This document shows positions 1 to 64,000 of a DNA stretch of 64,000 bases, in pieces (position 1 is the stretch's first letter; each line of letters opens with the position of its first letter). Where the stretch lies: the NCBI RefSeq assembly GCF_003264855.1, contig NZ_NFZS01000001.1:620001-684000 (forward strand), in the 5' to 3' direction. Source of the DNA: Dyella jiangningensis. Lineage in GTDB: Bacteria > Pseudomonadota > Gammaproteobacteria > Xanthomonadales > Rhodanobacteraceae. The position numbers were made by a program, and so were the translations under genes. The notes below the pieces were generated by a model. It was not told the origin of the DNA. It saw only the letters and a list, made by a program, of their open reading frames with translations, and did no database searches.

Positions 1-39
1 CTGGCGCTCGACTTCGTGCTCACCGCTTTCCTGATGTGA
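1..39 (+). CDS. mlaE: MlaE permease, C-terminal end only
   Basis: Only the last 12 codons and the TGA stop are inside the window. They read LALDFVLTAFLM, which fits the hydrophobic C-terminal end of MlaE, the inner-membrane permease of the Mla phospholipid ABC transporter. The call rests on this short tail plus position directly before mlaD, as in the usual mlaFEDCB order. The rest of mlaE and presumably mlaF lie upstream of the window. Confidence 0.75.
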   Translation: MALDFVLTAFLM

Positions 40-88
40 GCGCCGCCATGACCGAATTCACCATCAACCTTTCATTGAGGATCGTGCC

Positions 89-940
89 GTGAGCCAGAGA
101 CCCTCCTACGCCGTCGGCACCGGCCTGTTCATCGTGCTTGGCTTCGCTACGCTCGGTTATCTCGCGACCCAGACCACCTCGGTGGTCAATACCAGCCGCG
201 GGCCGACGTACACCGTCGAGGCGCACTTCGCCAACATCGGCCAGCTCAAGGCGCGTGCGCCGGTGAAGGTCGCGGGCGTGCGTGTGGGCCAGGTGCAGTC
301 GATCAATCTGGATCCGGGCAAGGAAACGGCCGACGTGAAACTGGCCATCGACCAGCGCTACGACAAGATCCCCGAAGACACCGTCGCCACCATCTTCACC
401 AGTGGTTTGCTCGGCGACCAGTACGTGGGACTGCAATATGGCAACTCGAAGAAGGCCCTGGCCGACGGCGGCACCCTGTCGCTGACCCGCCCGGCGCAGC
501 AGCTGGAAGAGATGCTGGGCAAGTTCTTCGGCGCCGGTGGCGCCGCGGACAACCTGTCCGGCAGCTATACGGTCAAGGCGCGCTTCACCAATATCGGCGC
601 GCTGTCGGTCGGCGCGCCGGTGAAGATGGCCGGCGTGGCCATCGGCAGCGTCAAGGCGGTGCAGGCCGACCCGGTCAAGCTGGATGCCGAGGTGAGCCTG
701 TCCATCGACAAGAAGTACAGCCAGATCCCCGACGATTCGGCCGCCGCGGTGTTCACCAGTGGTTTGATCGGCACACAGTACGTTGCGATCCAGCCCGGCG
801 GTTCGCCGGACATGTTGAAGGACGGTGACGAGCTCGTGCTCACCCAGTCGGCGCTGCAGATCGAAGATCTCATCGGCAAGTTCCTGGTCAGCGGTTCGCC
901 CAGCGACAAGAAGCCTGCCGACGGCGACAGCAAGCATTGA
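89..940 (+). CDS. mlaD: MlaD substrate-binding subunit with two tandem MCE domains
   Basis: Periplasmic lipid-binding subunit of the Mla phospholipid transporter, anchored to the inner membrane and bound to MlaE. An N-terminal membrane segment (about residues 9-27) is followed by an MCE domain at about 40-118 and a second at about 159-237. Each copy carries TVxAxFxNIG, APVKxAGVxxGxV and FTSGLxGxQYV and is followed by a helical segment of the type QLEEMLGKFF or LQIEDLIGKFL, so the whole unit is duplicated at an offset of about 119 residues. At 283 aa it is about 100 aa longer than E. coli MlaD (about 183 aa, one MCE domain). The GTG start is chosen because GAGGA lies at 77-81, 7 nt upstream. 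It follows mlaE by 49 nt and precedes mlaC. Confidence 0.93.
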   Translation: MSQRPSYAVGTGLFIVLGFATLGYLATQTTSVVNTSRGPTYTVEAHFANIGQLKARAPVKVAGVRVGQVQSINLDPGKETADVKLAIDQRYDKIPEDTVATIFTSGLLGDQYVGLQYGNSKKALADGGTLSLTRPAQQLEEMLGKFFGAGGAADNLSGSYTVKARFTNIGALSVGAPVKMAGVAIGSVKAVQADPVKLDAEVSLSIDKKYSQIPDDSAAAVFTSGLIGTQYVAIQPGGSPDMLKDGDELVLTQSALQIEDLIGKFLVSGSPSDKKPADGDSKH

Positions 941-992
941 GTCAGCGCGTCACGTCCCGATATTCCCCCGGATCATCATCAGGAGTCACCCC

Positions 993-1664
993 ATGTTGCG
1001 TAGCCTGGCCCTTGCCACCGCCATCGCTTTCGGCGGCGCGATCGCCGCCCCGGCGTTCGCCCAGAACGCCCCTGCCACGGCCGGCGCCCAGCAGCAGCCC
1101 GAGCAGGTGGTGCAGGTCATCGCCGACCAGCTCGCCAGTGCCATCGAAGGGCACCAGCAGCAGCTGAAGAACGATCAGGAAAAGCTGATCGCCGTGATCG
1201 ACGATGTGTTCCTGCCGCACTTCGACATCGACTACGCGTCGATTCTGGTGCTGGGCCAGCACGCCCGCGAGGCCACGCCCGAGCAGCGCGCGCGCTTCGC
1301 CAAGGCGTTCTACAACTCCATCACCCATCGCTACGCGGAAGGCCTGCTCAACTACACCCGCGGCCGCGTGAAGGTGCTGCCGTTCTCCGGCGACCTCAAC
1401 GACAAGCGCACCGTGGTGCGCACGCAGGTGGTGCTGGACGACGGCAAGACCGTCGGCGTGGACTACGCCTTCCGCAAGTCGCGTGACGGCAGCTGGAAGG
1501 CCTACGACGTGATCATCGAAGGCATTTCCTACGTCACCAACTACCGCAACCAGGTGGACGCGGAAATCCGCAAGGTCGGCATCGACCAGCTGACCACCAA
1601 CCTGGAAACCCAGGGCTCCAAGGCGCTGGAAACCATGGAAAAGGACACCAAGGGCAAGTCATGA
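993..1664 (+). CDS. mlaC: MlaC periplasmic phospholipid carrier
   Basis: Soluble periplasmic carrier that shuttles phospholipid between MlaA at the outer membrane and MlaD at the inner membrane. It is 223 aa with a clear signal peptide (hydrophobic core ALATAIAFGGAIAA, likely cleavage after APAFA). The mature part contains the family segments VFLPHFDIDYAS and YNSITHRYAEGLLNY. The frame stays open upstream into mlaD, but the ATG at 993 is preferred because AGGAG at 981-985 precedes it and the signal peptide begins there. It overlaps mlaB by 4 nt (ATGA), which suggests translational coupling. Confidence 0.95.
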   Translation: MLRSLALATAIAFGGAIAAPAFAQNAPATAGAQQQPEQVVQVIADQLASAIEGHQQQLKNDQEKLIAVIDDVFLPHFDIDYASILVLGQHAREATPEQRARFAKAFYNSITHRYAEGLLNYTRGRVKVLPFSGDLNDKRTVVRTQVVLDDGKTVGVDYAFRKSRDGSWKAYDVIIEGISYVTNYRNQVDAEIRKVGIDQLTTNLETQGSKALETMEKDTKGKS

Positions 1665-1966
1665 GCGACGCCGCCGCGCCCATGCAGGTCGACGACATCA
1701 CACCCGACACCGTACGCGTGTCGGGCGTGCTCATCTTCGCCAACGCCGCGAAGGCACTGGACGTGATGGCAGCCGCCGTGGCGCGCGAGGGTCGCCGGGT
1801 GCTCGATCTGTCGGGCGTCACCCGCAGCGACAGCGCCGGCTTGGCCTGCGTGCTGGCGGTGCTGTCGGAAGCCGCCGAGCGGGGCCGTCCGCTGACCGTG
1901 CGCAACATGCCCGAAGGCATGCACCTGCTCGCCAGCGTGTGTGAAGTGGAAGGCCTGATGGCCTGA
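1661..1966 (+). CDS. mlaB: MlaB STAS-domain subunit
   Basis: Small cytoplasmic STAS-domain protein (101 aa) that, by family knowledge, binds and stabilises the MlaF ATPase. The conserved STAS loop is seen in VLDLSGVTRSDSAGLACVL, including the serine of DSAG that corresponds to the regulatory Ser/Thr position. It starts inside the mlaC stop and ends the operon, followed by a strong terminator. The partners mlaF and mlaE lie upstream of the window. Confidence 0.92.
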   Translation: MSDAAAPMQVDDITPDTVRVSGVLIFANAAKALDVMAAAVAREGRRVLDLSGVTRSDSAGLACVLAVLSEAAERGRPLTVRNMPEGMHLLASVCEVEGLMA

Positions 1967-1990
1967 CGCCAGGCCATCCGCGGACAAGAG

Positions 1991-2016
1991 AAAGGGGCCT
2001 TCGGGCCCCTTTTCTT
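1991..2016. terminator. Intrinsic terminator between mlaB and mlaA
   Basis: Stem AAAGGGGCC (1991-1999), tetraloop TTCG and right arm GGCCCCTTT (2004-2012), followed by a T-rich run. The A-rich left flank means it can also serve the convergent mlaA transcript arriving from the right. Confidence 0.9.
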
Positions 2017-2040
2017 TGCTGCGTTTGGGAGAAGCGGCGA

Positions 2041-2877
2041 TCAGTTCTTGATCGGCTGTTTTCCCTGTTCCGGCTGCTTGTTCTCCCAGGAATGCTGCTC
2101 TTCCAGCAGTTCGTCGGGATCGAAGTTCTTGTCCTTCAGGCCCTGCATCTGCTCGATGATCTCGGCCGGCGGGTTGCCGTCGTACAGCTCATACAGGCGC
2201 TGCTGGCGGTAGGCGTCGCGCATGAACACGTACGGGTCGTAGGCCGACTGCAGGAAGCTCTCCGCATCGATGCCGCGCGAGCGCAGCGTCACCAGGTAGA
2301 ACAGCTCAGGCAGGTACTCCTGGCCGTACTCGAAGTCGTGGTTGCGCGAGTAATAGCTCAGCGGGTCGAAGAAGTAGCTGTCCACCGGCAGGCGCCACAC
2401 GTCGCGGGCCGTGGTCGGGCCGACGAACGGCAGCACCAGGTAGCCGCCTTCCGGCACGCCCCAGCGCGCCAGGGTGATGCCGAAATCCGTATCCTGCAGC
2501 GGGATGCCCAGCTGGCTGGCCGGGTCGAAGAAGCCGCCGATGCCCAGGGTCAGGTTGACCAGGAAGCGGCCCGTGCTCTGCGCCGCCTGCATCGGGCGCG
2601 CCTGCAGCAGGTCGTTGGCGACCGTGATCGGCATGCGGATATTGGTGAAGAAGTCGCTCACGGCACGGCGCACCGGCGGATTGGTCACCTTGCGGTAACC
2701 CACCGCGACCGGCCGGATGATCGCCTTGTCCATCGAGTCGTTGAACGCGTACATGTCCCGGTTGAATTTCTCGTAGGGATCGTCGGTACGCGGCTTGGCG
2801 ATGGTGCAGCCCGCCAGCAGGGTGATCGCAACCAAGGGAAGGCTGCGCTTGAGGATTGGGAGGAGGGCGGACGGCAT
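2041..2877 (-). CDS. mlaA: MlaA (VacJ) outer-membrane lipoprotein
   Basis: Outer-membrane lipoprotein that removes misplaced phospholipid from the outer leaflet and passes it to MlaC. The 278-aa product has a lipoprotein signal peptide ending in LLAGC (Cys24), then the MlaA core DPYEKFNRDMYAFND, NLTLGIGGFFDPAS and VPEGGYLVLPFVGPTTARD. The C-terminal tail is charged and glutamine-rich. The frame is open 37 codons further upstream, but the start at 2877 gives the signal peptide directly. Convergent to mlaDCB rather than part of that operon. A TACAAT-like -10 on the minus strand (plus coordinates 2911-2916) may drive it. Confidence 0.95.
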   Translation of the reverse strand: MPSALLPILKRSLPLVAITLLAGCTIAKPRTDDPYEKFNRDMYAFNDSMDKAIIRPVAVGYRKVTNPPVRRAVSDFFTNIRMPITVANDLLQARPMQAAQSTGRFLVNLTLGIGGFFDPASQLGIPLQDTDFGITLARWGVPEGGYLVLPFVGPTTARDVWRLPVDSYFFDPLSYYSRNHDFEYGQEYLPELFYLVTLRSRGIDAESFLQSAYDPYVFMRDAYRQQRLYELYDGNPPAEIIEQMQGLKDKNFDPDELLEEQHSWENKQPEQGKQPIKN

Positions 2878-3004
2878 CGCTGGCAACGGTCCTAGGGGTA
2901 AGTAGAATATTGTACTGGCTGGTTTTTTATTGTGTACAGCCCCCTGCAGTGTTTCGGGGAGCGGCTGCAGGCCGGCTGAACCGCGCATTCTACGGTTTGC
3001 TGCA

Positions 3005-3033
3005 TTGCCAGCAAAGCAGCCTCTGGCTACACT
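3005..3033 (+). promoter_or_regulatory. Sigma-70 promoter for rpoZ-spoT
   Basis: TTGCCA (3005-3010) and TACACT (3028-3033) are separated by exactly 17 nt, about 40 nt before the rpoZ start. Both boxes are close to consensus. Predicted from sequence only. Confidence 0.7.
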
Positions 3034-3071
3034 GACACGCGATAAGTCGCTTTATTCTCTAAGGATTTCAG

Positions 3072-3362
3072 ATGGCCCGCATTACCGTCGAAGACTGCCT
3101 GCAGGTGGTCGACAACCGCTTCGAACTGGTGTTGATGGCGACCAAGCGCGCCCGCCAGCTCTCCAAGGGTGCCGAGCCGGCAGTCAATCCCGATCACGAC
3201 AAGCCGACCGTGCTCGCCCTGCGCGAAATCGCCGACCGCCGCATCGACCAGGCCACCATCGACGAGATCGACAAGGCCGAGCGCGAACGCGCCGAGCGCG
3301 AAGCCCTGGAATGGGCAGCCGCCGAAGTGGACGACGACCTCTCCAAGGGCGGAGACGACTGA
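3072..3362 (+). CDS. rpoZ: RNA polymerase omega subunit
   Basis: Omega subunit (96 aa), which helps assemble the beta' subunit and is part of one ppGpp-binding site on RNA polymerase. The start [11 protein letters not shown] followed by [15 protein letters not shown] is diagnostic. The C-terminal half is an acidic/basic helix ([15 protein letters not shown]). AAGGA at 3061-3065 is the ribosome binding site. It stands 130 nt before spoT, the usual rpoZ-spoT arrangement linking the alarmone enzyme with one of its targets. Confidence 0.97.
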
Positions 3363-3492
3363 TGGATGGCGGTGGCTGTAGACAGCGCCTCCCGAGTGCC
3401 GGCATGTCCGGTGCTTTGCGCTGTGCTGAAGTAGCCGTCGGCCTGATTTCCAAACGCATGGAGGCGGTCGCCTGAGCGGGGACCGACCATCC

Positions 3493-5658
3493 ATGCCGGC
3501 CGTCACGGATTCCTCTACCCCGGATACGTCGACGCTACCGCCGTACGTTTTGGCCCTGAAAGAGCGCGTGGCCTACCTGCCGGAGCCGCAGGTCGAACGC
3601 GTGGTCCGCGCCTACCAAGTGGGCGCCGTGGCCCACGAGGGCCAGGCCCGCAAGAGCGGCGAGCCCTACATCACGCATCCCGTAGCCGTGGCCGGCATCC
3701 TCGCCGAGCTGGGCCTGGACGCCGAGACCATCATCGCGGCGATCCTGCACGACACCCTGGAAGACACGGCGCTGAGCCGTACGGAACTCTCCGGCGAGTT
3801 CGGAGAGACCGTGGCCGAGCTGGTCGACGGCGTCACCAAGCTGGACAAGATGCGCTTTTCCAGCCGCCAGGAGGCGGACGCCGAAAGCTTCCGCAAGATG
3901 CTGCTGGCCATGGCGCGCGACCTGCGCGTCATCCTGATCAAGCTCGCCGACCGCCTGCACAACATGCGCACGCTGGGGGCGAAAGATGCTCCGTCGCGTC
4001 GCCGCATCGCGCGCGAAACGCTGGAGATCTATGCGCCCATCGCGCAGCGCCTGGGCATGAACAAGTTCAAGGCGGAGCTGCAGGACCTGGGCTTCCGCGC
4101 GCTGTACCCGGACCGTTACCGCGTCATCAGCGAGCGCATCCGCGCCGCCCTCGGCAACCGTCGCGAGGCGATGGGCAAGATCGAGACGGCGCTGTCCACG
4201 CGCCTCACGGCCGAGCACATCACGGCGCGCGTGGTGGGCCGCATCAAGTCGCCGTGGAGCATCTATTCCAAGATGCGCAGCGAGCATAAGACGTTCGCGC
4301 AGCTGATGGACGTCTATGGCTTCCGCGTCGTGGTCGATTCGGCGATGAGCTGCTACATGGCGCTGGGTTCGGTGCACAGCCTGTACAAGCCGGTCGATCG
4401 CCGCTTCAAGGACTTCATCGCCATTCCCAAGGCGAACGGCTACCAGTCGCTGCATACCGTGCTGCTCGGGCCGTTCGGCGCGCCGATCGAAGTGCAGATC
4501 CGCACGGCGGAAATGGACTCGGTGGCCGAGCGCGGCGTGGCTGCGCATTGGGCGTACAAGACCGATTCCGGCCCGGCGAACAGCGCGCAGGCACGCGCCC
4601 GCGAGTGGCTGTCCTCGCTGGCCGACAGCCAGGCGCACACGGCCTCGTCGTCGGAGTTCATCGAGAACGTCAAGATCGACCTGTTCCCGGACGAGGTCTA
4701 CCTGTTCACGCCGCGCGGCGACATCCTGGCCTTGCCACGCAATGCGACTGCGCTGGATTTCGCCTATGCCGTGCACACCGACGTGGGCGACCACGCCGTG
4801 GCCGCGCGCGTGGACAAGAAGCTGGTGCCGCTGCGCACGCGCCTGGAATCGGGGCAGCTGGTGGAAATCATCACCGCGCCGTCGGCGGTACCGAACCCGG
4901 CATGGCTGGAATCGGTGGTCACCGGCAAGGCGCGCACCGCGATCCGCCAGTATCTCAAGCATTTGCAGCACGAAGATGCGGTGGACTTCGGCCATCGCAT
5001 GCTCGACCGCGCGCTGGACGCCCTGGGTACCAGCCTGGATGCGATTCCGCCCGCGGTGCTCGATCGTTTCCTTGAGACCGCCAAGCTCAAGCGCCTGGAA
5101 GAACTGCTTTCCGAGATCGCCCTGGGCAACCGCGTGCCGCACCTTGTTGCCGGCCAGCTGGTTGCCGCGCGCGGCAAGAAATCGTCCGACGTGCAGTCGG
5201 CGCCGCACGCGATGGAGAAGATCCGCATCACCGGCGCCGAACGCGGCGTGCTCAGCTTCGGCAACTGCTGCCACCCGCTGCCGGGCGACGAGATCATCGG
5301 TTATCTCTCGTCGGGCAAGGGCATCGTGGTGCATCGCGTGGAATGCCCGAACGTGGTGGAGCTGCGCAAGTCGCCGGAACGCTGCGTGGCGATCGAGTGG
5401 GATCGCGACGTGCAGGGCGATTACCGCGCCGAGCTGCGCATCGAGGTCATCAACCGTCCTGGCGTGCTGGCCACCGTGGCGGCGGCCATCGCCGCGGCCA
5501 ACTCGAACATCGAGAACGTGGAATACGTCGAGCGCGACGCCGCGGCGGCCACGCTGCTGTTCGCGCTGGAAGTGAAGAACCGCAAGCATCTGGCCGAAGT
5601 GATCCGCCGCGTGCGCCGTACCGGCGTGGTGAGCGGTGCCTATCGCTATCCGCTGTAA
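3493..5658 (+). CDS. spoT: Bifunctional (p)ppGpp synthetase/hydrolase SpoT
   Basis: Makes and degrades the stringent-response alarmone (p)ppGpp (721 aa). The N-terminal HD hydrolase domain has HDTLEDT at residues 86-92 and LADRLHNMRT near 151-160, so hydrolase activity looks intact. The synthetase domain has RFKDFIA and ANGYQSLHT followed by EVQIRT; the RFKD motif is the form found in bifunctional enzymes rather than in RelA. A TGS domain follows (VYLFTPRGDIL, about 390-450), then a Cys-rich segment with GNCCHPLPGD, and an ACT domain at the end (IEVINRPGVLATVAAAI). No partial domains or frameshift. Confidence 0.97.
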   Translation: MPAVTDSSTPDTSTLPPYVLALKERVAYLPEPQVERVVRAYQVGAVAHEGQARKSGEPYITHPVAVAGILAELGLDAETIIAAILHDTLEDTALSRTELSGEFGETVAELVDGVTKLDKMRFSSRQEADAESFRKMLLAMARDLRVILIKLADRLHNMRTLGAKDAPSRRRIARETLEIYAPIAQRLGMNKFKAELQDLGFRALYPDRYRVISERIRAALGNRREAMGKIETALSTRLTAEHITARVVGRIKSPWSIYSKMRSEHKTFAQLMDVYGFRVVVDSAMSCYMALGSVHSLYKPVDRRFKDFIAIPKANGYQSLHTVLLGPFGAPIEVQIRTAEMDSVAERGVAAHWAYKTDSGPANSAQARAREWLSSLADSQAHTASSSEFIENVKIDLFPDEVYLFTPRGDILALPRNATALDFAYAVHTDVGDHAVAARVDKKLVPLRTRLESGQLVEIITAPSAVPNPAWLESVVTGKARTAIRQYLKHLQHEDAVDFGHRMLDRALDALGTSLDAIPPAVLDRFLETAKLKRLEELLSEIALGNRVPHLVAGQLVAARGKKSSDVQSAPHAMEKIRITGAERGVLSFGNCCHPLPGDEIIGYLSSGKGIVVHRVECPNVVELRKSPERCVAIEWDRDVQGDYRAELRIEVINRPGVLATVAAAIAAANSNIENVEYVERDAAAATLLFALEVKNRKHLAEVIRRVRRTGVVSGAYRYPL

Positions 5659-5740
5659 GCGGCGGCGGGGCGTTTCGTCCCTCCTCATCGTGCGCTTCTC
5701 GCTCTAGACTGGTCGGCCTGTGCAACCACGAGGCCACTTC

Positions 5741-6124
5741 ATGTCCCGCCAGATCATCGCCACCGACAAGGCACCGGCCGCCATTGGCCCGTATTCGCAG
5801 GCCGTGCGCGCCGGCAACACCGTGTACTTCTCCGGTCAGATCCCGCTCGACCCGGCCACCGGCCAGATGGTCGAAGGCGACATCACGCTGCAGACCCGCC
5901 GTGTGTTCGACAACCTCAAGGCGGTGGTTGCCGCTGCCGGCGGCTCGATGGACAAGATCGTGCGCGTGGGCATCTACGTGACCAACCTCGGCCACTTCGC
6001 GTCCGTCAACGAAGTGATGGGCGAGTATTTCCAGGCGCCGTATCCGGCACGCTCCACCATCGAGGTGTCGGCATTGCCGAAGCTCGCCGATGTGGAAGTC
6101 GATGCGATCATGGTGCTCGACTGA
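5741..6124 (+). CDS. ridA: RidA-family enamine/imine deaminase
   Basis: RidA/YjgF family, 127 aa. By family knowledge it hydrolyses reactive 2-aminoacrylate and related enamines to ketoacids and ammonia in the cytosol. Family motifs are present: [23 protein letters not shown] and [14 protein letters not shown], with the substrate-binding arginine in the last. The ATG at 5741 is chosen over the in-frame start 21 nt upstream because the protein then begins at MSRQII, the normal family start. It follows spoT closely, a common neighbourhood in gammaproteobacteria. Confidence 0.95.
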
Positions 6125-6204
6125 TCCTTCGTATTCGCGTGCACCGACAGCCGGCGAGTCGTTGCCGGCTGCGCGGCGGGCGTCGGCTCGGGTAGGCTTT
6201 GCCG

Positions 6205-8325
6205 ATGCCTGCGCGTCACGCTTCTTCCAACCTGGTCATGCCTGCCGACCCCGGTGCGACGCCGGTGGCATCGCTGCCGGGCGTCGGGCCTGCACTCGCC
6301 GAAGCGTTGGCGCGGCTGGGACTGGAGCGTGTGCAGGACCTCTGGTTCCATCTGCCGCTGCGCTACGAAGACAAGACGCAGGTCACCGCGATCGCGGATC
6401 TGCGCCCCGGCGAGCGGGCACAGGTCGAGGGTGTGGTGGAGGCGGTCGAGCGGGGTTTTCGTTATCGGCCGCAGCTCAAGGTTGCGATTGGTGATGACTC
6501 GCACCAGACGCTGATGCTCCGCTTTTTCCATTTCCGCCGCAGCCAGTCCGATCAGCTGCAGCCGGGCACGCGATTGCTCTGTTACGGCGAGGTCCGGCAG
6601 GGTGCGCAGGGGCTGGAGATGGTGCATCCGCAGTACCAGCGGCTCAGTGGTGACGAGCCTGCGGAAGTCGATGAACGGCTCACACCCATCTATCCCACCA
6701 CCGAGGGGCTGGGCCAGAAGCGGCTCGCCGGCGTGATCGCCAAGGCCCTGGCGCTGCTGCCGCCCGATGCGCAGCTCGAACTGATTCCGCCGTCCTTGTG
6801 CCAGGCGCATGGCCTCACGTCGCTGCGCGAAGCCCTGCTGTACGTGCATCGACCGCCGCCGGACGCGCATCTCGGTCAGCTCACCACAGGGCGACACCCC
6901 GCGCAGCAACGCCTGGCGTTCGAAGAACTGCTGACCCAGCACCTGAGCCTCAAGCGCATGCGCGAAGCCGTGCGTCGCCGGCATGCACCGTCGCTGCGTG
7001 GCACCGGCGCGCTGCGCGAGCGATTGCTGGCGGGACTGCCGTTCGGACTTACCGGTGCGCAACAGCGCGTCTCGGCCGAGATCGCTGGCGACATTGCACA
7101 ATCGGAACCCATGCTGCGGCTGGTGCAGGGTGACGTGGGCAGCGGCAAGACCATCGTCGCCGCGCTCGCGGCGGTGGCGGCCGTGGAGTCGGGCTATCAG
7201 GTCGCGCTGATGGCGCCGACCGAGCTGCTTGCCGAGCAGCATCTGCATCACTTCCGCCATTGGCTTACGCCCCTGGGTATCGAGGTGGCGTGGCTGGCCG
7301 GCAAGGTGGCGGGCAAGGCGCGACAGCAGGCGCTGGCGCGCGTTGCGTCAGGAGCGCACGTGGTGATCGGCACACACGCGCTGATGCAGGAAGGCGTGTC
7401 GTTTGCGCAGTTGGGCCTGGTCATCGTCGACGAACAGCACCGCTTCGGTGTGCAGCAGCGGTTGGCGCTGCGCGACAAGGGCGCGGATCACGACAGCGGC
7501 CTGGTTCCGCACCAACTGGTGCTCACCGCCACGCCCATTCCGCGCACCTTGGCAATGAGCGCCTATGCCGATCTCGACGTTTCCGCCATCGACGAACTGC
7601 CGCCGGGACGCACGCCGGTGCAGACCATCGCCATTTCCAACGCGCGTCGCTTCGATGTCATCGAGCGCATCCATGCCGCGTGCCAGGAAGGGCGCCAGGC
7701 GTACTGGGTGTGCACGCTGATCGAGGAATCGGAGCAACTGCGCGCACAAGCGGCCGAAGTGGCGCATGCCGAGTTGTCGGCTGCGCTGGACGATTGCCGG
7801 ATCGGCCTGATCCATGGGCGCATGAAGCCCAAGGAAAAGCAGTCGGTGATGGATGCCTTCAAGGCCGGTGAGCTGTCCGTGCTGGTCGCCACCACGGTGA
7901 TCGAAGTCGGCGTGGACGTGCCCAATGCGAGCCTGATGGTGATCGAGAACAGCGAGCGACTTGGACTCGCGCAGTTGCATCAGCTGCGTGGCCGCGTAGG
8001 GCGCGGCGCCATCGCTTCCAATTGCGTGCTGCTTTACCAGCCGCCGCTGGGGCAGCTCGCACGCGAGCGGTTACAGGTGATGCGCGAGACCAACGACGGG
8101 TTCCGCATTGCCGAAAAGGATCTCGAGCTGCGCGGGCCCGGCGAGGTGCTCGGTACCCGCCAGACGGGCCAGCTGAGTTTCCGCATCGCCGACCTGGCCC
8201 GCGACGCGCATCTTCTGCCCGCGGTGCAGGAGGTGGGAGCGGATATGCTCGAGCGGCACCCGCAGGCGGCGGAACGATTGATCGCGCGATGGATTGGCGG
8301 CGCGGCGCGTTACGCTCACGCGTGA
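6205..8325 (+). CDS. recG: ATP-dependent DNA helicase RecG
   Basis: Branch-migration helicase acting on stalled forks and Holliday junctions (706 aa). The N-terminal helix-hairpin-like segment (LPGVGPALAEALARLG) and wedge/OB region precede the helicase core: Walker A GDVGSGKT, DEQH box VDEQHRFGV, motif III TATPIPRTLAM, and motif VI at QLRGRVGRG. The start at 6205 has GGGTAGG 8 nt upstream; an in-frame ATG at 6238 is a possible alternative. A hairpin without a T-run (CAGCCGGC 6148-6155, GCCGGCTG 6164-6171) lies between ridA and recG. Confidence 0.96.
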   Translation: MPARHASSNLVMPADPGATPVASLPGVGPALAEALARLGLERVQDLWFHLPLRYEDKTQVTAIADLRPGERAQVEGVVEAVERGFRYRPQLKVAIGDDSHQTLMLRFFHFRRSQSDQLQPGTRLLCYGEVRQGAQGLEMVHPQYQRLSGDEPAEVDERLTPIYPTTEGLGQKRLAGVIAKALALLPPDAQLELIPPSLCQAHGLTSLREALLYVHRPPPDAHLGQLTTGRHPAQQRLAFEELLTQHLSLKRMREAVRRRHAPSLRGTGALRERLLAGLPFGLTGAQQRVSAEIAGDIAQSEPMLRLVQGDVGSGKTIVAALAAVAAVESGYQVALMAPTELLAEQHLHHFRHWLTPLGIEVAWLAGKVAGKARQQALARVASGAHVVIGTHALMQEGVSFAQLGLVIVDEQHRFGVQQRLALRDKGADHDSGLVPHQLVLTATPIPRTLAMSAYADLDVSAIDELPPGRTPVQTIAISNARRFDVIERIHAACQEGRQAYWVCTLIEESEQLRAQAAEVAHAELSAALDDCRIGLIHGRMKPKEKQSVMDAFKAGELSVLVATTVIEVGVDVPNASLMVIENSERLGLAQLHQLRGRVGRGAIASNCVLLYQPPLGQLARERLQVMRETNDGFRIAEKDLELRGPGEVLGTRQTGQLSFRIADLARDAHLLPAVQEVGADMLERHPQAAERLIARWIGGAARYAHA

Positions 8326-8353
8326 GGGCGGCGCTCTTCGCGCCCTTGCGTAT

Positions 8354-8376
8354 GTAGGAGCGCACCCAGCGCGCGA
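8354..8376 (+). repeat. GTAG-headed REP element, single copy
   Basis: Begins GTAGGAGCGCACCCA and ends in GCGCGCGA. It is the most degenerate core of the family: the right arm reads AGCGCGC instead of AGTGCGC. No clear inverted partner is seen before the nucleoside hydrolase gene, only a bulged hairpin (CCCTCGTC 8408-8415 with GACGAGGG 8425-8432). Confidence 0.7.
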
Positions 8377-8565
8377 CCGCCGTTCGCCCCGGTCCCCAAT
8401 CTTCGTCCCCTCGTCGGCAGGCCGGACGAGGGCGAAGCACGTACAACGCGCCCAGACTGCCCCGGACGCGGCTCCGCCACCACAAACCCGTAAGCGCCCA
8501 CCCGGGGTTTGCCAATACCGATCAACCTCCTAAGCTACACGGTTCAAACAAGACGACGACACCTC

Positions 8566-9492
8566 ATGAGCAAGCCGCAACTGCTGATCGACACCGACCC
8601 CGGCGTGGACGATGCCCTCGCCATCCTGATGGCGCACGCGCACGCCGATGTGCATGGATTGACGATTGCGGCCGGCAACGTGGGGCTCGGTCATACCGTG
8701 CGCAACGCCCGCACGCTGGTGGACCTGGTGGGCATGCCGACGCCGGTGTTCGCCGGTTGTCCGACCCCGCTGGTACGCCTGCCGGAAGAAGATGCCGTGC
8801 ACGTGCACGGTACCGATGGCCTCGGCGACGTGGGTTTCCCCGAGCCCAAGGCGATGACCAGCGATGAGCATGCCGTGCAGGCGATCCTGCGACTGACGCG
8901 TGAGCGTCCCGATCTGACCCTGGTCGCGTTGGGGCCTCTCACCAATCTTGCATTGGCCGTGCGCCTCGATCCCTCGCTGCCGCAGCGCGTGAAGCGCTTG
9001 GTGATCATGGGCGGCGCGGTGACCGGCCTGGGCAACACCGGCAACATCCCTGCCGAATTCAACATCGGTTTCGATCCCGAAGCTGCCCATGTGGTGTTCG
9101 AGGCGTTCCCGTCTTTTGATCTGGTTGATTGGGAAGTGGTGTTGCGTCATGCCTTCGACCAGCTCGAATTCGATGGCTGGGTGGCTACGGGCGATCAACG
9201 CGCAACGTTCTTCGAACAGGTATTCCGCACGGCGCGCGCGTTCAACCTCAAGCGCGGGCGTCGCGGCGTGATTGCGGCCGACGCGTTGGCGATGGCGGTG
9301 GCGATCGATCCTGCGATCGTCACGCGCATGGAAGAACGCCACGTGGCGGTCGAAATGGATGGGCGCCTGACGCGTGGTGCCACCGTGGTGGATTGGTCCC
9401 ATCGCCTCGGCCGGGCGCCCAATGCGCGCATCGTGATGGAGGTGGATCAGGCCCGTTTTGGCGCCATGGTGCGCCGGGCCTTGGGCGCCTGA
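8566..9492 (+). CDS. Nucleoside hydrolase (IUNH family)
   Basis: Predicted to cleave the N-glycosidic bond of ribonucleosides for purine/pyrimidine salvage (308 aa). The N-terminal calcium-binding signature DTDPGVDDA (residues 9-17) is intact, as are GNVG and EFNIGFDPEA. The second metal aspartate is in AADALAM (Asp239), but the preceding residue is Ala238 where well-studied members (such as Crithidia IU-NH, His241) have the catalytic histidine. Substrate and activity therefore cannot be assumed. The start at 8566 is chosen because it begins right before the metal motif; the region up to recG (240 nt) holds a REP element and no visible gene. Confidence 0.85.
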   Translation: MSKPQLLIDTDPGVDDALAILMAHAHADVHGLTIAAGNVGLGHTVRNARTLVDLVGMPTPVFAGCPTPLVRLPEEDAVHVHGTDGLGDVGFPEPKAMTSDEHAVQAILRLTRERPDLTLVALGPLTNLALAVRLDPSLPQRVKRLVIMGGAVTGLGNTGNIPAEFNIGFDPEAAHVVFEAFPSFDLVDWEVVLRHAFDQLEFDGWVATGDQRATFFEQVFRTARAFNLKRGRRGVIAADALAMAVAIDPAIVTRMEERHVAVEMDGRLTRGATVVDWSHRLGRAPNARIVMEVDQARFGAMVRRALGA

Positions 9493-9537
9493 GGGAGGGC
9501 CCGGAAACGGCCCGTGAGGCCCAAGTAACTGACCGAC

Positions 9538-9567
9538 TTGCCAAAGGCTTCGGTCTGTAGTTAAAAT
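9538..9567 (+). promoter_or_regulatory. Predicted promoter of rpmE2
   Basis: TTGCCA (9538-9543) and TAAAAT (9562-9567) are spaced by 18 nt, about 35 nt before the rpmE2 start. Confidence 0.55.
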
Positions 9568-9600
9568 GCCGCTCTTTTCACCCACCGCTTTGAGTCAGTC

Positions 9601-9846
9601 ATGAAGCCCGATACCCATCCGAATTATCGCCCGGTGGTGTTCCAGGACCTGTCGTCCGACTTCGCGTTCCTGACGCGTTCGACGATCGCCACCAAGGAAA
9701 CCGTCAAGTGGGAAGACGGCAACGAGTACCCGCTGATCAAGGTGGATATCTCCAGCCATTCCCATCCGTTCTACACCGGCAAGCAGAAGACGCTGGACAC
9801 CGGCGGCCGCGTCGACAAGTTCCGTCGTCGCTACGCGCAGAAGTAA
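9601..9846 (+). CDS. rpmE2: Ribosomal protein L31, type B
   Basis: 50S ribosomal protein L31 of the zinc-independent type B class (81 aa). The sequence [25 protein letters not shown] and [10 protein letters not shown] is typical and there are no cysteines, unlike the zinc-binding type A protein. Paralogous type B L31 proteins are often zinc-repressed, but I see no Zur-like site here, so it may be the constitutive copy. It has its own promoter and terminator. Confidence 0.96.
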
Positions 9847-9900
9847 GCGCGAGGCAGCTGGCGCCGCACCGCTGTTTCGGGTGTGAGCCAAGCATGTGGA

Positions 9901-9935
9901 CACGGGGCGAGCCCAGGCTCGCCCCGTGTTTTTTT
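9901..9935 (+). terminator. Terminator of rpmE2
   Basis: Long GC-rich stem CACGGGGCGAGCC (9901-9913) with GGCTCGCCCCGTG (9916-9928), followed by seven T. A very strong intrinsic terminator. Confidence 0.93.
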
Positions 9936-9981
9936 GCGTCCACCATCCGACCATCCGCTAGGGCATGTTGTCGGATCGATA

Positions 9982-9990
9982 TGCGATAAT
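9982..9990 (+). promoter_or_regulatory. Extended -10 element before gltA
   Basis: TGCGATAAT at 9982-9990 matches an extended -10 (TGn then GATAAT). No good -35 lies at the right distance. It sits about 100 nt upstream of the gltA start, giving a leader of roughly 95 nt. Confidence 0.45.
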
Positions 9991-10091
9991 GGGCGGCGAG
10001 GTGTCGCTGTCCCCAAGGCGACATCAACCCTAATCGCCAGCGGTCGCCTAGAGCGGCATGCAGGCGACGCCATTTGTGAAGGAGGTTTTCC

Positions 10092-11387
10092 GTGTCCGAA
10101 TCCAAGATCGTCAAGTTGGTGGATGAGTCGACCAACCGCAGCAGCGAGCTTCCCCTGCTCAGCGGCACGCTCGGTCCCGCATGCATCGACATCGGCACGC
10201 TGTACAAGGACACGGGCCACTTCACCTACGACCCGGGTTACGGCAGCACGGCCAGCACCAAGAGCGCCATCACCTACATCGACGGTGACAAGGGCGTCCT
10301 GCTGTACCGCGGCTACCCGATCGAGCAGCTGGCCGAGAAGTCCAACTTCCTGGAGACGTCGTATCTGCTGTTGAACGGCGAGCTGCCCACCAAGGACCAG
10401 TTCTCGACCTTCGAGCACGACATCACGCATCACACGATGATGCACGAGTCGCTCAAGGACTTCTTCAAGGGCTTCCACCACGACGCGCATCCGATGGCCA
10501 TGCTGGCCGCCTCGGTCGCTTCGCTGTCGGCCTTCTATCACGACGACATCGACGTCGATAACGCGGACGACCGCAAGCTGGCCGCGATCCGCCTGATCGC
10601 CAAGATGCCGACCATCGCCGCCGCCTGCTACCGCTATTCGATCGGTTGGCCGTTCCGCTATCCGCGCAACAACCTCGAGTACGTCGACCGCTTCCTGCAC
10701 ATGATGTTCGAAGTGCCGAGCGAGCCGCTCGAGCTCAGCCCGGTCGCTGCCAAGGCGCTGGACCTGCTGTTTATCCTGCACGCCGACCACGAGCAGAATG
10801 CCTCGACCTCCACCGTGCGCCTGGTCGGCTCGACCGGCGCCAATCCGTATGCCTCCATCGCCGCGGGCATCACCGCGCTGTGGGGTCCGGCTCACGGTGG
10901 CGCGAACGAAGCCGTGCTGGAGATGCTTCAGGAGATCGGCACGGCCGACAAGGTCGAGACGGCCGTCAAGCGCGCGAAGGACAAGAACGACAACTTCCGC
11001 CTGATGGGCTTTGGCCACCGCGTGTACAAGAACTTCGACCCGCGCGCGAAGATCATCCGCGAGATGACCCACAAGGTGCTCGGCGAGCTGGGCATCAACG
11101 ATCCGCTGCTGGAAGTGGCGATGAAGCTGGAAGAGGCGGCGCTGAAGGATGATTACTTCGTCGAGCGCAAGCTGTACCCGAACGTCGACTTCTACTCCGG
11201 CATCATCTATAAGGCGCTGGGCATCCCGACCGAGATGTTCACGGTGATGTTCGCCATCGCCCGTACCGCCGGCTGGATCGCCCATTGGATCGAGCAGCAC
11301 GAAACCCCAGGTGCCCGCATCGGCCGTCCGCGCCAGATCTACACCGGCGCCGACGTGCGCGACTACGTGGCGGCGGACAAGCGCTGA
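10092..11387 (+). CDS. gltA: Citrate synthase (type II)
   Basis: Condenses acetyl-CoA and oxaloacetate to citrate at entry to the TCA cycle (431 aa). Recognisable active-site segments include [26 protein letters not shown] and [15 protein letters not shown], covering the two catalytic histidines; the catalytic aspartate lies in NVDFYSG. Length and N-terminal beta-strand region fit the hexameric, NADH-regulated gammaproteobacterial type. The start is GTG at 10092, supported by a strong AAGGAGGT Shine-Dalgarno at 10079-10086. Confidence 0.97.
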
Positions 11388-11411
11388 GCTTTTCCTGCAC
11401 CACACGAAAAA

Positions 11412-11437
11412 AGCCCCGGCCATGCCGGGGTTTTTTT
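11412..11437 (+). terminator. Terminator of gltA
   Basis: CCCCGGC (11414-11420), loop CAT, GCCGGGG (11424-11430), then seven T; preceded by an A-run. Confidence 0.93.
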
Positions 11438-11448
11438 GTGCCGCCTTT

Positions 11449-11557
11449 GTAGGAGCGCACCCAGTGCGCGATACATTCTCGCGACGCGTTGGCGATGGAT
11501 GGCCTGTGCGTGAGGTGTCGCCTTGGCGCTGCGGTCGCGTACTGGATGCGCTCCTAC
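11449..11557. repeat. REP doublet (REPIN)
   Basis: Two inverted GTAG-headed palindromes with outward-placed heads: forward copy 11449-11471 (GTAGGAGCGCACCC, then AGTGCGCGA) and reverse copy 11535-11557 (TCGCGTACTGG, then ATGCGCTCCTAC). The pair spans 109 bp, the typical size of a REPIN. It lies right after the gltA terminator. Confidence 0.8.
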
Positions 11558-11621
11558 AGTGAGGCTTGGTGTTGGTTGCGGGAGGAGGTGCACATCTGTG
11601 CAATTCCTCCCAGCCGCCTTC

Positions 11622-12296
11622 TTATCTCAACACCGACGACAGCATCCGCTCGAACTCGTCGTCGTTTTCCGCCGATGACAGCAGCTCCTCCACGGCCGCC
11701 AGCGAAGCCCGCTTCATCGGCTTCTCATCGATGCGGTCCAGCGGTGGCTGTTTCAGTGCATCGAGCGGGAGCACGGTGAGGTCGAAGGGCAGGCCATCGG
11801 CAGCAAACAACAGGACCGGGTATTCGCGCTGCTCGTCGCGGGTGGTACGCAAGCGGCGCGTCTGCTGGGTCAAAGGTACGCCGCGTTCCTGCAGGAACAG
11901 CACGACGGATTCGGGCGTGTCGCTGAAAAGATGCAGGCAGACGGCGGAGTGGGCGTCGGCGGTGCCATCGAGCACGGCGCCGACCAATCGAGGCTCGAAG
12001 CGGTCGAGGAAGCGCATCGCCTCGGCGGCGGCCTCACGGCGTTCCAGCAGCAGCTGGGGCTGGCTGTCGGCGTGGAAGATGCGCTGGTGCTCGCGCAGGG
12101 CGTCTTCGATTTCGTTGTTGCGAGGCAAGGCCTGCGCGTCGAGGATGCCAAGGCGTTCGGCCGCCTTGATCTTGGCGTGATGGAAGTCGCGGATGCCGTG
12201 TTCGCTCATCAGTCGCGCCGCCTCCTGGGCGACGCGCAGCCTGTTGCGCTGAAGACGATCCTGCGCGTGGATACGGTGGTGCTGGCCGCGTGCCAT
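11622..12296 (-). CDS. Conserved hypothetical protein
   Basis: A 224-aa cytoplasmic protein that I do not recognise. No signal peptide, membrane segment or catalytic motif is evident. The basic N-terminus (MARGQHHRIHAQ) leads into helical segments ARLMSEHGIRDFHHAKIKAA and ALPRNNEIEDALREHQRIF, then an alpha/beta stretch (VCLHLFSDTPESVVLFLQE) and an acidic C-terminus (VEELLSSAENDDEFERML). It starts at ATG 12296 with GGGAGGA upstream, 64 nt after the PBP1A stop, so the two probably form an operon. Codon usage looks like its neighbours. Confidence 0.8.
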   Translation of the reverse strand: MARGQHHRIHAQDRLQRNRLRVAQEAARLMSEHGIRDFHHAKIKAAERLGILDAQALPRNNEIEDALREHQRIFHADSQPQLLLERREAAAEAMRFLDRFEPRLVGAVLDGTADAHSAVCLHLFSDTPESVVLFLQERGVPLTQQTRRLRTTRDEQREYPVLLFAADGLPFDLTVLPLDALKQPPLDRIDEKPMKRASLAAVEELLSSAENDDEFERMLSSVLR

Positions 12297-12360
12297 ACCT
12301 GTTCCTCCCGGTAGCTGGCGTTCGCTCAGGCGAACGCGGGCGGGACGGATGTCCCGGGGG

Positions 12361-14856
12361 TCAGAAGATGTCGTAGGCGTGTTGCTGGTCCTGGTCCTCC
12401 TGCTGCTGGTTGGCCTGGTTGCGCAGTCGGTCGACGTCCTCGACCTTGAAGATCTCGGACATGGCGTTCGGATCGCCCGCGCCGGCGGGCAGGCCGCTGT
12501 AGCGGTCGATTTGCACCGTACTGATGCCGGGCGGCATCGGCAAGACCGTGGACGGCTGGTCCTTCAGGGCCGAGCCCATGTAGGACATCCAGATCGGCAG
12601 CGCCGCCTTGGCGCCGAATTCGCCCTTGCCAAGCGAGCTGAAGTCGTCGAAACCCACCCACACGGTGGCGACCAGGCCGCCGTTGAAGCCGGAGAACCAG
12701 GCGTCGCGGTGGTCATTGGTCGAGCCCGTCTTGCCGGCGAGGTCGTCGCGACCCAGCGCCATGGCAGCCGCACCGGTGCCGCGCTTCACCACGTCCTGCA
12801 TCAGGGAAGTGACTAGGTAGTCGTTGCGTACGTCGATCACCTGAGGTGCCAGGGCCGGCGGGTGGGCGCCTTCGCCGTGGGCGTCGGCCGGCAGGATCGC
12901 GCCGCCAATGCTGCCCGCCGCCGCCGGGGCCGCGGTGCTGCCCGCAACGGCCACGGCGTTGGCCGGGCCCGCCACGCTTCCGGCCGGCGGCGGCGGACCC
13001 GGCGGACGGGTGTCCAGCAGGCGCTCGGCGCAGTTGCGGCAGGCACGGGCCGGATTGGCGACATAGACGGGTTTGCCGTCGCGGTCGTCAATCTCGCTGA
13101 TGAAATATGGCGTCACCAGGTAGCCCCCGTTGGCAAACACCGCATAACCGCGGGCCATGCTCATCGGTGAGACCGACGCCGTGCCAAGCGCCATCGAGAG
13201 ATTGCTGGGCAGGGAATCGAGGCTGAAGCCGAAGCGGGTCACGTAGTCGCGCGCATAGCGCACGCCGATCGCATCCAGCAGGCGCACCGAAACCAGGTTC
13301 TTGGACTGCACCAGCGCCTCGCGCAGGCGGATGGGGCCGTCGAACTTGTCGTCATCGTTGGACGGCGTCCACAGGCCGCCCGGGCGAGACGGGTCGGGCA
13401 GGGCCAGGGGCGCGTCGTTGACGATCGAGGCGGGCGTGAAGCCGCGCTCGAAGGCCGCCGAGTAGATGAACGGCTTGAAGCTGGAGCCCGGCTGGCGGGC
13501 GGCCATCACCGCACGGTTGAACTTGCTGCGCAGGAAGTTGAAGCCGCCGACCAGCGCCTGCAGCGAGCCGTCCTCGGGATTGACGGAGACCAGTGCGGCC
13601 TGGGCGGCCGGAATCTGGGTCAGCTGCCAGTTGCCCTTCTCGTCGCGCGCCACGCGCACGATGTCGCCGCGCTTGAGCAGGCTGGTGCCGCTCTTGGGAC
13701 GAGCCCAGGCCATCTGCTCGGCGCCCAGCTTCACCGTCTCCCGGCTGGCCAGGTAGATGCTGGTTTCGCCGCCGGCGACGCCGGTGACGATGCCCGGCTC
13801 CATCCCCGAGATATCCGTGAAGCCGGCCAGGGCACGTTCCAGGTCTTCGTTGCTGGCATCGGCGCCCAGCTCCTGGTGAGCTTCCGGGCCGCGCCAGCCG
13901 TGGCGGTGGTCGTATTCGACCAGGCCCGAGCGGACCGCATCCACGGCGGCCTGCTGGCGGCTGCTCAGCACGGTGGTCTTCACCACGTAGCCTTCGGTCA
14001 GGGCGTCATTGCCCAGTCGATCCAGAGCCTGCAGGCGGACCATTTCGGCCAGGTAGGGGGCGTCGACCTCGATCGGCGGCTCATGCGGCGAGGCATTGTT
14101 GGCCTCGGCAATGGCCTGGTCATATTCAGCCTTGCTGATGTAGCGGTTCTCCAGCATCTGGCCGAGCACCCAGTTGCGGCGGGCGATCATGCGCTTGGGG
14201 CTGTTGAGCGGGTTGACTACCGAAGGCAGCTGGAAGGTGGAGGCCAGGGTGGCGCACTCGGCCACGCTCAATTGATCCAGGGTCTTGCCGTAGTAGTAGG
14301 AAGCGGCAGCCGCCACGCCATAGGAGCGATGTCCCAGGAACATCTTGTTGAGGTAGAGCTCCAAGATCTGATCCTTGGTGAGCTCACTCTCCATGCGCAG
14401 GGCGATGAAGATTTCGGTCAGCTTGCGGGAATAGAGCTTTTCCGGGCTCAGGAAGAAGTTGCGGGCCACCTGCTGCGTAATGGTGGAGCCGCCCGGACCC
14501 TTGTCGCCGCCGGAAACGACCACGTGCCAGCCTGCGCGGGCGATGCCATGCCAATCCACGCCCGGGTGCTGGTAGAAGCTGGCGTCCTCGGCAGCGAGCA
14601 CGGCGTGCTTGAGGCGCTCGGGCACCTCGCCGATGCCGACCGGGATACGGCGGGTTTCGCCAAAGCTGGCGATCAACTTGCCGTCGGCCGACAACACACG
14701 CAGGGGCACCTGCATGTGGTAGTCCTTAAGGACGGCCACCGAGGGGAGGCGGGGGGAAATCAGCCAGTAGGCCACACCGATCGCCGCGACACCCAGCAGC
14801 AAACCCGTAAAAGCCAGGATCAGGATCCAGCGCAGCAACCGCTTAAGAATTTGCAT
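12361..14856 (-). CDS. mrcA: Penicillin-binding protein 1A
   Basis: Bifunctional peptidoglycan glycosyltransferase/transpeptidase (831 aa), bitopic in the inner membrane (membrane segment about residues 8-33). The GT51 domain has EDASFYQHPGVDW (about 90-102) and GGSTITQQVARN (122-133). The transpeptidase domain has SSFK at 458-461, SKN at 518-520 and KTGS at 709-712, all intact. Between SKN and KTGS is a low-complexity insert of Pro, Ala and Gly at about 617-668, just after a CRNC pair. The tail is glutamine-rich. The start at 14856 puts the membrane anchor at the N-terminus; the frame is open 44 codons further but with no sensible start. Divergent from pilM, a common arrangement in gammaproteobacteria. 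Confidence 0.96.
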   Translation of the reverse strand: MQILKRLLRWILILAFTGLLLGVAAIGVAYWLISPRLPSVAVLKDYHMQVPLRVLSADGKLIASFGETRRIPVGIGEVPERLKHAVLAAEDASFYQHPGVDWHGIARAGWHVVVSGGDKGPGGSTITQQVARNFFLSPEKLYSRKLTEIFIALRMESELTKDQILELYLNKMFLGHRSYGVAAAASYYYGKTLDQLSVAECATLASTFQLPSVVNPLNSPKRMIARRNWVLGQMLENRYISKAEYDQAIAEANNASPHEPPIEVDAPYLAEMVRLQALDRLGNDALTEGYVVKTTVLSSRQQAAVDAVRSGLVEYDHRHGWRGPEAHQELGADASNEDLERALAGFTDISGMEPGIVTGVAGGETSIYLASRETVKLGAEQMAWARPKSGTSLLKRGDIVRVARDEKGNWQLTQIPAAQAALVSVNPEDGSLQALVGGFNFLRSKFNRAVMAARQPGSSFKPFIYSAAFERGFTPASIVNDAPLALPDPSRPGGLWTPSNDDDKFDGPIRLREALVQSKNLVSVRLLDAIGVRYARDYVTRFGFSLDSLPSNLSMALGTASVSPMSMARGYAVFANGGYLVTPYFISEIDDRDGKPVYVANPARACRNCAERLLDTRPPGPPPPAGSVAGPANAVAVAGSTAAPAAAGSIGGAILPADAHGEGAHPPALAPQVIDVRNDYLVTSLMQDVVKRGTGAAAMALGRDDLAGKTGSTNDHRDAWFSGFNGGLVATVWVGFDDFSSLGKGEFGAKAALPIWMSYMGSALKDQPSTVLPMPPGISTVQIDRYSGLPAGAGDPNAMSEIFKVEDVDRLRNQANQQQEDQDQQHAYDIF

Positions 14857-16162
<1,306 letters not shown>

Positions 16163-16163
<1 letters not shown>

Positions 16164-16891
16164 TGGCACACATCAACCTACTTCCGTGGCGTACCGAACG
16201 CCGCAAGCAGCGCGAGCGCGAGTTCTTCATGCAGTTGGCCGCGGCCTTCGTGGCGGCGGTGCTGGCCTTGCTCTTGTGGGTGTCCTGGATGGACATGCGC
16301 ATCAACAACCAGAACGAGCGCAACAGCTACCTGCAGGGCGAGATCAAGCAGCTCGACGAACGCATCGCCAAGATCAAGGATCTGGAAAAGGTCCGCGAGC
16401 GCCTGTTGGCGCGCAAGCAGATCATCGAGCAGCTGCAGGCCAACCGTTCGCAGATGGTCCATCTGTTCGACGAGCTGGTGAAGACCATTCCCGCCAGTGC
16501 GCGCCTGGGCGGCCTCAAGCAGGTCGGTGAATCCATGACGCTGGAAGGCGTCGCGCAGTCCAACGCCAGCGTCGCCGAATACATGCGCAATATCGAGGCC
16601 TCGCCGTGGATGGGGCATGCCGACCTGCGCAAGACCGAGAATACGCACAAGGGCGACTCCCGCATGCCTTATGCGTTCGGTCTGGATGTGGCGTTGAGCC
16701 GGCCCAAGCAGGAAGAAAACGGCGAAGGATCGGACGAGGCGCACACCCCATTGCTGCCGGCCGCGTCGCAGGCGCCCGCCAGCGCGACCACTCCGACGAC
16801 CGGCGCGGCGCCCAAGCCGGCGTCGGCAGGTACGGCCCCGGCCGCACCGAAGCCGGAGGCTCCTGCAGGCACTAACGGAGGAGCCAAGTGA
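16163..16891 (+). CDS. pilN: Type IV pilus assembly protein PilN
   Basis: Bitopic inner-membrane protein (242 aa) of the alignment complex. The N-terminus MAHINLLPWRTERR carries the PilM-binding INLLPWR motif, followed by one membrane segment (about 24-45), a coiled coil (about 50-95) and the periplasmic ferredoxin-like domain with LTLEGVAQSN-type strand. The last 55 residues are an Ala/Pro/Thr-rich tail beyond the usual family length, likely disordered. The start ATG overlaps the pilM stop by one base. Confidence 0.94.
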
Positions 16892-17571
16892 TGAAGTTCC
16901 TCAACGACCTGCAAAACCTCGATCGCAACAACATCGGCGGCTGGCCGAAGTCGGTCAAGATCTTCTTCACGGTGTTGCTGTTCGCCATCGTGATGTTCCT
17001 CGGCTGGTACCTCTACGTCAGCGATCAGCAGAGCACGCTGGAGCAGGCGGCCAGCAAGGAAGAACAGCTCAAGCAGGAGTTCTCGCAGAAGCAGGCCAAG
17101 TCGGTGAATCTCGAAGCGCTGCAGCAGCAGCTCGACGAGATGCAGGACATGCTGCGCCAGCTGCTGCGCCAGTTGCCCAGCAAGACCGAAATGCCCGAGC
17201 TGCTGGTGGACATTTCCCAGACCGCCTTGTCGGCGGGCCTGGAGACCGAGCTGTTCCAGCCGGGTCCGGAGGCACCGAAGGACTTCTACGCCGAGAAGCC
17301 GATCCAGCTTCGCATGGTGGGTACCTACCATCAGTTCGGTACCTTCATCAGCGGTGTGGCCTCGTTGCCGCGCGTGGTGATCCTGACCTTGCACGACGTC
17401 TCGCTGACGCCGAAGAACCAGGATGCCAAGGGCGGTGGCGGCGTGCTGGTGCTTCAGGGCACGGTCAAGACCTACCGCTATCTGGAAGACGACGAGAGCG
17501 CCGAGGCCAAGGCAGCCAATGCCAAGTCGGCCACGAGCAAGGCGCCAGCGAAGAAAGGGGGCCAGAAATGA
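16891..17571 (+). CDS. pilO: Type IV pilus assembly protein PilO
   Basis: Bitopic inner-membrane partner of PilN (226 aa). Membrane segment at about residues 26-46, then a coiled coil rich in Gln/Glu and a periplasmic domain with LRQLPSKTEMPELLVDIS and YHQFGTFISGVASLPRVV, typical of PilO. GGAGGAG at 16877-16883 supports ATG 16891 over an in-frame GTG at 16888. The C-terminus has a Lys/Ala/Ser tail. Confidence 0.94.
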   Translation: MKFLNDLQNLDRNNIGGWPKSVKIFFTVLLFAIVMFLGWYLYVSDQQSTLEQAASKEEQLKQEFSQKQAKSVNLEALQQQLDEMQDMLRQLLRQLPSKTEMPELLVDISQTALSAGLETELFQPGPEAPKDFYAEKPIQLRMVGTYHQFGTFISGVASLPRVVILTLHDVSLTPKNQDAKGGGGVLVLQGTVKTYRYLEDDESAEAKAANAKSATSKAPAKKGGQK

Positions 17572-18110
17572 GCAAGTTGGCTGCCATCAGGCCTGCCCAG
17601 GTGACTCGCATCGCGTTGATGCTCGGTGTCGCGCTGGTGCTCAGCGGTTGCACCCGCGGCATGTCCGACCTGCGCGACTGGGTCGATCAGGAAAAGCACA
17701 AGAAGGGCGCGCCGATTCCCGCGCTGCCCGTCATCAAGACGTTCGAGACCTTCCAGTACGCCGATCAGGACAAGCGTGATCCGTTCAGTCCGAGCACGGC
17801 GGAGCTTCAGCAGGACAACGGCAATGCAGGCCCGCGCCCGGACGAAAACCGCGCCAAGGAGCCGCTGGAGATGTTCGCGCTGGACAGCCTGAAGATGGTC
17901 GGCACCGTGGGGACGGGCGCCGGCATGGAAGTCCTGGTGAAGGATCCGGGGGGAGTGATCCATCGGGTCCATCGCAATGAATACATGGGCCAGAACTATG
18001 GTCGGGTCACCGCGATCGGCGAGGACCATATCGACCTGGTGGAACTGGTATCCAACGGAAATGGTGGCTGGATGGAACGTCCCGCCAGCATCGCGCTTGG
18101 CGAGAAATAA
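17568..18110 (+). CDS. pilP: Type IV pilus lipoprotein PilP
   Basis: Periplasmic lipoprotein linking PilNO to the PilQ secretin (180 aa). Lipobox LVLSGC with Cys28, then a Pro-rich linker with RDPFSPS, the typical PilQ-contact motif, and a small beta domain (LDSLKMVGTV, EYMGQNYGRV). Overlaps pilO by 4 nt. Stands 18 nt before pilQ. Confidence 0.95.
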   Translation: MSKLAAIRPAQVTRIALMLGVALVLSGCTRGMSDLRDWVDQEKHKKGAPIPALPVIKTFETFQYADQDKRDPFSPSTAELQQDNGNAGPRPDENRAKEPLEMFALDSLKMVGTVGTGAGMEVLVKDPGGVIHRVHRNEYMGQNYGRVTAIGEDHIDLVELVSNGNGGWMERPASIALGEK

Positions 18111-18128
18111 GAAACAGGGGCTGATGCA

Positions 18129-20291
18129 ATGACCAACCAAACCAACACTGTTCGAGGCCGTGTCATGCGCCAGACTCGCAGTACCGTGATCGCAGGTCTG
18201 CTGGTACTCGGCGCCGCCTGGTCGAGTGCAGCCGCCGCTGCCACCAGCACCCTGAAGGACATCAGCTACGACGCGCTGCCGGGGGGCCGCATCGAGCTGC
18301 ATCTGAACTTCGCGCAGGGCCCGGTGCCGGAACCGAAGATCTTCACCACCGGCAATCCGCCGCGCATCGCGGTCGATTTCGCCGATACCGACAACGCCGC
18401 ACCGCGCCATCTCGATATCGGCAAGGGCGCCGCCACCGGTGTCTCCGCCGTTTCGGCGGGTGGACGTACGCGCGTGGTCGTCGAGCTGGTGCGCGATTCC
18501 ACCTACCGCTCCCGCGTGGAGGGCAACAGCCTGGTGCTGACCGTGAACAACGGCACCGAGGCGGCGACCACGACCACGGCGGCCACGATCGATCCGTCCA
18601 AGGCGCTGCCTTCGATGGCGAACGGCCCATCGGTGTCCAATATCGACTTCCGCCGTGGCCCGAATGGCGAGGGCCGCATCCTGATCGATTTCAGCGGTGC
18701 CGGCGCCAATGCCGACATGAAGCACCAGGGCGACAAGGTCGTGGTCGATATCGACCATGCCAACCTGCCTTCCAACCTCGCTCAGCGCCTGGATGTGCTC
18801 GATTTCGCCACGCCGGTGCAGTCCATCGTGACCAAGGCCGGCGTGCGAGGCGGTGCCCACATGGAAATCGCCACCAAGGGCAGCGTCGAGACCTCGGCGT
18901 ACCAGAGCGGCAACCAGTACGTGGTCGAGGTAGCGCCCAAGAAGAAGGACGCCAAGGCGGATGCCAAGGCCGCCAAGGGCCAGGAGCCGGTCTACTCGGG
19001 CAACCGCGTGACCTTCAATTTCCAGGACATCCCGGTGCGCTCGGCGCTGCAGCTGCTGGCTGACATCTCGGGACTGAACCTGGTGGCTTCCGACACGGTG
19101 GGTGGCAGTGTCACCTTGCGTCTCGTGAACGTTCCGTGGGATCAGGCGCTGGACGTGGTACTGCGCGCCAAGAGCCTGGACAAGCGCCGCAACGGCAACG
19201 TGATCTGGATTGCCCCGCAGGAAGAGCTGGCCAAGTACGAGCAGAGCATCGCCGATGCCCGTATGAAGGCCGAGGACAACGCGGAGCTGGTGACCGACTA
19301 CGTGCCGATCAGCTATGGCAAGGCGAAGGACATCGCCAAGCTGCTGACCCAGGGCAGCATGGCGAGCACGGGCGGTGGCGGTGGCAGCGGAAACACGCAG
19401 CGCGGTTTCCTGTCGTCGCGTGGCAGCGTGTCGTTCGACGACCGCACCAATACGCTGCTGATCAACGACAACCCGCAGAAGATCCGCGAATTGCGAGAGC
19501 TGATCGCCGTGCTCGACAAGCCGGTGCAGCAGGTGCTGATCGAGTCGCGCATCGTGATCGCCACGGATAACTTCACCCGCGAGCTGGGTGCCAAGTTTGG
19601 CGTGCAGGGAAGCCGTACCAATCCCAGCGGCCAGGTGCTTTCGACAGGTGGCAAGAGCAATGGCGATGGCACGGCTGGCGGCATCAACGTCAACCTGCCT
19701 TCCACCACCAATGGTGGCAGCTTCGCCCTCGGCATCCTCGGCAAGAACTACGCACTGGACCTCGAATTGTCCGCTGCGCAGACCGAAGGCCGCGGCGAAG
19801 TGATCTCCAGCCCGCGTGTGATCACCGCCAACCAGCAGGAAGCGGTGATCCGCCAGGGTCAGGAAATCGGCTACGTGACCTACCAGAACAGTTCGACGGG
19901 TGCGGCTGGCAGCGGTACCGCCACGGTGCAGTTCAAGGACGCCGTGCTGGAGCTCAAGGTGACGCCGACCATCACGGCCGACAACCGCGTCTACCTGATG
20001 ATCAACGTGAAGAAGGACGCGCTGGCCCAGTTCATCACCGTGCCGGGCAGCGGCCAGGTGCCGCAGATCGACACGCGTGAGATCAACACCTCGGTGCTGG
20101 TCGACAACGGTCAGACCGTGGTGCTGGGCGGCATCTACGAGATCACCAAGCAGAACAGCGCCACCAAGGTGCCGGGCTTGGGTGATATTCCGGGGGTCGG
20201 CATCCTGTTCCGCACCACGAAGCGCCAAAGCGACAAGGCTGAGCTGCTGATCTTCGTGACGCCGCGGATCCTCAGCGAAAGCCTGCAATAA
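18129..20291 (+). CDS. pilQ: Type IV pilus secretin PilQ
   Basis: Outer-membrane secretin channel for the pilus (720 aa). Signal peptide ends near SSAAAAA; two AMIN domains follow (about 45-130 and 165-245), then N0/N1 domains (VTFNFQDIPVRSALQLLA, YVPISYGKAKDIAKLL) and the secretin domain with VLIESRIVIA, VISSPRVITANQQEAVIRQG and VPGLGDIPGVGILFR. A Gly/Ser-rich loop (GGGGGSGN) sits between N1 and the secretin core. AGGGG at 18115-18119 supports this start; an in-frame ATG at 18165 is possible. Ends the operon with a strong terminator. Confidence 0.96.
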   Translation: MTNQTNTVRGRVMRQTRSTVIAGLLVLGAAWSSAAAAATSTLKDISYDALPGGRIELHLNFAQGPVPEPKIFTTGNPPRIAVDFADTDNAAPRHLDIGKGAATGVSAVSAGGRTRVVVELVRDSTYRSRVEGNSLVLTVNNGTEAATTTTAATIDPSKALPSMANGPSVSNIDFRRGPNGEGRILIDFSGAGANADMKHQGDKVVVDIDHANLPSNLAQRLDVLDFATPVQSIVTKAGVRGGAHMEIATKGSVETSAYQSGNQYVVEVAPKKKDAKADAKAAKGQEPVYSGNRVTFNFQDIPVRSALQLLADISGLNLVASDTVGGSVTLRLVNVPWDQALDVVLRAKSLDKRRNGNVIWIAPQEELAKYEQSIADARMKAEDNAELVTDYVPISYGKAKDIAKLLTQGSMASTGGGGGSGNTQRGFLSSRGSVSFDDRTNTLLINDNPQKIRELRELIAVLDKPVQQVLIESRIVIATDNFTRELGAKFGVQGSRTNPSGQVLSTGGKSNGDGTAGGINVNLPSTTNGGSFALGILGKNYALDLELSAAQTEGRGEVISSPRVITANQQEAVIRQGQEIGYVTYQNSSTGAAGSGTATVQFKDAVLELKVTPTITADNRVYLMINVKKDALAQFITVPGSGQVPQIDTREINTSVLVDNGQTVVLGGIYEITKQNSATKVPGLGDIPGVGILFRTTKRQSDKAELLIFVTPRILSESLQ

Positions 20292-20311
20292 GGCGACCCG
20301 CTAAGCGATGG

Positions 20312-20339
20312 AAAGGGCGGCCTCGTGCCGCCCTTTTTC
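20312..20339 (+). terminator. Terminator of pilMNOPQ
   Basis: AAAGGGCGGC (20312-20321), 5-nt loop, GCCGCCCTTT (20327-20336), followed by further T. Confidence 0.92.
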
Positions 20340-20440
20340 TTTGTCAGGGGTGTCTCCTTCGCCGGAAGCGGCTCTCGCGCCGCCAAAAGTCATGGGCATT
20401 AAACTTCCTGGGCGCGTTAAGGTCTGTCATAGCGCTCCCC

Positions 20441-21451
20441 ATGACGGAAACATCGATGGATATGCCCGAGGCCACGCCTTCTTCCAGCCTGCAACAGGCG
20501 TTCCTGCGCGTGCGTGACGACCTGCAGCGCAGCGTGATCGGCCAGCCGCACCTGATCGATTGCCTGCTGATTGCGTTGCTGGCGGACGGCCATCTGCTGG
20601 TCGAAGGCGCGCCGGGGTTGGCCAAGACCACCGTGGTGAAAGCACTGGCCGGCTGCATCGAGGCCGACTTCCACCGCGTTCAGTTCACCCCTGACTTGTT
20701 GCCTGCTGATCTGACGGGCACGGACGTGTTCAGGCCGCAGTCGGGCAATTTCGAGTTCGAGCGCGGCCCGTTGTTCCACAACATCGTGCTCGCGGACGAG
20801 ATCAACCGCGCGCCCGCCAAAGTGCAGTCGGCCCTTCTCGAAGCGATGGCGGAGCGGCAGATCACGGTCGGTCGCAGCACCTGGGCGTTGCCCGAGCTCT
20901 TCATGGTGATGGCGACGCAGAACCCGATCGAGCAGGAAGGTACGTTCGCCCTGCCCGAAGCCCAGCTCGACCGTTTCGTCATGCATGTGACGATCGATTA
21001 CCCCGATCCCGCCTCGGAACTGGCGATTCTCCAGCTTGCGCGTGAGCAGGCGCGGCGCAGCCTGCATCCGGTGCCCTCGCAGCGCCCCAGCCTCAGTCAG
21101 GCGGACGTGTTCAGCGCACGCGATGCGGTACTCGCGGTGCACATGGCGCCGGCGCTGGAGGAATACCTCACCCAGATCGTCCTTGCCACGCGTCATGCAG
21201 GAACCTACGGGCCCGAGCTCAAGCGATGGATCGCGTGGGGTGCGAGCCCGCGTGGCACGATCGCGTTGGATCGGTGCGCGCGCGCGCATGCGTGGCTTGC
21301 CGGGCGTGAGTACACGCTGCCCGAAGACGTGCACGCGATCGCCCACGAAGTACTTCGTCACCGCGTGTTGCTCAGCTACGAGGCGGAGGCCGAGGGCGTG
21401 CGTCCCGACCAGGTGATCAAGCGCGTGCTGGATCTCGTGCCGCTGCCGTGA
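20441..21451 (+). CDS. MoxR-family AAA+ ATPase
   Basis: AAA+ ATPase of the MoxR class (336 aa), thought to act as a chaperone for the VWA proteins encoded downstream. Walker A GAPGLAKTT, Walker B NIVLADEINRAPAKVQ, and sensor motif MATQNPIEQEGTFALPEAQ are intact, with the lid domain after LDRFVMHV. No clear Shine-Dalgarno precedes the ATG at 20441; an in-frame ATG at 20456 is a possible start. Overlaps the DUF58 gene by 4 nt. First gene of a six-gene operon to 27475. Confidence 0.93.
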   Translation: MTETSMDMPEATPSSSLQQAFLRVRDDLQRSVIGQPHLIDCLLIALLADGHLLVEGAPGLAKTTVVKALAGCIEADFHRVQFTPDLLPADLTGTDVFRPQSGNFEFERGPLFHNIVLADEINRAPAKVQSALLEAMAERQITVGRSTWALPELFMVMATQNPIEQEGTFALPEAQLDRFVMHVTIDYPDPASELAILQLAREQARRSLHPVPSQRPSLSQADVFSARDAVLAVHMAPALEEYLTQIVLATRHAGTYGPELKRWIAWGASPRGTIALDRCARAHAWLAGREYTLPEDVHAIAHEVLRHRVLLSYEAEAEGVRPDQVIKRVLDLVPLP

Positions 21452-22377
21452 GCGCTCTACTGGATACATCCGACGGCGATGGTCGCACGCGGGTCCGGCT
21501 CGCCGAGTTGGTGGCGTTGCGTGGTCGTGTCGCGAAGGCTGCCCTGCCGCGGCTTGAAAGCCACGCCATGCGGGCGGGCCAGCAACATAGCCGTCTTTAC
21601 GGCCGTGGCATGGACTACGCCGAATCGCGCGTCTACCAACCCGGCGATGATGTGCGGCGCATGGATTGGCGCCTGACCGCGCGCAGCGGGCGTCTGCACA
21701 CCAAGTTGTTCCAGGAGGAACGCGAGGGCCGCCTGCTGATCCTGCTGGACACGCACGCGAGCATGCGCTTCGGCACGCGGGCGCGTTTCAAGTCGGTGCA
21801 GGCGGCGCGGGCAGCCGCGCTCGCCGCGTGGTATGTGGTGCGCGCCGGTGAGCGCGTCGGCGTCATGGAATTGGGTGGTGGACAGCGGCTGTTGCGGCCC
21901 TTGGCAGGTACGCGCGGTGCGCTCGCTGTCTGCGGAGCGCTGGCCGACTTGGACAGCGCGACCACCGAACCGATGCCGGAATCATTGTCGGACGCGGTGC
22001 TCCGCGCGCAGCGTCTCGCACGAGGTGCCAATCGCATCCTCATCATCAGCGACGGGCTCAGCTGCGATGAAGCCGCGCGGGGGCGCCTGCTCGACCTGGG
22101 CAGCAAGGCCGGCGTGCGCGTGCTGGTGGTCGCGGATGCCTTGGAGCTCGCGCTGCCTCCCGCAGGGCGGTATCCGCTCGAACACGAGGGCGAGCGGCGC
22201 GATGTCGTGCTGTTCGGTGAACGGCAACGCCGCGAGTTCCAGCAGGTCCTTGGCGCCGGGCAAACGCGCCTGAACGCGTTGGCCCAGTCGCTCGGCATCC
22301 CTCATCGCACCATCGACACGGCCAGCGACCCGCTCGATGCGGTGATGGCGCTCCTGTCACCGGGAGTGCGCCGATGA
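21448..22377 (+). CDS. DUF58 protein of the MoxR/Bat operon
   Basis: Soluble 309-aa protein with the DUF58 signature YGRGMDYAESRVYQPGDDVR then DWRLTARSGRLHTKLFQEER, and a VWA-like fold after it (RLLILLDTHASMRFG). The VWA-like part has DTHAS at the position of the DxSxS metal motif. Function unproven; family members accompany MoxR and Bat proteins. GTG start inside the moxR stop codon. Confidence 0.9.
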   Translation: MSALLDTSDGDGRTRVRLAELVALRGRVAKAALPRLESHAMRAGQQHSRLYGRGMDYAESRVYQPGDDVRRMDWRLTARSGRLHTKLFQEEREGRLLILLDTHASMRFGTRARFKSVQAARAAALAAWYVVRAGERVGVMELGGGQRLLRPLAGTRGALAVCGALADLDSATTEPMPESLSDAVLRAQRLARGANRILIISDGLSCDEAARGRLLDLGSKAGVRVLVVADALELALPPAGRYPLEHEGERRDVVLFGERQRREFQQVLGAGQTRLNALAQSLGIPHRTIDTASDPLDAVMALLSPGVRR

Positions 22378-22913
22378 GGGTCGTTCCCGCCGCGTCGCCT
22401 GCCAACGGGCCTGCATTGCGCGACATCCATCTGCCTCCTTCGCCGTCCTGGTGGCCACCGGCACCGGGTTGGTGGATCGTGCTGGTGCTGGTGCTGTCAT
22501 GCATCGGCGTGGCGCTATGGTTCTGGCGGCGGCAGCGCAATCGACGCGCGTCGGAGCATGCCTTGCTTGCCGCCGTGGACGATTTGCTCGCGCGGCATCG
22601 ACAGCAGCCGCAGCAATTGGCTGCCGAACTGCACGCGCTGCTGAGGCGCGCAGCGTTGCGTCTCGATGACGCGAGTGCCCGGCACGCTGGAGACGCATGG
22701 AGAAAGACGCTGGGGCAGGTGACGCAGGATGCCCCGACGCTCGATGCGCTGATGTCGCTGGAGACCGCCATGTACCGGCCCACGGCCAGCTTCGACGTCG
22801 AAGCCGCGGCATCCGCGGTTCGCCGCTGGCTTTCGGTGGCGTGGCGCCATCAGCACCAGAAGAAGCCGGTCACGCGCCCGGCAGCGCAACTCCTGGAGAG
22901 CGGACGTGCCTGA
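22374..22913 (+). CDS. DUF4381 membrane protein
   Basis: Single-pass membrane protein of 179 aa. A short proline-rich N-terminus (LRDIHLPPSPSWWPPAPGWW) leads into a membrane helix (about 34-52), followed by a basic cytoplasmic helical domain with ELHALLRRAALRLDDA and WRKTLGQV. Matches the DUF4381 protein usually encoded between DUF58 and the first VWA gene. Overlaps both neighbours (4 and 8 nt). Confidence 0.88.
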   Translation: MRVVPAASPANGPALRDIHLPPSPSWWPPAPGWWIVLVLVLSCIGVALWFWRRQRNRRASEHALLAAVDDLLARHRQQPQQLAAELHALLRRAALRLDDASARHAGDAWRKTLGQVTQDAPTLDALMSLETAMYRPTASFDVEAAASAVRRWLSVAWRHQHQKKPVTRPAAQLLESGRA

Positions 22914-23886
22914 GTTCGCATGGACGTGGATGTTCTTGCTGCTGCCCTTGCCGTGGGTGCTGCGTCGCGCCCTGCGCGCCGCGGAACCCGGCCAGGCCTT
23001 GCACTTGCCTCACCCGGGTCTTCATCTCGCCTCGGCCGAGCGGGAAGGCAACGGCGGCTGGCGCCTGTGGCTGCTGGTCCTGGCCTGGCTATGCCTGTTG
23101 GTTGCCGCCGCGCGGCCGCAATGGGTGGGGCCGCCGCAGGCGCAACAGCGAAGCGGTCGCGCACTGATGCTCGCCGTCGATCTGTCGGGCAGCATGCGTA
23201 CCGATGACATGCAGCTGGGTGGTCGCTCCGTCAGTCGCTTCGGCGCCGTGGAGGCGATTGCGGGCGATTTCATTTCCCGCCGCGGCGGTGACGAGCTGGG
23301 GCTGATCCTGTTCGGAAGCCGCGCCTATCTCGTTACTCCGTTGACCTACGATCTCGATGCGGTGCGCGCGCAGCTGCAGGGCGCCGCCGTGGGCCTGGCG
23401 GGCACCGAGACGGCCATCGGCGATGCCATTGCGGTCGCGGTGAAGCGACTGGCCAACCTGCCGGCTCAGGCGCGCGTCGTGGTACTGCTTACCGACGGCG
23501 TGAACAACGCAGGCAACATCGCGCCCCTCGATGCCGCGAACGCGGCGAAAGCGGCAGGCGTACGCGTCTACACGATCGGCATCGGCGCCACCGAGATGAG
23601 CATTCCCGATCTGTTCGGCACGCACACCGTCAATCCGTCGGCCGATCTGGATGAGGGCATGCTGCGCACGATCGCCGACCAGACCGGCGGCCGTTATTTC
23701 CGGGCTACCGATGCCGCCCAGCTGACGGACGCGTATCGCGCCATCGATGCACTCGAACCCATGCGGCAGCAGGGCCCATCGCTGCGTCCGCGGCACGAGC
23801 TGTTCCGCTGGCCGCTCGCGCTTGCCGTCCTGGCATGGCTGGCGACGATCCTGCCGCGCACGCGCCGGCTGGAGGTCGCCGCATGA
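22906..23886 (+). CDS. batA: VWA-domain membrane protein BatA
   Basis: Membrane protein of 326 aa with helices at about 7-22 and 50-68, a VWA domain and a C-terminal helix (about 303-320). The metal-site motif is complete: LMLAVDLSGSMRTDD, then TAIGDAIA and LLTDGVNNAG. The N-terminal FAWTWMFLLLPLPW is the BatA-type aerotolerance leader. GTG start; its stop overlaps the next gene. Confidence 0.92.
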   Translation: MPEFAWTWMFLLLPLPWVLRRALRAAEPGQALHLPHPGLHLASAEREGNGGWRLWLLVLAWLCLLVAAARPQWVGPPQAQQRSGRALMLAVDLSGSMRTDDMQLGGRSVSRFGAVEAIAGDFISRRGGDELGLILFGSRAYLVTPLTYDLDAVRAQLQGAAVGLAGTETAIGDAIAVAVKRLANLPAQARVVVLLTDGVNNAGNIAPLDAANAAKAAGVRVYTIGIGATEMSIPDLFGTHTVNPSADLDEGMLRTIADQTGGRYFRATDAAQLTDAYRAIDALEPMRQQGPSLRPRHELFRWPLALAVLAWLATILPRTRRLEVAA

Positions 23887-25784
23887 GCGAAGCGTGGCAA
23901 CAGTTCCATTTCCTGCGCCCTGCATGGTTGCTCGCGCTGCTGGCCTTGCCGTTGTTGCTGGTGTGGGTGGCACGGCGGGGCACGGCGCGTGAAGCGCTGG
24001 AGCGCCTGGTCGACGCCGAACTGCTGCCGTATCTGCTGCAAGGCCGTGAGCAGCGGCGACGCATGCCTGCGGTATTGCTTGCCGTGGGATGGTCGCTCGC
24101 CGCGCTGGCCATGGCGGGCCCCACCTGGAGCCGCGTCGCCCAGCCGCTCTACGCGCAACGCGCGGCGCAGGTGGTCGCGGTGTCGCTGTCGCAACGCATG
24201 CTGGCCCGCGACGTGGCGCCCAGCCGGCTCGATCGAGCGCGTTACAAGGTGCGCGACCTGTTGTCCGCCAACCATGACGGGCTGAATGCCCTCATCGCCT
24301 ACGCCGGTGAAGCCTTCGTGGTGGCGCCGCTCACCACGGATGCATCCAGTCTCAACGAATTGCTCGATGCGCTGGCACCCGACACCATGCCGGTCGATGG
24401 CGACAATGCCGCCCAGGCCATCGAGCGTGGCGTGGCCCTGATTCGCGATGCCAAGGTCGGCGGTGGATCGCTGGTGCTGGTGACCGATACCGTGGATGCG
24501 GCGGCGCAATCCGCTGCCAGGAAGGCGCGCGAAGCGGGTGTGCGGGTGTCGGTGCTCGGGGTGGGTACGTTGCAGGGCGGCCCGGTGCCGCTTTCCGACC
24601 AGAGCTTCCAGCGCGACTCGCAAGGCGGCCTGTCGATGGCGCGCAGGGACGATGCGGCGCTGCGCGCGTTGGCGACTGCCGGCGGTGGCCTCTATGCGCC
24701 GATGACGGACGATCACGCCGACATCGACACCTTGCGCGGCGAACTGAAGTCGGACGGCGCCGTCACCTTGGCCACTGACCAGCGCGGCGACGAATGGCAG
24801 GACCGCGGCCCGTGGCTGCTGTTGCCTCTGCTGCCGCTCGCGGCCATGGCGTTCCGGCGCGGTTGGCTGGTCGTCTTCGCCCTGCTGTTGCTGCCGGGCG
24901 TACCCGACACGGCGCATGCGAGCCGCTGGTCCGATCTTTGGCAGCGGCCCGACCAGCAGGCGTCCGCCGCGTTGAATCGCGGGCAGGCGAAGGAAGCGCA
25001 GCAACTGGCGCGCGATCCCGCGCTGCGAGGCGCGGCGGCTTACCGCGCCGGCGACTACGCGGCGGCGGCCAAATCCCTGCACGATGTGCCCGGCAGCGAC
25101 GCGCAGTACAACCTCGGCAATGCGCTCGCCAAACAGGGTGACTATCAGGCCGCGCTCGACGCCTACGACCGCGCGCTCAAGGCCAATCCCGCGAATGCGG
25201 ATGCCGTGGCCAATCGCAAGGCCGTGGAGGACTGGATGCGCAAGCAGCCCTCGACACCGCCGCCGCAGAAGGGCGCGCAGGACGACAAGGGCAAAGCCGG
25301 CAAGGGACCCTCGACCACGCCTCCCGATGATGCGAAAGGGCAGTCGGGCCAGCGCGAAAACCAGGCGCAACAGAATGGCGACGAGGGCAAGCGTTCGCAG
25401 CAGGCCCAGGGTAACGCGCAAGGCAGCGGCAACGACAAGGATGCCAACCGCCGCACGCAGCCCGGCCAGCAGCCGGACGATGCATCCGGTCCGCCACAGA
25501 GCGCCGAGGAGCAGGCAAAACAGCGCGCCCGCCAGCAGCAGGCGCAGCAGGCCCTGCAAAAACAGATGGATCAGGCATTGGGTAAAGCGCAGCGCTCGCC
25601 GCAGTCCGCCAGCCATGAATTGGGCGAAGTGGCGACGGATGACGCCCAATCGAAATTGCCGGCCGACGTGCGGCAGGCCTTGCAGCGCGTGCCCGACGAT
25701 CCGGGGGCGCTGCTGCGCCGCAAGTTCGATCTCGAGTATCGGCAGCGACATGACGCCGCGCCACCGGAGGACGATAACCCGTGA
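23883..25784 (+). CDS. batB: BatB/BatC fusion: VWA plus TPR protein
   Basis: A 633-aa membrane protein joining BatB and BatC functions. Two N-terminal membrane segments (about 14-30 and 62-79) lead into a VWA domain, a third membrane region near 300-335, then TPR repeats (AAYRAGDYAAAAKSL, NLGNALAKQGDYQAALDAYDR) and a long disordered tail rich in Gln, Lys, Asp and Pro. The VWA metal motif is degenerate: where BatB proteins have D-x-S-x-S, this has S-L-S-Q-R (residues 101-105). Start 23883 overlaps the batA stop. The downstream batD overlaps it by 4 nt. Confidence 0.9.
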   Translation: MSEAWQQFHFLRPAWLLALLALPLLLVWVARRGTAREALERLVDAELLPYLLQGREQRRRMPAVLLAVGWSLAALAMAGPTWSRVAQPLYAQRAAQVVAVSLSQRMLARDVAPSRLDRARYKVRDLLSANHDGLNALIAYAGEAFVVAPLTTDASSLNELLDALAPDTMPVDGDNAAQAIERGVALIRDAKVGGGSLVLVTDTVDAAAQSAARKAREAGVRVSVLGVGTLQGGPVPLSDQSFQRDSQGGLSMARRDDAALRALATAGGGLYAPMTDDHADIDTLRGELKSDGAVTLATDQRGDEWQDRGPWLLLPLLPLAAMAFRRGWLVVFALLLLPGVPDTAHASRWSDLWQRPDQQASAALNRGQAKEAQQLARDPALRGAAAYRAGDYAAAAKSLHDVPGSDAQYNLGNALAKQGDYQAALDAYDRALKANPANADAVANRKAVEDWMRKQPSTPPPQKGAQDDKGKAGKGPSTTPPDDAKGQSGQRENQAQQNGDEGKRSQQAQGNAQGSGNDKDANRRTQPGQQPDDASGPPQSAEEQAKQRARQQQAQQALQKQMDQALGKAQRSPQSASHELGEVATDDAQSKLPADVRQALQRVPDDPGALLRRKFDLEYRQRHDAAPPEDDNP

Positions 25785-27475
25785 AGCTGCGCCACCTGGC
25801 CATCCTTTGGTGCCTGTTTGCGATGTTGTGGCCGCTCGCGGCCGCCGCCGCCGAGGTGCAGGCCACGCTCGACCGGACGCGCGTTGAGCTTGGCGAAACC
25901 GTGACGCTGAACCTGCGGTCGCAGGGCGGCGGCATGGTGCAGACGCCTGACCTGAGCGCGCTGTCGCGCGATTTCGCGGTGCTGGGGTCCTCCAGCAACA
26001 CCAGCATCAGCATCATCAATGGCCAGCGTTCGGCGCAGGTCACCGTGGGCGTGGCGCTGCGCCCGCTGCACACGGGCGTGCTGCGTGTTCCCCCGCTGTC
26101 GTTTGCGGGCGGTACCACGACGCCCCTGCAGTTGCAGGTGGATGAGCCCGATCCCAATGCTGCGGCGTCTGGGCGTAAAGACGTCTTTCTGGAGGCGGTG
26201 GTCGATCCCGCCGAGGGCTATGTGGGCCAGCAGAGGGTCTACACCCTGCGCCTGTTCTTCGCCGCCGACCTCACCAACGGCGCGCTGGAAGACCCCCAGC
26301 TCGCCGGGGTCGACGTGCGTCGGCTCGGCAACGAGATCAACTACCAGGCGGAGCGTGGCGGGCGGCGTTACAACGTCATCGAGCGCCGCTATGCATTGAC
26401 GCCGCAGCGCGAAGGACGCCTGGAGGTTCCGCCGGTGGCATTCCAGGGCGACATGGTCAGCATGGCGGACCCGAATGCCTTCTTCGGCAGCGGCACGCCG
26501 GTCTCGGCCTCTTCGCCTCGCGTGGTCATCGACGCCAAGGCGGTTCCTGCCCAGGCGTCGCACACCACGTGGCTGCCGGCGCACGATCTGAGCCTCGCCC
26601 TCGATGGTGGACCATCGCACGGCGACCTGCGTGTGGGACAACCGCTGAACCTGGTGATGAGCGTGCAGGCCACCGGGTTGCCGTATGAGGCATTGCCGGC
26701 GCTGAGCCTGCCGACATTGGATGGCGCCACGGTATATCCGGACAAGCCGGTCAACGCCACGCATGTGGATGGCCAATGGCTGGTCGGCCGTCGCCAGCAA
26801 GGCTTCGCGATTGTGCCCAATCGTCCAGGCACGCTCACCATTCCCGAGACCACGCTGACGTGGTGGAACGTGGTGACCGACCAGCCCGAGGTGGCGCGCA
26901 TCCCCGCGCAGACGTTCACGGTGCTGCCCGCTGTCGGCACGGCACCCCATCAGGCGCCGGCTGCTACCCAACCTTCGTCTGTTCCGGAAGCAGCACCCGC
27001 TGCGGCACAGACAGCAGCGAGCCCCACGCCGTGGCGGTTGATCGCACTGGCGAGCGTGGGCTTGTGGTTGGCAAGCATGGCGGCGTGGTGGTGGCAACGA
27101 CGTTGGCGCGGCGTGGCTGCGTCCCGGCCATCCCCGTCTGCGCCGCCGTCGTCGTCGAAGCTGCGGGCGGCGTTCCTCGCCGCTGCGCGAGGCGGTGACG
27201 TGGCGGCGCAGGTGAGTACGTTGCTGAACTGGGCGCGTGCGGAGCGATCCACCATCCAGAACCTGGGAGAACTGTCGCAGGCGCTCGCGTCGGAGCATCA
27301 ACGCGACGCGATTGCCGCGCTGCAGCGCAAGCGTTATGCGGGCATGGAGGAAAGCGGACTCGGTGATCGTCTGGCCAGCGCATTCCGCGACGGTTTCCAG
27401 TGGCGGCAGCACGGCGATGCGGCTTCGGACGGTTCGCCGCTGCCGCCGCTCTATCCCTTCAACCTGCGTCGTTGA
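25781..27475 (+). CDS. batD: BatD (oxygen-tolerance family) membrane protein
   Basis: 564-aa protein with a signal peptide (AMLWPLAAAAA), a large periplasmic beta-sandwich region (ATLDRTRVELGETVTLNLR; VGQQRVYTLRLFFAADL; LEVPPVAFQGDM) and one C-terminal membrane helix (ALASVGLWLASMAAWWW), then a cytoplasmic helical domain. This is the BatD layout. GTG start, last gene of the operon. Its end overlaps the convergent macrodomain gene by 17 nt. Confidence 0.9.
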   Translation: MKLRHLAILWCLFAMLWPLAAAAAEVQATLDRTRVELGETVTLNLRSQGGGMVQTPDLSALSRDFAVLGSSSNTSISIINGQRSAQVTVGVALRPLHTGVLRVPPLSFAGGTTTPLQLQVDEPDPNAAASGRKDVFLEAVVDPAEGYVGQQRVYTLRLFFAADLTNGALEDPQLAGVDVRRLGNEINYQAERGGRRYNVIERRYALTPQREGRLEVPPVAFQGDMVSMADPNAFFGSGTPVSASSPRVVIDAKAVPAQASHTTWLPAHDLSLALDGGPSHGDLRVGQPLNLVMSVQATGLPYEALPALSLPTLDGATVYPDKPVNATHVDGQWLVGRRQQGFAIVPNRPGTLTIPETTLTWWNVVTDQPEVARIPAQTFTVLPAVGTAPHQAPAATQPSSVPEAAPAAAQTAASPTPWRLIALASVGLWLASMAAWWWQRRWRGVAASRPSPSAPPSSSKLRAAFLAAARGGDVAAQVSTLLNWARAERSTIQNLGELSQALASEHQRDAIAALQRKRYAGMEESGLGDRLASAFRDGFQWRQHGDAASDGSPLPPLYPFNLRR

Positions 27476-27983
27476 GCGCGGCGCGCCAGATCGAGGCCAT
27501 CGTGTCGCCAAAGCAGCAGATGAGCACCTGTATCGATGTGTCGGCCGGTATCGACGCGCGGAGGCTGCGCAGCGCGACGGGAGCCGCCCGTTCGGGCGGA
27601 TAGCCGTATATGCCGCAACTGATCGCCGGAAAGGCAATGGAGTCAACGTCGTGGTCCAACGCCAGTGCCATGCTTTGCTCGTAACAGCTCGCCAGCAGCG
27701 ACGGCTCGTCGTGCGCGCCGCCATGCCACACTGGCCCCACGGTATGGATCACGTAGCGTGCGGGAAGCCGGAAGCCCGGCGTGATGCGCGCTTCGCCCGT
27801 GGGGCAGCGCACGCCCGGCTTTACCTGGGGCAGCGCGCGGCACGCTTGCAGCAGCTCCGGGCCCGCGGCGCGGTGGATGGCGCCATCCACGCCGCCGCCG
27901 CCGAGCAGGGTCGTGTTCGCGGCATTGACGACGGCGTCCACGTTCAGTTCGGTAATGTCGGCGGTGATGATCTGAATGGACAT
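27459..27983 (-). CDS. Macrodomain protein, O-acetyl-ADP-ribose deacetylase type
   Basis: Stand-alone macrodomain (174 aa) of the YmdB/MacroD class, which binds ADP-ribose and removes O-acetyl or ADP-ribosyl groups. Characteristic segments: NAANTTLLGGGGVDGAIHRA, ARYVIHTVGPVW and PAISCGIYGYPPERAA. Encoded convergently to batD with overlapping 3' ends and divergently from the MarR gene. Confidence 0.93.
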   Translation of the reverse strand: MSIQIITADITELNVDAVVNAANTTLLGGGGVDGAIHRAAGPELLQACRALPQVKPGVRCPTGEARITPGFRLPARYVIHTVGPVWHGGAHDEPSLLASCYEQSMALALDHDVDSIAFPAISCGIYGYPPERAAPVALRSLRASIPADTSIQVLICCFGDTMASIWRAALNDAG

Positions 27984-28050
27984 GGATTCGTGAGAACTTG
28001 CGACGTATGCTTGACGTTACACTGGACTGACGCGCACCGGCATCATCTCT

Positions 28051-28515
28051 ATGACTAACGCGGAAGACATTTCCTTCGGCTACCTGCTGGGCGATGTGAC
28101 TTTGCTGTTCCGCAAGCACTTCGACAGACGCGCCGTGAAATTCGGGTTGACCCGCGCGCAGTGGCGGGCCACCAAGATGCTCTATTACCGCGAAGGGCTG
28201 CGCCAGACCGAGCTGGCCGAGCAGCTGGAAATGGAGCCGATCGCCGTCGGGCGCGTCATCGATCGCCTGCAGGCGGCGGGCTTCGTAGAGCGCCGCCCCG
28301 ATCCCAAGGATCGCCGCGCCTGGCGCCTCTACGTCACCGATCAGGCGCGCGACGTGATCGCAGACATGGAAGAGATCGCGGTCGGCCTGCGCAAGGACGC
28401 CACGCGCGGCATCACGGTGCCCGAGCTGCAGCAGGCCCTGGGTGTACTCAACCGCATGAAGGACAACCTGCAGGCGCTCGACGGCGGTGTATCCCCCGAG
28501 GATGGCGAAGCCTAG
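28051..28515 (+). CDS. MarR-family transcriptional regulator
   Basis: Winged-helix regulator of 154 aa. Recognition region LRQTELAEQLEMEPIAVGRV followed by the wing PDPKDRRAWRLYVT is typical. MarR proteins usually repress nearby transporter genes and respond to small aromatic or drug-like ligands; the RND pump genes 300 nt downstream on the same strand are the likely target. Its own promoter was not clearly identified. Confidence 0.93.
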   Translation: MTNAEDISFGYLLGDVTLLFRKHFDRRAVKFGLTRAQWRATKMLYYREGLRQTELAEQLEMEPIAVGRVIDRLQAAGFVERRPDPKDRRAWRLYVTDQARDVIADMEEIAVGLRKDATRGITVPELQQALGVLNRMKDNLQALDGGVSPEDGEA

Positions 28516-28828
28516 CCGCCTATACGGCCGCGCCGCCGCACGCGGCACGTCTTCGGTGGCGGACATGTGACCGTGCGGTGACTTCCGGCGGGTTGGTGCG
28601 TTACCAGGGGCATGGTTGTCGCGAAGCTTGCGATGCCTGCCGCATGACGAGCCATTTGCCAAGTGCTGTCGGTCGTGCGGGTCATCGGCGTCATGTGCAT
28701 CACAATGACCGGTGCGGTGCACCGGGGTGGAGCAGGTGCCGGCAACTCCCTGTGACGCATATCGCAGCCGATAGCGTGACGTTCCGGTGCAGGCCGGCGT
28801 CACGCAGCGGTCGATGGTCGGAGAAATC
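28516..28828. other. Intergenic region between marR and the RND pump
   Basis: 313 nt without a convincing gene. It contains a short perfect dyad, CCGGTGC (28709-28715) and GCACCGG (28719-28725), separated by GGT, which could be a regulator site. No clear promoter boxes or terminator. Confidence 0.4.
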
Positions 28829-29959
28829 ATGCAGCGTATGTCCCCGAAAAAACTGGTACTGCTGATCGCGGTGCTGTTGGCGGCCGTGGTGGCTGTGCAG
28901 TGGTTTCGCGGTGGTGGCCGTTCCTCGGCGAAAACGCCGGCACAACCGACGACCGTGCCGGTGAAAGTGGCGAACGCACATCGCGGCGACCTCGACCTCA
29001 CGCTGAAGGTCATCGGTCGTGCCGAGGCTTACTCCACTGTCACCGTGCAGGCGCGCGTCAGCGGCCAGCTGCAGCAACTGATGTTCCAGCCGGGCGGGCA
29101 CGTCAAGGAAGGCCAGACAATCATCCGCATCGACCTCAGCTTGCTGCAGGCGCAGCTCGACCAGTCGCTGGGCAACCTCGCCAAGGACGAGGCGCAGCTG
29201 CAGAACGCGCAGACCGTGCTCAAGCGCTACCAGCCGCTGCTCGGCAAGGGTTACGTGGCGCAATCGGACTACGACACCTACAAGGCGAACGAAGGCGTGT
29301 ACGCCGCTTCGGTGAAAGCGGACAAGGCCGCGGTGGAACTCGCCCGTACGCAGCTGAGCTATACCGAGATCAAGGCGCCGTTCGAGAGCATTGCGGGCGC
29401 GCCGCTGATCTATCCGGGCGCGCAGGTCACGGAGAACAACACGTCGATCGTGGTGCTCAACCAGATCCGTCCGATCCACGTGACGTTCTCGATTCCCGAA
29501 ACCGGCCTGGCTGGCATCAAGGAGTCGATGGCGCGCGGTACCGTACCGGTGACCATCAGCATTCCGGGCACGAAGCAGCCGGCGATGCAGGCCGATCTGG
29601 ATTTCATCAACAACGCGGTGGATCCGACCACCAGCACGATCCTGCTCAAGGCGCGCTACGGCAACGACAGCGATCAGCTCACGCCTGGCCAGTTCGTCGA
29701 GGTGGTGTTGCCGACCACGCGCCTCACCAGCGTGGTGACGGTACCCGTGGTGGCCTTGCAGAACTCGCCGCTGGGCAGTTTCGTGTTCGTGTTGAACGAA
29801 GACGGCACGGTCACGCAACGCATCGTGACGGCAGGCCCGAGCAGCGGCAACCAGATCGTGATCGAAAAGGGCCTGACCGGCAGCGAGCGCGTGGTCGTCG
29901 ATGGCCAGCTGCTGCTGGTGGATGGTGCGCACGTGCGCATCGTGACCGACAACCCTTGA
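28829..29959 (+). CDS. RND efflux periplasmic adaptor (MdtA-like)
   Basis: Membrane fusion protein of 376 aa. N-terminal membrane/signal segment (KKLVLLIAVLLAAVVAVQW), lipoyl/barrel-sandwich halves (VTVQARVSGQLQQL with FQPGGHVKEGQTIIRID; YTEIKAPF), a helical hairpin between them, and beta-barrel region (IRPIHVTFSIPE; LTPGQFVEVVLP). Start chosen at 28829 from CGGAGA 5 nt upstream; ATGs at 28814 and 28838 are in frame. Works with the RND transporter that begins 14 nt later. Confidence 0.93.
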   Translation: MQRMSPKKLVLLIAVLLAAVVAVQWFRGGGRSSAKTPAQPTTVPVKVANAHRGDLDLTLKVIGRAEAYSTVTVQARVSGQLQQLMFQPGGHVKEGQTIIRIDLSLLQAQLDQSLGNLAKDEAQLQNAQTVLKRYQPLLGKGYVAQSDYDTYKANEGVYAASVKADKAAVELARTQLSYTEIKAPFESIAGAPLIYPGAQVTENNTSIVVLNQIRPIHVTFSIPETGLAGIKESMARGTVPVTISIPGTKQPAMQADLDFINNAVDPTTSTILLKARYGNDSDQLTPGQFVEVVLPTTRLTSVVTVPVVALQNSPLGSFVFVLNEDGTVTQRIVTAGPSSGNQIVIEKGLTGSERVVVDGQLLLVDGAHVRIVTDNP

Positions 29960-29972
29960 GCAGGCGCCGCTT

Positions 29973-32900
29973 ATGAACCTGCCTGCACTTTGCATCCAGC
30001 GGCCGGTGATGACCACGCTGCTGATGGTGGCGCTGCTGGTGTTCGGCATCGCGGCCTATCCGAAGCTGCCCGTCAACGAGCTGCCCAACGTCGACTTCCC
30101 CACCATCACGGTGAACGCGAGTCTTCCGGGCGCGGCGCCCGAGACCATGGCGACGGCGGTGGCGACGCCGCTGGAAAACCAGCTCTCGACCATCGCCGGC
30201 ATCCAGTCGATGACCTCGACCAGTGCGCTGGGCTCCACCTCGATCACCATCACTTTCGAGCTGGACCGCAACATCGATGGGGCGGCGCAGGACGTCCAGG
30301 CGGCCATTTCCTCGGCGCAGCGCCAGCTGCCGACGAACATGCCCACGCCGCCCACGTTCCGCAAGGTGAATCCGGCGGATGCGGCCATCATCTATCTCAC
30401 CTTGCGCTCGCGCACCCAGCCGCTTTCGGTGGTGGACGATTACGCCGAGACGCAGCTCGCGCAGCGCCTGTCGACCATCGATGGCGTGGCGCAGGTGAAT
30501 GTCTACGGTTCACAGAAGTACGCCGTGCGCGTCAGCGTCGATCCGCAGAAGCTGGCCGCCAGTGGCATCGGCATCGATACGGTGCAGACCGCGATCGCCA
30601 ACGCCAACGTCAACCTCGCCACCGGGTCCCTCAATGGCAGCCGGCAACTGCTGTCGATCCGTTCGGACGGCCAGCTGCAGCGCGCGAACCTCTACAACAA
30701 CATCATCGTGGCCTACCGCAACGGTGCGCCGGTGCGGCTGTCCGATCTCGGCAAGGCCGAGGACAGCGTGCAGAACGACCAGGTCGCGAGCTGGTACAAC
30801 GGCGAGCGCGCGATCGTGCTGGCGATCCAGCGCCAGCCGGGCTCCAACACGGTGGCGACGATCGATCGCATTCGCGCCGTGTTGCCCACGTTCGAGGCCA
30901 CGCTGCCGCCGTCGATCAAGCTCGCCGTGTTGTACGACCGCTCCGAATCGATCCGCGCGTCGGTGGACGACGTGCAGTTCACCCTGCTGCTGGCCGGCGT
31001 GCTGGTCGTGCTGGTGATCTACCTGTTCCTCGGCAATGCATCGGCCACCTTGATCCCGGCGCTGGCGTTGCCGGTATCCATCATCGGTACCTTCGGTTCG
31101 ATGTTCGCGCTGGGCTACAGCCTGGACAACCTGTCGCTGCTGGCGCTGACTCTGGTGGTCGGCTTCGTGGTCGACGACGCGATCGTGATGCTCGAAAACA
31201 TCGTGCGCCACGTCGAGGACGGCATGGATCCGTACGAGGCCTCGCTCAAGGGCGCCCGCGAAATCGGCTTTACCATCTTCTCGATGACGCTCTCGCTCGT
31301 TGCCGTGTTCCTGCCGGTGATGTTCATGGGCGGCATCGTCGGGCGACTGTTCCACGAATTCGCGGTGACGCTGAGCATTGCCATCCTGATCTCGGGCTTT
31401 GTCTCGATCACGCTCACGCCGATGCTGTGCAGCCGCTTCCTGCGTCATGCCGAGCATGAGAAGAAAGCGCGCGTGGTGCTGTGGTTCGATGCCGGTTTCG
31501 AGCGTGTGCGCCGCGGCTACGTCAACACGCTGGGTTGGGCGGTGAGCCATCCGCGCATCATCCTCGGTGCGTTCTTCGGCAGCCTGCTGCTGACGGGGCT
31601 GCTGTTCGCGATGGTGAACAAGGACTTCATTCCGGCGGGCGATTCCGGCCAGCTCAACGTCAACGTCGAGGGGCCCGACGACATCTCCGTGCGCGCGATG
31701 GGCGAACGCCAGCAGGCGTTGGCGAAGATCGTTGCGGACGATCCGAACATCGAGGCCTACATGTCTTCCGTGGGCGCGGGCGGCGCGCGAACCACCACCA
31801 ACAACGGCTCGCTGCTGCTGCGACTCAAGCCGGCCAGCGAGCGTCCGCAGGACCCCAACGGCATCATCCAGGAGCTGCGCGAGAAGTTCGCGAAGGTGCC
31901 GGGCATCCGCGCCTATATCCAGAATCCGCCGGCCATCCAGATCGGTGGTCGCCAATCCAAGGCGCAGTATCAGTACACGCTGCAGTCGATCGACACGGAA
32001 GCGCTCTACAGCTGGTCCGGCAAGGTGATCCAGGCCTTCGGCAAGTTGCCGGGCTTCCAGGACGTCACCAGCGATCTCGATCTGAACGGACCTTCCGTGC
32101 GCGTCAACGTGGACCGCGACAAGCTCGCCACGCTGGGGCTCACCATGGACCAGGTGCAGAGTGCGCTGGGCTCGGCATTCGGCGCGAACCAGATCTCCAC
32201 CATCTACGGCTCGTCATCGCAGTACTGGGTGATCCTGCAGGTGTACTACGCGCTGCAGAACGACATCGACGTGCTCTCCCAGCTTTATGTCACGTCGAGC
32301 AACGGCACGCTGGTGCCGCTCAATGCCGTGGCGAGCTTCGAGCGCAAGCCGCAGGCGCTCACGGTGAACCACCAGGGACAGATTCCCGCGGTCACCGTCT
32401 CGTTCAACCTCGCGCCCGGCGTGAGCCTGAGCGAGGCCGTGGCGAGCATCGATCGGGCCATGAAGCAGATGAACCTGCCGGCGTCGATCACCGGCAGCGT
32501 GCAGGGCACGGCGCAGGCGTTCCAGGATTCCATGCAGGGCATGGGCCTGCTGCTGGTGCTCGCGGTATTCGTGATCTACCTCGTGCTGGGCATTCTCTAC
32601 GAGAGCTTCATCCACCCGCTCACCATTCTCTCCGGCCTGCCGTCCGCGGGCGTGGGTGCGCTGCTGACATTGATGGTGTTCCGTGCGCCGCTGGACCTGT
32701 TCTCCTTCGTCGGCATCGTGATGTTGATCGGCATCGTGAAGAAGAACGCGATCATGATGATCGACTTCGCACTGGAGCGGCAGCGCAGCGAAGGGCTGGA
32801 GCCCGCGAAGGCCATCGTCGAAGCCTGTCACGTGCGTTTCCGTCCGATCATGATGACCACGATGGCCGCGTTCGCCGGCACCCTGCCGATCGCCTTGGGC

Positions 32901-33071
32901 CTCGGCGCCGGCGCGGAGACGCGTCGCCCACTGGGCCTGGCCGTGGTCGGCGGTCTGCTGGTGTCGCAGGTACTCACGCTGTACCTCACGCCGGTGATCT
33001 ATCTGTACCTCGATCGGCTGCACGAGCGCTTCTCGAGCAAGCGGAAATCGCGGCCTGCCGAGGCGACCTGA
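29973..33071 (+). CDS. RND multidrug efflux transporter (MdtB/MdtC type)
   Basis: Inner-membrane proton-driven RND pump (1032 aa, full length). Start MNLPALCIQRPVMTTLLMVA, the TM4 acidic pair in LVVGFVVDDAIVMLEN, and the C-terminal repeat GIVKKNAIMMIDFALERQR followed by RPIMMTTMAAFAG are diagnostic. Only one pump gene is present, unlike the MdtBC heteromer, and no outer-membrane channel follows, so it must use a TolC-like partner encoded elsewhere. Substrate cannot be told from sequence. Confidence 0.95.
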   Translation: MNLPALCIQRPVMTTLLMVALLVFGIAAYPKLPVNELPNVDFPTITVNASLPGAAPETMATAVATPLENQLSTIAGIQSMTSTSALGSTSITITFELDRNIDGAAQDVQAAISSAQRQLPTNMPTPPTFRKVNPADAAIIYLTLRSRTQPLSVVDDYAETQLAQRLSTIDGVAQVNVYGSQKYAVRVSVDPQKLAASGIGIDTVQTAIANANVNLATGSLNGSRQLLSIRSDGQLQRANLYNNIIVAYRNGAPVRLSDLGKAEDSVQNDQVASWYNGERAIVLAIQRQPGSNTVATIDRIRAVLPTFEATLPPSIKLAVLYDRSESIRASVDDVQFTLLLAGVLVVLVIYLFLGNASATLIPALALPVSIIGTFGSMFALGYSLDNLSLLALTLVVGFVVDDAIVMLENIVRHVEDGMDPYEASLKGAREIGFTIFSMTLSLVAVFLPVMFMGGIVGRLFHEFAVTLSIAILISGFVSITLTPMLCSRFLRHAEHEKKARVVLWFDAGFERVRRGYVNTLGWAVSHPRIILGAFFGSLLLTGLLFAMVNKDFIPAGDSGQLNVNVEGPDDISVRAMGERQQALAKIVADDPNIEAYMSSVGAGGARTTTNNGSLLLRLKPASERPQDPNGIIQELREKFAKVPGIRAYIQNPPAIQIGGRQSKAQYQYTLQSIDTEALYSWSGKVIQAFGKLPGFQDVTSDLDLNGPSVRVNVDRDKLATLGLTMDQVQSALGSAFGANQISTIYGSSSQYWVILQVYYALQNDIDVLSQLYVTSSNGTLVPLNAVASFERKPQALTVNHQGQIPAVTVSFNLAPGVSLSEAVASIDRAMKQMNLPASITGSVQGTAQAFQDSMQGMGLLLVLAVFVIYLVLGILYESFIHPLTILSGLPSAGVGALLTLMVFRAPLDLFSFVGIVMLIGIVKKNAIMMIDFALERQRSEGLEPAKAIVEACHVRFRPIMMTTMAAFAGTLPIALGLGAGAETRRPLGLAVVGGLLVSQVLTLYLTPVIYLYLDRLHERFSSKRKSRPAEAT

Positions 33072-33089
33072 AGCGCCAACCGACTGAAT

Positions 33090-33192
33090 GTGAGAGCGCA
33101 CCCTGTGCGCGACTGTAATGTCGCGATATCGCCGCGGTAAACGGTCTTTGCGATGACTGGTGAGGCCAGTCGCGCACTGGGTGCGCTCCCAC
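33090..33192. repeat. REP doublet (REPIN)
   Basis: Forward copy 33090-33112 (GTGAGAGCGCACCC, TGTGCGCGA) and reverse copy 33170-33192 (TCGCGCACTGGGTGCGCTCC, CAC). Heads lie outward and read GTGA and GTGG. Span 103 bp, directly after the RND gene. Confidence 0.78.
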
Positions 33193-33212
33193 ACAAGGGC
33201 CGATGTCGCGCC

Positions 33213-33246
33213 AACAAAAAGGGCGGCCGTCGGGCCGCCCTTTTTT
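33213..33246. terminator. Bidirectional terminator
   Basis: GGGCGGCC (33221-33228), loop GTCG, GGCCGCCC (33233-33240), with five A before and six T after, so it can end both the RND pump transcript and the convergent peptidase transcript. Confidence 0.92.
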
Positions 33247-33262
33247 ATTCCCTATGCGACGA

Positions 33263-34702
33263 TCACTCTTCCGCGCCGTCGTTCTTGAACGCGCCGGGCG
33301 CCGAACCGAAATCGCCGTCGGCCTGCGCGGCCATGTACGAGAACGCCGCATACACGGCCACGTTCTGCGCCAGCTCCTTCGGATCGATCTTGTCGAGCGT
33401 GTCGTTGGCGGTGTGGTGGTAGTCGAAATAGTCGGTGCCGTCCTGGGTCAGGGTGAGCGCCGCCATGCCCTTGCCGTGCATCTGCGAGAGATCCGAACCG
33501 CCGCCACCCGGTGCCTTTGCGTCATAGGCCACGCCGATCGGCTCCAGCACCTTGGCGATCTGGTCGATCGCGCCGCGTGCTTCCGGCTTCACGCTGGCGC
33601 TCATGCGCCATATCTTGCGTGCACCGAAGTCCGACTCCGTGCCGAGCTGGAACTTCTTCACTTCGGCGCCGTGCTTGTCGGCATAAGCGCGACCACCCCA
33701 CAGGCCCATTTCCTCGTTCGCGAACGCAATCACGCGGATGGTGCGGTCCGGACGCTGCGGCATGTCGTGGATCAACTTGCCGGCTGCCATGGCGATGGCC
33801 ACGCCCGCGCCGTCGTCGATGGCGCCCGTGCCCGGATCCCACGAATCGAGATGGCCGCCAATCGCCACGACCTGGTCAGGATGCTTCTTGCCGGTGACTT
33901 CGCCGATCACGTTGGCGCCGTGGTAGGTGCCGGTGATGCCGCAGTCGAGTTCGAGCTTGAGGCTGACGGGCTTGCCATAGGCCACGATGCGCGTCAGCTG
34001 ATCGGCATCCGGATTGGACAGCGCAGCCGCCGGGATCGCTTCCTTCGGATCGCGGAAGCCGGTGACGCCGGTATGCGGCGTGCGGCTGTGGGCATCGGTG
34101 CCGGCCGAGCGCAGCAGGAAGCCGGCGGCGCCCATCTTCGAGGCGATCACCGGGCCGCCCACGCGCACCGCGGAGCCCATGCCGTAGTCGTGGCCATCCT
34201 TGTGGCGTTCCATGCGCACGTCGACGTAGACGATCTTGCCCTTCACGCTGGCCGGATCGGCCTTCTTCAACGCATCAAGGCTGTCGAAGCGCACGACCTC
34301 GGCGGTGATGCCGCCCTTCGGCGTGCCGGCGGAGTAGCCCAGCGCGATCAGGTCCAAAGTCTGCGGGAACGGACCGACGATCTCGGCATGCTCGCTGCGG
34401 CGTTCCCACAGCGGATAGCTCACTTCCTCGGTGTAGACCTTGTCGAAGCCCAGCGCCTTGAACTTGGCCACGGCCCAGTCGCGGCCACGCTGGTCGGCCG
34501 GGCTGCCGGCGAGGCGCGCGCCCACTTCCGTGGTCAGCGAGGTGACGATGTCGTAGGCGGTGTTGTCGTTCATCGCCTTGTCGCGCAGCTGTTCGGCCGT
34601 CTTTACGGCTGCGGCGGGAACGGTGGTCTGGGTGGCGGCATTTGCCGTGCCGATGGCGAGCATCATGCTGGCGGCAAGCAGGGAAAGGGGCAGACGGCGC
34701 AT
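33263..34702 (-). CDS. Secreted M28-family metallopeptidase
   Basis: 479-aa zinc aminopeptidase/carboxypeptidase-like enzyme of family M28. Signal peptide ends near IGTANAA. A PA-like insert (about 100-245, KGKIVYVDVRMER; GAAGFLLRSAG) precedes the catalytic domain, in which zinc ligands are visible in GGHLDSWD, AIDDGAGVA, FANEEMG and DYHHTANDTLDK. Probably periplasmic or extracellular and involved in peptide scavenging. Single gene with a shared terminator. Confidence 0.93.
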   Translation of the reverse strand: MRRLPLSLLAASMMLAIGTANAATQTTVPAAAVKTAEQLRDKAMNDNTAYDIVTSLTTEVGARLAGSPADQRGRDWAVAKFKALGFDKVYTEEVSYPLWERRSEHAEIVGPFPQTLDLIALGYSAGTPKGGITAEVVRFDSLDALKKADPASVKGKIVYVDVRMERHKDGHDYGMGSAVRVGGPVIASKMGAAGFLLRSAGTDAHSRTPHTGVTGFRDPKEAIPAAALSNPDADQLTRIVAYGKPVSLKLELDCGITGTYHGANVIGEVTGKKHPDQVVAIGGHLDSWDPGTGAIDDGAGVAIAMAAGKLIHDMPQRPDRTIRVIAFANEEMGLWGGRAYADKHGAEVKKFQLGTESDFGARKIWRMSASVKPEARGAIDQIAKVLEPIGVAYDAKAPGGGGSDLSQMHGKGMAALTLTQDGTDYFDYHHTANDTLDKIDPKELAQNVAVYAAFSYMAAQADGDFGSAPGAFKNDGAEE

Positions 34703-34810
34703 CGGGACAGCTCCTTGGGCGGAAACGACGATTATCGCGTGCCTGTCAGGCGCCGCTTAGGCCAGAAGTCATGGGCCGTGCGCGCGGCGAGCGAACGATT
34801 TCACCCATGA

Positions 34811-34838
34811 AAAAGGCGCCCGAAGGCGCCTTTCGTCC
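34811..34838 (-). terminator. Terminator of mscL
   Basis: On the minus strand the arms AAAGGCGCC and GGCGCCTTT (plus 34825-34833 and 34812-34820) flank TTCG and are followed by a T-run (plus-strand A-run at 34810-34814). Confidence 0.85.
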
Positions 34839-34853
34839 TGCATGTGCACTTGC

Positions 34854-35270
34854 TTATTTCTGGTTCTGCGTCTTGAGCAGGTCGCGGATCTCGGTGAGCA
34901 GCACCACGTCCGCCGGCGGCGGCGCCGGTGCGGCCTCTTGGCGGCGCGAGAGCTTGTTGATGGCCTTGACCACCAGGAAGATGGCGAACGCGATGATGAT
35001 GAACTGGATCAGCGTGTTGATGAAGGTGCCATAGCCGATCGCGACTTCCGCGATCTTGTGCGCCGGGTCGCTGTTGTCCGCCGGCTTGAGCACCCATTTC
35101 ATCTGGGAGAAATCGATGCCGCCGGTGAGCATGCCGATCGGCGGCATGATGATCTGGTCCACCAGCGAGGTGACGATCTTGCCGAACGCGCCACCGATGA
35201 CCACGCCGACCGCGAGGTCGATGACGTTGCCACGCATGGCGAATTCTTTGAACTCTTTGAGCATGCTCAT
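34854..35270 (-). CDS. mscL: Large-conductance mechanosensitive channel MscL
   Basis: Homopentameric inner-membrane channel that opens under extreme membrane tension during osmotic downshock (138 aa, usual length). N-terminal amphipathic helix [21 protein letters not shown]1 [20 protein letters not shown] with the gate region, periplasmic loop, TM2 [18 protein letters not shown], and the C-terminal helical bundle [12 protein letters not shown]. Own terminator. Confidence 0.97.
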
Positions 35271-35416
35271 GCTTCTCTCCCTGGGCTGTATGGCAGGGAG
35301 ACTCTAGCGCAGCGACGCAGGCCGCGACAGGCATCGACGGCCCGTCGAGCGCGCCGGGATTCAGCATCTTCCAGGCGCCCCCATCGCGCCTTCGCAAGAT
35401 GCTGCCCCAGGCCGGA

Positions 35417-36103
35417 TCAGCCCACGCGACCTTCCAGCACGGCCACGCCTGCCAGCTCGGCATGGAAGCGATCGCCGCGCTTGAGCGCCGACACGCCGGC
35501 TGGCGTGCCCGTGAAGATCAGGTCGCCGGCCTTCAGCTCGAACAGCGTCGACAGGATGGCGATGATCTCGGCCACGCCGTGCACCATGTCGCCGAGCTTG
35601 CCCAGCTGGCGTTGTTCGCCATTGATGCTGAGCGTCAGCGTGGTGTCAGCACCCAGGCGCGCCTCGCTCGCCGGACGCAGCGCCGACACCGGTGCGGAAT
35701 GGTCGAATGCCTTGGCCACATCCCACGGATGGCTCTTGGCCTTGGCGATCGCCTGCAGGTCGCGACGCGTGAGGTCCAGCCCCACGCCGTAGCCCCAGAC
35801 CAGGCTCTCGGCCTGTCCCACCGGAATGTCGCGACCCCCACCACCCAGCGCCACCACCATTTCCACTTCGTGATGCAGATCGCTGGTGGCTTGCGGGTAG
35901 GGCACGTCGGCGCCATCCGTCACCACGGCGTCCGCCGGCTTGCAGAAGAACAGCGGCGTGTCCTTGTTCACCGTGGCGCCCATTTCGCGCGCGTGTTCGG
36001 CGTAGTTGCGGCCGATGCAGAAGATGCGGCGAACCGGGAAACGAAGGTCGCTGCCGAGCACCGGCAGGCTGGGAACGGCGGGAGGCGTGATGGCATAGGA
36101 CAT
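35417..36103 (-). CDS. Fumarylacetoacetate hydrolase-family protein
   Basis: 228-aa member of the FAH family, close to fumarylpyruvate/acylpyruvate hydrolases. Metal-binding and core motifs are seen in IGRNYAEHAREMG, DLHHEVEMVVALG, VWGYGVGLDLTRRDLQ and IFTGTPAGVSALKRGD. It likely cleaves C-C bonds in acylpyruvates or decarboxylates oxaloacetate; substrate not determinable. Single gene, with no catabolic neighbours. Confidence 0.9.
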   Translation of the reverse strand: MSYAITPPAVPSLPVLGSDLRFPVRRIFCIGRNYAEHAREMGATVNKDTPLFFCKPADAVVTDGADVPYPQATSDLHHEVEMVVALGGGGRDIPVGQAESLVWGYGVGLDLTRRDLQAIAKAKSHPWDVAKAFDHSAPVSALRPASEARLGADTTLTLSINGEQRQLGKLGDMVHGVAEIIAILSTLFELKAGDLIFTGTPAGVSALKRGDRFHAELAGVAVLEGRVG

Positions 36104-36210
36104 AGTCGCGCAAGGTTAACACCCTGGCCTCGGCGCGCCAGTCGCCTGTCACGTTAGCTTTTTTCGCCGACGCCTTGCCTGTACAACGGGCCGGTTTTCC
36201 GGTCCCGCGG

Positions 36211-36226
36211 GGTGACAGCTGTCACC
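36211..36226. promoter_or_regulatory. Perfect 16-bp palindrome, candidate operator
   Basis: GGTGACAGCTGTCACC is a perfect inverted repeat between the FAH-family gene and the export operon, about 94 nt before the adaptor start. It has no T-run and a compact centre, more like a protein-binding site than a terminator. The binding protein is unknown. Confidence 0.5.
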
Positions 36227-36319
36227 GCCGACACCTGATGGGGACCTCTGGCGGCGGTCCAGCCGCTCCAGCATCGTTTGCGACACCGAGGAACCGGCGG
36301 GGGCCGGCAGGGAGAGCTT

Positions 36320-37564
36320 GTGGCGAATGCGGATCTATTGAAGGAACTGCGCATCGAGAAACACCAGCGCGAAGCCCATGGCGGAGGCCCGGGTCGCTGG
36401 CCGTGGATCGTCGGTGGCGTCGTGGTGGTGGTCGTGCTGGCGGGGCTGGTCGGCTGGTGGCTGATGGGTCCACGGGCGATCGAAGTGCAGACCGCGCAGG
36501 CGCAATCGCCCGCGTCGAACGCCGTCGCAGGCGCGGTGCTGCAGGCGACGGGCTATGTCACCGCGCGCCGCCAGGCCACGGTGTCGGCGCAGATCACCGG
36601 CACGCTCACGCACGTGCTGATCGAAGAGGGCGATCACGTGAAGCAGGGCCAGATCGTGGCCCGCCTCGACGATTCGCAATACCGCGCCGCCCTGGAAGCC
36701 GCGCGCAAGCAGGCGGCTGCTTCGCACGCCCTGGTGGATCAATTCCAGGTCCAGCTGGCGCAGAACCAGCGCGACGCCGTGCGCATGGAATCGCTCGCCG
36801 AGAAAGGCCTGGTGGCCAAGCAGACCGCGGAACAGGCGCGCACCCTGGTCGACAGCACGCGCGCCCAACTGCTGTCGCAGCAGCGCAATGCGGCCTCATC
36901 CGACGCTCAGGTCGTCGAGGCGCAGGTCAACTTCGACTACTGCGTGATCCGTTCGCCGTTCGACGGCGTCATTACCACCAAGGACGCGCAGGTCGGCGAA
37001 ATCGTGTCGCCGTTCTCCGCGGGCGGCGGTTTCACCCGCACTGGCATCGGCACGGTGGTGGACATGGATTCGCTCGAGGTGGACGTGGACGTCAACGAGG
37101 CGTACATCGGTCGCGTGAAACCGAACATGCCCGCCGAGGCGGTGCTGGACGCGTACCCGGATTGGAAGATCCCCGCCCACGTCATCGCCATCGTGCCTGC
37201 CGCCGATCGCGGCAAGGCCACGGTGAAGGTGCGCGTCGCGCTCGAACACAAGGATGCACGCATCGTGCCGGACATGGGCGTGCGCGTCTCGTTCCTCGAA
37301 TCGAAAGAAGCGCAGCAGAGTGTGCAGGCACCGCAGGGCGTGCTGGTTCCCGGCAACGCGATCGCCCAGCGCGACGGTCACGCCGTGGTGTTCCTGGTCA
37401 CGGGCGACAAGGCACAGCAGCGCACCGTGACGCCGGAAACCACCGGCAAGGACGACGTGCGTCGCGTGCCGGCCGGCGTACAGGTGGGCGACACCCTGGT
37501 GGTCTCGCCTCCGGAAACCTTGAAGGACGGCTCGCGGGTGACCACCGCCAGGCCGAAGGAATAA
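36320..37564 (+). CDS. HlyD/MacA-type membrane fusion protein
   Basis: Periplasmic adaptor for the ABC exporter encoded downstream (414 aa). A cytoplasmic N-terminus (ADLLKELRIEKHQRE) precedes one membrane helix (about 32-55), the barrel-sandwich halves (ATVSAQITGTLTHVLIEEGD; VNFDYCVIRSPFDGVI), a helical hairpin and a beta barrel (VDMDSLEVDVDVNEAYIGRV). GTG start at 36320 with AGGGAGAG upstream; there is no nearby in-frame ATG. First gene of a four-gene operon. Confidence 0.9.
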   Translation: MANADLLKELRIEKHQREAHGGGPGRWPWIVGGVVVVVVLAGLVGWWLMGPRAIEVQTAQAQSPASNAVAGAVLQATGYVTARRQATVSAQITGTLTHVLIEEGDHVKQGQIVARLDDSQYRAALEAARKQAAASHALVDQFQVQLAQNQRDAVRMESLAEKGLVAKQTAEQARTLVDSTRAQLLSQQRNAASSDAQVVEAQVNFDYCVIRSPFDGVITTKDAQVGEIVSPFSAGGGFTRTGIGTVVDMDSLEVDVDVNEAYIGRVKPNMPAEAVLDAYPDWKIPAHVIAIVPAADRGKATVKVRVALEHKDARIVPDMGVRVSFLESKEAQQSVQAPQGVLVPGNAIAQRDGHAVVFLVTGDKAQQRTVTPETTGKDDVRRVPAGVQVGDTLVVSPPETLKDGSRVTTARPKE

Positions 37565-37634
37565 GCAGTACTCCATCGCAGCGAATGATCACGCGCGCCG
37601 GCATGGCGACGCGAACCGAAAAGGGAGCCCAGGC

Positions 37635-38321
<687 letters not shown>

Positions 38322-38331
38322 GGATGCGGCG

Positions 38332-39498
38332 ATGAAATACTTCCATCTCATCTGGGCGGCGCTGTTCCGGCGCAAGACCCGCACGATACTCACGCTGGTG
38401 TCGATCATCGCGGCGTTCCTGCTGTTCGGCATGCTCGACGCGGTGCGCACTTCGTTCAACCAGGCTGGGCAGAGCGCCAACGGTGCGCAACGCCTGCAGA
38501 CCGGCTCCAAGCTCTCCTTCATCCAGACCCTGCCGCAATCACTGGAAGCGCAGATCCAGCAGGTGCCTGGCGTGAAGATGGTGACGTATGCCAACTGGTT
38601 CGGTGGCGCCTACCAGGATCCGCACAACCAGGTCTTCAGCTTCGCGGTGGAACCCAACTACATCGACCTCTACCCCGAGATCGACGTGAGTGCCGCCGAG
38701 CGCAAGGCGTTCGACGACACGCGTACCGGCATCCTGGTGGGCGAGAAGCTGGCCAAGCGTTTCAACTGGAAAGTCGGCGACAAGATTCCGCTGCAGTCCA
38801 CCATCTTCCCGAATCGCCAGGGCAGCAAGAACTGGACGTTCGACGTGGTGGGCATCCTGCATTCGAAGGACAAGAAGGCGGGTGGCTTCTTCGATCAGAT
38901 GCTCTTGCTGCACTGGAAGTACTTCGATGAAACCACGCCGTTCAACCGCGGCCAGGTGGGTTGGTATGTCACGCGCGTGACCGACGTGAACCAGGCCGAT
39001 CGTGTGGCCAAGGCCATCGACGCGCTTTCGGCCAACTCCGACCACGAAACGCGCACGCAAACCGAGCAGGCCGCCACCGCCAACTGGATGAAACAGCTGG
39101 CCGACATCGGCTTGATCGTGGGCTCGATCATGGGCGCGGTGTTCTTCACGCTGCTGTTGCTGTCGGGCAACACCATGATGCAGGCGGTGCGCGAGCGCAC
39201 CAGTGAACTGGCGGTGCTCAAGACCATCGGTTTCTCCAATCGCAGCGTATTGGGCATTGTGCTGGCGGAGTCGGTACTGCTGCTGGTGCTCGGTGGCGTG
39301 ATCGGTCTGGGTTTCGCCGCGCTGATCGTGCCCGCGGTGAGCGCAGGCAGTGGCGGCATGCTCAATCTGCCGAGCGTCGGCGCGAACAGCTGGATCCTGG
39401 GCCTGGTGCTGATGATTGCCATCGGCTTGCTGGTGGGCGCGTTGCCGGCACTGCGTGCCATGCGCCTGAACATCGTCGATGCATTGGCTGGACGCTGA
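38332..39498 (+). CDS. ABC exporter permease, FtsX/MacB type (first)
   Basis: 388-aa permease with one N-terminal membrane helix (ILTLVSIIAAFLLFGML), a large periplasmic MacB-type domain and three C-terminal helices (FFTLLLLSGNTMMQ; LAESVLLLVLGGVIGLGFA; LVLMIAIGLLVGALPALRAM). Ends with the usual LRAMRLNIVDALAGR. Probably pairs with the second permease as a heterodimer. Confidence 0.92.
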   Translation: MKYFHLIWAALFRRKTRTILTLVSIIAAFLLFGMLDAVRTSFNQAGQSANGAQRLQTGSKLSFIQTLPQSLEAQIQQVPGVKMVTYANWFGGAYQDPHNQVFSFAVEPNYIDLYPEIDVSAAERKAFDDTRTGILVGEKLAKRFNWKVGDKIPLQSTIFPNRQGSKNWTFDVVGILHSKDKKAGGFFDQMLLLHWKYFDETTPFNRGQVGWYVTRVTDVNQADRVAKAIDALSANSDHETRTQTEQAATANWMKQLADIGLIVGSIMGAVFFTLLLLSGNTMMQAVRERTSELAVLKTIGFSNRSVLGIVLAESVLLLVLGGVIGLGFAALIVPAVSAGSGGMLNLPSVGANSWILGLVLMIAIGLLVGALPALRAMRLNIVDALAGR

Positions 39499-39508
39499 GG
39501 GACGCATC

Positions 39509-40825
39509 ATGAAATTTCTGATCAATCTCCTGTTGCTGCTCCTGATCGTTGCTGTGCTCGTGGCCTGGATCGTGCTGCCATGGCAGGGAGCCGTCCTGCT
39601 TGCCGTGCTGTTCGCGGCCTGGTTGTTCATCACGCGACGCGGACGACAGACGCTGTCCGTCGCCAGCGTCGGCATCAGCACATTGGGGCAACGCCTTGGA
39701 TCATCGGCCGTCATCGTGATCGGCATCGCCGGCGTGGTCGGTGTGCTGGTGGCCTTGCTCGCCATGGGTGAGGGATATGCGGAAACGCTGCGCAAGACCG
39801 GCAGCGCGGACACGGCCATCGTGATGCGCGGGTCATCGGCATCCGAAGTGATGTCGGTGCTCGATCACGACAGCGTGACGCTGATCCCGCAGGCGCCCGG
39901 CATCGCACGCGATGCGAAAGGCCAGCCCATCGCCTCACCGGAACTGGTCGTTGCTGCGAATCTTCCGCTCAAGGGCGGTACGGCTGACGACGAGGGCAGT
40001 GTGCAACTGCGCGGCGTGAGCGACCAGGCGTGGGCCGTGCGTCCCAACGTGAAGATCATCGAGGGCCGCAACTTCCAGCCGGGCATGCGCGAGCTGATCG
40101 TGGGCAAGGGCGCGACCAAGCAGTTCGCCGGACTGGAGCCGGGCCATGTCATCCGACTGGGCAACCAGCAGTGGACGGTGGTTGGCGTGTTCTCCTCGGG
40201 CGATGCGATGGATTCGGAAGTGTGGGGTGACGCCAGCGTGGTGGCGGATACCTACCGCCGCGGCAGCAGTCGCGCGTCGGTCACGGTGAAGCTCACCGAC
40301 CCGAAGGCCTACGACGCGTTCAAGGCGTCACTCGATGGCAATCCGCAGCTGAAGGTCGATGTCAGTACCACCATCGACTACTTCAACAAGCAATCCGAAG
40401 GCATGACCAAGGTGATCCGCATCATGGGCATCACCGTGGGCCTGATCATGGCCATCGGCGCGATGTTCGGCGCACTCAACACCATGTTCGCCGCGGTGGC
40501 GGCACGTGCACGCGAAATCGCCACGCTGCGCGCCATCGGTTTCCGCGGCCTGCCCGTGGTGGTGGCGGTGATGCTGGAGACGATGCTGCTGGCGCTTGTC
40601 GGCGGTGTGATCGGTGGCGTCCTGGCCTGGTTGATCTTCAACGGCTACAGCGCATCGACCTTGGCGGCTGGCACGGTCGGCAAGTTGAGCTTCGAGCTTC
40701 GGGTATCCCCCGCATTGCTGTGGACCGGCTTGAAGTGGGCGCTTGCGATCGGCTTCATCGGCGGTATCTATCCGGCGATGCGTGCGGCGCGGTTGCCGGT
40801 GACGACGGCATTGCGCGAGTTGTGA
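39509..40825 (+). CDS. ABC exporter permease, FtsX/MacB type (second, with extra N-terminal helices)
   Basis: 438-aa permease of the same family. Two additional hydrophobic segments come before the normal MacB fold (FLINLLLLLLIVAVLVAWIV and GAVLLAVLFAAWLFI), absent from the first permease. Then an N-terminal helix (VIVIGIAGVVGVLVALLAM), the periplasmic domain, and three C-terminal helices ending in ARLPVTTALREL. Start at 39509 begins the hydrophobic segments. Confidence 0.9.
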   Translation: MKFLINLLLLLLIVAVLVAWIVLPWQGAVLLAVLFAAWLFITRRGRQTLSVASVGISTLGQRLGSSAVIVIGIAGVVGVLVALLAMGEGYAETLRKTGSADTAIVMRGSSASEVMSVLDHDSVTLIPQAPGIARDAKGQPIASPELVVAANLPLKGGTADDEGSVQLRGVSDQAWAVRPNVKIIEGRNFQPGMRELIVGKGATKQFAGLEPGHVIRLGNQQWTVVGVFSSGDAMDSEVWGDASVVADTYRRGSSRASVTVKLTDPKAYDAFKASLDGNPQLKVDVSTTIDYFNKQSEGMTKVIRIMGITVGLIMAIGAMFGALNTMFAAVAARAREIATLRAIGFRGLPVVVAVMLETMLLALVGGVIGGVLAWLIFNGYSASTLAAGTVGKLSFELRVSPALLWTGLKWALAIGFIGGIYPAMRAARLPVTTALREL

Positions 40826-40857
40826 TTTTAAAGGGGCGCGGCTGTGCTGCGCCCCGA

Positions 40858-40922
40858 TCGCGCACTGGGTGCGCTCCTACAGAAGAGCGTCGTGCCTTTG
40901 TAGGAGCGCACCCAGTGCGCGA
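40858..40922. repeat. Pair of REP elements in the opposite arrangement
   Basis: Reverse copy 40858-40880 (ending GCGCTCCTAC) and forward copy 40900-40922 (starting GTAGGAGCGCACCC), 19 nt apart with the heads facing each other. Both cores are identical to the family consensus. It lies between the convergent ends of the second permease and the fatty-acid transporter genes; a partial GGGGCGCG/GCGCCCC hairpin at 40833-40855 just before it may be a terminator. Confidence 0.8.
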
Positions 40923-40939
40923 TCCGCGCTGCCTCAGTC

Positions 40940-42352
40940 CTAAGGCATCACCGGCGGCACATACGTCAACGTCAGCCCCAATGCCCACAGCAACCCCAGC
41001 ACCAGCGGCACATGCACCAGCAGTTGCATGAAGGTGAATCCCACCACGTCGCGCGCCTTCAGTCCAAGCACGCCCAACAGCGGCAGCATCCAGAACGGGT
41101 TGATCAAATTGGGCAACGCTTCCGCCGCGTTGTACACCTGCACGGCCCATCCCAGGTGCACGTGCAGATCGTTCGCCGCCTGCATCACATAAGGCGCTTC
41201 CACCAGCCACTTGCCGCCACCCGAAGGCACGAAGAAGCCGAGGATCGCCGAGTACGCGCCCATCACCAGCGTAAACGTATCGGTGGAGGCGACATGCACG
41301 AACAGGCCCGACAGGCGATGCGACAACGTCTGGTCGCCAAAGCCCGGCGCGTGCGTGAGCAACGAAGCGATACCGCCATACAGCGGGAACTGGATCAACA
41401 CGCCGGCTGTGCTCGGTACCGCGCGTGACACCGCGTTGAGAAAACTGCGCGGCCGCCAGTGCAACAGCAGGCCCACGGTAAGAAACAGGAAGTTGTACGT
41501 GTTGAGGTTGGCGATCGCCGTCACCGCCGGTTTGGTGGCGAACTCGTAACCCAGCCAGCCCAGGCCCAGCAGGCCGATCAGCAGCGACAACAACGGGCTG
41601 TATTCCAGCCATTCGCCCGGGCGCTGTCGGGGCGGCAACGCGGGCGTGGCGGTCTCGGTGACGCCGTAGTCACTCGCGGTCCGCGCGTTGTGGTCCGACG
41701 GTGCGGTGAACCAGCAGATCAGCAGCGACACCAGGATGAGGATGGTCGTGAGCGCGATCGACTGCCACAGGAAGATCGTCTCGCTGAAAGGCAACACGCC
41801 GGTGATGTTGATCAGGCCCGGCGGCATGCTCTTGGGATTGGCCTGCAGCTGCGCCGCGGAAGAAGACAGGCCCATGGCCCATACCGCGCCCAGCCCCAGA
41901 TAAGCCGCGGCGCCCGCCGCGCGGTAGTCCATACGCAGATCGTCGCGGCGCGCGAGTGCACGCACCAGCAACCCGCCGAACACCAGCGAGAAACCCCACG
42001 AAAGCAGCGAGGCGAGCATGCTGATCAGGCCGACATAGCAAATCGCACCACGCCCCGTGCGCGGTACGCGGGCAAGCACATCGATGAAGCGCGCTACCAC
42101 CGGCGCCGTGGCCACTACGTAGCCGCCGATGACCACGAAGGCCATCTGCATGGTGAAGGGAATCAAACTCCAGAAGCCATCACCGAACGCGTTGACGGCG
42201 ACCGCAGGCGTTGCGCCAAACGACATCGCAGCGATCGCCACGATCACCACGCCCAGGGCGGCGAACACCCACGCATCGGGAAACCAGCGTTCCGACCAGG
42301 CGGCGCTGCGCAGTGCGGCGCGGGCCAACAGACCTTCATTCGTGGTATTCAT
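40940..42352 (-). CDS. Short-chain fatty acid transporter (AtoE family)
   Basis: Polytopic inner-membrane protein (470 aa, about 12 helices) of the AtoE family. Recognisable segments: FTMQMAFVVIGGYVVATAPVV, GLLVRALARR and IQFPLYGGIASLLTHAPG, then PSGGGKWLVEAPYVMQAA and NPFWMLPLLGVLGLKARDVVG. Start at 42352 (MNTTNEG) with GGGGAA upstream. Predicted to import short-chain fatty acids; neighbours give no further hint. Confidence 0.88.
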   Translation of the reverse strand: MNTTNEGLLARAALRSAAWSERWFPDAWVFAALGVVIVAIAAMSFGATPAVAVNAFGDGFWSLIPFTMQMAFVVIGGYVVATAPVVARFIDVLARVPRTGRGAICYVGLISMLASLLSWGFSLVFGGLLVRALARRDDLRMDYRAAGAAAYLGLGAVWAMGLSSSAAQLQANPKSMPPGLINITGVLPFSETIFLWQSIALTTILILVSLLICWFTAPSDHNARTASDYGVTETATPALPPRQRPGEWLEYSPLLSLLIGLLGLGWLGYEFATKPAVTAIANLNTYNFLFLTVGLLLHWRPRSFLNAVSRAVPSTAGVLIQFPLYGGIASLLTHAPGFGDQTLSHRLSGLFVHVASTDTFTLVMGAYSAILGFFVPSGGGKWLVEAPYVMQAANDLHVHLGWAVQVYNAAEALPNLINPFWMLPLLGVLGLKARDVVGFTFMQLLVHVPLVLGLLWALGLTLTYVPPVMP

Positions 42353-42445
42353 GGGCGTTCCCCGGCCAAGGACGGAGGCATGGTGAGCGCCTGGTGGCCG
42401 GCCCGGCAAGCCGACCATGGTCGAGTCGAGCTGGGGTGGCCCGCG

Positions 42446-43369
42446 TCAGCGCGCCGTGCGGCGTTGCTTGGCCAGCGTGATGGCGCCCACGCCGATCAGG
42501 ATGATGGCCATGCCGGCCAGGTCGAAGGGACCCACGGTCTCGCCCGCCAGCAACACACCGAACAGTACGGCGACCGGCGGATTCACATAGGCGTAGCTGG
42601 TGGCCAGCGCCGGACGCGCATGCTTGAGTACGTACAGGTACGCGCTGAACGCCACGATCGAGCCGAACACCGCGAGATACACCAGCGCCGCCGTGGCGCG
42701 CACCGTCGGGTGTGCCGGCAGTCGTTCGCCCGTCGCAAGGCCGACGATCAGCATCGCCACGCTGGCGCAGAGCATCTGCGCGGCCGTATTCATCGGGCCC
42801 GCCGGCATGTCCTGGCGACGGCTCCATGCCGAACCGAAGGCCCAGCTCATGGCGGCGACCAGCAATGCAAGGGCGCCGATGCGCGAACCCGACAGGCTGC
42901 TGCCCAGGTTGAGCACGATCACGCCGAGGAAACCGATCATCAGACCGACCAGCTCGCGCCGCGAAGGCCATTCGCCGTACATGCCGGAAAACAGCGCGGC
43001 AAACAGCGGCATGCTGGCCACCACCACGGCGGCGATGCCCGAGCTCACGTGCTGTTCGGCGAAGCACACCAGGCCGTTGCCGAAGCCCAGCAGGAGGATG
43101 CCGGTGATGGCCGCATTGCGCCATTGCCGCGCCGTGGGCAGGGCATGGCCGCGCAGGCGCAGGAAGGCGAACATCGCCACACCGGCACCGATGAAGCGCA
43201 CGCTGGCCAGCAGGAACGGCGGGTAGCTTTCCAGCGCGAACCGAATGCCCAGATAGGTCGAGCCCCAGATGATGTACAGCGCAAACAGCGCCAGCGGCAC
43301 CAGCAGGCGGCTGTCGGCGACGGGAGCAGGCGCCGTGGTCACGGCGGATGTCGATGCGGTGTCATTCAT
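42446..43369 (-). CDS. EamA-family transporter (YedA-like)
   Basis: Ten-helix drug/metabolite transporter of 307 aa with two EamA repeats. LYIIWGSTYLGIRFALE opens the first and NPPVAVLFGVLLAGETVG ends the second. Probably exports a metabolite or amino acid; substrate not visible from sequence. 93 nt upstream of the AtoE-type gene on the same strand. Confidence 0.92.
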   Translation of the reverse strand: MNDTASTSAVTTAPAPVADSRLLVPLALFALYIIWGSTYLGIRFALESYPPFLLASVRFIGAGVAMFAFLRLRGHALPTARQWRNAAITGILLLGFGNGLVCFAEQHVSSGIAAVVVASMPLFAALFSGMYGEWPSRRELVGLMIGFLGVIVLNLGSSLSGSRIGALALLVAAMSWAFGSAWSRRQDMPAGPMNTAAQMLCASVAMLIVGLATGERLPAHPTVRATAALVYLAVFGSIVAFSAYLYVLKHARPALATSYAYVNPPVAVLFGVLLAGETVGPFDLAGMAIILIGVGAITLAKQRRTAR

Positions 43370-43530
43370 GGGGAAGCTGCGTGGGGAGCATCGCGTTGCG
43401 GATGCGGGCCATAGTCTACAGACATAGGCAGCTTAAACCGGCCCTGCAACAGGCAGAAGCGAGTCTTATGCAAGGCAGCGTTGAGGCGCGCTCAACGTGA
43501 CTCTTCGCCGTTTCGGCGCGTCTGGCATGT

Positions 43531-44409
43531 TCAGGCCGCGGTGCGTTCGGCGCGCTTGGATTCCGCGCGCTGCTCCTTGGCCAGCAAGTCGCGCTTGCGC
43601 TCCACACCCCAGCGCCAGCCGCCCAGCGAACCGTCTTCACGGACGATACGGTGGCACGGCACGATCAAGGCAAGCTTGTTGCTGCCACATGCACGGCCGA
43701 TGGCTCGCGCGGCCTTGGGCACGCCAAGTTCCGCAGCGAGTTCGCCGTAGCTCTTGGTGGTGCCGCTGGGAATGCGCGTCAGTGCGTCCCATACGCGCCA
43801 CTGGAAAGCGGTGGCCGCGACGTCCAGTGGAGGAAGCTCCGGTGCGTCCGCGTCGCTCCAGCCGAGCTCATGGGCGATGCGTGCAATCACGGCGTCCAGC
43901 CACTCCTCCCTGCCCGCATCCACGCGCTGGCGGGTCGCATGCGGAAATTCGTCGGCGAGACGCTGCTCGAGTTCGCGGTCGGTATCGCCGAGCGTGACCG
44001 AGCAGATGCCGCGCGACGTCGTCGCCACAAGCAGCCGCCCCAACGGCGTGGCCGTGGTCGTATAGCGGATGTCCGCGCCGGCGCCGCCCGCGCGATAGCT
44101 CGCCGGCGTCATGCCGAGCAGGCGATCGCTGTGTTCGTAGACACGACTGCCGGAACCAAAGCCTGCGTCGTATACCGCATCGGTCACGGCCGCGCCGGTT
44201 CGCAGCGCCTGCTTGAACTGGCCGAAGCGCCGGGCGCGGTGGTATTCCGAAGGGCTCATGCCGAAATGGCGACGGAATGCGCGCTGCAGATGGCTCGGAC
44301 TCATCTGCACGGCGTCGGCAAGTGCCTGCAGGGTAGGTGCCTCGTCGGCGCGCTCGACCAGCAGGCGGACCTGTTCCAGGACGGATTCGGTAGCGATACG
44401 GGCATTCAT
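43531..44409 (-). CDS. Ada-like AraC regulator fused to O6-alkylguanine-DNA alkyltransferase
   Basis: 292-aa protein with an AraC helix-turn-helix domain (LQALADAVQMSPSHLQRAFR then GMTPASYRAGG) joined to an alkyltransferase domain with the acceptor cysteine in VPCHRIVREDGSLGGWRWG. The N-terminal Ada domain that takes methyl groups from phosphotriesters via a four-cysteine zinc site is absent. It may therefore repair O6-methylguanine and respond to methylation, but not by the classical Ada switch. Confidence 0.92.
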   Translation of the reverse strand: MNARIATESVLEQVRLLVERADEAPTLQALADAVQMSPSHLQRAFRRHFGMSPSEYHRARRFGQFKQALRTGAAVTDAVYDAGFGSGSRVYEHSDRLLGMTPASYRAGGAGADIRYTTTATPLGRLLVATTSRGICSVTLGDTDRELEQRLADEFPHATRQRVDAGREEWLDAVIARIAHELGWSDADAPELPPLDVAATAFQWRVWDALTRIPSGTTKSYGELAAELGVPKAARAIGRACGSNKLALIVPCHRIVREDGSLGGWRWGVERKRDLLAKEQRAESKRAERTAA

Positions 44410-44502
44410 GGCGATATCCCTAGATGCGATGGGGTCAGCCTAAAGCTCACCCGGTGTCGTCACCATCCGGATCTTGCGCAAGACGCAACCATCCGATCCT
44501 CT

Positions 44503-44582
44503 GTAGGAGCGCACCCAGTGCGCGAAGAACCTACGGAGTCATCCGCGCGAGCCCGTAATCGCGCACCCGGATGCGCTCCTGC
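44503..44582. repeat. REP doublet (REPIN), second arm degenerate
   Basis: Forward copy 44503-44525 (GTAGGAGCGCACCC, AGTGCGCGA) and reverse copy 44559-44582 (TCGCGCACCCGG, ATGCGCTCCTGC). Heads outward; the second head has drifted to GCAG. Span 80 bp. Confidence 0.75.
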
Positions 44583-44612
44583 AAGGAGAGGCGGCAGTGG
44601 GAGGCTTACGCC

Positions 44613-44885
44613 TCAGCGCGCAGCGTGGCGCGTCTGGTGCAGCACCACGTATTCGCCCTCGATGACCTCGGGCTTGTGCGAACGACGCCCCGCCGGCGAT
44701 ACGGCGGCCCGCGTGCGCGACCACTGGCGTACGGCGAACACCAAGGCACCGCCGACCAGCAGCACGCCGGCCACCACCAAGCCAAACACCATCAGCACGC
44801 CGACCAATGCCAGCCCGATAATGAGCGACAGGGCACGGACCAGCGGATGGCGGGAACGACGCGGCATGGGCAGCGAAAAGCGCAT
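44613..44885 (-). CDS. Small membrane protein
   Basis: 90-aa protein with two closely spaced hydrophobic helices (ALSLIIGLALVGVLMVFGL and VVAGVLLVGGALVFAV) and a basic cytoplasmic tail with PEVIEGEYVVL, a motif I associate with small envelope proteins of this order. No Shine-Dalgarno is clear. Function unknown. Divergent from the Rieske gene, sharing a short AT-rich control region. Confidence 0.65.
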   Translation of the reverse strand: MRFSLPMPRRSRHPLVRALSLIIGLALVGVLMVFGLVVAGVLLVGGALVFAVRQWSRTRAAVSPAGRRSHKPEVIEGEYVVLHQTRHAAR

Positions 44886-44901
44886 GTGTTAAAAATCCGT
44901 G

Positions 44902-44910
44902 TGGTAAAAT
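44902..44910 (+). promoter_or_regulatory. Extended -10 promoter of the Rieske gene
   Basis: TGGTAAAAT at 44902-44910 is an extended -10 (TGn then TAAAAT), about 54 nt before the start codon. Confidence 0.5.
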
Positions 44911-44963
44911 CAACGACTTACGTGCGTAACGATGGGGCCTCACGGCCCAAGAGGCAAGTGCCG

Positions 44964-45308
44964 ATGGATACAGCCACCCCCGACCAGGCGCTTTGCCGGC
45001 TGGACGATATTCCCGATGGCGGCGCGATCGCCGTCGATGCGCTGCTTCGCGATGGCGAAGAGAGCGTGATCGTGCTGCGCCATCAGGACGCGGTACGCGC
45101 CTATCTCAATATATGTCCCCATGCCGGCCGCCGCCTCGACTGGGCGCCGGGCAAGTTCCTGATCAAGGACCGCCTGCTGGTCTGCGCCGCACACGGCGCC
45201 TCGTTCAATGACGACGACGGCCTGTGCGTGGGTGGCCCCTGTCGCGGCGAACATCTGCGAGCCGTCGGCATCCGCGTGTCGAACGGCGAAGTCTGGTTGG
45301 ATGACTGA
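44964..45308 (+). CDS. Rieske [2Fe-2S] ferredoxin-like protein
   Basis: 114-aa stand-alone Rieske protein. Both cluster motifs are present: CPHAGRRLDW (C-x-H) and CAAHGASF (C-x2-H), spaced as in Rieske ferredoxins. Likely an electron carrier for an oxygenase encoded elsewhere or a general redox protein; no oxygenase gene is nearby. The frame is open far upstream, but the ATG at 44964 with AAGAGG upstream gives the normal length. Confidence 0.9.
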   Translation: MDTATPDQALCRLDDIPDGGAIAVDALLRDGEESVIVLRHQDAVRAYLNICPHAGRRLDWAPGKFLIKDRLLVCAAHGASFNDDDGLCVGGPCRGEHLRAVGIRVSNGEVWLDD

Positions 45309-45345
45309 GCTGACGCAGATGAGTTCGAGCGATCTGCGATGACCG

Positions 45346-45516
45346 CTACCCGATCATCTTGTCGAGATTGTCGTTGAAGCCGTCCAGATCGCGGTCGCTC
45401 GTAAGCGAGTACAGGGTATAGCGGCCAAGACGCGCTCCGTCGTCGCGGGTGATGCATACGGGCAATCGACTACGACACCAAAAGGTCCGTGACGCTATGA
45501 AGTTGCTTTGTGCCAG
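45346..45516 (-). pseudogene. Possible gene remnant after the SLC13 transporter
   Basis: On the minus strand, an open frame of 56 codons follows the SLC13 stop and ends at TAG (45346-45348). It reads like protein at the end (ARLGRYTLYSLTSDRDL then FNDNLDKMIG) but has no start codon with a ribosome binding site. It is in frame with the SLC13 gene after its TGA. Either the tail of a decayed gene or chance; I do not recognise a family. Confidence 0.3.
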
Positions 45517-47358
45517 TCAGCGGTACATCAAATTGATCGCCACCAACGTCAGCACCAGCACGATAGCCGTCAGCGGCAAGCCGACGCGCAAAAAGTCCTT
45601 GCCGCGATAACCGCCGGGGCCCGCCACCATCATCAATGCCGGGTGGCCTGAGCTGAGCAGGAAGGTGTTGGAGGAGGAGACGGCGACGATCAAGGCGTAG
45701 GCCGACGGGTTGTTGCCGGTGGCAACGGCGACGCTGATGGCGATGGGCACCATCATCACGGTGGCGCCCACGTTCGACATCACCTGCGAGAACAGCAGGG
45801 TCAGGATGGCCAGCGCCAGCTGCAGGATCCAGTGGTTGGTGTGGCCCAGATGCTGCAGCACGCCCTGCGCCAGCCACGCGGCGGCGCCGGTGGCGTCCAT
45901 CGACCAGCCGAGGGGAATCAGGCAGGCGGTGACGAAGATGGTTTTCCAGTTGATGGCCTTGTAGGCCTCATCCATGTTGAGCACACCGGTGAGCAGCATG
46001 CCGATGGCGCCGGTCATCATGGCTACGGAAAGGTCGAGGTGGGTGAACAGCGCCAGGCATTTGGCGAGCACGAAGAAGCCCACGGCCTGCCAGATCTTGC
46101 CGGGGCGCTGTTCTTCCTTGGGGACGTCGGTGACGACCACGAGATCACGGTCTTCACTCGCGAGGGCGAGGTCGCGCCAGCTCGAATGCAGCACCAGCGT
46201 GTCGCCAGCACGGAGGCTCACCGAGCGCACATCATCGCGATAGACCTGATCGCCACGATTCACCGCGAGCACCGAGATGCCGTAGCGCTTGCGCAGGCGA
46301 AGGTCGCCGACGGTCTGCTTGAGGAAGCGTGAGCTGGGCGGGATCACCGCTTCCGAAATACCGGCGCGCGAAGGATTGAACAGTTCGCCCAACTGACGCA
46401 TGCGTGGCGACAATTTGCACAGCTGGTTGTTGGCGAACTGGTTGAGCTGTTCTCGCGGGCCCAATACGCCGAGCACCGAACCGACCCAGATGACATGGTC
46501 GGCGGGCGGGGCCATGCGGGCGTCATTGCCGCTCTTGATGGCCAGGATCAGCGGGGCGCCGTAGAGCTGCTCCACCTCGCCGATGCTCATGCCAACCAGT
46601 GGGCTTTCGGCGGTCACCGTGAGCTCGGCGGTTTCGCCGACGATGCCGTAGGTGTCCGCAAAGTAGCTTTCGGTACGGCCCGGGGTCACCTTCAGGCGCT
46701 CGTCTTCCCGCTCCGGCAACAGCTTCTTGCCGAAGAAATAGAAGAAGCCGACGCCGGCGAAGGCCAGCACCAAACCTACCGGGGTGACGCTGAACAGGCC
46801 GAATTTCGGAATGGTGTGCGCGCCGGCGGGCAGGTTGGCATTCGCGCTGGCCACCAGGTCGTTCAGCACGATCAGCGGTGAATTGGCGATCAGCGTGGTG
46901 TTGGTGGCGGTCAGGATGCAGAACGCCATGGGCAGCAGCAGCCGGGAAATCGGCACGCCGGTGCGCGCCGCCAGGCGGCTGGTCACCGGAATCATCAACG
47001 CGGCCAGGGCCTGGCTGGGAATCACTGCGCTGAACAGGCTGGTGACCAGGTTGATCACCACGCCCAGGCGCGATTCCATGCCGCGCGCCATGCGCATCAC
47101 GAAACTGGCGGTGAGTGTGAGTACGCCGGCCCGGTCCAGTCCCGCGCCCATGATCATGATCGCGATGATCGCGATGACGGCGTTACCGGCAAAGCCGTTG
47201 AACACGCGCTCCGAAGGGATCAGCCCGGTAAGCCCGATGACCACGACCACCAGCAGGGCCACCATGTCGGCACGGATCCACTCCAGCACCAGCATGAGCA
47301 TGGTGAAGCCGACCAGCCCGAGCACCAGGACCATTTCGGGGGTGAGTGCGAGTCCCAC
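45517..47358 (-). CDS. SLC13/DASS-family transporter with two RCK_C (TrkA-C) domains
   Basis: 613-aa inner-membrane protein of the ion transporter/divalent anion:Na+ symporter superfamily. N-terminal helices (MVLVLGLVGFTMLMLVLEW; MVALLVVVVIGLTGLIPSE), the conserved loop ILTATNTTLIANSP, two central regulatory RCK_C domains (about 215-300 and 315-395, VGMSIGEVEQLYGAPLILAI; LRAGDTLVLHSS), then a second transport half with MSNVGATVMMVPIA and SSGHPALMM. GTG start at 47358 with GAAGGAGA upstream is preferred. Substrate could be sulfate, dicarboxylate or another anion. Confidence 0.88.
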   Translation of the reverse strand: MGLALTPEMVLVLGLVGFTMLMLVLEWIRADMVALLVVVVIGLTGLIPSERVFNGFAGNAVIAIIAIMIMGAGLDRAGVLTLTASFVMRMARGMESRLGVVINLVTSLFSAVIPSQALAALMIPVTSRLAARTGVPISRLLLPMAFCILTATNTTLIANSPLIVLNDLVASANANLPAGAHTIPKFGLFSVTPVGLVLAFAGVGFFYFFGKKLLPEREDERLKVTPGRTESYFADTYGIVGETAELTVTAESPLVGMSIGEVEQLYGAPLILAIKSGNDARMAPPADHVIWVGSVLGVLGPREQLNQFANNQLCKLSPRMRQLGELFNPSRAGISEAVIPPSSRFLKQTVGDLRLRKRYGISVLAVNRGDQVYRDDVRSVSLRAGDTLVLHSSWRDLALASEDRDLVVVTDVPKEEQRPGKIWQAVGFFVLAKCLALFTHLDLSVAMMTGAIGMLLTGVLNMDEAYKAINWKTIFVTACLIPLGWSMDATGAAAWLAQGVLQHLGHTNHWILQLALAILTLLFSQVMSNVGATVMMVPIAISVAVATGNNPSAYALIVAVSSSNTFLLSSGHPALMMVAGPGGYRGKDFLRVGLPLTAIVLVLTLVAINLMYR

Positions 47359-47816
47359 TAGCGGGCGTCTCCTTCGCTTGCGCCTGGCGTCAAGGCCGCC
47401 TCGGAGGCGAGGCAAGGCATGGGGAGGCGTGACGGGTCACTCACGCGGCGGCACGGTTCTTATTGAGATGCACCGAGTATAAGCGTCGCGGTCGATTCCG
47501 GGTGAACTTCGGCTGGATGCCGTCCCTCGTGGCGTCAGCGGGGCGTGAGGCTAGGCTGCCTGGCGCGTAGGCCGAAGCCGTCCCGGGCTACAAATCAAAC
47601 GCACATCTCAGATTCGTCCTAAAGAAGCTTGCCGGTCATCAGTGAAAAATGGCCGTGTTTCGTGGTAGCGACCGCGAAATGGCGACGTAGCCCGTTCGGG
47701 CGGCGAGGGAAGACCCCAACGTTTACGACAGGGAAGTCCGGCAAAGGTCGGGCACGCCCGCTTGGCTCGTCTGCGAATCCACTGCTCCAACTTCTAGTCA
47801 AGGATTAATCAGGTTT
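47359..47816. other. Control region and leader of the fimbrial operon
   Basis: 458 nt without a convincing gene. Nothing is recognised in the first 240 nt. A site TCAGATTCGTCCTA (47608-47621) loosely resembles an RcsB-type box. The last 160 nt are GC-rich with two short hairpins, GCCCG/CGGGC at 47690-47701 and CGGGC/GCCCG at 47749-47760, whose arms can also pair crosswise. The pilin gene is preceded by AAGGATTAATCAGG. Confidence 0.5.
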
Positions 47817-48416
47817 ATGAAGAAGACGCTTATCTCGACCGCCATGGCCGCGGTGCTCGGTTTCGCAGCGCTCAGTCCCATGGTCGCCAGCGCCACCGAT
47901 GGCACGATCACGTTCAATGGCCAGGTCACTGACACTACGTGCGTGGTCACCGGCGGCGGCATGGCCACCGGCACCGGCAACATCACCGTGACCCTGCCGA
48001 CCGTCAGCACCTCTGCGCTGCCCAAAGATGGCGTGACCGCCGGTGATACCCCGTTCTCGCTGATCCTGTCCGGCGCCAACTGCACCGATGGCAAGACGGC
48101 TGCCCTGTGGGTGGAAACGACCGCGACGCCGGCCCTGGATACAGCCACGAACGCTCTGAGGAACCAGGCTGCCGGCGGCGCGGGCAACGTGGAGGTGCAG
48201 ATGCTGAATCCGGCCAACAACCAGCAGATCAAGCTGGGCGTGAACGACTACGTCGTGAATGGCCAGACGGTGCTGGCGGCCAACAACCAGCCGGCCGCCA
48301 CCATCTCCGGCAACACCGCCACGTTGAACTACATCGCACAGTACCTCGCTGTTGGTGGCGCATCGACGGCGGGTGCGGTCACCACCTACCTGACCTATTC
48401 GATGCAGTACAACTGA
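47817..48416 (+). CDS. Chaperone-usher major fimbrial subunit
   Basis: 199-aa type 1-like pilin. Signal peptide MKKTLISTAMAAVLGFA to about ASATD, then GTITFNGQVTDTTC, the donor-strand region, a cysteine pair (TTC, ANC) and the C-terminal beta-zipper TTYLTYSMQYN that chaperones recognise. It is the only small subunit in the operon, so it likely forms the shaft. First gene of the operon. Confidence 0.93.
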   Translation: MKKTLISTAMAAVLGFAALSPMVASATDGTITFNGQVTDTTCVVTGGGMATGTGNITVTLPTVSTSALPKDGVTAGDTPFSLILSGANCTDGKTAALWVETTATPALDTATNALRNQAAGGAGNVEVQMLNPANNQQIKLGVNDYVVNGQTVLAANNQPAATISGNTATLNYIAQYLAVGGASTAGAVTTYLTYSMQYN

Positions 48417-48510
48417 TCGTTCTCATCGAGCGTCAGCGGCAAGGCCGGCACGCCGGCCTTGCCGGTCCATCGGACTCATGTCGTCATCCCCATGCTTTGA
48501 GAGCAGTGCC

Positions 48511-49248
48511 ATGAAAGTCTTAAGCCGCGCCTTGTGCGCGATGACCGCCATCGCCGCGAGCCTCAGCTCCGCTTATGCCGGTATCACCATCAACGGTACG
48601 CGCGTGGTGTATCCCGCCGAGCAGCGCGAGGTATCGCTGAGCATGGTCAATGATGGCAAGGAAGCACGCCTCATCCAGGCCTGGGTGGACAGCGGCGACG
48701 CCAGCGAGCGCGCTGAATCCAGCAAGGCACCGTTCCTCATTACGCCGCCGATGGCGCGTGTCGATCCCGGCAAGGGCCAGACGCTGCGCATCATGTTCAC
48801 CGGTACCAACCATCTGCCGCAGGACCGCGAAACGGTCTTCTGGCTCAATGTGCTCGAAATTCCGCCCAAGCCCAAGGCGGGCAACGACGAGGCGGAAAAC
48901 TACATGCAGCTGGCCGTGCGTTCGCGCATGAAGCTGTTCTACCGACCCAAGGGCCTGCCGGGAACTTCCGATGCGGCAGCGGACCAGGTCACCTGGCGCA
49001 TCGCATCGCAGGGCAAGGGTTATGTCGCCGAGTGCGCCAACGACACGCCGTTCAACCTGTCCTTCAGCGATCTTTCGTTCAAGGGCGCCGCGAAGGAGCC
49101 GGCCGTCAGCAAAGGCGGCATGTGTCCTGCCAAAGGCAAAGGAAGCTTTCCTGTCACGGGAGCACCCGATCCCAGCGGCAAGCTGGTCGTCACGGTGATC
49201 AATGACTACGGCGGCTTCAACCCGCACGAGGTCGACGCGTCGCGCTGA
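48511..49248 (+). CDS. Periplasmic fimbrial chaperone (PapD-like)
   Basis: 245-aa chaperone with a signal peptide (cleaved near SSAYAG) and two immunoglobulin-like domains. Family signatures: GTRVVYPAEQREVSL, PPMARVDPGKGQTLRIM and TVFWLNVLEIPPKP, then YRPKGLPGT. Holds pilin subunits by donor-strand complementation until the usher takes them. Start 48511 taken at the signal peptide; the frame extends 33 nt upstream. Confidence 0.95.
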   Translation: MKVLSRALCAMTAIAASLSSAYAGITINGTRVVYPAEQREVSLSMVNDGKEARLIQAWVDSGDASERAESSKAPFLITPPMARVDPGKGQTLRIMFTGTNHLPQDRETVFWLNVLEIPPKPKAGNDEAENYMQLAVRSRMKLFYRPKGLPGTSDAAADQVTWRIASQGKGYVAECANDTPFNLSFSDLSFKGAAKEPAVSKGGMCPAKGKGSFPVTGAPDPSGKLVVTVINDYGGFNPHEVDASR

Positions 49249-49414
49249 TGCCAGCATATGCCCGCCAGTGACCAGGCTGATTCATCGATGGCCACCTGAT
49301 GCCTTGAAGTCAGCCCGCTAAGACTTCTGTTCCGCTACCACTCTCTCCGATTCCGTCGTGCCGCGCGCATGACCGGACGGGAGCTGTCTGCCCAAAACAA
49401 GAGCAGTGATCCCG

Positions 49415-52267
49415 ATGAAAGCGACCCGCACCAAGCATGTTCACGCCGCCAGAGCCCTTGTTCAGGAGCCTCGGGTGACTCGTGTTCGCACGTTGACCCG
49501 ATACGTCATGCTGGCGCTGGGCATCGCGCCCGCCGCCGTACTCGCGGCGCCTGCCGCCGCACCCGCCGGCCCTGCGCTCGAACCGGCCGCCAGCCCGGCC
49601 GTGGTGGAATTCAGCAGCGCTTTCACGGGTTCCAGCCAATCGGTGGACGTGTCGCGTTTCGAAAAGGGCAACCCGGTGCTCCCGGGTAGTTACAACGTCG
49701 ACATCTTCGTCAACGACGGTCGTGTCGCTCGCAAGAACATCACATTCCGCGCCGTCGACGGCAGCGCGGTAGCGCAACCGTGTTTCGATTACGCCACGCT
49801 CGTGCAGATGGGCGTGGATACAAACCGGCTGGATCCTCAGACCGTCAATACACAGAACAGCTGCATCGCCATCGGCGCTGTCAGTGGCGATGCGACGGCG
49901 CAGATGGACGTGGGCGAGCTGCGCCTGGACGTCTCCATTCCACAGGAATCGCTGCGTCGCCAGGCGCGTGGCTACGTGAGTCCGGACTTGTGGGACCAGG
50001 GCGAGACGGCATTCCTGATGGGCTACAACGTCAACGCCTACTCGCTGAACCAAAGCTACAGCGGGCCGCGTACGTCCGGTGGCGGTACGGCCGTGGGGAC
50101 GGATGGCACCCAGGTCGACGTGCAGGGCGCGCAGTATTACGCGGCGGGCCCTGGCGGCAACTACGTGCCCAGCGCCACGGGCAGCTACATGCTCGGCAAC
50201 AACGGCCAGTACGTTCCCGTGCAGCGCGGAACGTACGCGCCAGTACCGCGTGTCGGCTACAGCAGCAACGACGTCAATGCGTACCTCGGCCTCAATCTTG
50301 GCTTGAATGTCATGGGCTGGCGCATTCGCAGCCAGGAAACCGCACAGTGGGACCAGCGCACCGGCCGTACCCGGTGGACCAATATCAACACGACGGCCAC
50401 GCATGACATCACGCGTTGGAAAGCCCAGTTCACGATCGGCGACGGCTACACGCAGGGCGTCGTATTCGACACCACGCCCTTCCGTGGCATCACCATGTAT
50501 AGCGACGACCGCATGCTGCCCGATTCCCAGCAGGGCTATGCGCCCGTGGTGCGCGGCACGGCCAATACGCAGGCGCGCGTGGAAGTCCGGCAGAACGGCA
50601 ACCTGCTCTACCAGACGACCGTGGCGCCCGGCCCGTTCGTGATCGACGATCTTTATGCCACCGGTTACGGCGGTGACCTGACGGTGAACGTGTTCGAGGC
50701 CGACGGCAGCGTGCACAGCTTTCTCGTACCGTATTCGGCCGTCCCGATGTTGTTGCGCCCTGGCGTTGGCCGCTGGTCCATCACCGACGGACAGGTGCAC
50801 AACACGGCATTGCGCAACGACAAGCCTTATTTCGTCGAAGGCACCTATCAGCGCGGCATCAACAATTGGTTGACGCTCTACGGCGGCGTTCAATCCACGT
50901 ATCGCGATCTGTATCACGCCTACCTGGGCGGCGCGGCCGTCAACACGCCCGTCGGCGCGTTCGCGCTGGACGTCACCCGTTCGCGCACATCATTCCAGGG
51001 CGCCGATTCATTGTCCGGCTATAGCACGCGTGTGTCCTATTCCAAGGTGATCCCGTCCTCGGGCACCACCTTCGCGCTGGCGTCTTATCGCTACTCCAAC
51101 GGCAACTTCCTGTCGCTGTCCGACGCGGTGGTCACGCAGGACCTGATGACCTCGATGCACACCAGCAGCCTGACTACCGTGAATCTGATGCGCTCCCGTC
51201 AACGGCTCAACGTGACGGTGAACCAGAACTTCGGGGGCAGGGCCGGCCAGCTGTATTTCAGCGGATCGCGTAATACCTACTGGCAAGGCATGCCGAGCGC
51301 CACGACGTACCAGCTCGGTTACAGCAACACCTACCGCCGCGTGAATTTCGGCATTACTGCCAGTCGCAGCTATACGGCCGGGCCGATGTACAACGGCGCC
51401 CATTATGACAACCAGTTCGGTCTCAATGTGTCCATCCCGCTGGGCGGGCCCTCTTCGCGCAATACGCCGATGCTTCAGTTCTCGGCCATGCACGATGACG
51501 TCATGGGCGACAGCGACCGCGCTGGAATCAACGGCACGTTCGGCAAGGAAAGCCAGTTCAACTATGGTGCGTACGCCTCCTACAACGACTACAGCAACAG
51601 CCGTGCGCAGACCACCGCCAGCGGCAACCTGGGCTGGCAGGCACCATACGCCAACCTCAACGGCAGCTACTCGTACTCCGACCACTACCAGCAGGCGTCG
51701 GTAAGCGCGGCAGGTGGCCTCGTGGTCCATCGCGGTGGCATCACCCTGGCGCCGCAGCTGGATCCCAACAGCGCGATCGGCATCGTGGAAGCACCCGACG
51801 CCAAGGGAGCGCGGGTTTCCAGCAGTGGTCAGGCGACCGTAGACGGCCGCGGCTACGCCGTGGCCAGCAACCTGATGCCGTACCGCATGAATGACGTCAC
51901 GCTGGACCCGTCTGGCACGTCCAGCGACGTCGAACTGCAGACCACGCGCTTGCAGACCGCACCACGCGCGGGCGCGGTGATCCCGCTCAAGTTCGACACG
52001 GTCAGCGGACGAGCCGTGCTGATCCACGCGACACAGGCAGACGGCAAAGTCATCCCGTTCGGCGCCGAGGTGCTCGACGCCGACGGCCAAAGCGTCGGCA
52101 CGATGGGGCAGGGCGGTCAGCTGTTCGTTCGCGGTGCGGAAGATGGTGGCGTGCTGGCAGTGCGCTGGGGTAGCGGCGCCGACGAGCAATGCCACATCCA
52201 ATACGTGCTGCCTGCACGCACCAACGGCAGCGAAGCCATGGCCACGACGGATGCGGTCTGCCGCTAG
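49415..52267 (+). CDS. Fimbrial usher with an unusual loop insert
   Basis: Outer-membrane usher (about 950 aa) that assembles and secretes the fimbria. The N-terminal domain (FEKGNPVLPGSYNVDIFVND), barrel (YLGLNLGLNVMGWRIRSQ; FRGITMYSDDRMLPDSQQGY; GYGGDLTVNVFEADGS) and C-terminal domains (PFGAEVLDADGQSVG; GGVLAVRWG) are all present. Between two early barrel strands, at about residues 212-284, is a Gly/Tyr/Val/Pro-rich insert (GNYVPSATGSYMLGNNGQYV) that usual ushers lack. The signal region is long: about 30 mostly basic residues before the hydrophobic stretch. The ATG at 49415 is assumed; GTGs at 49406 and 49475 are in frame. Confidence 0.93.
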   Translation: MKATRTKHVHAARALVQEPRVTRVRTLTRYVMLALGIAPAAVLAAPAAAPAGPALEPAASPAVVEFSSAFTGSSQSVDVSRFEKGNPVLPGSYNVDIFVNDGRVARKNITFRAVDGSAVAQPCFDYATLVQMGVDTNRLDPQTVNTQNSCIAIGAVSGDATAQMDVGELRLDVSIPQESLRRQARGYVSPDLWDQGETAFLMGYNVNAYSLNQSYSGPRTSGGGTAVGTDGTQVDVQGAQYYAAGPGGNYVPSATGSYMLGNNGQYVPVQRGTYAPVPRVGYSSNDVNAYLGLNLGLNVMGWRIRSQETAQWDQRTGRTRWTNINTTATHDITRWKAQFTIGDGYTQGVVFDTTPFRGITMYSDDRMLPDSQQGYAPVVRGTANTQARVEVRQNGNLLYQTTVAPGPFVIDDLYATGYGGDLTVNVFEADGSVHSFLVPYSAVPMLLRPGVGRWSITDGQVHNTALRNDKPYFVEGTYQRGINNWLTLYGGVQSTYRDLYHAYLGGAAVNTPVGAFALDVTRSRTSFQGADSLSGYSTRVSYSKVIPSSGTTFALASYRYSNGNFLSLSDAVVTQDLMTSMHTSSLTTVNLMRSRQRLNVTVNQNFGGRAGQLYFSGSRNTYWQGMPSATTYQLGYSNTYRRVNFGITASRSYTAGPMYNGAHYDNQFGLNVSIPLGGPSSRNTPMLQFSAMHDDVMGDSDRAGINGTFGKESQFNYGAYASYNDYSNSRAQTTASGNLGWQAPYANLNGSYSYSDHYQQASVSAAGGLVVHRGGITLAPQLDPNSAIGIVEAPDAKGARVSSSGQATVDGRGYAVASNLMPYRMNDVTLDPSGTSSDVELQTTRLQTAPRAGAVIPLKFDTVSGRAVLIHATQADGKVIPFGAEVLDADGQSVGTMGQGGQLFVRGAEDGGVLAVRWGSGADEQCHIQYVLPARTNGSEAMATTDAVCR

Positions 52268-52312
52268 CAACCAATCGAGCGCATCAGCTCAGGTGCGCGA
52301 GAGGAGAATCAA

Positions 52313-53458
52313 ATGAACCTTCATCTATTCAACAGGCCTCGCCGGTCCTTCCAAGATTGTTGGGCCGCGATCGCAGGTGCGCGGCGCGGCGGTAACGTTC
52401 CGCGGGAGAGCCGGGCGAAACCCTCCCTGAAACTATTCTGCGTACGGCTGGTGGCCGTGCTGCTGCTTGGGCTGGGATTCCATGGCACATCGCATGCGAC
52501 GCAGTTGTGCGCGGCGACGACAGGCTTGCCCGGTCCGTTCGCTTTCACCCCTACCGTGGCGGTGTCGAGTTCGTTGCAGCCGGGCGACACCATCCCCGGC
52601 ACGTCCCGGCCGTTCACCATCGCGGGCATGTGCACGCTGGGGAAAGGCACGCCCAGCACGATCCAGGTCGGAAGCAATATCGTGGCGTGCACGCTCGATT
52701 CGGGCTCAACAGAGATATCGCCAGGCATCTACACGACTACGGTGAGTGGTGTCGGCATGCGCTTGCGCGACGGTGCGGGCAACCCCGTGCAGCATGGAAG
52801 TGGCCAGAACTGCTACTCGGTGATAGCGCAGATAGGCGCAGGCGGCTCGTTTAGTTTTTCCGGAACATACGAGCTGGTGCGCATTGCCGGGACAATCCCC
52901 AACGGCGCAAGTCTTTCGGGTGGGCCAACTGGCGCGGGCGCGTGGGCATTCGGCGTGTACAACACCAACGTCGTGCTCAACGCCGACAACGGCAATATCT
53001 ATTCGGGCAGCAGTTCGATTTACCCGATAGGGAACATCACGCTCAAGAACATCGCATGCAATGTGACGGCACCGTCGGTCGTGCGGCTGCCAAGCGTTTC
53101 CACGCGCAGTCTGGCCGGTGGCGGGGCGGGCTCCACCCTTTTCCAGATCGGCTTGAATTGCGATAGCAATACCGTGGTCGGCATTACCGTGGATGCCGCA
53201 CCGGGAATCAACATGATCGATGCCAGCAATGGAATCTTGGACCTGCAGGCTGGCACGGGCGGCGCGACCGGCATCGGTGTGCAGGTGCTCGACCAGAATC
53301 AGCGTCCGCTGGCGATGAAGGTACGCAACGACTTTGGCTCCATCAGCGCCAATGTCACGTTCGATCATTCCTACTACGTCCGCTACATCCGCACGGTCGG
53401 GGCGCTCAACGCTGGCAGCGTGAGCAGCGCGATGACCTTTACGATGGACTATCAGTGA
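52313..53458 (+). CDS. Two-domain fimbrial tip adhesin
   Basis: 381-aa last gene of the fimbrial operon. A 63-residue leader with a late hydrophobic core (LVAVLLLGLGFHGTSHA) precedes a Cys-containing N-terminal domain (about 64-240) that I do not recognise, probably the receptor-binding lectin domain, and a C-terminal pilin domain (IACNVTAPSVVRLPSVSTR to MTFTMDYQ) that joins the shaft. This layout is that of FimH-like adhesins; the ligand cannot be inferred. GAGAGGAGA precedes the ATG. Confidence 0.85.
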   Translation: MNLHLFNRPRRSFQDCWAAIAGARRGGNVPRESRAKPSLKLFCVRLVAVLLLGLGFHGTSHATQLCAATTGLPGPFAFTPTVAVSSSLQPGDTIPGTSRPFTIAGMCTLGKGTPSTIQVGSNIVACTLDSGSTEISPGIYTTTVSGVGMRLRDGAGNPVQHGSGQNCYSVIAQIGAGGSFSFSGTYELVRIAGTIPNGASLSGGPTGAGAWAFGVYNTNVVLNADNGNIYSGSSSIYPIGNITLKNIACNVTAPSVVRLPSVSTRSLAGGGAGSTLFQIGLNCDSNTVVGITVDAAPGINMIDASNGILDLQAGTGGATGIGVQVLDQNQRPLAMKVRNDFGSISANVTFDHSYYVRYIRTVGALNAGSVSSAMTFTMDYQ

Positions 53459-53552
53459 CCTAGGTGCGGTCGGTTTCCGTCTGTCTGGCGAGCGCTTTCA
53501 TCGATGATCGAAAGCGCATCGCCGACAAGTCCGCAAAACGCGGTACTGCGTA

Positions 53553-54257
53553 TCACGTGCGGTAGAGCAGATCCCACACGCCGTGGCCGAGCTTGAGTCC
53601 GCGGCGTTCGAAATGGGTTTCGATGCGCCAGTCGGGTTTCTCTGCGTACTGGCCGGGAGCAATGGCGTTGCGCCATGCCGGCGCCGCTTCCATCACTTCG
53701 AGCATGTGTTCGGCGTAGGGCTGCCAATCGGTGGCCAGGTGCAGCAGGCCATGGGGCGCCATGCGCGAGGCGAGCTGGGCAACGAACTCCGGCTGGATGA
53801 TGCGTCGCTTGTTATGGCGCTTCTTGTGCCAGGGATCGGGGAACCAGATGCGCGCTTCGGCCAGCGTGCCTTCGGGAATCTCGTGTTCGAGTACTTCCAC
53901 GGCGTCGTGCTTGTAGAGGCGAACGTTCTTCGCATCGCGGGCCGCCAGCGCGTTCATCAGGCGACCCACGCCGGGACCGTGCACTTCCACGCCGATGAAG
54001 TTGCGATCGAGATCGTGCTCGCTCGCCCACGCCAGCGCTTCGCCATTGCCGAAGCCGATCTCCAGCACCAGTGGCGCCGTGCGGCCGAATCGCGCAGCGA
54101 AGTCCTGCGGGGCTGCCGAATAGTCGATACCGAAGCGTGCCCAATGGTCATCGAAAGCGCGCTGCTGCGCCGGCGTCATGCGGCCCTCTCGCAGTACGAA
54201 GCTGCGGATGCGGCGCATGTATTCGGGCTTGCTGGCGTCGTCGTGGTCGTGGGTCAT
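53553..54257 (-). CDS. trmB: tRNA (guanine-N7)-methyltransferase TrmB
   Basis: SAM-dependent enzyme that methylates G46 in tRNA variable loops (234 aa). SAM site [18 protein letters not shown], catalytic region [19 protein letters not shown], and C-terminal [18 protein letters not shown] are diagnostic. The reading frame is open upstream through thiG, but the family start [20 protein letters not shown] at 54257 is clear. Often near thiG in this order. Confidence 0.96.
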
Positions 54258-54282
54258 GGGGGAGTCCGGAAACAAACGAATG

Positions 54283-54302
54283 CCACCCCGCAGGCGGGGT
54301 GG
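54283..54302 (-). terminator. Hairpin between thiG and trmB
   Basis: CCACCCCGC and GCGGGGTGG with a 2-nt centre. The following sequence on the minus strand is only moderately T-rich (CATTCGTTTGTTT), so termination may be partial. Confidence 0.5.
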
Positions 54303-54361
54303 CGGGCCTTTGCGTTGTGGCTTCGCGGTGCACCCAGGCGGGCGCACCGCGAAGAACTTGC

Positions 54362-55162
54362 TCAGCCGATGGTGCCGTCGATCGGGCTCGAGGCGGAAGC
54401 AAAGCGCTTGCGCGGGATGCGGCCGGCCTTGAAGGCCGCGCGTCCGGCCTGGATCGCCAGCTTCATGGCGTGCGCCATCAGCACCGGGTCCTGGGCGCCG
54501 GCAATCGCCGTATTCATCAGCACGCCGTCGCAGCCCAGTTCCATCGCGATGGCGGCATCGGAGGCCGTGCCTACGCCGGCGTCGACGATGATCGGCACCT
54601 TGGCGTTCTCGATGATCTCGAGCAGGTTGTAGCGGTTCTGGATGCCCAGGCCCGAGCCGATCGGCGCGGCCAGCGGCATCACGGCGACGCAGCCGATCTC
54701 TTCCAGGCGCTTGGCGAGGATCGGATCGTCGCTGGTATAGACCATGACGTCGAAACCGTCGGCGACCAGCGTCTCGGCAGCCTTGAGGGTTTCCACCACG
54801 TCGGGGAACAGGGTGCGCTGGTCGCCCAGCACTTCCAGCTTTACCAGCTTGTGACCATCCAGCAGTTCGCGGGCCAGCTTGCAGGTGCGCACCGCGTCGA
54901 CCGCGTTGTAGCAGCCGGCGGTATTGGGGAGGAGGGTGAATTCCTCGGGCGGAAGCGCATCGAGCAGATTCGGCTGGCCGGCGTCCTGGCCGACATTGAC
55001 GCGGCGGATCGCCACCGTGACGATCTCGGCGCCGGCAGCCTGGGAGGCACGACGGGTTTCGTCGAAGTCTTTGTACTTGCCGGTACCGGTGAGCAGGCGC
55101 GAGCCATAGCTCTTGCCGGCAATGATGAGCGGATCGGCGGAATCGAACGTCTTGATGTTCAT
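54362..55162 (-). CDS. thiG: Thiazole synthase ThiG
   Basis: Forms the thiazole phosphate moiety of thiamine from deoxyxylulose phosphate, dehydroglycine and ThiS thiocarboxylate (266 aa). TIM-barrel motifs: [43 protein letters not shown], and the phosphate site [17 protein letters not shown] followed by [11 protein letters not shown]. Complete. Stands 59 nt after thiS. Confidence 0.97.
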
Positions 55163-55221
55163 CGTGTGTCTTCAGGCTGCGCGCGGCGCCCACGGGCGCC
55201 GCAAGTGGCGGATTGCGGCGA

Positions 55222-55422
55222 TCAACCGCCGCCGATGGCGTGGACGATCTCGACCTGGTCGCCTTCCGCGAGCACGTAGCTGGTGTGCTGGCTGCGCGGG
55301 ACGATCTGGTGGTTCACTTCCACGGCGACGCGACGGCTGCCGTAACCGGCTTCCTGCAGCAACTGGGCGACGGTCGTGGCGGGGGCGCAGTCACGCGGAC
55401 TGCCATTGAGCGTGATGTACAT
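55222..55422 (-). CDS. thiS: Sulfur carrier protein ThiS
   Basis: 66-aa ubiquitin-like sulfur carrier ending in the required Gly-Gly (VHAIGGG). The start [12 protein letters not shown] and [11 protein letters not shown]-like middle ([15 protein letters not shown]) fit the family. Paired with thiG, its partner. thiF and thiH-type genes are not in the window. Confidence 0.95.
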
Positions 55423-55461
55423 CCGTGCATTGTAGCGCCTGCGACCGGGGATGCCCGAATC

Positions 55462-55498
55462 GCACGAAAAAGCCCGGCATAACCGGGCTCTTTCGTGC
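55462..55498. terminator. Terminator of the FecR/DUF6600 gene
   Basis: Long hairpin: GCACGAAA and AGCCCGG on the left (55462-55477), CCGGGCT and TTTCGTGC on the right (55483-55498), with T-runs in both directions. Confidence 0.85.
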
Positions 55499-55519
55499 TA
55501 ACGACAGCGAGTCGGCGCG

Positions 55520-57919
55520 TCAGTTGTGTTGGTCGTCCTTCTTCGGCGGGCGGCGGTCCTCATGGCCGCCCGAGGGGTGCTGCTGCGGCTGGCTGTTCTG
55601 GGCCGGTCGCGCCTGCTGCGGTGGCGGGTTGGGGCGTGGTGGCTCGTATCCGCGAGGCGGTTGATAGCTTCGCTGCTGTGGCGCCTCACGCGGCTGCGGC
55701 ATCTCCCGGGGCGCCTGCATTTCCCGCGGCGGCGACATTTCCCGAGGCGCCTGCATTTCACGCGGCTGCGGCACCTCGCGTGGCGCCTGCACTTCGCGTG
55801 GCTGCTGGACGAAACGTGGCTGCTGGGGCTCGGGCCGGGGCGCTGCGTTCTCGCGCTGGAAGCGCTGGGCGTTGTCCTGGTTTGGCGCCGGGCGGGCGTT
55901 GTCCTGGGGCGTCGGCTGCACGCGCTCGAAACGTGGCGTATTGGGCAGCGTGCCGGGTTGCGGCTGGGCACGCGCCGCACGATCGGCGTCCGCGTTGGGG
56001 ATGTAGCTCACGCCCGGACGAGGCTGGTTATTCGGAGAGGCACGTTCGTTTGGCGGAACGCGACCCTCGCCCCCCTGCGGACGGGCAAACCGCGCCGACG
56101 GCAGCTCGCCCGGCCGCATGGCGGGGGATTCGTTGGGCGCAGCTTGACGACGCACGTCGGGTGCGGTGGCTGCGCGGGTGTCCTCGGGTTGCGGACGATT
56201 GAAGCGGGCGGCGGGCGGCTCATTGTTCGGCGTGCCCGGTCGGTTCATACCGGGGGCCGGGGCGGCGTTGTTGCGATTGGCCGAGAAGGCGCGCTCTTCG
56301 GGCGAGTTCGAGTTGCGGCCTGGTGCGCCCGGGCGATTGGCGTTGGAAGGCCCATTGAGCATGCGCACGTTGGTGGGAGTCGGCACATTGCGGCTTGCGG
56401 CCGCATTGGACGGACCGGGGCCACGCCCCGCGAACGGCATGGCGGGCGCGTTGCGGGCGACCACCTCGCGGTTGAAGCCGCCGGTCGGCAGGTTCCGGCC
56501 GTTGCCATTGCGCGGCGGCACGAAGCTCGCGCGACCCGGCTGCACGTCGACACCTCGCGCCATCACCGGTGCATTGGCGACGTGGCGTGGGTCCACCGAC
56601 ATCATGTGGCGTTCGGCGTTGCGTGCCGAGGCGAAATCCTGGCGGGACATCGCCGTGAAGGCGCGTGGTGCTCCGCGGTTGAAGTACCGCTCGTTAGGCG
56701 CCGGCCGGCCTTCGCGGAAGTAGTTGTAATGGTTGTTGATGTTGTTGATCACCACCTGGCGGTTGTTGCGCACGTAGATGTTGGTGATGTTGACGTTGGT
56801 GTAGTAACCGCGACTGGCGCGGTACCACGGGTTGTAGATTTCGCCCGGACCCAACGGGAACCAACCCACCGGCGCGGCGCCGATACCTACCGACACACCG
56901 AAGCCGGCGCCACCCACGAAAGCGACGAGGGCGGGCGCATAGACCGGCCGCACCGATACCGGGCCCGGCACCCAGCACCACCGGCTGCGCACGTAGGCCC
57001 AGCGACCGTAGTGGTACGGCGCGAAACCCCACGGAGAATCGTCCACCCAGGTCCAGCCCCAGGGGCCGACGTAAGCCCAGTGGCCGTCGCGGTACGGTGC
57101 CCAGTCGGCAGCGACGTTGCTCGGATACCAGACCTGGCCGTAGTCCGGATCGGACTGCCAGTTGCCGTATTGATCGAGGTCCTGGTAACCCACGACTTCG
57201 TTGGAAACGTAGCGCACCGTGTCGGAGGCAGCGGCATAGCGGCGATCGCGGCTGTTGCACCACGCGTCAAAGTCGTCGCCGCCGTCGCTATCGCTGATCG
57301 TCACGTTGTTTAGCGCGGAATCGCCGAACTCGTAGGTGCGTCCGCCCACCAGGGTGCGCTGGGCGCCGCCTTCGCCGTAGACCACCGCGCGACCATCGAC
57401 GTCGGTGATGCGCGTGGATTTGCCGTCGTCGCTGATATCCACCCGATAGGTGCCCGGCTGGTCCACCACCAGCGCTACCGTGGGCGTGTCGATCTCGTAA
57501 CTCTGTCCTTCGGCCAGTCCGCGTACGGAAAGGTTCAGCGTGCCCTGGGTGAGTTCCACCTGGCTCAGCTGGTCGTTGAGGGTGAGGAAGCCGAAGTCGG
57601 TGTCGTCGGCGATACGCAACGTACCGCCGCCCAGCTCGAGCTCGGCGCGACCGGCCTGGCCGGTGGACAGGCGATCGCCCGTGGTCAGCGGGCGGTTGAC
57701 GCTGGCGTCGCCCCAATCCTTCTCGCCGGCTGGGAGCAGGCTCACGTCACCGGTTCGATAGGACAGGCGGGCGACGCGGGACGGCGGATCGCCGGCGCCG
57801 CCATCGTCGGGCGGCGCCTGGGTCTGCGCCTGGGCCAGACAGCTGACGCAGGCCAGCAGGGCCACGGCGATCCATCGCCAGTTTCGCGTCGGTGCGAGCA
57901 AGGTGGAAAACGCACGCAT
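55520..57919 (-). CDS. FecR-domain/DUF6600 exported protein with proline-rich repeat tail
   Basis: 799-aa exported protein. Signal peptide (AVALLACVSCLAQAQ), a FecR-like domain (about 45-200: ARLSYRTGDVSLLPAGEKDW; LNLSVRGLAEGQSYEIDTPT), then a Trp/Tyr-rich DUF6600 region (ADWAPYRDGHWAYVGPWGWT; YHYGRWAYVRSRWCWVPG), and a 400-residue disordered tail rich in Pro, Asn, Arg and Gln. The tail holds seven copies of a six-residue unit around PREM/PREV plus two residues (QA, PQ or SP). RBS CCGGAGA precedes ATG 57919. Function unknown; probably an envelope or surface protein. Not linked to a sigma factor/receptor pair as FecR normally is. Confidence 0.85.
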   Translation of the reverse strand: MRAFSTLLAPTRNWRWIAVALLACVSCLAQAQTQAPPDDGGAGDPPSRVARLSYRTGDVSLLPAGEKDWGDASVNRPLTTGDRLSTGQAGRAELELGGGTLRIADDTDFGFLTLNDQLSQVELTQGTLNLSVRGLAEGQSYEIDTPTVALVVDQPGTYRVDISDDGKSTRITDVDGRAVVYGEGGAQRTLVGGRTYEFGDSALNNVTISDSDGGDDFDAWCNSRDRRYAAASDTVRYVSNEVVGYQDLDQYGNWQSDPDYGQVWYPSNVAADWAPYRDGHWAYVGPWGWTWVDDSPWGFAPYHYGRWAYVRSRWCWVPGPVSVRPVYAPALVAFVGGAGFGVSVGIGAAPVGWFPLGPGEIYNPWYRASRGYYTNVNITNIYVRNNRQVVINNINNHYNYFREGRPAPNERYFNRGAPRAFTAMSRQDFASARNAERHMMSVDPRHVANAPVMARGVDVQPGRASFVPPRNGNGRNLPTGGFNREVVARNAPAMPFAGRGPGPSNAAASRNVPTPTNVRMLNGPSNANRPGAPGRNSNSPEERAFSANRNNAAPAPGMNRPGTPNNEPPAARFNRPQPEDTRAATAPDVRRQAAPNESPAMRPGELPSARFARPQGGEGRVPPNERASPNNQPRPGVSYIPNADADRAARAQPQPGTLPNTPRFERVQPTPQDNARPAPNQDNAQRFQRENAAPRPEPQQPRFVQQPREVQAPREVPQPREMQAPREMSPPREMQAPREMPQPREAPQQRSYQPPRGYEPPRPNPPPQQARPAQNSQPQQHPSGGHEDRRPPKKDDQHN

Positions 57920-58160
57920 GGAATTCTCCGGAACATGGCGCGCTGCCTGCGCGCCGGCAGGTGTCGTAGTCCGTAAAACGCATGAGCATGGCCGGGCGTC
58001 GACGTACGCATTATGCGGACCGCCGGTCCGGCGCTAGCAAGGACTGGCGGGAGTCCGGGCCATCGACGATTCAGCGGGCCGCCATGTCCGGTTCATGCGG
58101 TGTTGAACTGCATGGACAGTTCCAAAATTCCGCAGTGCCGGGTTACCATCGCCCGACGAT

Positions 58161-58233
58161 GCGGGTGTAGCTCAATGGTAGAGCTGTAGCTTCCCAAGCT
58201 ACGACGAGGGTTCGATTCCCTTCACCCGCTCCA
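58161..58233 (+). tRNA. tRNA-Gly (anticodon CCC)
   Basis: Full cloverleaf: acceptor GCGGGTG/CACCCGC, D arm GCTCAATGGTAGAGC, anticodon arm GTAGC-TTCCCAA-GCTAC with CCC as anticodon, T arm GAGGG-TTCGATT-CCCTT, and encoded TCCA end. 73 nt including CCA. Decodes GGG. Confidence 0.96.
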
Positions 58234-58284
58234 ACTCGACCCCACCGAGCTCCCTTACACGTAACCCTGCGGCGTGCGCTGATA

Positions 58285-58740
58285 ATGGCGGATGTGATCA
58301 CCCTCGGCTGGCGGGAGCGTTTGGCGTTGCCGACACTCGGCATCGGTCTGCTCAAAGCCAAGCTCGACACCGGGGCGCGCAGCAGTTCGCTGCATGTGGA
58401 TGCATTGGAGAGTTTCGATCGCGACGGCGACACCTGGCTGCGGTTTGCGGTGAACGTGGGCGGCCGCCACCGCGTCGCCATCGCCTGCGAAACCCCGGCA
58501 CTCGACCGCCGCGCCGTGACGGACACGGGAGGGCGGCGGACCCTGCGCTGGTTCATCCGTACCGATGTGCTGCTGGCGGGCAGGCGTTTCGCGGTCGACA
58601 TCAATTTGACTGATCGCCGCCATATGCTGTTTCCCATGCTGCTGGGACGCACTGCGCTGGAAGGGCGCTTTGCGGTCGACCCCGCTCTTTCCTATACACA
58701 GCCGCGACCGGTGCTGGTCGACCCCATGGGTGTTTCATGA
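58285..58740 (+). CDS. rimB: RimB-type retropepsin-like protease (PF05618)
   Basis: 151-aa protein of the family formerly called ATP-dependent zinc proteases, now seen as retropepsin-like aspartic proteases. Active-site motif [13 protein letters not shown] and the conserved ending [16 protein letters not shown] are present. Where studied, RimB trims glutamate tails added by RimK to ribosomal protein S6. Overlaps rimK by 4 nt (ATGA), so the two are translationally coupled. Confidence 0.9.
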
Positions 58741-59621
58741 AGATCGCCATCCTGTCGCGGAACGCCCGCCTGTATTCCACCCAGCGCCTGGTCGACGTCG
58801 CGCGCGAGCGCGGGCATGTGGTGCGCGTGCTCGATCCGCTGCGCTGCTACGTGCGCATCGCGCCCGGCAACATGTCGATTCGCTACAAGGGCAAGGCCCT
58901 GCGCGGTATCGATGCCGTCATCCCGCGCATCGGCGTGACCAGCACGTTCTATGGCACGGCCGTGTTGCGCCAGCTGGAAATGATGGGCGTCTACACACCC
59001 AATTCATCGGATGCCGTGCTGCGTGCACGCGACAAACTGCGTTGCCTGCAGATTCTCGCTGCCAAGGGCCTGGATATGCCTGCCACGGTGTTTGGCGACA
59101 ATCCGGATGACACCGCCGACGTGCTTGCGACGCTCGGTGAGCCGCCCCATGTGATCAAACTCAACGAGGGCAGCCAGGGCACCGGCGTCGTGCTGGCGGA
59201 AAAACGCAGCGCCTCGCAAAGCGTGATCGAAGCCTTCCGCGGCCTCTATGCCAATTTCCTCGTGCAGGAATTCATTGCCGAAGCCAAGGGGAGCGACCTG
59301 CGCTGCTTCGTGGTCGGCAAGAAGGTCGTCGCCGCGATGCAGCGCGAGGCCAGCCCGGGCGAATTCCGGGCGAATCTGCATCGGGGCGGCTCGGCCAGCG
59401 TGGCAGTGCTGAGCGCGGAGGAGCGTCGCATCGCCGTTCAGGCAGCTTCGGCACTTGGCCTGGGGGTCGCGGGCGTGGATATTCTCCGTTCCAACCGTGG
59501 CCCGCTGTTGCTTGAGGTGAATGCTTCGCCAGGCCTGGAAGGCATCGAGACGGTCACGGGCGTGGATGTGTCCGCTGAGATCGTCAAATTGCTGGAACAG
59601 AACGTCGGTCGTGCTCGCTGA
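58737..59621 (+). CDS. rimK: RimK, ribosomal protein S6 glutamate ligase
   Basis: ATP-grasp ligase (294 aa) that adds glutamates to the C-terminus of ribosomal protein S6. Motifs: [21 protein letters not shown]-binding [34 protein letters not shown] and metal-binding [15 protein letters not shown]. Full length. Coupled to rimB upstream. Confidence 0.95.
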
Positions 59622-59635
59622 ACAGGCTTGCGGAC

Positions 59636-59664
59636 TACGACATCCGTAGTACGAACATCTTCGT
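59636..59664. promoter_or_regulatory. Two tandem dyads resembling BlaI/MecI operators
   Basis: Site 1, TACGACATCCGTAGTA (59636-59651), agrees at 13 of 16 positions with the staphylococcal-type operator TACTACATATGTAGTA as I recall it. Site 2, ACGAACATCTTCGT (59651-59664), has perfect ACGAA/TTCGT arms and shares the ACATC centre. Together they lie immediately before and touching the -35 of the promoter for the downstream exported protein and, probably, blaI. Confidence 0.6.
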
Positions 59665-59693
59665 TGACAGCCGCCTGACAGCCTGATTAGGAT
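59664..59693 (+). promoter_or_regulatory. Promoter before the exported protein gene
   Basis: Perfect -35 TTGACA (59664-59669), 18-nt spacer, TAGGAT (59688-59693). About 64 nt before the start codon. Overlaps dyad 2 of the putative BlaI operators by one base. Confidence 0.65.
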
Positions 59694-59757
59694 GGTTGCG
59701 GACGATACTGCGTGTTATCCCATGTCGGGATACGGCATGGTCGCGGAGGGGAGAAGT

Positions 59758-60237
59758 ATGAAGTTCAAGATCTGGATGCTCGGCCTGGGAATGTGCCTGG
59801 CGGCCGGTTCTGCGTTTGCCAGCAAGGACGAAGTGGTCGTCAAGGCGCAGGACAAGGAAGACTTCACCGCGCAGACGGCTGCGGTGCACAAACTGATGGA
59901 GCCGGGTGGTCGCTACGAATTCGTGACCACGGAAGAGCGTACTGCCATCGATTCGCACTTCAGCGACATGCAGGCGGCGTTCGACAAGTACGACACCACG
60001 GACAAGATGGATCAGAACACCAAGCTCAAGTTGGTGAATGATCAGGAGGCCATCAATGCCATCCTGACCAAGCGCGACGGCAACAAGGTGATCTGCGAAC
60101 GCGCCGCACCGACCGGCTCGTTGCTGCCCAAGTCGACCTGCCGTACCTATGGTGAGATCGAGCGCAGCCGCCGCGACAGCCAGAAGTTCATGCAGGACAC
60201 CGCGACGCACGCCGTGCAGAACCGCAACGGCGGTTGA
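59758..60237 (+). CDS. Exported protein of unknown function in front of blaI
   Basis: 159-aa protein with a signal peptide (IWMLGLGMCLAAGSAFAS). The mature part is hydrophilic and helical, with two cysteines (VICERAAPTGSLLPKSTCR) that may form a disulfide, and no known domain. Start at 59758 with GGAGGGGA upstream. The operator-like dyads upstream and position before blaI suggest control by the BlaI-type repressor. 63 nt before blaI, with a hairpin (GGCCCCGG 60248-60255, CCGGGGCC 60262-60269) between but no T-run, so blaI may be read through. Confidence 0.8.
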   Translation: MKFKIWMLGLGMCLAAGSAFASKDEVVVKAQDKEDFTAQTAAVHKLMEPGGRYEFVTTEERTAIDSHFSDMQAAFDKYDTTDKMDQNTKLKLVNDQEAINAILTKRDGNKVICERAAPTGSLLPKSTCRTYGEIERSRRDSQKFMQDTATHAVQNRNGG

Positions 60238-60246
60238 TGTTGAATA

Positions 60247-60269
60247 AGGCCCCGGTATGCGCCGGGGCC
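60247..60269 (+). other. Hairpin between the exported protein gene and blaI
   Basis: AGGCCCCGG (60247-60255), 6-nt loop, CCGGGGCCT (60262-60270) without a T-run. Could be an attenuator or mRNA stabiliser that lowers expression of blaI relative to the first gene. Confidence 0.5.
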
Positions 60270-60300
60270 TGATGCCTTGACTAGGCGCTGGGGGAGGCAC

Positions 60301-60690
60301 ATGAAAGCATCCAAGCCAGACGCGCCCAAGCCCACGGTGGCTGAGCTTGAGATACTGCGCGTGCTGTGGCGGCTGGGGCCGTGCACGGTGCGCGAAGTGC
60401 ACGAAGCCTTGGGCGAGGGCGGTGGTTATACGACGGCCTTGAAGTTGCTTCAGGTCATGCATGGCAAGGGACTGGTGGAACGCGACGATGCGGCGCGCGC
60501 CCATGTCTATCGTCCTGCGGTCAGCAAGGAAAGGACGCAGAAGCGCTTCCTGTACGACATCGTCAATCGCGTTTTCGACGGGTCGTCGTCCCAGCTGGTG
60601 TTGCATGCCCTGGGCACGCAGCGCGCCACGCGCGAGGAATTGCGCGCGATCCGCGATCTCCTGAACAAACTCGATCAGGAGACGCCATGA
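60301..60690 (+). CDS. BlaI/MecI-family transcriptional repressor
   Basis: Winged-helix repressor of 129 aa. N-terminal PTVAELEILRVLWRLGPCTV followed by VREVHEALGEGGGYTTALKL and VERDDAARAHVYRPAVS is the BlaI pattern, including the region normally cleaved by BlaR1. C-terminal dimerisation part has SSSQLVLHALG. GGGGGAGG precedes the ATG at 60301. Overlaps the metallopeptidase gene by 4 nt. Confidence 0.95.
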   Translation: MKASKPDAPKPTVAELEILRVLWRLGPCTVREVHEALGEGGGYTTALKLLQVMHGKGLVERDDAARAHVYRPAVSKERTQKRFLYDIVNRVFDGSSSQLVLHALGTQRATREELRAIRDLLNKLDQETP

Positions 60691-62381
60691 TGGCCTCCTC
60701 GCATATTTTCCTGGAAACCCTGCAGCTGCTGGGTGTGACGCTTCTGCATTTCCTGTGGCAGGGCCTGCTGGTTGGCGTGGCGTATGCCGCCCTGCGCGCG
60801 GCGCTGCCCAGGGGCGCGGCACGCTACCGGCTGGGCGTGGCAACCATGGCCGTGCTCGCTGCATGTCCCGCGCTGACCATGGCGTGGCTGCTGCGGCAGC
60901 CCGAAGCGCTGCCTTCGCAGCATGTGATGCTCGATCCGGTCGTGATCGCGGCGGGCAGCCTGGGCGAATCGCCGGCATCCATCCTCGATCACGTCACCGG
61001 GCGATTCGGCATCACGCCTTGGCTTGCCGTGCTCTGGCTGGCCGGTGTGCTCGTCCTGTCGGTGCGCGTGTGGCGCCAATGGCGTGGGCTCAAGGGACTG
61101 GTGGCTTCGGGGCTCGAAGACGAAGGCCCGATGGTGCGGATGCTGTTGCGGCTTACCGAGCGCTTCGGCATGCGCCGTCGCATCTCGCTCGTGTGGAGCA
61201 GCGTGGTCGATACACCGCTGCTGGTGGGCTGGTTCCGGCCTGTCATCGTGCTGCCGCTGGCCATGGCGACCGGTTTTCCGCGCGCTCAGCTGGAGCTGGT
61301 CCTCGCCCATGAACTCGCGCACCTGAAACGCCTGGATCCACTGGTGAATTTCTTCCAGGTCGTGCTGGAAACGCTGTTCTTCTTCCATCCCGTCGTGCAT
61401 TGGATCTCCACCGACGTGCGCAACGAGCGCGAAATCTGCTGCGATCAGATGGCGCTCTCCGTTCATGGCGGCAACTGGCGTGATCTGGCGAGGGCGCTCT
61501 CGGCGCTTGGCAGCATGCGGGAGGCGGCGCCCATGATGCTTGCGGCCAGCGGCGGCGTGTTGCTGGACCGCGTCCACCAGATGGCTTCCGACCATGGCGC
61601 CATGGCGGCGCCACCCTCGCGGCCCTATTCGGGAGCGTTGCTGGCGGTGGGCATGGTCGCCACGCTGGTGCTTGGCTTGGCGCTCAAGCGTGAAGGCGTG
61701 CCCGACCTGCTCGGGCCGGTGCCGCGTGCGGCGTCGCTCATCGTGCTGCCGCTGGCGCAGTCGCTGCAGCAGGCCTGGCACCCCGCCAATCTCAGGCCGA
61801 CCAGCGCGCTGTTGCAGCGCCCGGTGGCGATGGATGCGGAATCTCCGGACGAATCGCTGGCGCCCGTCGGCTTCCCTGGCGCAGCGCCGGAGATGGCAGC
61901 TCCTGGTGCCTTGTCGCTGGCGGTTGCCAACCTCGCGCCGCATCGGGCAGCAGTGATACCCGTACATATCCAGGCGACGGAAGTCAGTTCACCGGCCCTC
62001 ACGCCGCTACGGATGCGCAAGCCGATCTATCCTGCAGGCGCGCTGGAGAAGGGTATCGAAGGCAAGGTCGTCATCGAGTTCAGTCTCGCGAGTGACGGCT
62101 CCGTGCAGGACATGCGAGTGGTCAACGCCGATCCTGCGGGCGTCTTCGAGCAGGCGGCGCTGGTGGCCATGCGCGGATGGGTGTATTCGGTGCCGCCCGG
62201 CCATCTGCTCTCCGAACGCTATCGCCAAGTGATGGCCTTCAGCCTGGATGGTGGTGCAAGTAGCGCCAACAGCCGGGAAATCCAGGCGCGCGTCGGTTGC
62301 CAGGTGGTCACCGGTACGCACATCTGCCGTTGGCCGGAAGAAACCGGACGCCAGGGGGCGATCGAAGGTTCGTCTAACTGA
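60687..62381 (+). CDS. M56 (BlaR1-type) membrane metallopeptidase with C-terminal TonB domain
   Basis: 564-aa sensor peptidase. Membrane helices near 14-36, 50-70, 113-128 and one at about 313-331 surround a cytoplasmic zinc peptidase with HELAH at 208-212 and NEREICCDQMAL further on. The periplasmic C-terminus, from about residue 440 (RKPIYPAGALEKGIEGKVVI, then FEQAALVAMRGWVYS), is a TonB-like domain, in place of the penicillin-binding sensor of true BlaR1. Presumably cleaves the BlaI-like repressor after an envelope signal. Two adjacent ATG codons (60687, 60690) are possible starts. Confidence 0.92.
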   Translation: MMASSHIFLETLQLLGVTLLHFLWQGLLVGVAYAALRAALPRGAARYRLGVATMAVLAACPALTMAWLLRQPEALPSQHVMLDPVVIAAGSLGESPASILDHVTGRFGITPWLAVLWLAGVLVLSVRVWRQWRGLKGLVASGLEDEGPMVRMLLRLTERFGMRRRISLVWSSVVDTPLLVGWFRPVIVLPLAMATGFPRAQLELVLAHELAHLKRLDPLVNFFQVVLETLFFFHPVVHWISTDVRNEREICCDQMALSVHGGNWRDLARALSALGSMREAAPMMLAASGGVLLDRVHQMASDHGAMAAPPSRPYSGALLAVGMVATLVLGLALKREGVPDLLGPVPRAASLIVLPLAQSLQQAWHPANLRPTSALLQRPVAMDAESPDESLAPVGFPGAAPEMAAPGALSLAVANLAPHRAAVIPVHIQATEVSSPALTPLRMRKPIYPAGALEKGIEGKVVIEFSLASDGSVQDMRVVNADPAGVFEQAALVAMRGWVYSVPPGHLLSERYRQVMAFSLDGGASSANSREIQARVGCQVVTGTHICRWPEETGRQGAIEGSSN

Positions 62382-62439
62382 GCGAGCAGCAGTGCGTGAG
62401 CGTCGCGTGACGACGCATTGCATAACTGCCGTCTGAAGG

Positions 62440-62478
62440 TTAACGAGTGGGTGAGGACCGATTAACCGCACCGTAACT
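62440..62478 (+). promoter_or_regulatory. Phased TTAAC repeats, candidate OmpR/PhoP-family binding sites
   Basis: TTAAC at 62440, a weak copy GTGAG at 62451, TTAAC at 62462 and GTAAC at 62473: starts are exactly 11 bp apart. OmpR/PhoB-family regulators bind direct repeats with this period. The last repeat ends 11 nt before the -10. Confidence 0.5.
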
Positions 62479-62488
62479 CTGCGACCCC

Positions 62489-62494
62489 TATAAA
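62489..62494 (+). promoter_or_regulatory. -10 element TATAAA before the phoP leader
   Basis: TATAAA at 62489-62494 with no good -35 at 17 nt, as expected for an activator-dependent promoter. Would start transcription near 62501, giving a 230-nt leader. Confidence 0.45.
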
Positions 62495-62571
62495 GTCCCC
62501 ACTGCAATTTGCTCGGCACTTCAACCGAAAGGTCTGGTGACAGCAGATTACGGTATCGGGGCAGTAGCTTG

Positions 62572-62614
62572 AGCCCAGGCGAGCGACGTCATGTCAGCGA
62601 GCCTGGGCTTTTTT
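62572..62614 (+). terminator. Terminator inside the leader before phoP
   Basis: AGCCCAGGC (62572-62580), 20-nt loop with a small internal GAC/GTC pairing, GCCTGGGCT (62601-62609), then six T. It may end the blaR1-tonB transcript, a short RNA of about 110 nt starting near 62501, or act as an attenuator for phoP. Confidence 0.8.
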
Positions 62615-62731
62615 CTTGCCGGTCGACAGGTTTATTCAGCTTGGCGCACGTCGGAAGCCCCTCTCCCGTCATCCAAGTTGTTAAGCTTGGGCCCTCGGCC
62701 GGCCCCTATGCCGGCTGCGTATGGAGGACGC

Positions 62732-63401
<670 letters not shown>

Positions 63402-63418
<17 letters not shown>

Positions 63419-64000
63419 GCTCAGGTTTCGCCTGGTTGTCTCGTTCGCGCTGTTCGGCTTTGGCCTCAGCGCGTTGTTTGCGTTTGCGGCACTCAACATT
63501 CGTAGCCGCGTCGAAGATCAGCTGGTCAATTCCAGTCTGCTGGATGACGCCCGATGGGCCAACCAGCAGGCTCAGCAACATCCCGGCGCACCGCAGGGCT
63601 CACGCCTGCTGACCGGCAGCATGTACAGCGATCGCACCCTCTACCGCGCTCCACTGGCGTGGCAGAACCTGGATACGGGGGTGCACGACATCTACGAAAA
63701 CGAACCCGATGGTCAGCGCCACCATTACAAGCTGGCCGTCTATCGCGAGAACGGTATCATCAGTTTTCTGCGCTATGACGTGTCGCGCGAGGAGCTCGGG
63801 AAGCAACAATTGTTGTTCAGCGTGATCGGTGCGGTTTTCCTGTTCGGTCTGCTTTCGCTCGTGCTCGGTCTGTGGCTTTCGCGCAAGGTGCTCAAGCCCG
63901 TCAGCGAGCTCGCGCGTCGCCTGCGCGACTTCCGCAAGACCGGCAAGGCCGAACCGCTCGCGCCGCATTTCGCCGACGACGAAGTCGGTGAGCTTGCATT
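63402..64000 (+). CDS. phoQ: Sensor histidine kinase, N-terminal part (cut by window end)
   Basis: 199 codons are visible and open to the window edge. A first membrane helix (LVVSFALFGFGLSALFAFAA), a periplasmic sensor domain of about 110 residues and a second helix (FSVIGAVFLFGLLSLVLGLW) are followed by the start of a HAMP domain (SRKVLKPVSELARRL to DDEVGELA). The kinase core lies beyond the window. Partner of the PhoP-like regulator. The short periplasmic domain differs from enteric PhoQ, so the signal may differ too. Confidence 0.85.

Follow-up and report, generated by a model that had tools for sequence, protein, structure and literature searches.

Two-unit MlaD in Dyella jiangningensis and other gammaproteobacterial lineages: a possible pair of stacked MCE rings between MlaE and MlaC

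Introduction

MlaD of Dyella jiangningensis consists of two complete tandem units, each made of an MCE domain and the helix that follows it, and this two-unit form is widespread in the Dyella/Frateuria/Rhodanobacter/Luteibacter group. The gene lies within the window, by which is meant the whole stretch of 64,000 nucleotides that was analysed. Judging from the residues that each unit has kept or lost, we favour, at a probability of about 0.7, a two-storey MlaD with two stacked rings, in which unit 1 would sit on MlaE and unit 2 would receive MlaC. A broader claim, to which we give somewhat better than even odds, is that at least four gammaproteobacterial lineages (that is, lineages of the same GTDB class as the window's genome) may independently have inserted whole MlaD units, two in number and once three or more, between MlaE and MlaC, with the same division each time, namely a first ring on the MlaE side and a last ring on the MlaC side, joined via the helices of the first ring. 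In E. coli, the MlaE-facing and MlaC-facing functions of MlaD are combined in one ring, and their natural separation would offer a way to sort the features needed for lipid hand-over from those needed for coupling to the ABC transporter. Proteins with three or seven MCE domains are already far along, while the duplication in Dyella is limited to one lineage, with single-unit relatives in the same family and parallel cases elsewhere, so that the step from one to two units can be traced residue by residue. If ring number does evolve in this way, two-unit proteins would be living intermediates between a one-ring shuttle dock and the many-ring tunnels of PqiB and LetB.

Architecture of the two-unit MlaD

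The features of the window that bear on MlaD and its operon are as follows.

1–38, forward strand: 3' end of mlaE, the permease (PF02405, E 3.7e-72, from the frames in locus L117)
89–940, forward strand: mlaD, two tandem MCE-plus-helix units, 283 residues, GTG start (open reading frame, Pfam, NCBIfam)
113–181, forward strand: single N-terminal transmembrane helix, about residues 9–31 (alignment with the N-terminal region of E. coli MlaD)
203–442, forward strand: MCE domain 1, residues 39–118, proposed MlaE-proximal ring (PF02470, 83.7 bits)
254–256, forward strand: R56, equivalent of R55 in E. coli MlaD, replaced by G in unit 2 (alignment; contact from passages of PMC7784689)
401–418, forward strand: pore loop of unit 1, SGLLGD, canonical (alignment; L106/L107 and E109 in E. 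coli)
440–472, forward strand: beta6-beta7 loop of unit 1, GNSKKALADGG, turned basic (alignment)
491–529, forward strand: C-terminal helix of unit 1, residues 135–147 (homology; helix at 139–147 in the AlphaFold2 model, low confidence)
530–562, forward strand: short linker joining the units, residues 148–158 (alignment, AlphaFold2 model)
563–799, forward strand: MCE domain 2, residues 159–237, proposed MlaC-facing ring (PF02470, 73.9 bits)
758–775, forward strand: pore loop of unit 2, SGLIGT, still hydrophobic, the following acidic residue lost (alignment)
797–829, forward strand: beta6-beta7 loop of unit 2, GGSPDMLKDGD, canonical (alignment)
848–889, forward strand: C-terminal helix of unit 2, residues 254–267, canonical (homology to the corresponding helix in MlaD of E. 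coli and P. aeruginosa)
996–1664, forward strand: mlaC, periplasmic phospholipid shuttle (PF05494, E 2.4e-47)
1661–1966, forward strand: mlaB, STAS domain (PF13466, E 1e-13)
2041–2913, reverse strand: mlaA, outer-membrane lipoprotein, convergent neighbour (PF04333, E 1.4e-66)

The first-pass annotation had read two whole MlaD units at about residues 41–149 and 160–269, boundaries that fit to within about two residues, and had proposed a PF02470 search of the 283-residue protein. This search yields two stretches (whole-protein E 4.4e-44, the best stretch being residues 39–118), and in the genome search both score above the cut-off of 25.1 bits. The NCBIfam equivalog for MlaD, TIGR04430, matches the protein in two stretches at 285.6 bits against a cut-off of 135, which places it in the MlaD family, and one stretch alone scores 150.6 bits. 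Units 1 and 2 align without a gap over 108 residues at 51% identity (E 5e-40), so that chance likeness is excluded, and the helix region after the barrel falls inside the alignment of each unit; the transmembrane helix is mostly invariant in relatives, and about 15 residues remain after unit 2. Against solved structures, the whole protein and unit 1 alone find E. coli MlaD first, and unit 2 alone finds P. aeruginosa MlaD first and E. coli MlaD second.

The AlphaFold monomer, built on 47 sequences, is of modest confidence (mean pLDDT 63.7, pTM 0.46) and has two barrels of identical strand order with a helix after the first. Single MlaD cores fit one barrel of it, up to 0.90 of target length among the matches listed. 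We regard the predicted monomer as uninformative on how the units sit together.

The operon is otherwise normal, as the first-pass annotation had described it, with mlaF, mlaE, mlaC, mlaB and mlaA all present. The remainder of mlaE and mlaF (ABC ATPase, PF00005, E 4.5e-19) lie upstream of the window, and mlaD sits between mlaE and mlaC in the order mlaFEDCB, as expected of a member of the MlaD family; mlaB reaches 26 bits, below the NCBIfam mlaB cut-off of 90. Six MCE matches were found in the genome: two in mlaD, one in a 314-residue frame elsewhere on the same contig, and three that share one 564-residue frame on a different contig. The strand opposite mlaD has a 305-residue open frame along the entire gene (window positions 20–937, reverse strand), most likely as a by-product of high GC codon usage. 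A plasmid search gave matches downstream of mlaD only, at a spoT-like gene (six records).

Relation to known MCE systems

With MlaD of E. coli and P. aeruginosa, the Dyella protein shares the transmembrane helix, an MCE unit with a hydrophobic pore loop, the C-terminal helix, the TIGR04430 match, the gene position between mlaE and mlaC and the presence of mlaA. It differs from them in that theirs has one MCE unit and forms one hexameric ring, while the Dyella protein has two units, with the interaction features split between them; the two PF02470 domains thus set it apart from the single-domain type I architecture of Isom et al. and make it a two-unit variant of MlaD. Tandem MCE domains in one chain are also found in PqiB (three) and LetB/YebT (seven), but in Dyella there are two, each followed by an MlaD-type helix segment, and mlaC is kept. 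The PqiB equivalog gives only 29.1 bits against a cut-off of 525, and the gene is flanked by those for an ABC ATPase, MlaE, MlaC and a STAS protein rather than by one for a non-ABC partner of the PqiA/LetA kind. The long MlaD of Veillonella parvula and MpcD of Brucella are likewise lengthened C-terminally; however, their extension is described in passages of the sources as a long helical region, joined in Veillonella by a beta-barrel (PMC10665443; PMC12436622), whereas that of Dyella is a second MlaD unit, and an extended helix with a C-terminal beta-barrel after one MCE domain is absent from it.

According to parts of Isom et al. 2017 (PMC5561183), proteobacterial multi-MCE proteins beyond the three- and seven-domain types occur at far lower frequency, and multi-MCE proteins are proposed to derive from single-domain ones; the wording 'two MCE' is absent from the main text of that paper, whose list of rare architectures is in a supplementary table. 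Short MlaD is restricted to Proteobacteria according to a passage of Grasekamp et al. 2023 (PMC10665443). The passages retrieved for 'tandem MCE' or 'multiple MCE domains' concern the seven-MCE LetB, MAM7 and PqiB, not a two-unit MlaD. Listings and passages of the searchable, mainly open-access literature gave no description of a two-unit MlaD, which is presented as an apparently undescribed form within the known MlaD family.

Distribution within the order

The nearest named locus is that of D. jiangningensis SBZ 3-12, whose MlaD is 97% identical. A genome scan was seeded with the window's MlaD, which favours close relatives; 87 places were confirmed, and the 80 loci obtained (79 records) belong to Dyella, Frateuria, Fulvimonas, Rhodanobacter, Luteibacter and bins of no named genus. 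All 80 named loci encode both units in a single frame, which excludes an assembly artefact. The order was sampled with 398 genomes, of which 377 gave a match. In the window's family, 125 members were sampled: in 94, from 15 genera, the listed match spans both units, and in 31, from 9 genera, it covers one unit only. Among the matches listed, no genus mixes the two forms, and no spanning match comes from the 273 genomes of other families. A single unit was read in all 43 loci (37 genomes) fetched from the nine one-unit genera of the family, and in all 17 loci fetched from other families of the order. One duplication in the ancestor of the Dyella/Frateuria/Rhodanobacter/Luteibacter group may account for the form. 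The first-pass annotation had allowed that the two-domain form might be the norm in this order and already described; it is the norm in one genus group, and no such description came to light in the searchable literature. The observation itself was right, and it is more general than first claimed.

A few records deserve separate mention. One two-unit match (L134, genome G055) contains a single flagged TAG codon in frame and has a last unit too incomplete for the completeness filter; it is either a broken gene or a sequencing error. A contig titled Candidatus Eremiobacteraeota (L102) carries a two-unit MlaD 73% identical to that of the window, and is probably a mislabelled Rhodanobacteraceae-like bin. 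In the complete genome of SBZ 3-12 (CP007444.1), the mlaD region occurs twice (L037 and L076) with identical match values, about 19 kb and 5.07 Mb from the start, and the survey genome G049, with a listed contamination of 9%, has the same two places; this is either a large duplication or an assembly overlap.

Division of interaction features between the units

Units were scored against 113 single-unit sequences, thinned to 68 at 80% identity, and the two-unit set comprised 96 proteins after removal of L134. Own-genome re-reads, the other MCE genes of that genome and longer re-fetches (L001–L006, L187–L190, L247–L250) were excluded before the counts, as were identical sequences, and E. coli residue numbers were taken from alignments with E. 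coli MlaD. In E. coli, as reported in passages of PMC7784689, R55 and R67 of MlaD contact MlaE, R55 touching the periplasmic helix of MlaE, and MlaC docks on the beta6-beta7 loop and the C-terminal helix of MlaD (passages of PMC11289387 and PMC10245069).

The position of E109 is acidic in 67 of 68 single units and in all 96 first units, and in none of the 96 last units; arginine stands at the R55 position in 95 of 96 first units, and glycine in all 96 last units. At the position of R67, 91 of 96 first units have Q, which runs counter to a simple MlaE-side reading. On the MlaC side, every one of the 96 last units has the second glycine of the beta6-beta7 loop, as do 60 of 68 single units and 3 of 96 first units, and the mean charge of this loop is -1.43 in single units, +0.74 in first units and -0.44 in last units. 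Overall, the last unit is closer to the canonical form (240 against 170 bits, 68 single units). A split at the midpoint gives the last unit +68.4 bits in the C half and a neutral +1.7 bits in the N half, because there columns 1–37 favour the first unit (cumulative -21.8, with the cut read off the data) and the following columns the last.

Both units are under purifying selection, which is strongest at the MlaC-facing end of unit 2. Among 32 mlaD genes of the window's group, the median dN/dS (by simple counting, over pairs whose number of silent differences was neither too low nor too high) is 0.22 for the barrel and 0.24 for the loop and helix of unit 1, 0.16 and 0.13 for those of unit 2, 0.17 for the transmembrane part and 0.27 for the linker. 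These values rule out a pseudogene or decay.

Multi-unit MlaD in other families

In a sample of the class (369 genomes, 311 with a match), multi-unit MlaD was found in at least three further families, here called f101, f115 and f160, and 26 of the 30 loci fetched from the class sample families are single-unit. The single f101 genome (G594, locus L261) is two-unit; f160 is two-unit by spanning match in 3 of 12 genomes (L264, L265, L266) and one-unit in the other nine; and f115 is multi-unit in one of two genomes (G608). The f115 gene is broken over two contig ends, with nearly identical units: the first contig (L262, C28) breaks off early in a third unit, after two complete ones, and the second (L263, C21) begins inside a unit and continues with one more full unit, mlaC and mlaB, so that the protein has at least three units. 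In all three families, mlaF and mlaE precede mlaD; mlaC follows closely in f160, lies on the second contig in f115, and stands about 1.4 kb on in f101 (L261), where something else must therefore lie between. In a sample of the phylum (398 genomes, 306 with a match), the only matches of full two-unit length among those listed are the window's genome and one member of its family; two other matches (G953, G923) run from unit 1 columns into unit 2 columns but have the length of a single unit.

Parallel divergence of first and last units

Sequence comparison shows the same sense of divergence between first and last units in each of the four lineages, with some tests weak in two of them; it is the last unit that retains the loop and helix positions of MlaC contact in E. 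coli. In the four proteins of f101, f115 and f160, the E109 position is acidic in 4 of 4 first and 0 of 4 last units, the loop glycine is present in 0 of 4 first and 4 of 4 last units, and R55 in 2 of 4 first and 0 of 4 last units. The arginine is kept by the first unit in three of the four lineages; in f160 neither unit has it, and it is also absent from five single-unit relatives.

Profiles of last minus first units were built from 21 (the thinned set of the window's group), 1, 2 and 1 proteins, so that no more than two sequences represent each of three lineages. The f160 profile omits G1251 (L266), which is nearly identical to G1250 (L265). For f115, L262 supplied the first unit and L263, whose label was changed manually from 'single', the last, each entering the comparison as a piece of its own. 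The six pairs of lineages correlate at r 0.27–0.47, and the sum of correlations, 2.19, compares with 0.14 (sd 0.24) under a conservation-stratified null (0 of 3000 permutations); with columns permuted within conservation classes, each pair has p <= 0.0024. Without the four strongest columns, r drops to 0.11–0.37. Three columns separate first from last units in all lineages: the acid at E109, in first units only; the loop glycine, in last units and at most 10% of first units; and the position of I147, which is L in first and I in last units (L in 1 of 68 single units). Two of the three do so at the residue level, and none such is found after swapping first and last in any of seven lineage subsets. 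Across the six lineage pairs, identical residues arose in parallel in 18 columns (first with first, last with last) against 5 in the swapped pairing, the pairs with f160 showing no such excess (2:2, 2:2 and 1:1). A half-split test reaches significance in two of the four lineages (p 0.004 and 0.026 by permutation, 0.034 and 0.050 by block permutation) and fails in f101 (p 0.23) and f160 (p 0.83); for the window's group, with single units of other families as the yardstick, it gives p 0.014 (block 0.060).

Proposed arrangement and alternatives

A two-ring MlaD had been put forward as a longer lipid channel, and the divergence of the units, repeated in four lineages, fits a stack in which unit 1 would face MlaE and unit 2 MlaC, as far as can be inferred from sequence. 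Six MlaD chains would form two stacked hexameric rings. Ring 1, built of unit 1 and held by the transmembrane helices, would rest on the MlaE dimer and keep the features that face MlaE and the lipid; its helix and loop, seemingly unfit for MlaC docking, would lead via the short linker into ring 2. Built of unit 2, ring 2 would keep the canonical beta6-beta7 loop and C-terminal helix that form the MlaC dock in E. coli, and phospholipid would travel between MlaC and MlaE via two pores in series. If the rings are stacked, the features should be divided between the units, with the same side lost in each lineage.

The alternative to which we give most weight, though it is still unlikely, is a single six-member ring made by three chains that each contribute two MCE domains side by side, with chains and transmembrane helices halved. 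The arithmetic works for two units, and also for three (two chains), and linkers of about ten residues are compatible with it; however, such a ring would expose the two units equally to MlaE and MlaC, and it does not predict that first units lose MlaC-docking features and last units MlaE-side residues, in the same sense, in four lineages. That the protein is a trans-envelope bridge in the making, which would work without the MlaC shuttle as PqiB or LetB do, seems very improbable. Stacked MCE domains do make tunnels in LetB and PqiB, and in Foldseek the monomer model finds LetB chains at the lowest E-values, with alignments across the two barrels, but the LetB and other multi-MCE structures cover it with a TM-score of only 0.27–0.34 of the query among the matches listed, so that its barrel arrangement is not matched by LetB chains. 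Furthermore, mlaC and mlaA are present, the last unit retains the MlaC-docking features, and the two units, followed by only a short tail, fall short of the three of PqiB or the seven of LetB. With mlaC, mlaA and the MlaC-docking end all retained, stacked rings would give the shuttle a taller dock at the inner membrane, not a tunnel across the envelope, and the added ring probably lengthens the dock rather than replacing the shuttle.

The extra unit might also be tolerated as a neutral duplication with no distinct role, an explanation that we think doubtful, at odds below those of the side-by-side ring and above those of the bridge. Unit number does differ between and within families, but the constraint on both units (dN/dS 0.22–0.24 in unit 1 and 0.13–0.16 in unit 2), the lack of any single-unit genome among the 94 in the 15 two-unit genera (among the matches listed, one with a TAG inside the match) and the parallel divergence in other lineages all argue against it.

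Origin of the duplications

The multi-unit MlaDs of f101, f115 and f160 are apparently products of separate duplications. The independence of the four duplications rests on family placement, which is not a decisive test. In the tree, the window's family (12 first and 12 last units, together with 24 single-unit MlaDs) falls in one clade of 51 leaves (support 0.895), which also takes in two f115 units, probably by long-branch or convergent attraction, and one further single-unit leaf. First units are monophyletic (0.82), as are last units (0.99); first and last units together are not, nor are the two f101 units, which fall outside the clade of the window's family. The f160 units lie inside a nine-leaf f160 clade (0.899), and the f115 last unit pairs with its own single-unit sister (0.995). 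Recombination with the other MCE proteins of the genome (the 314-residue frame on C1 and the three-match frame on C4) finds no support in the 51-leaf clade.
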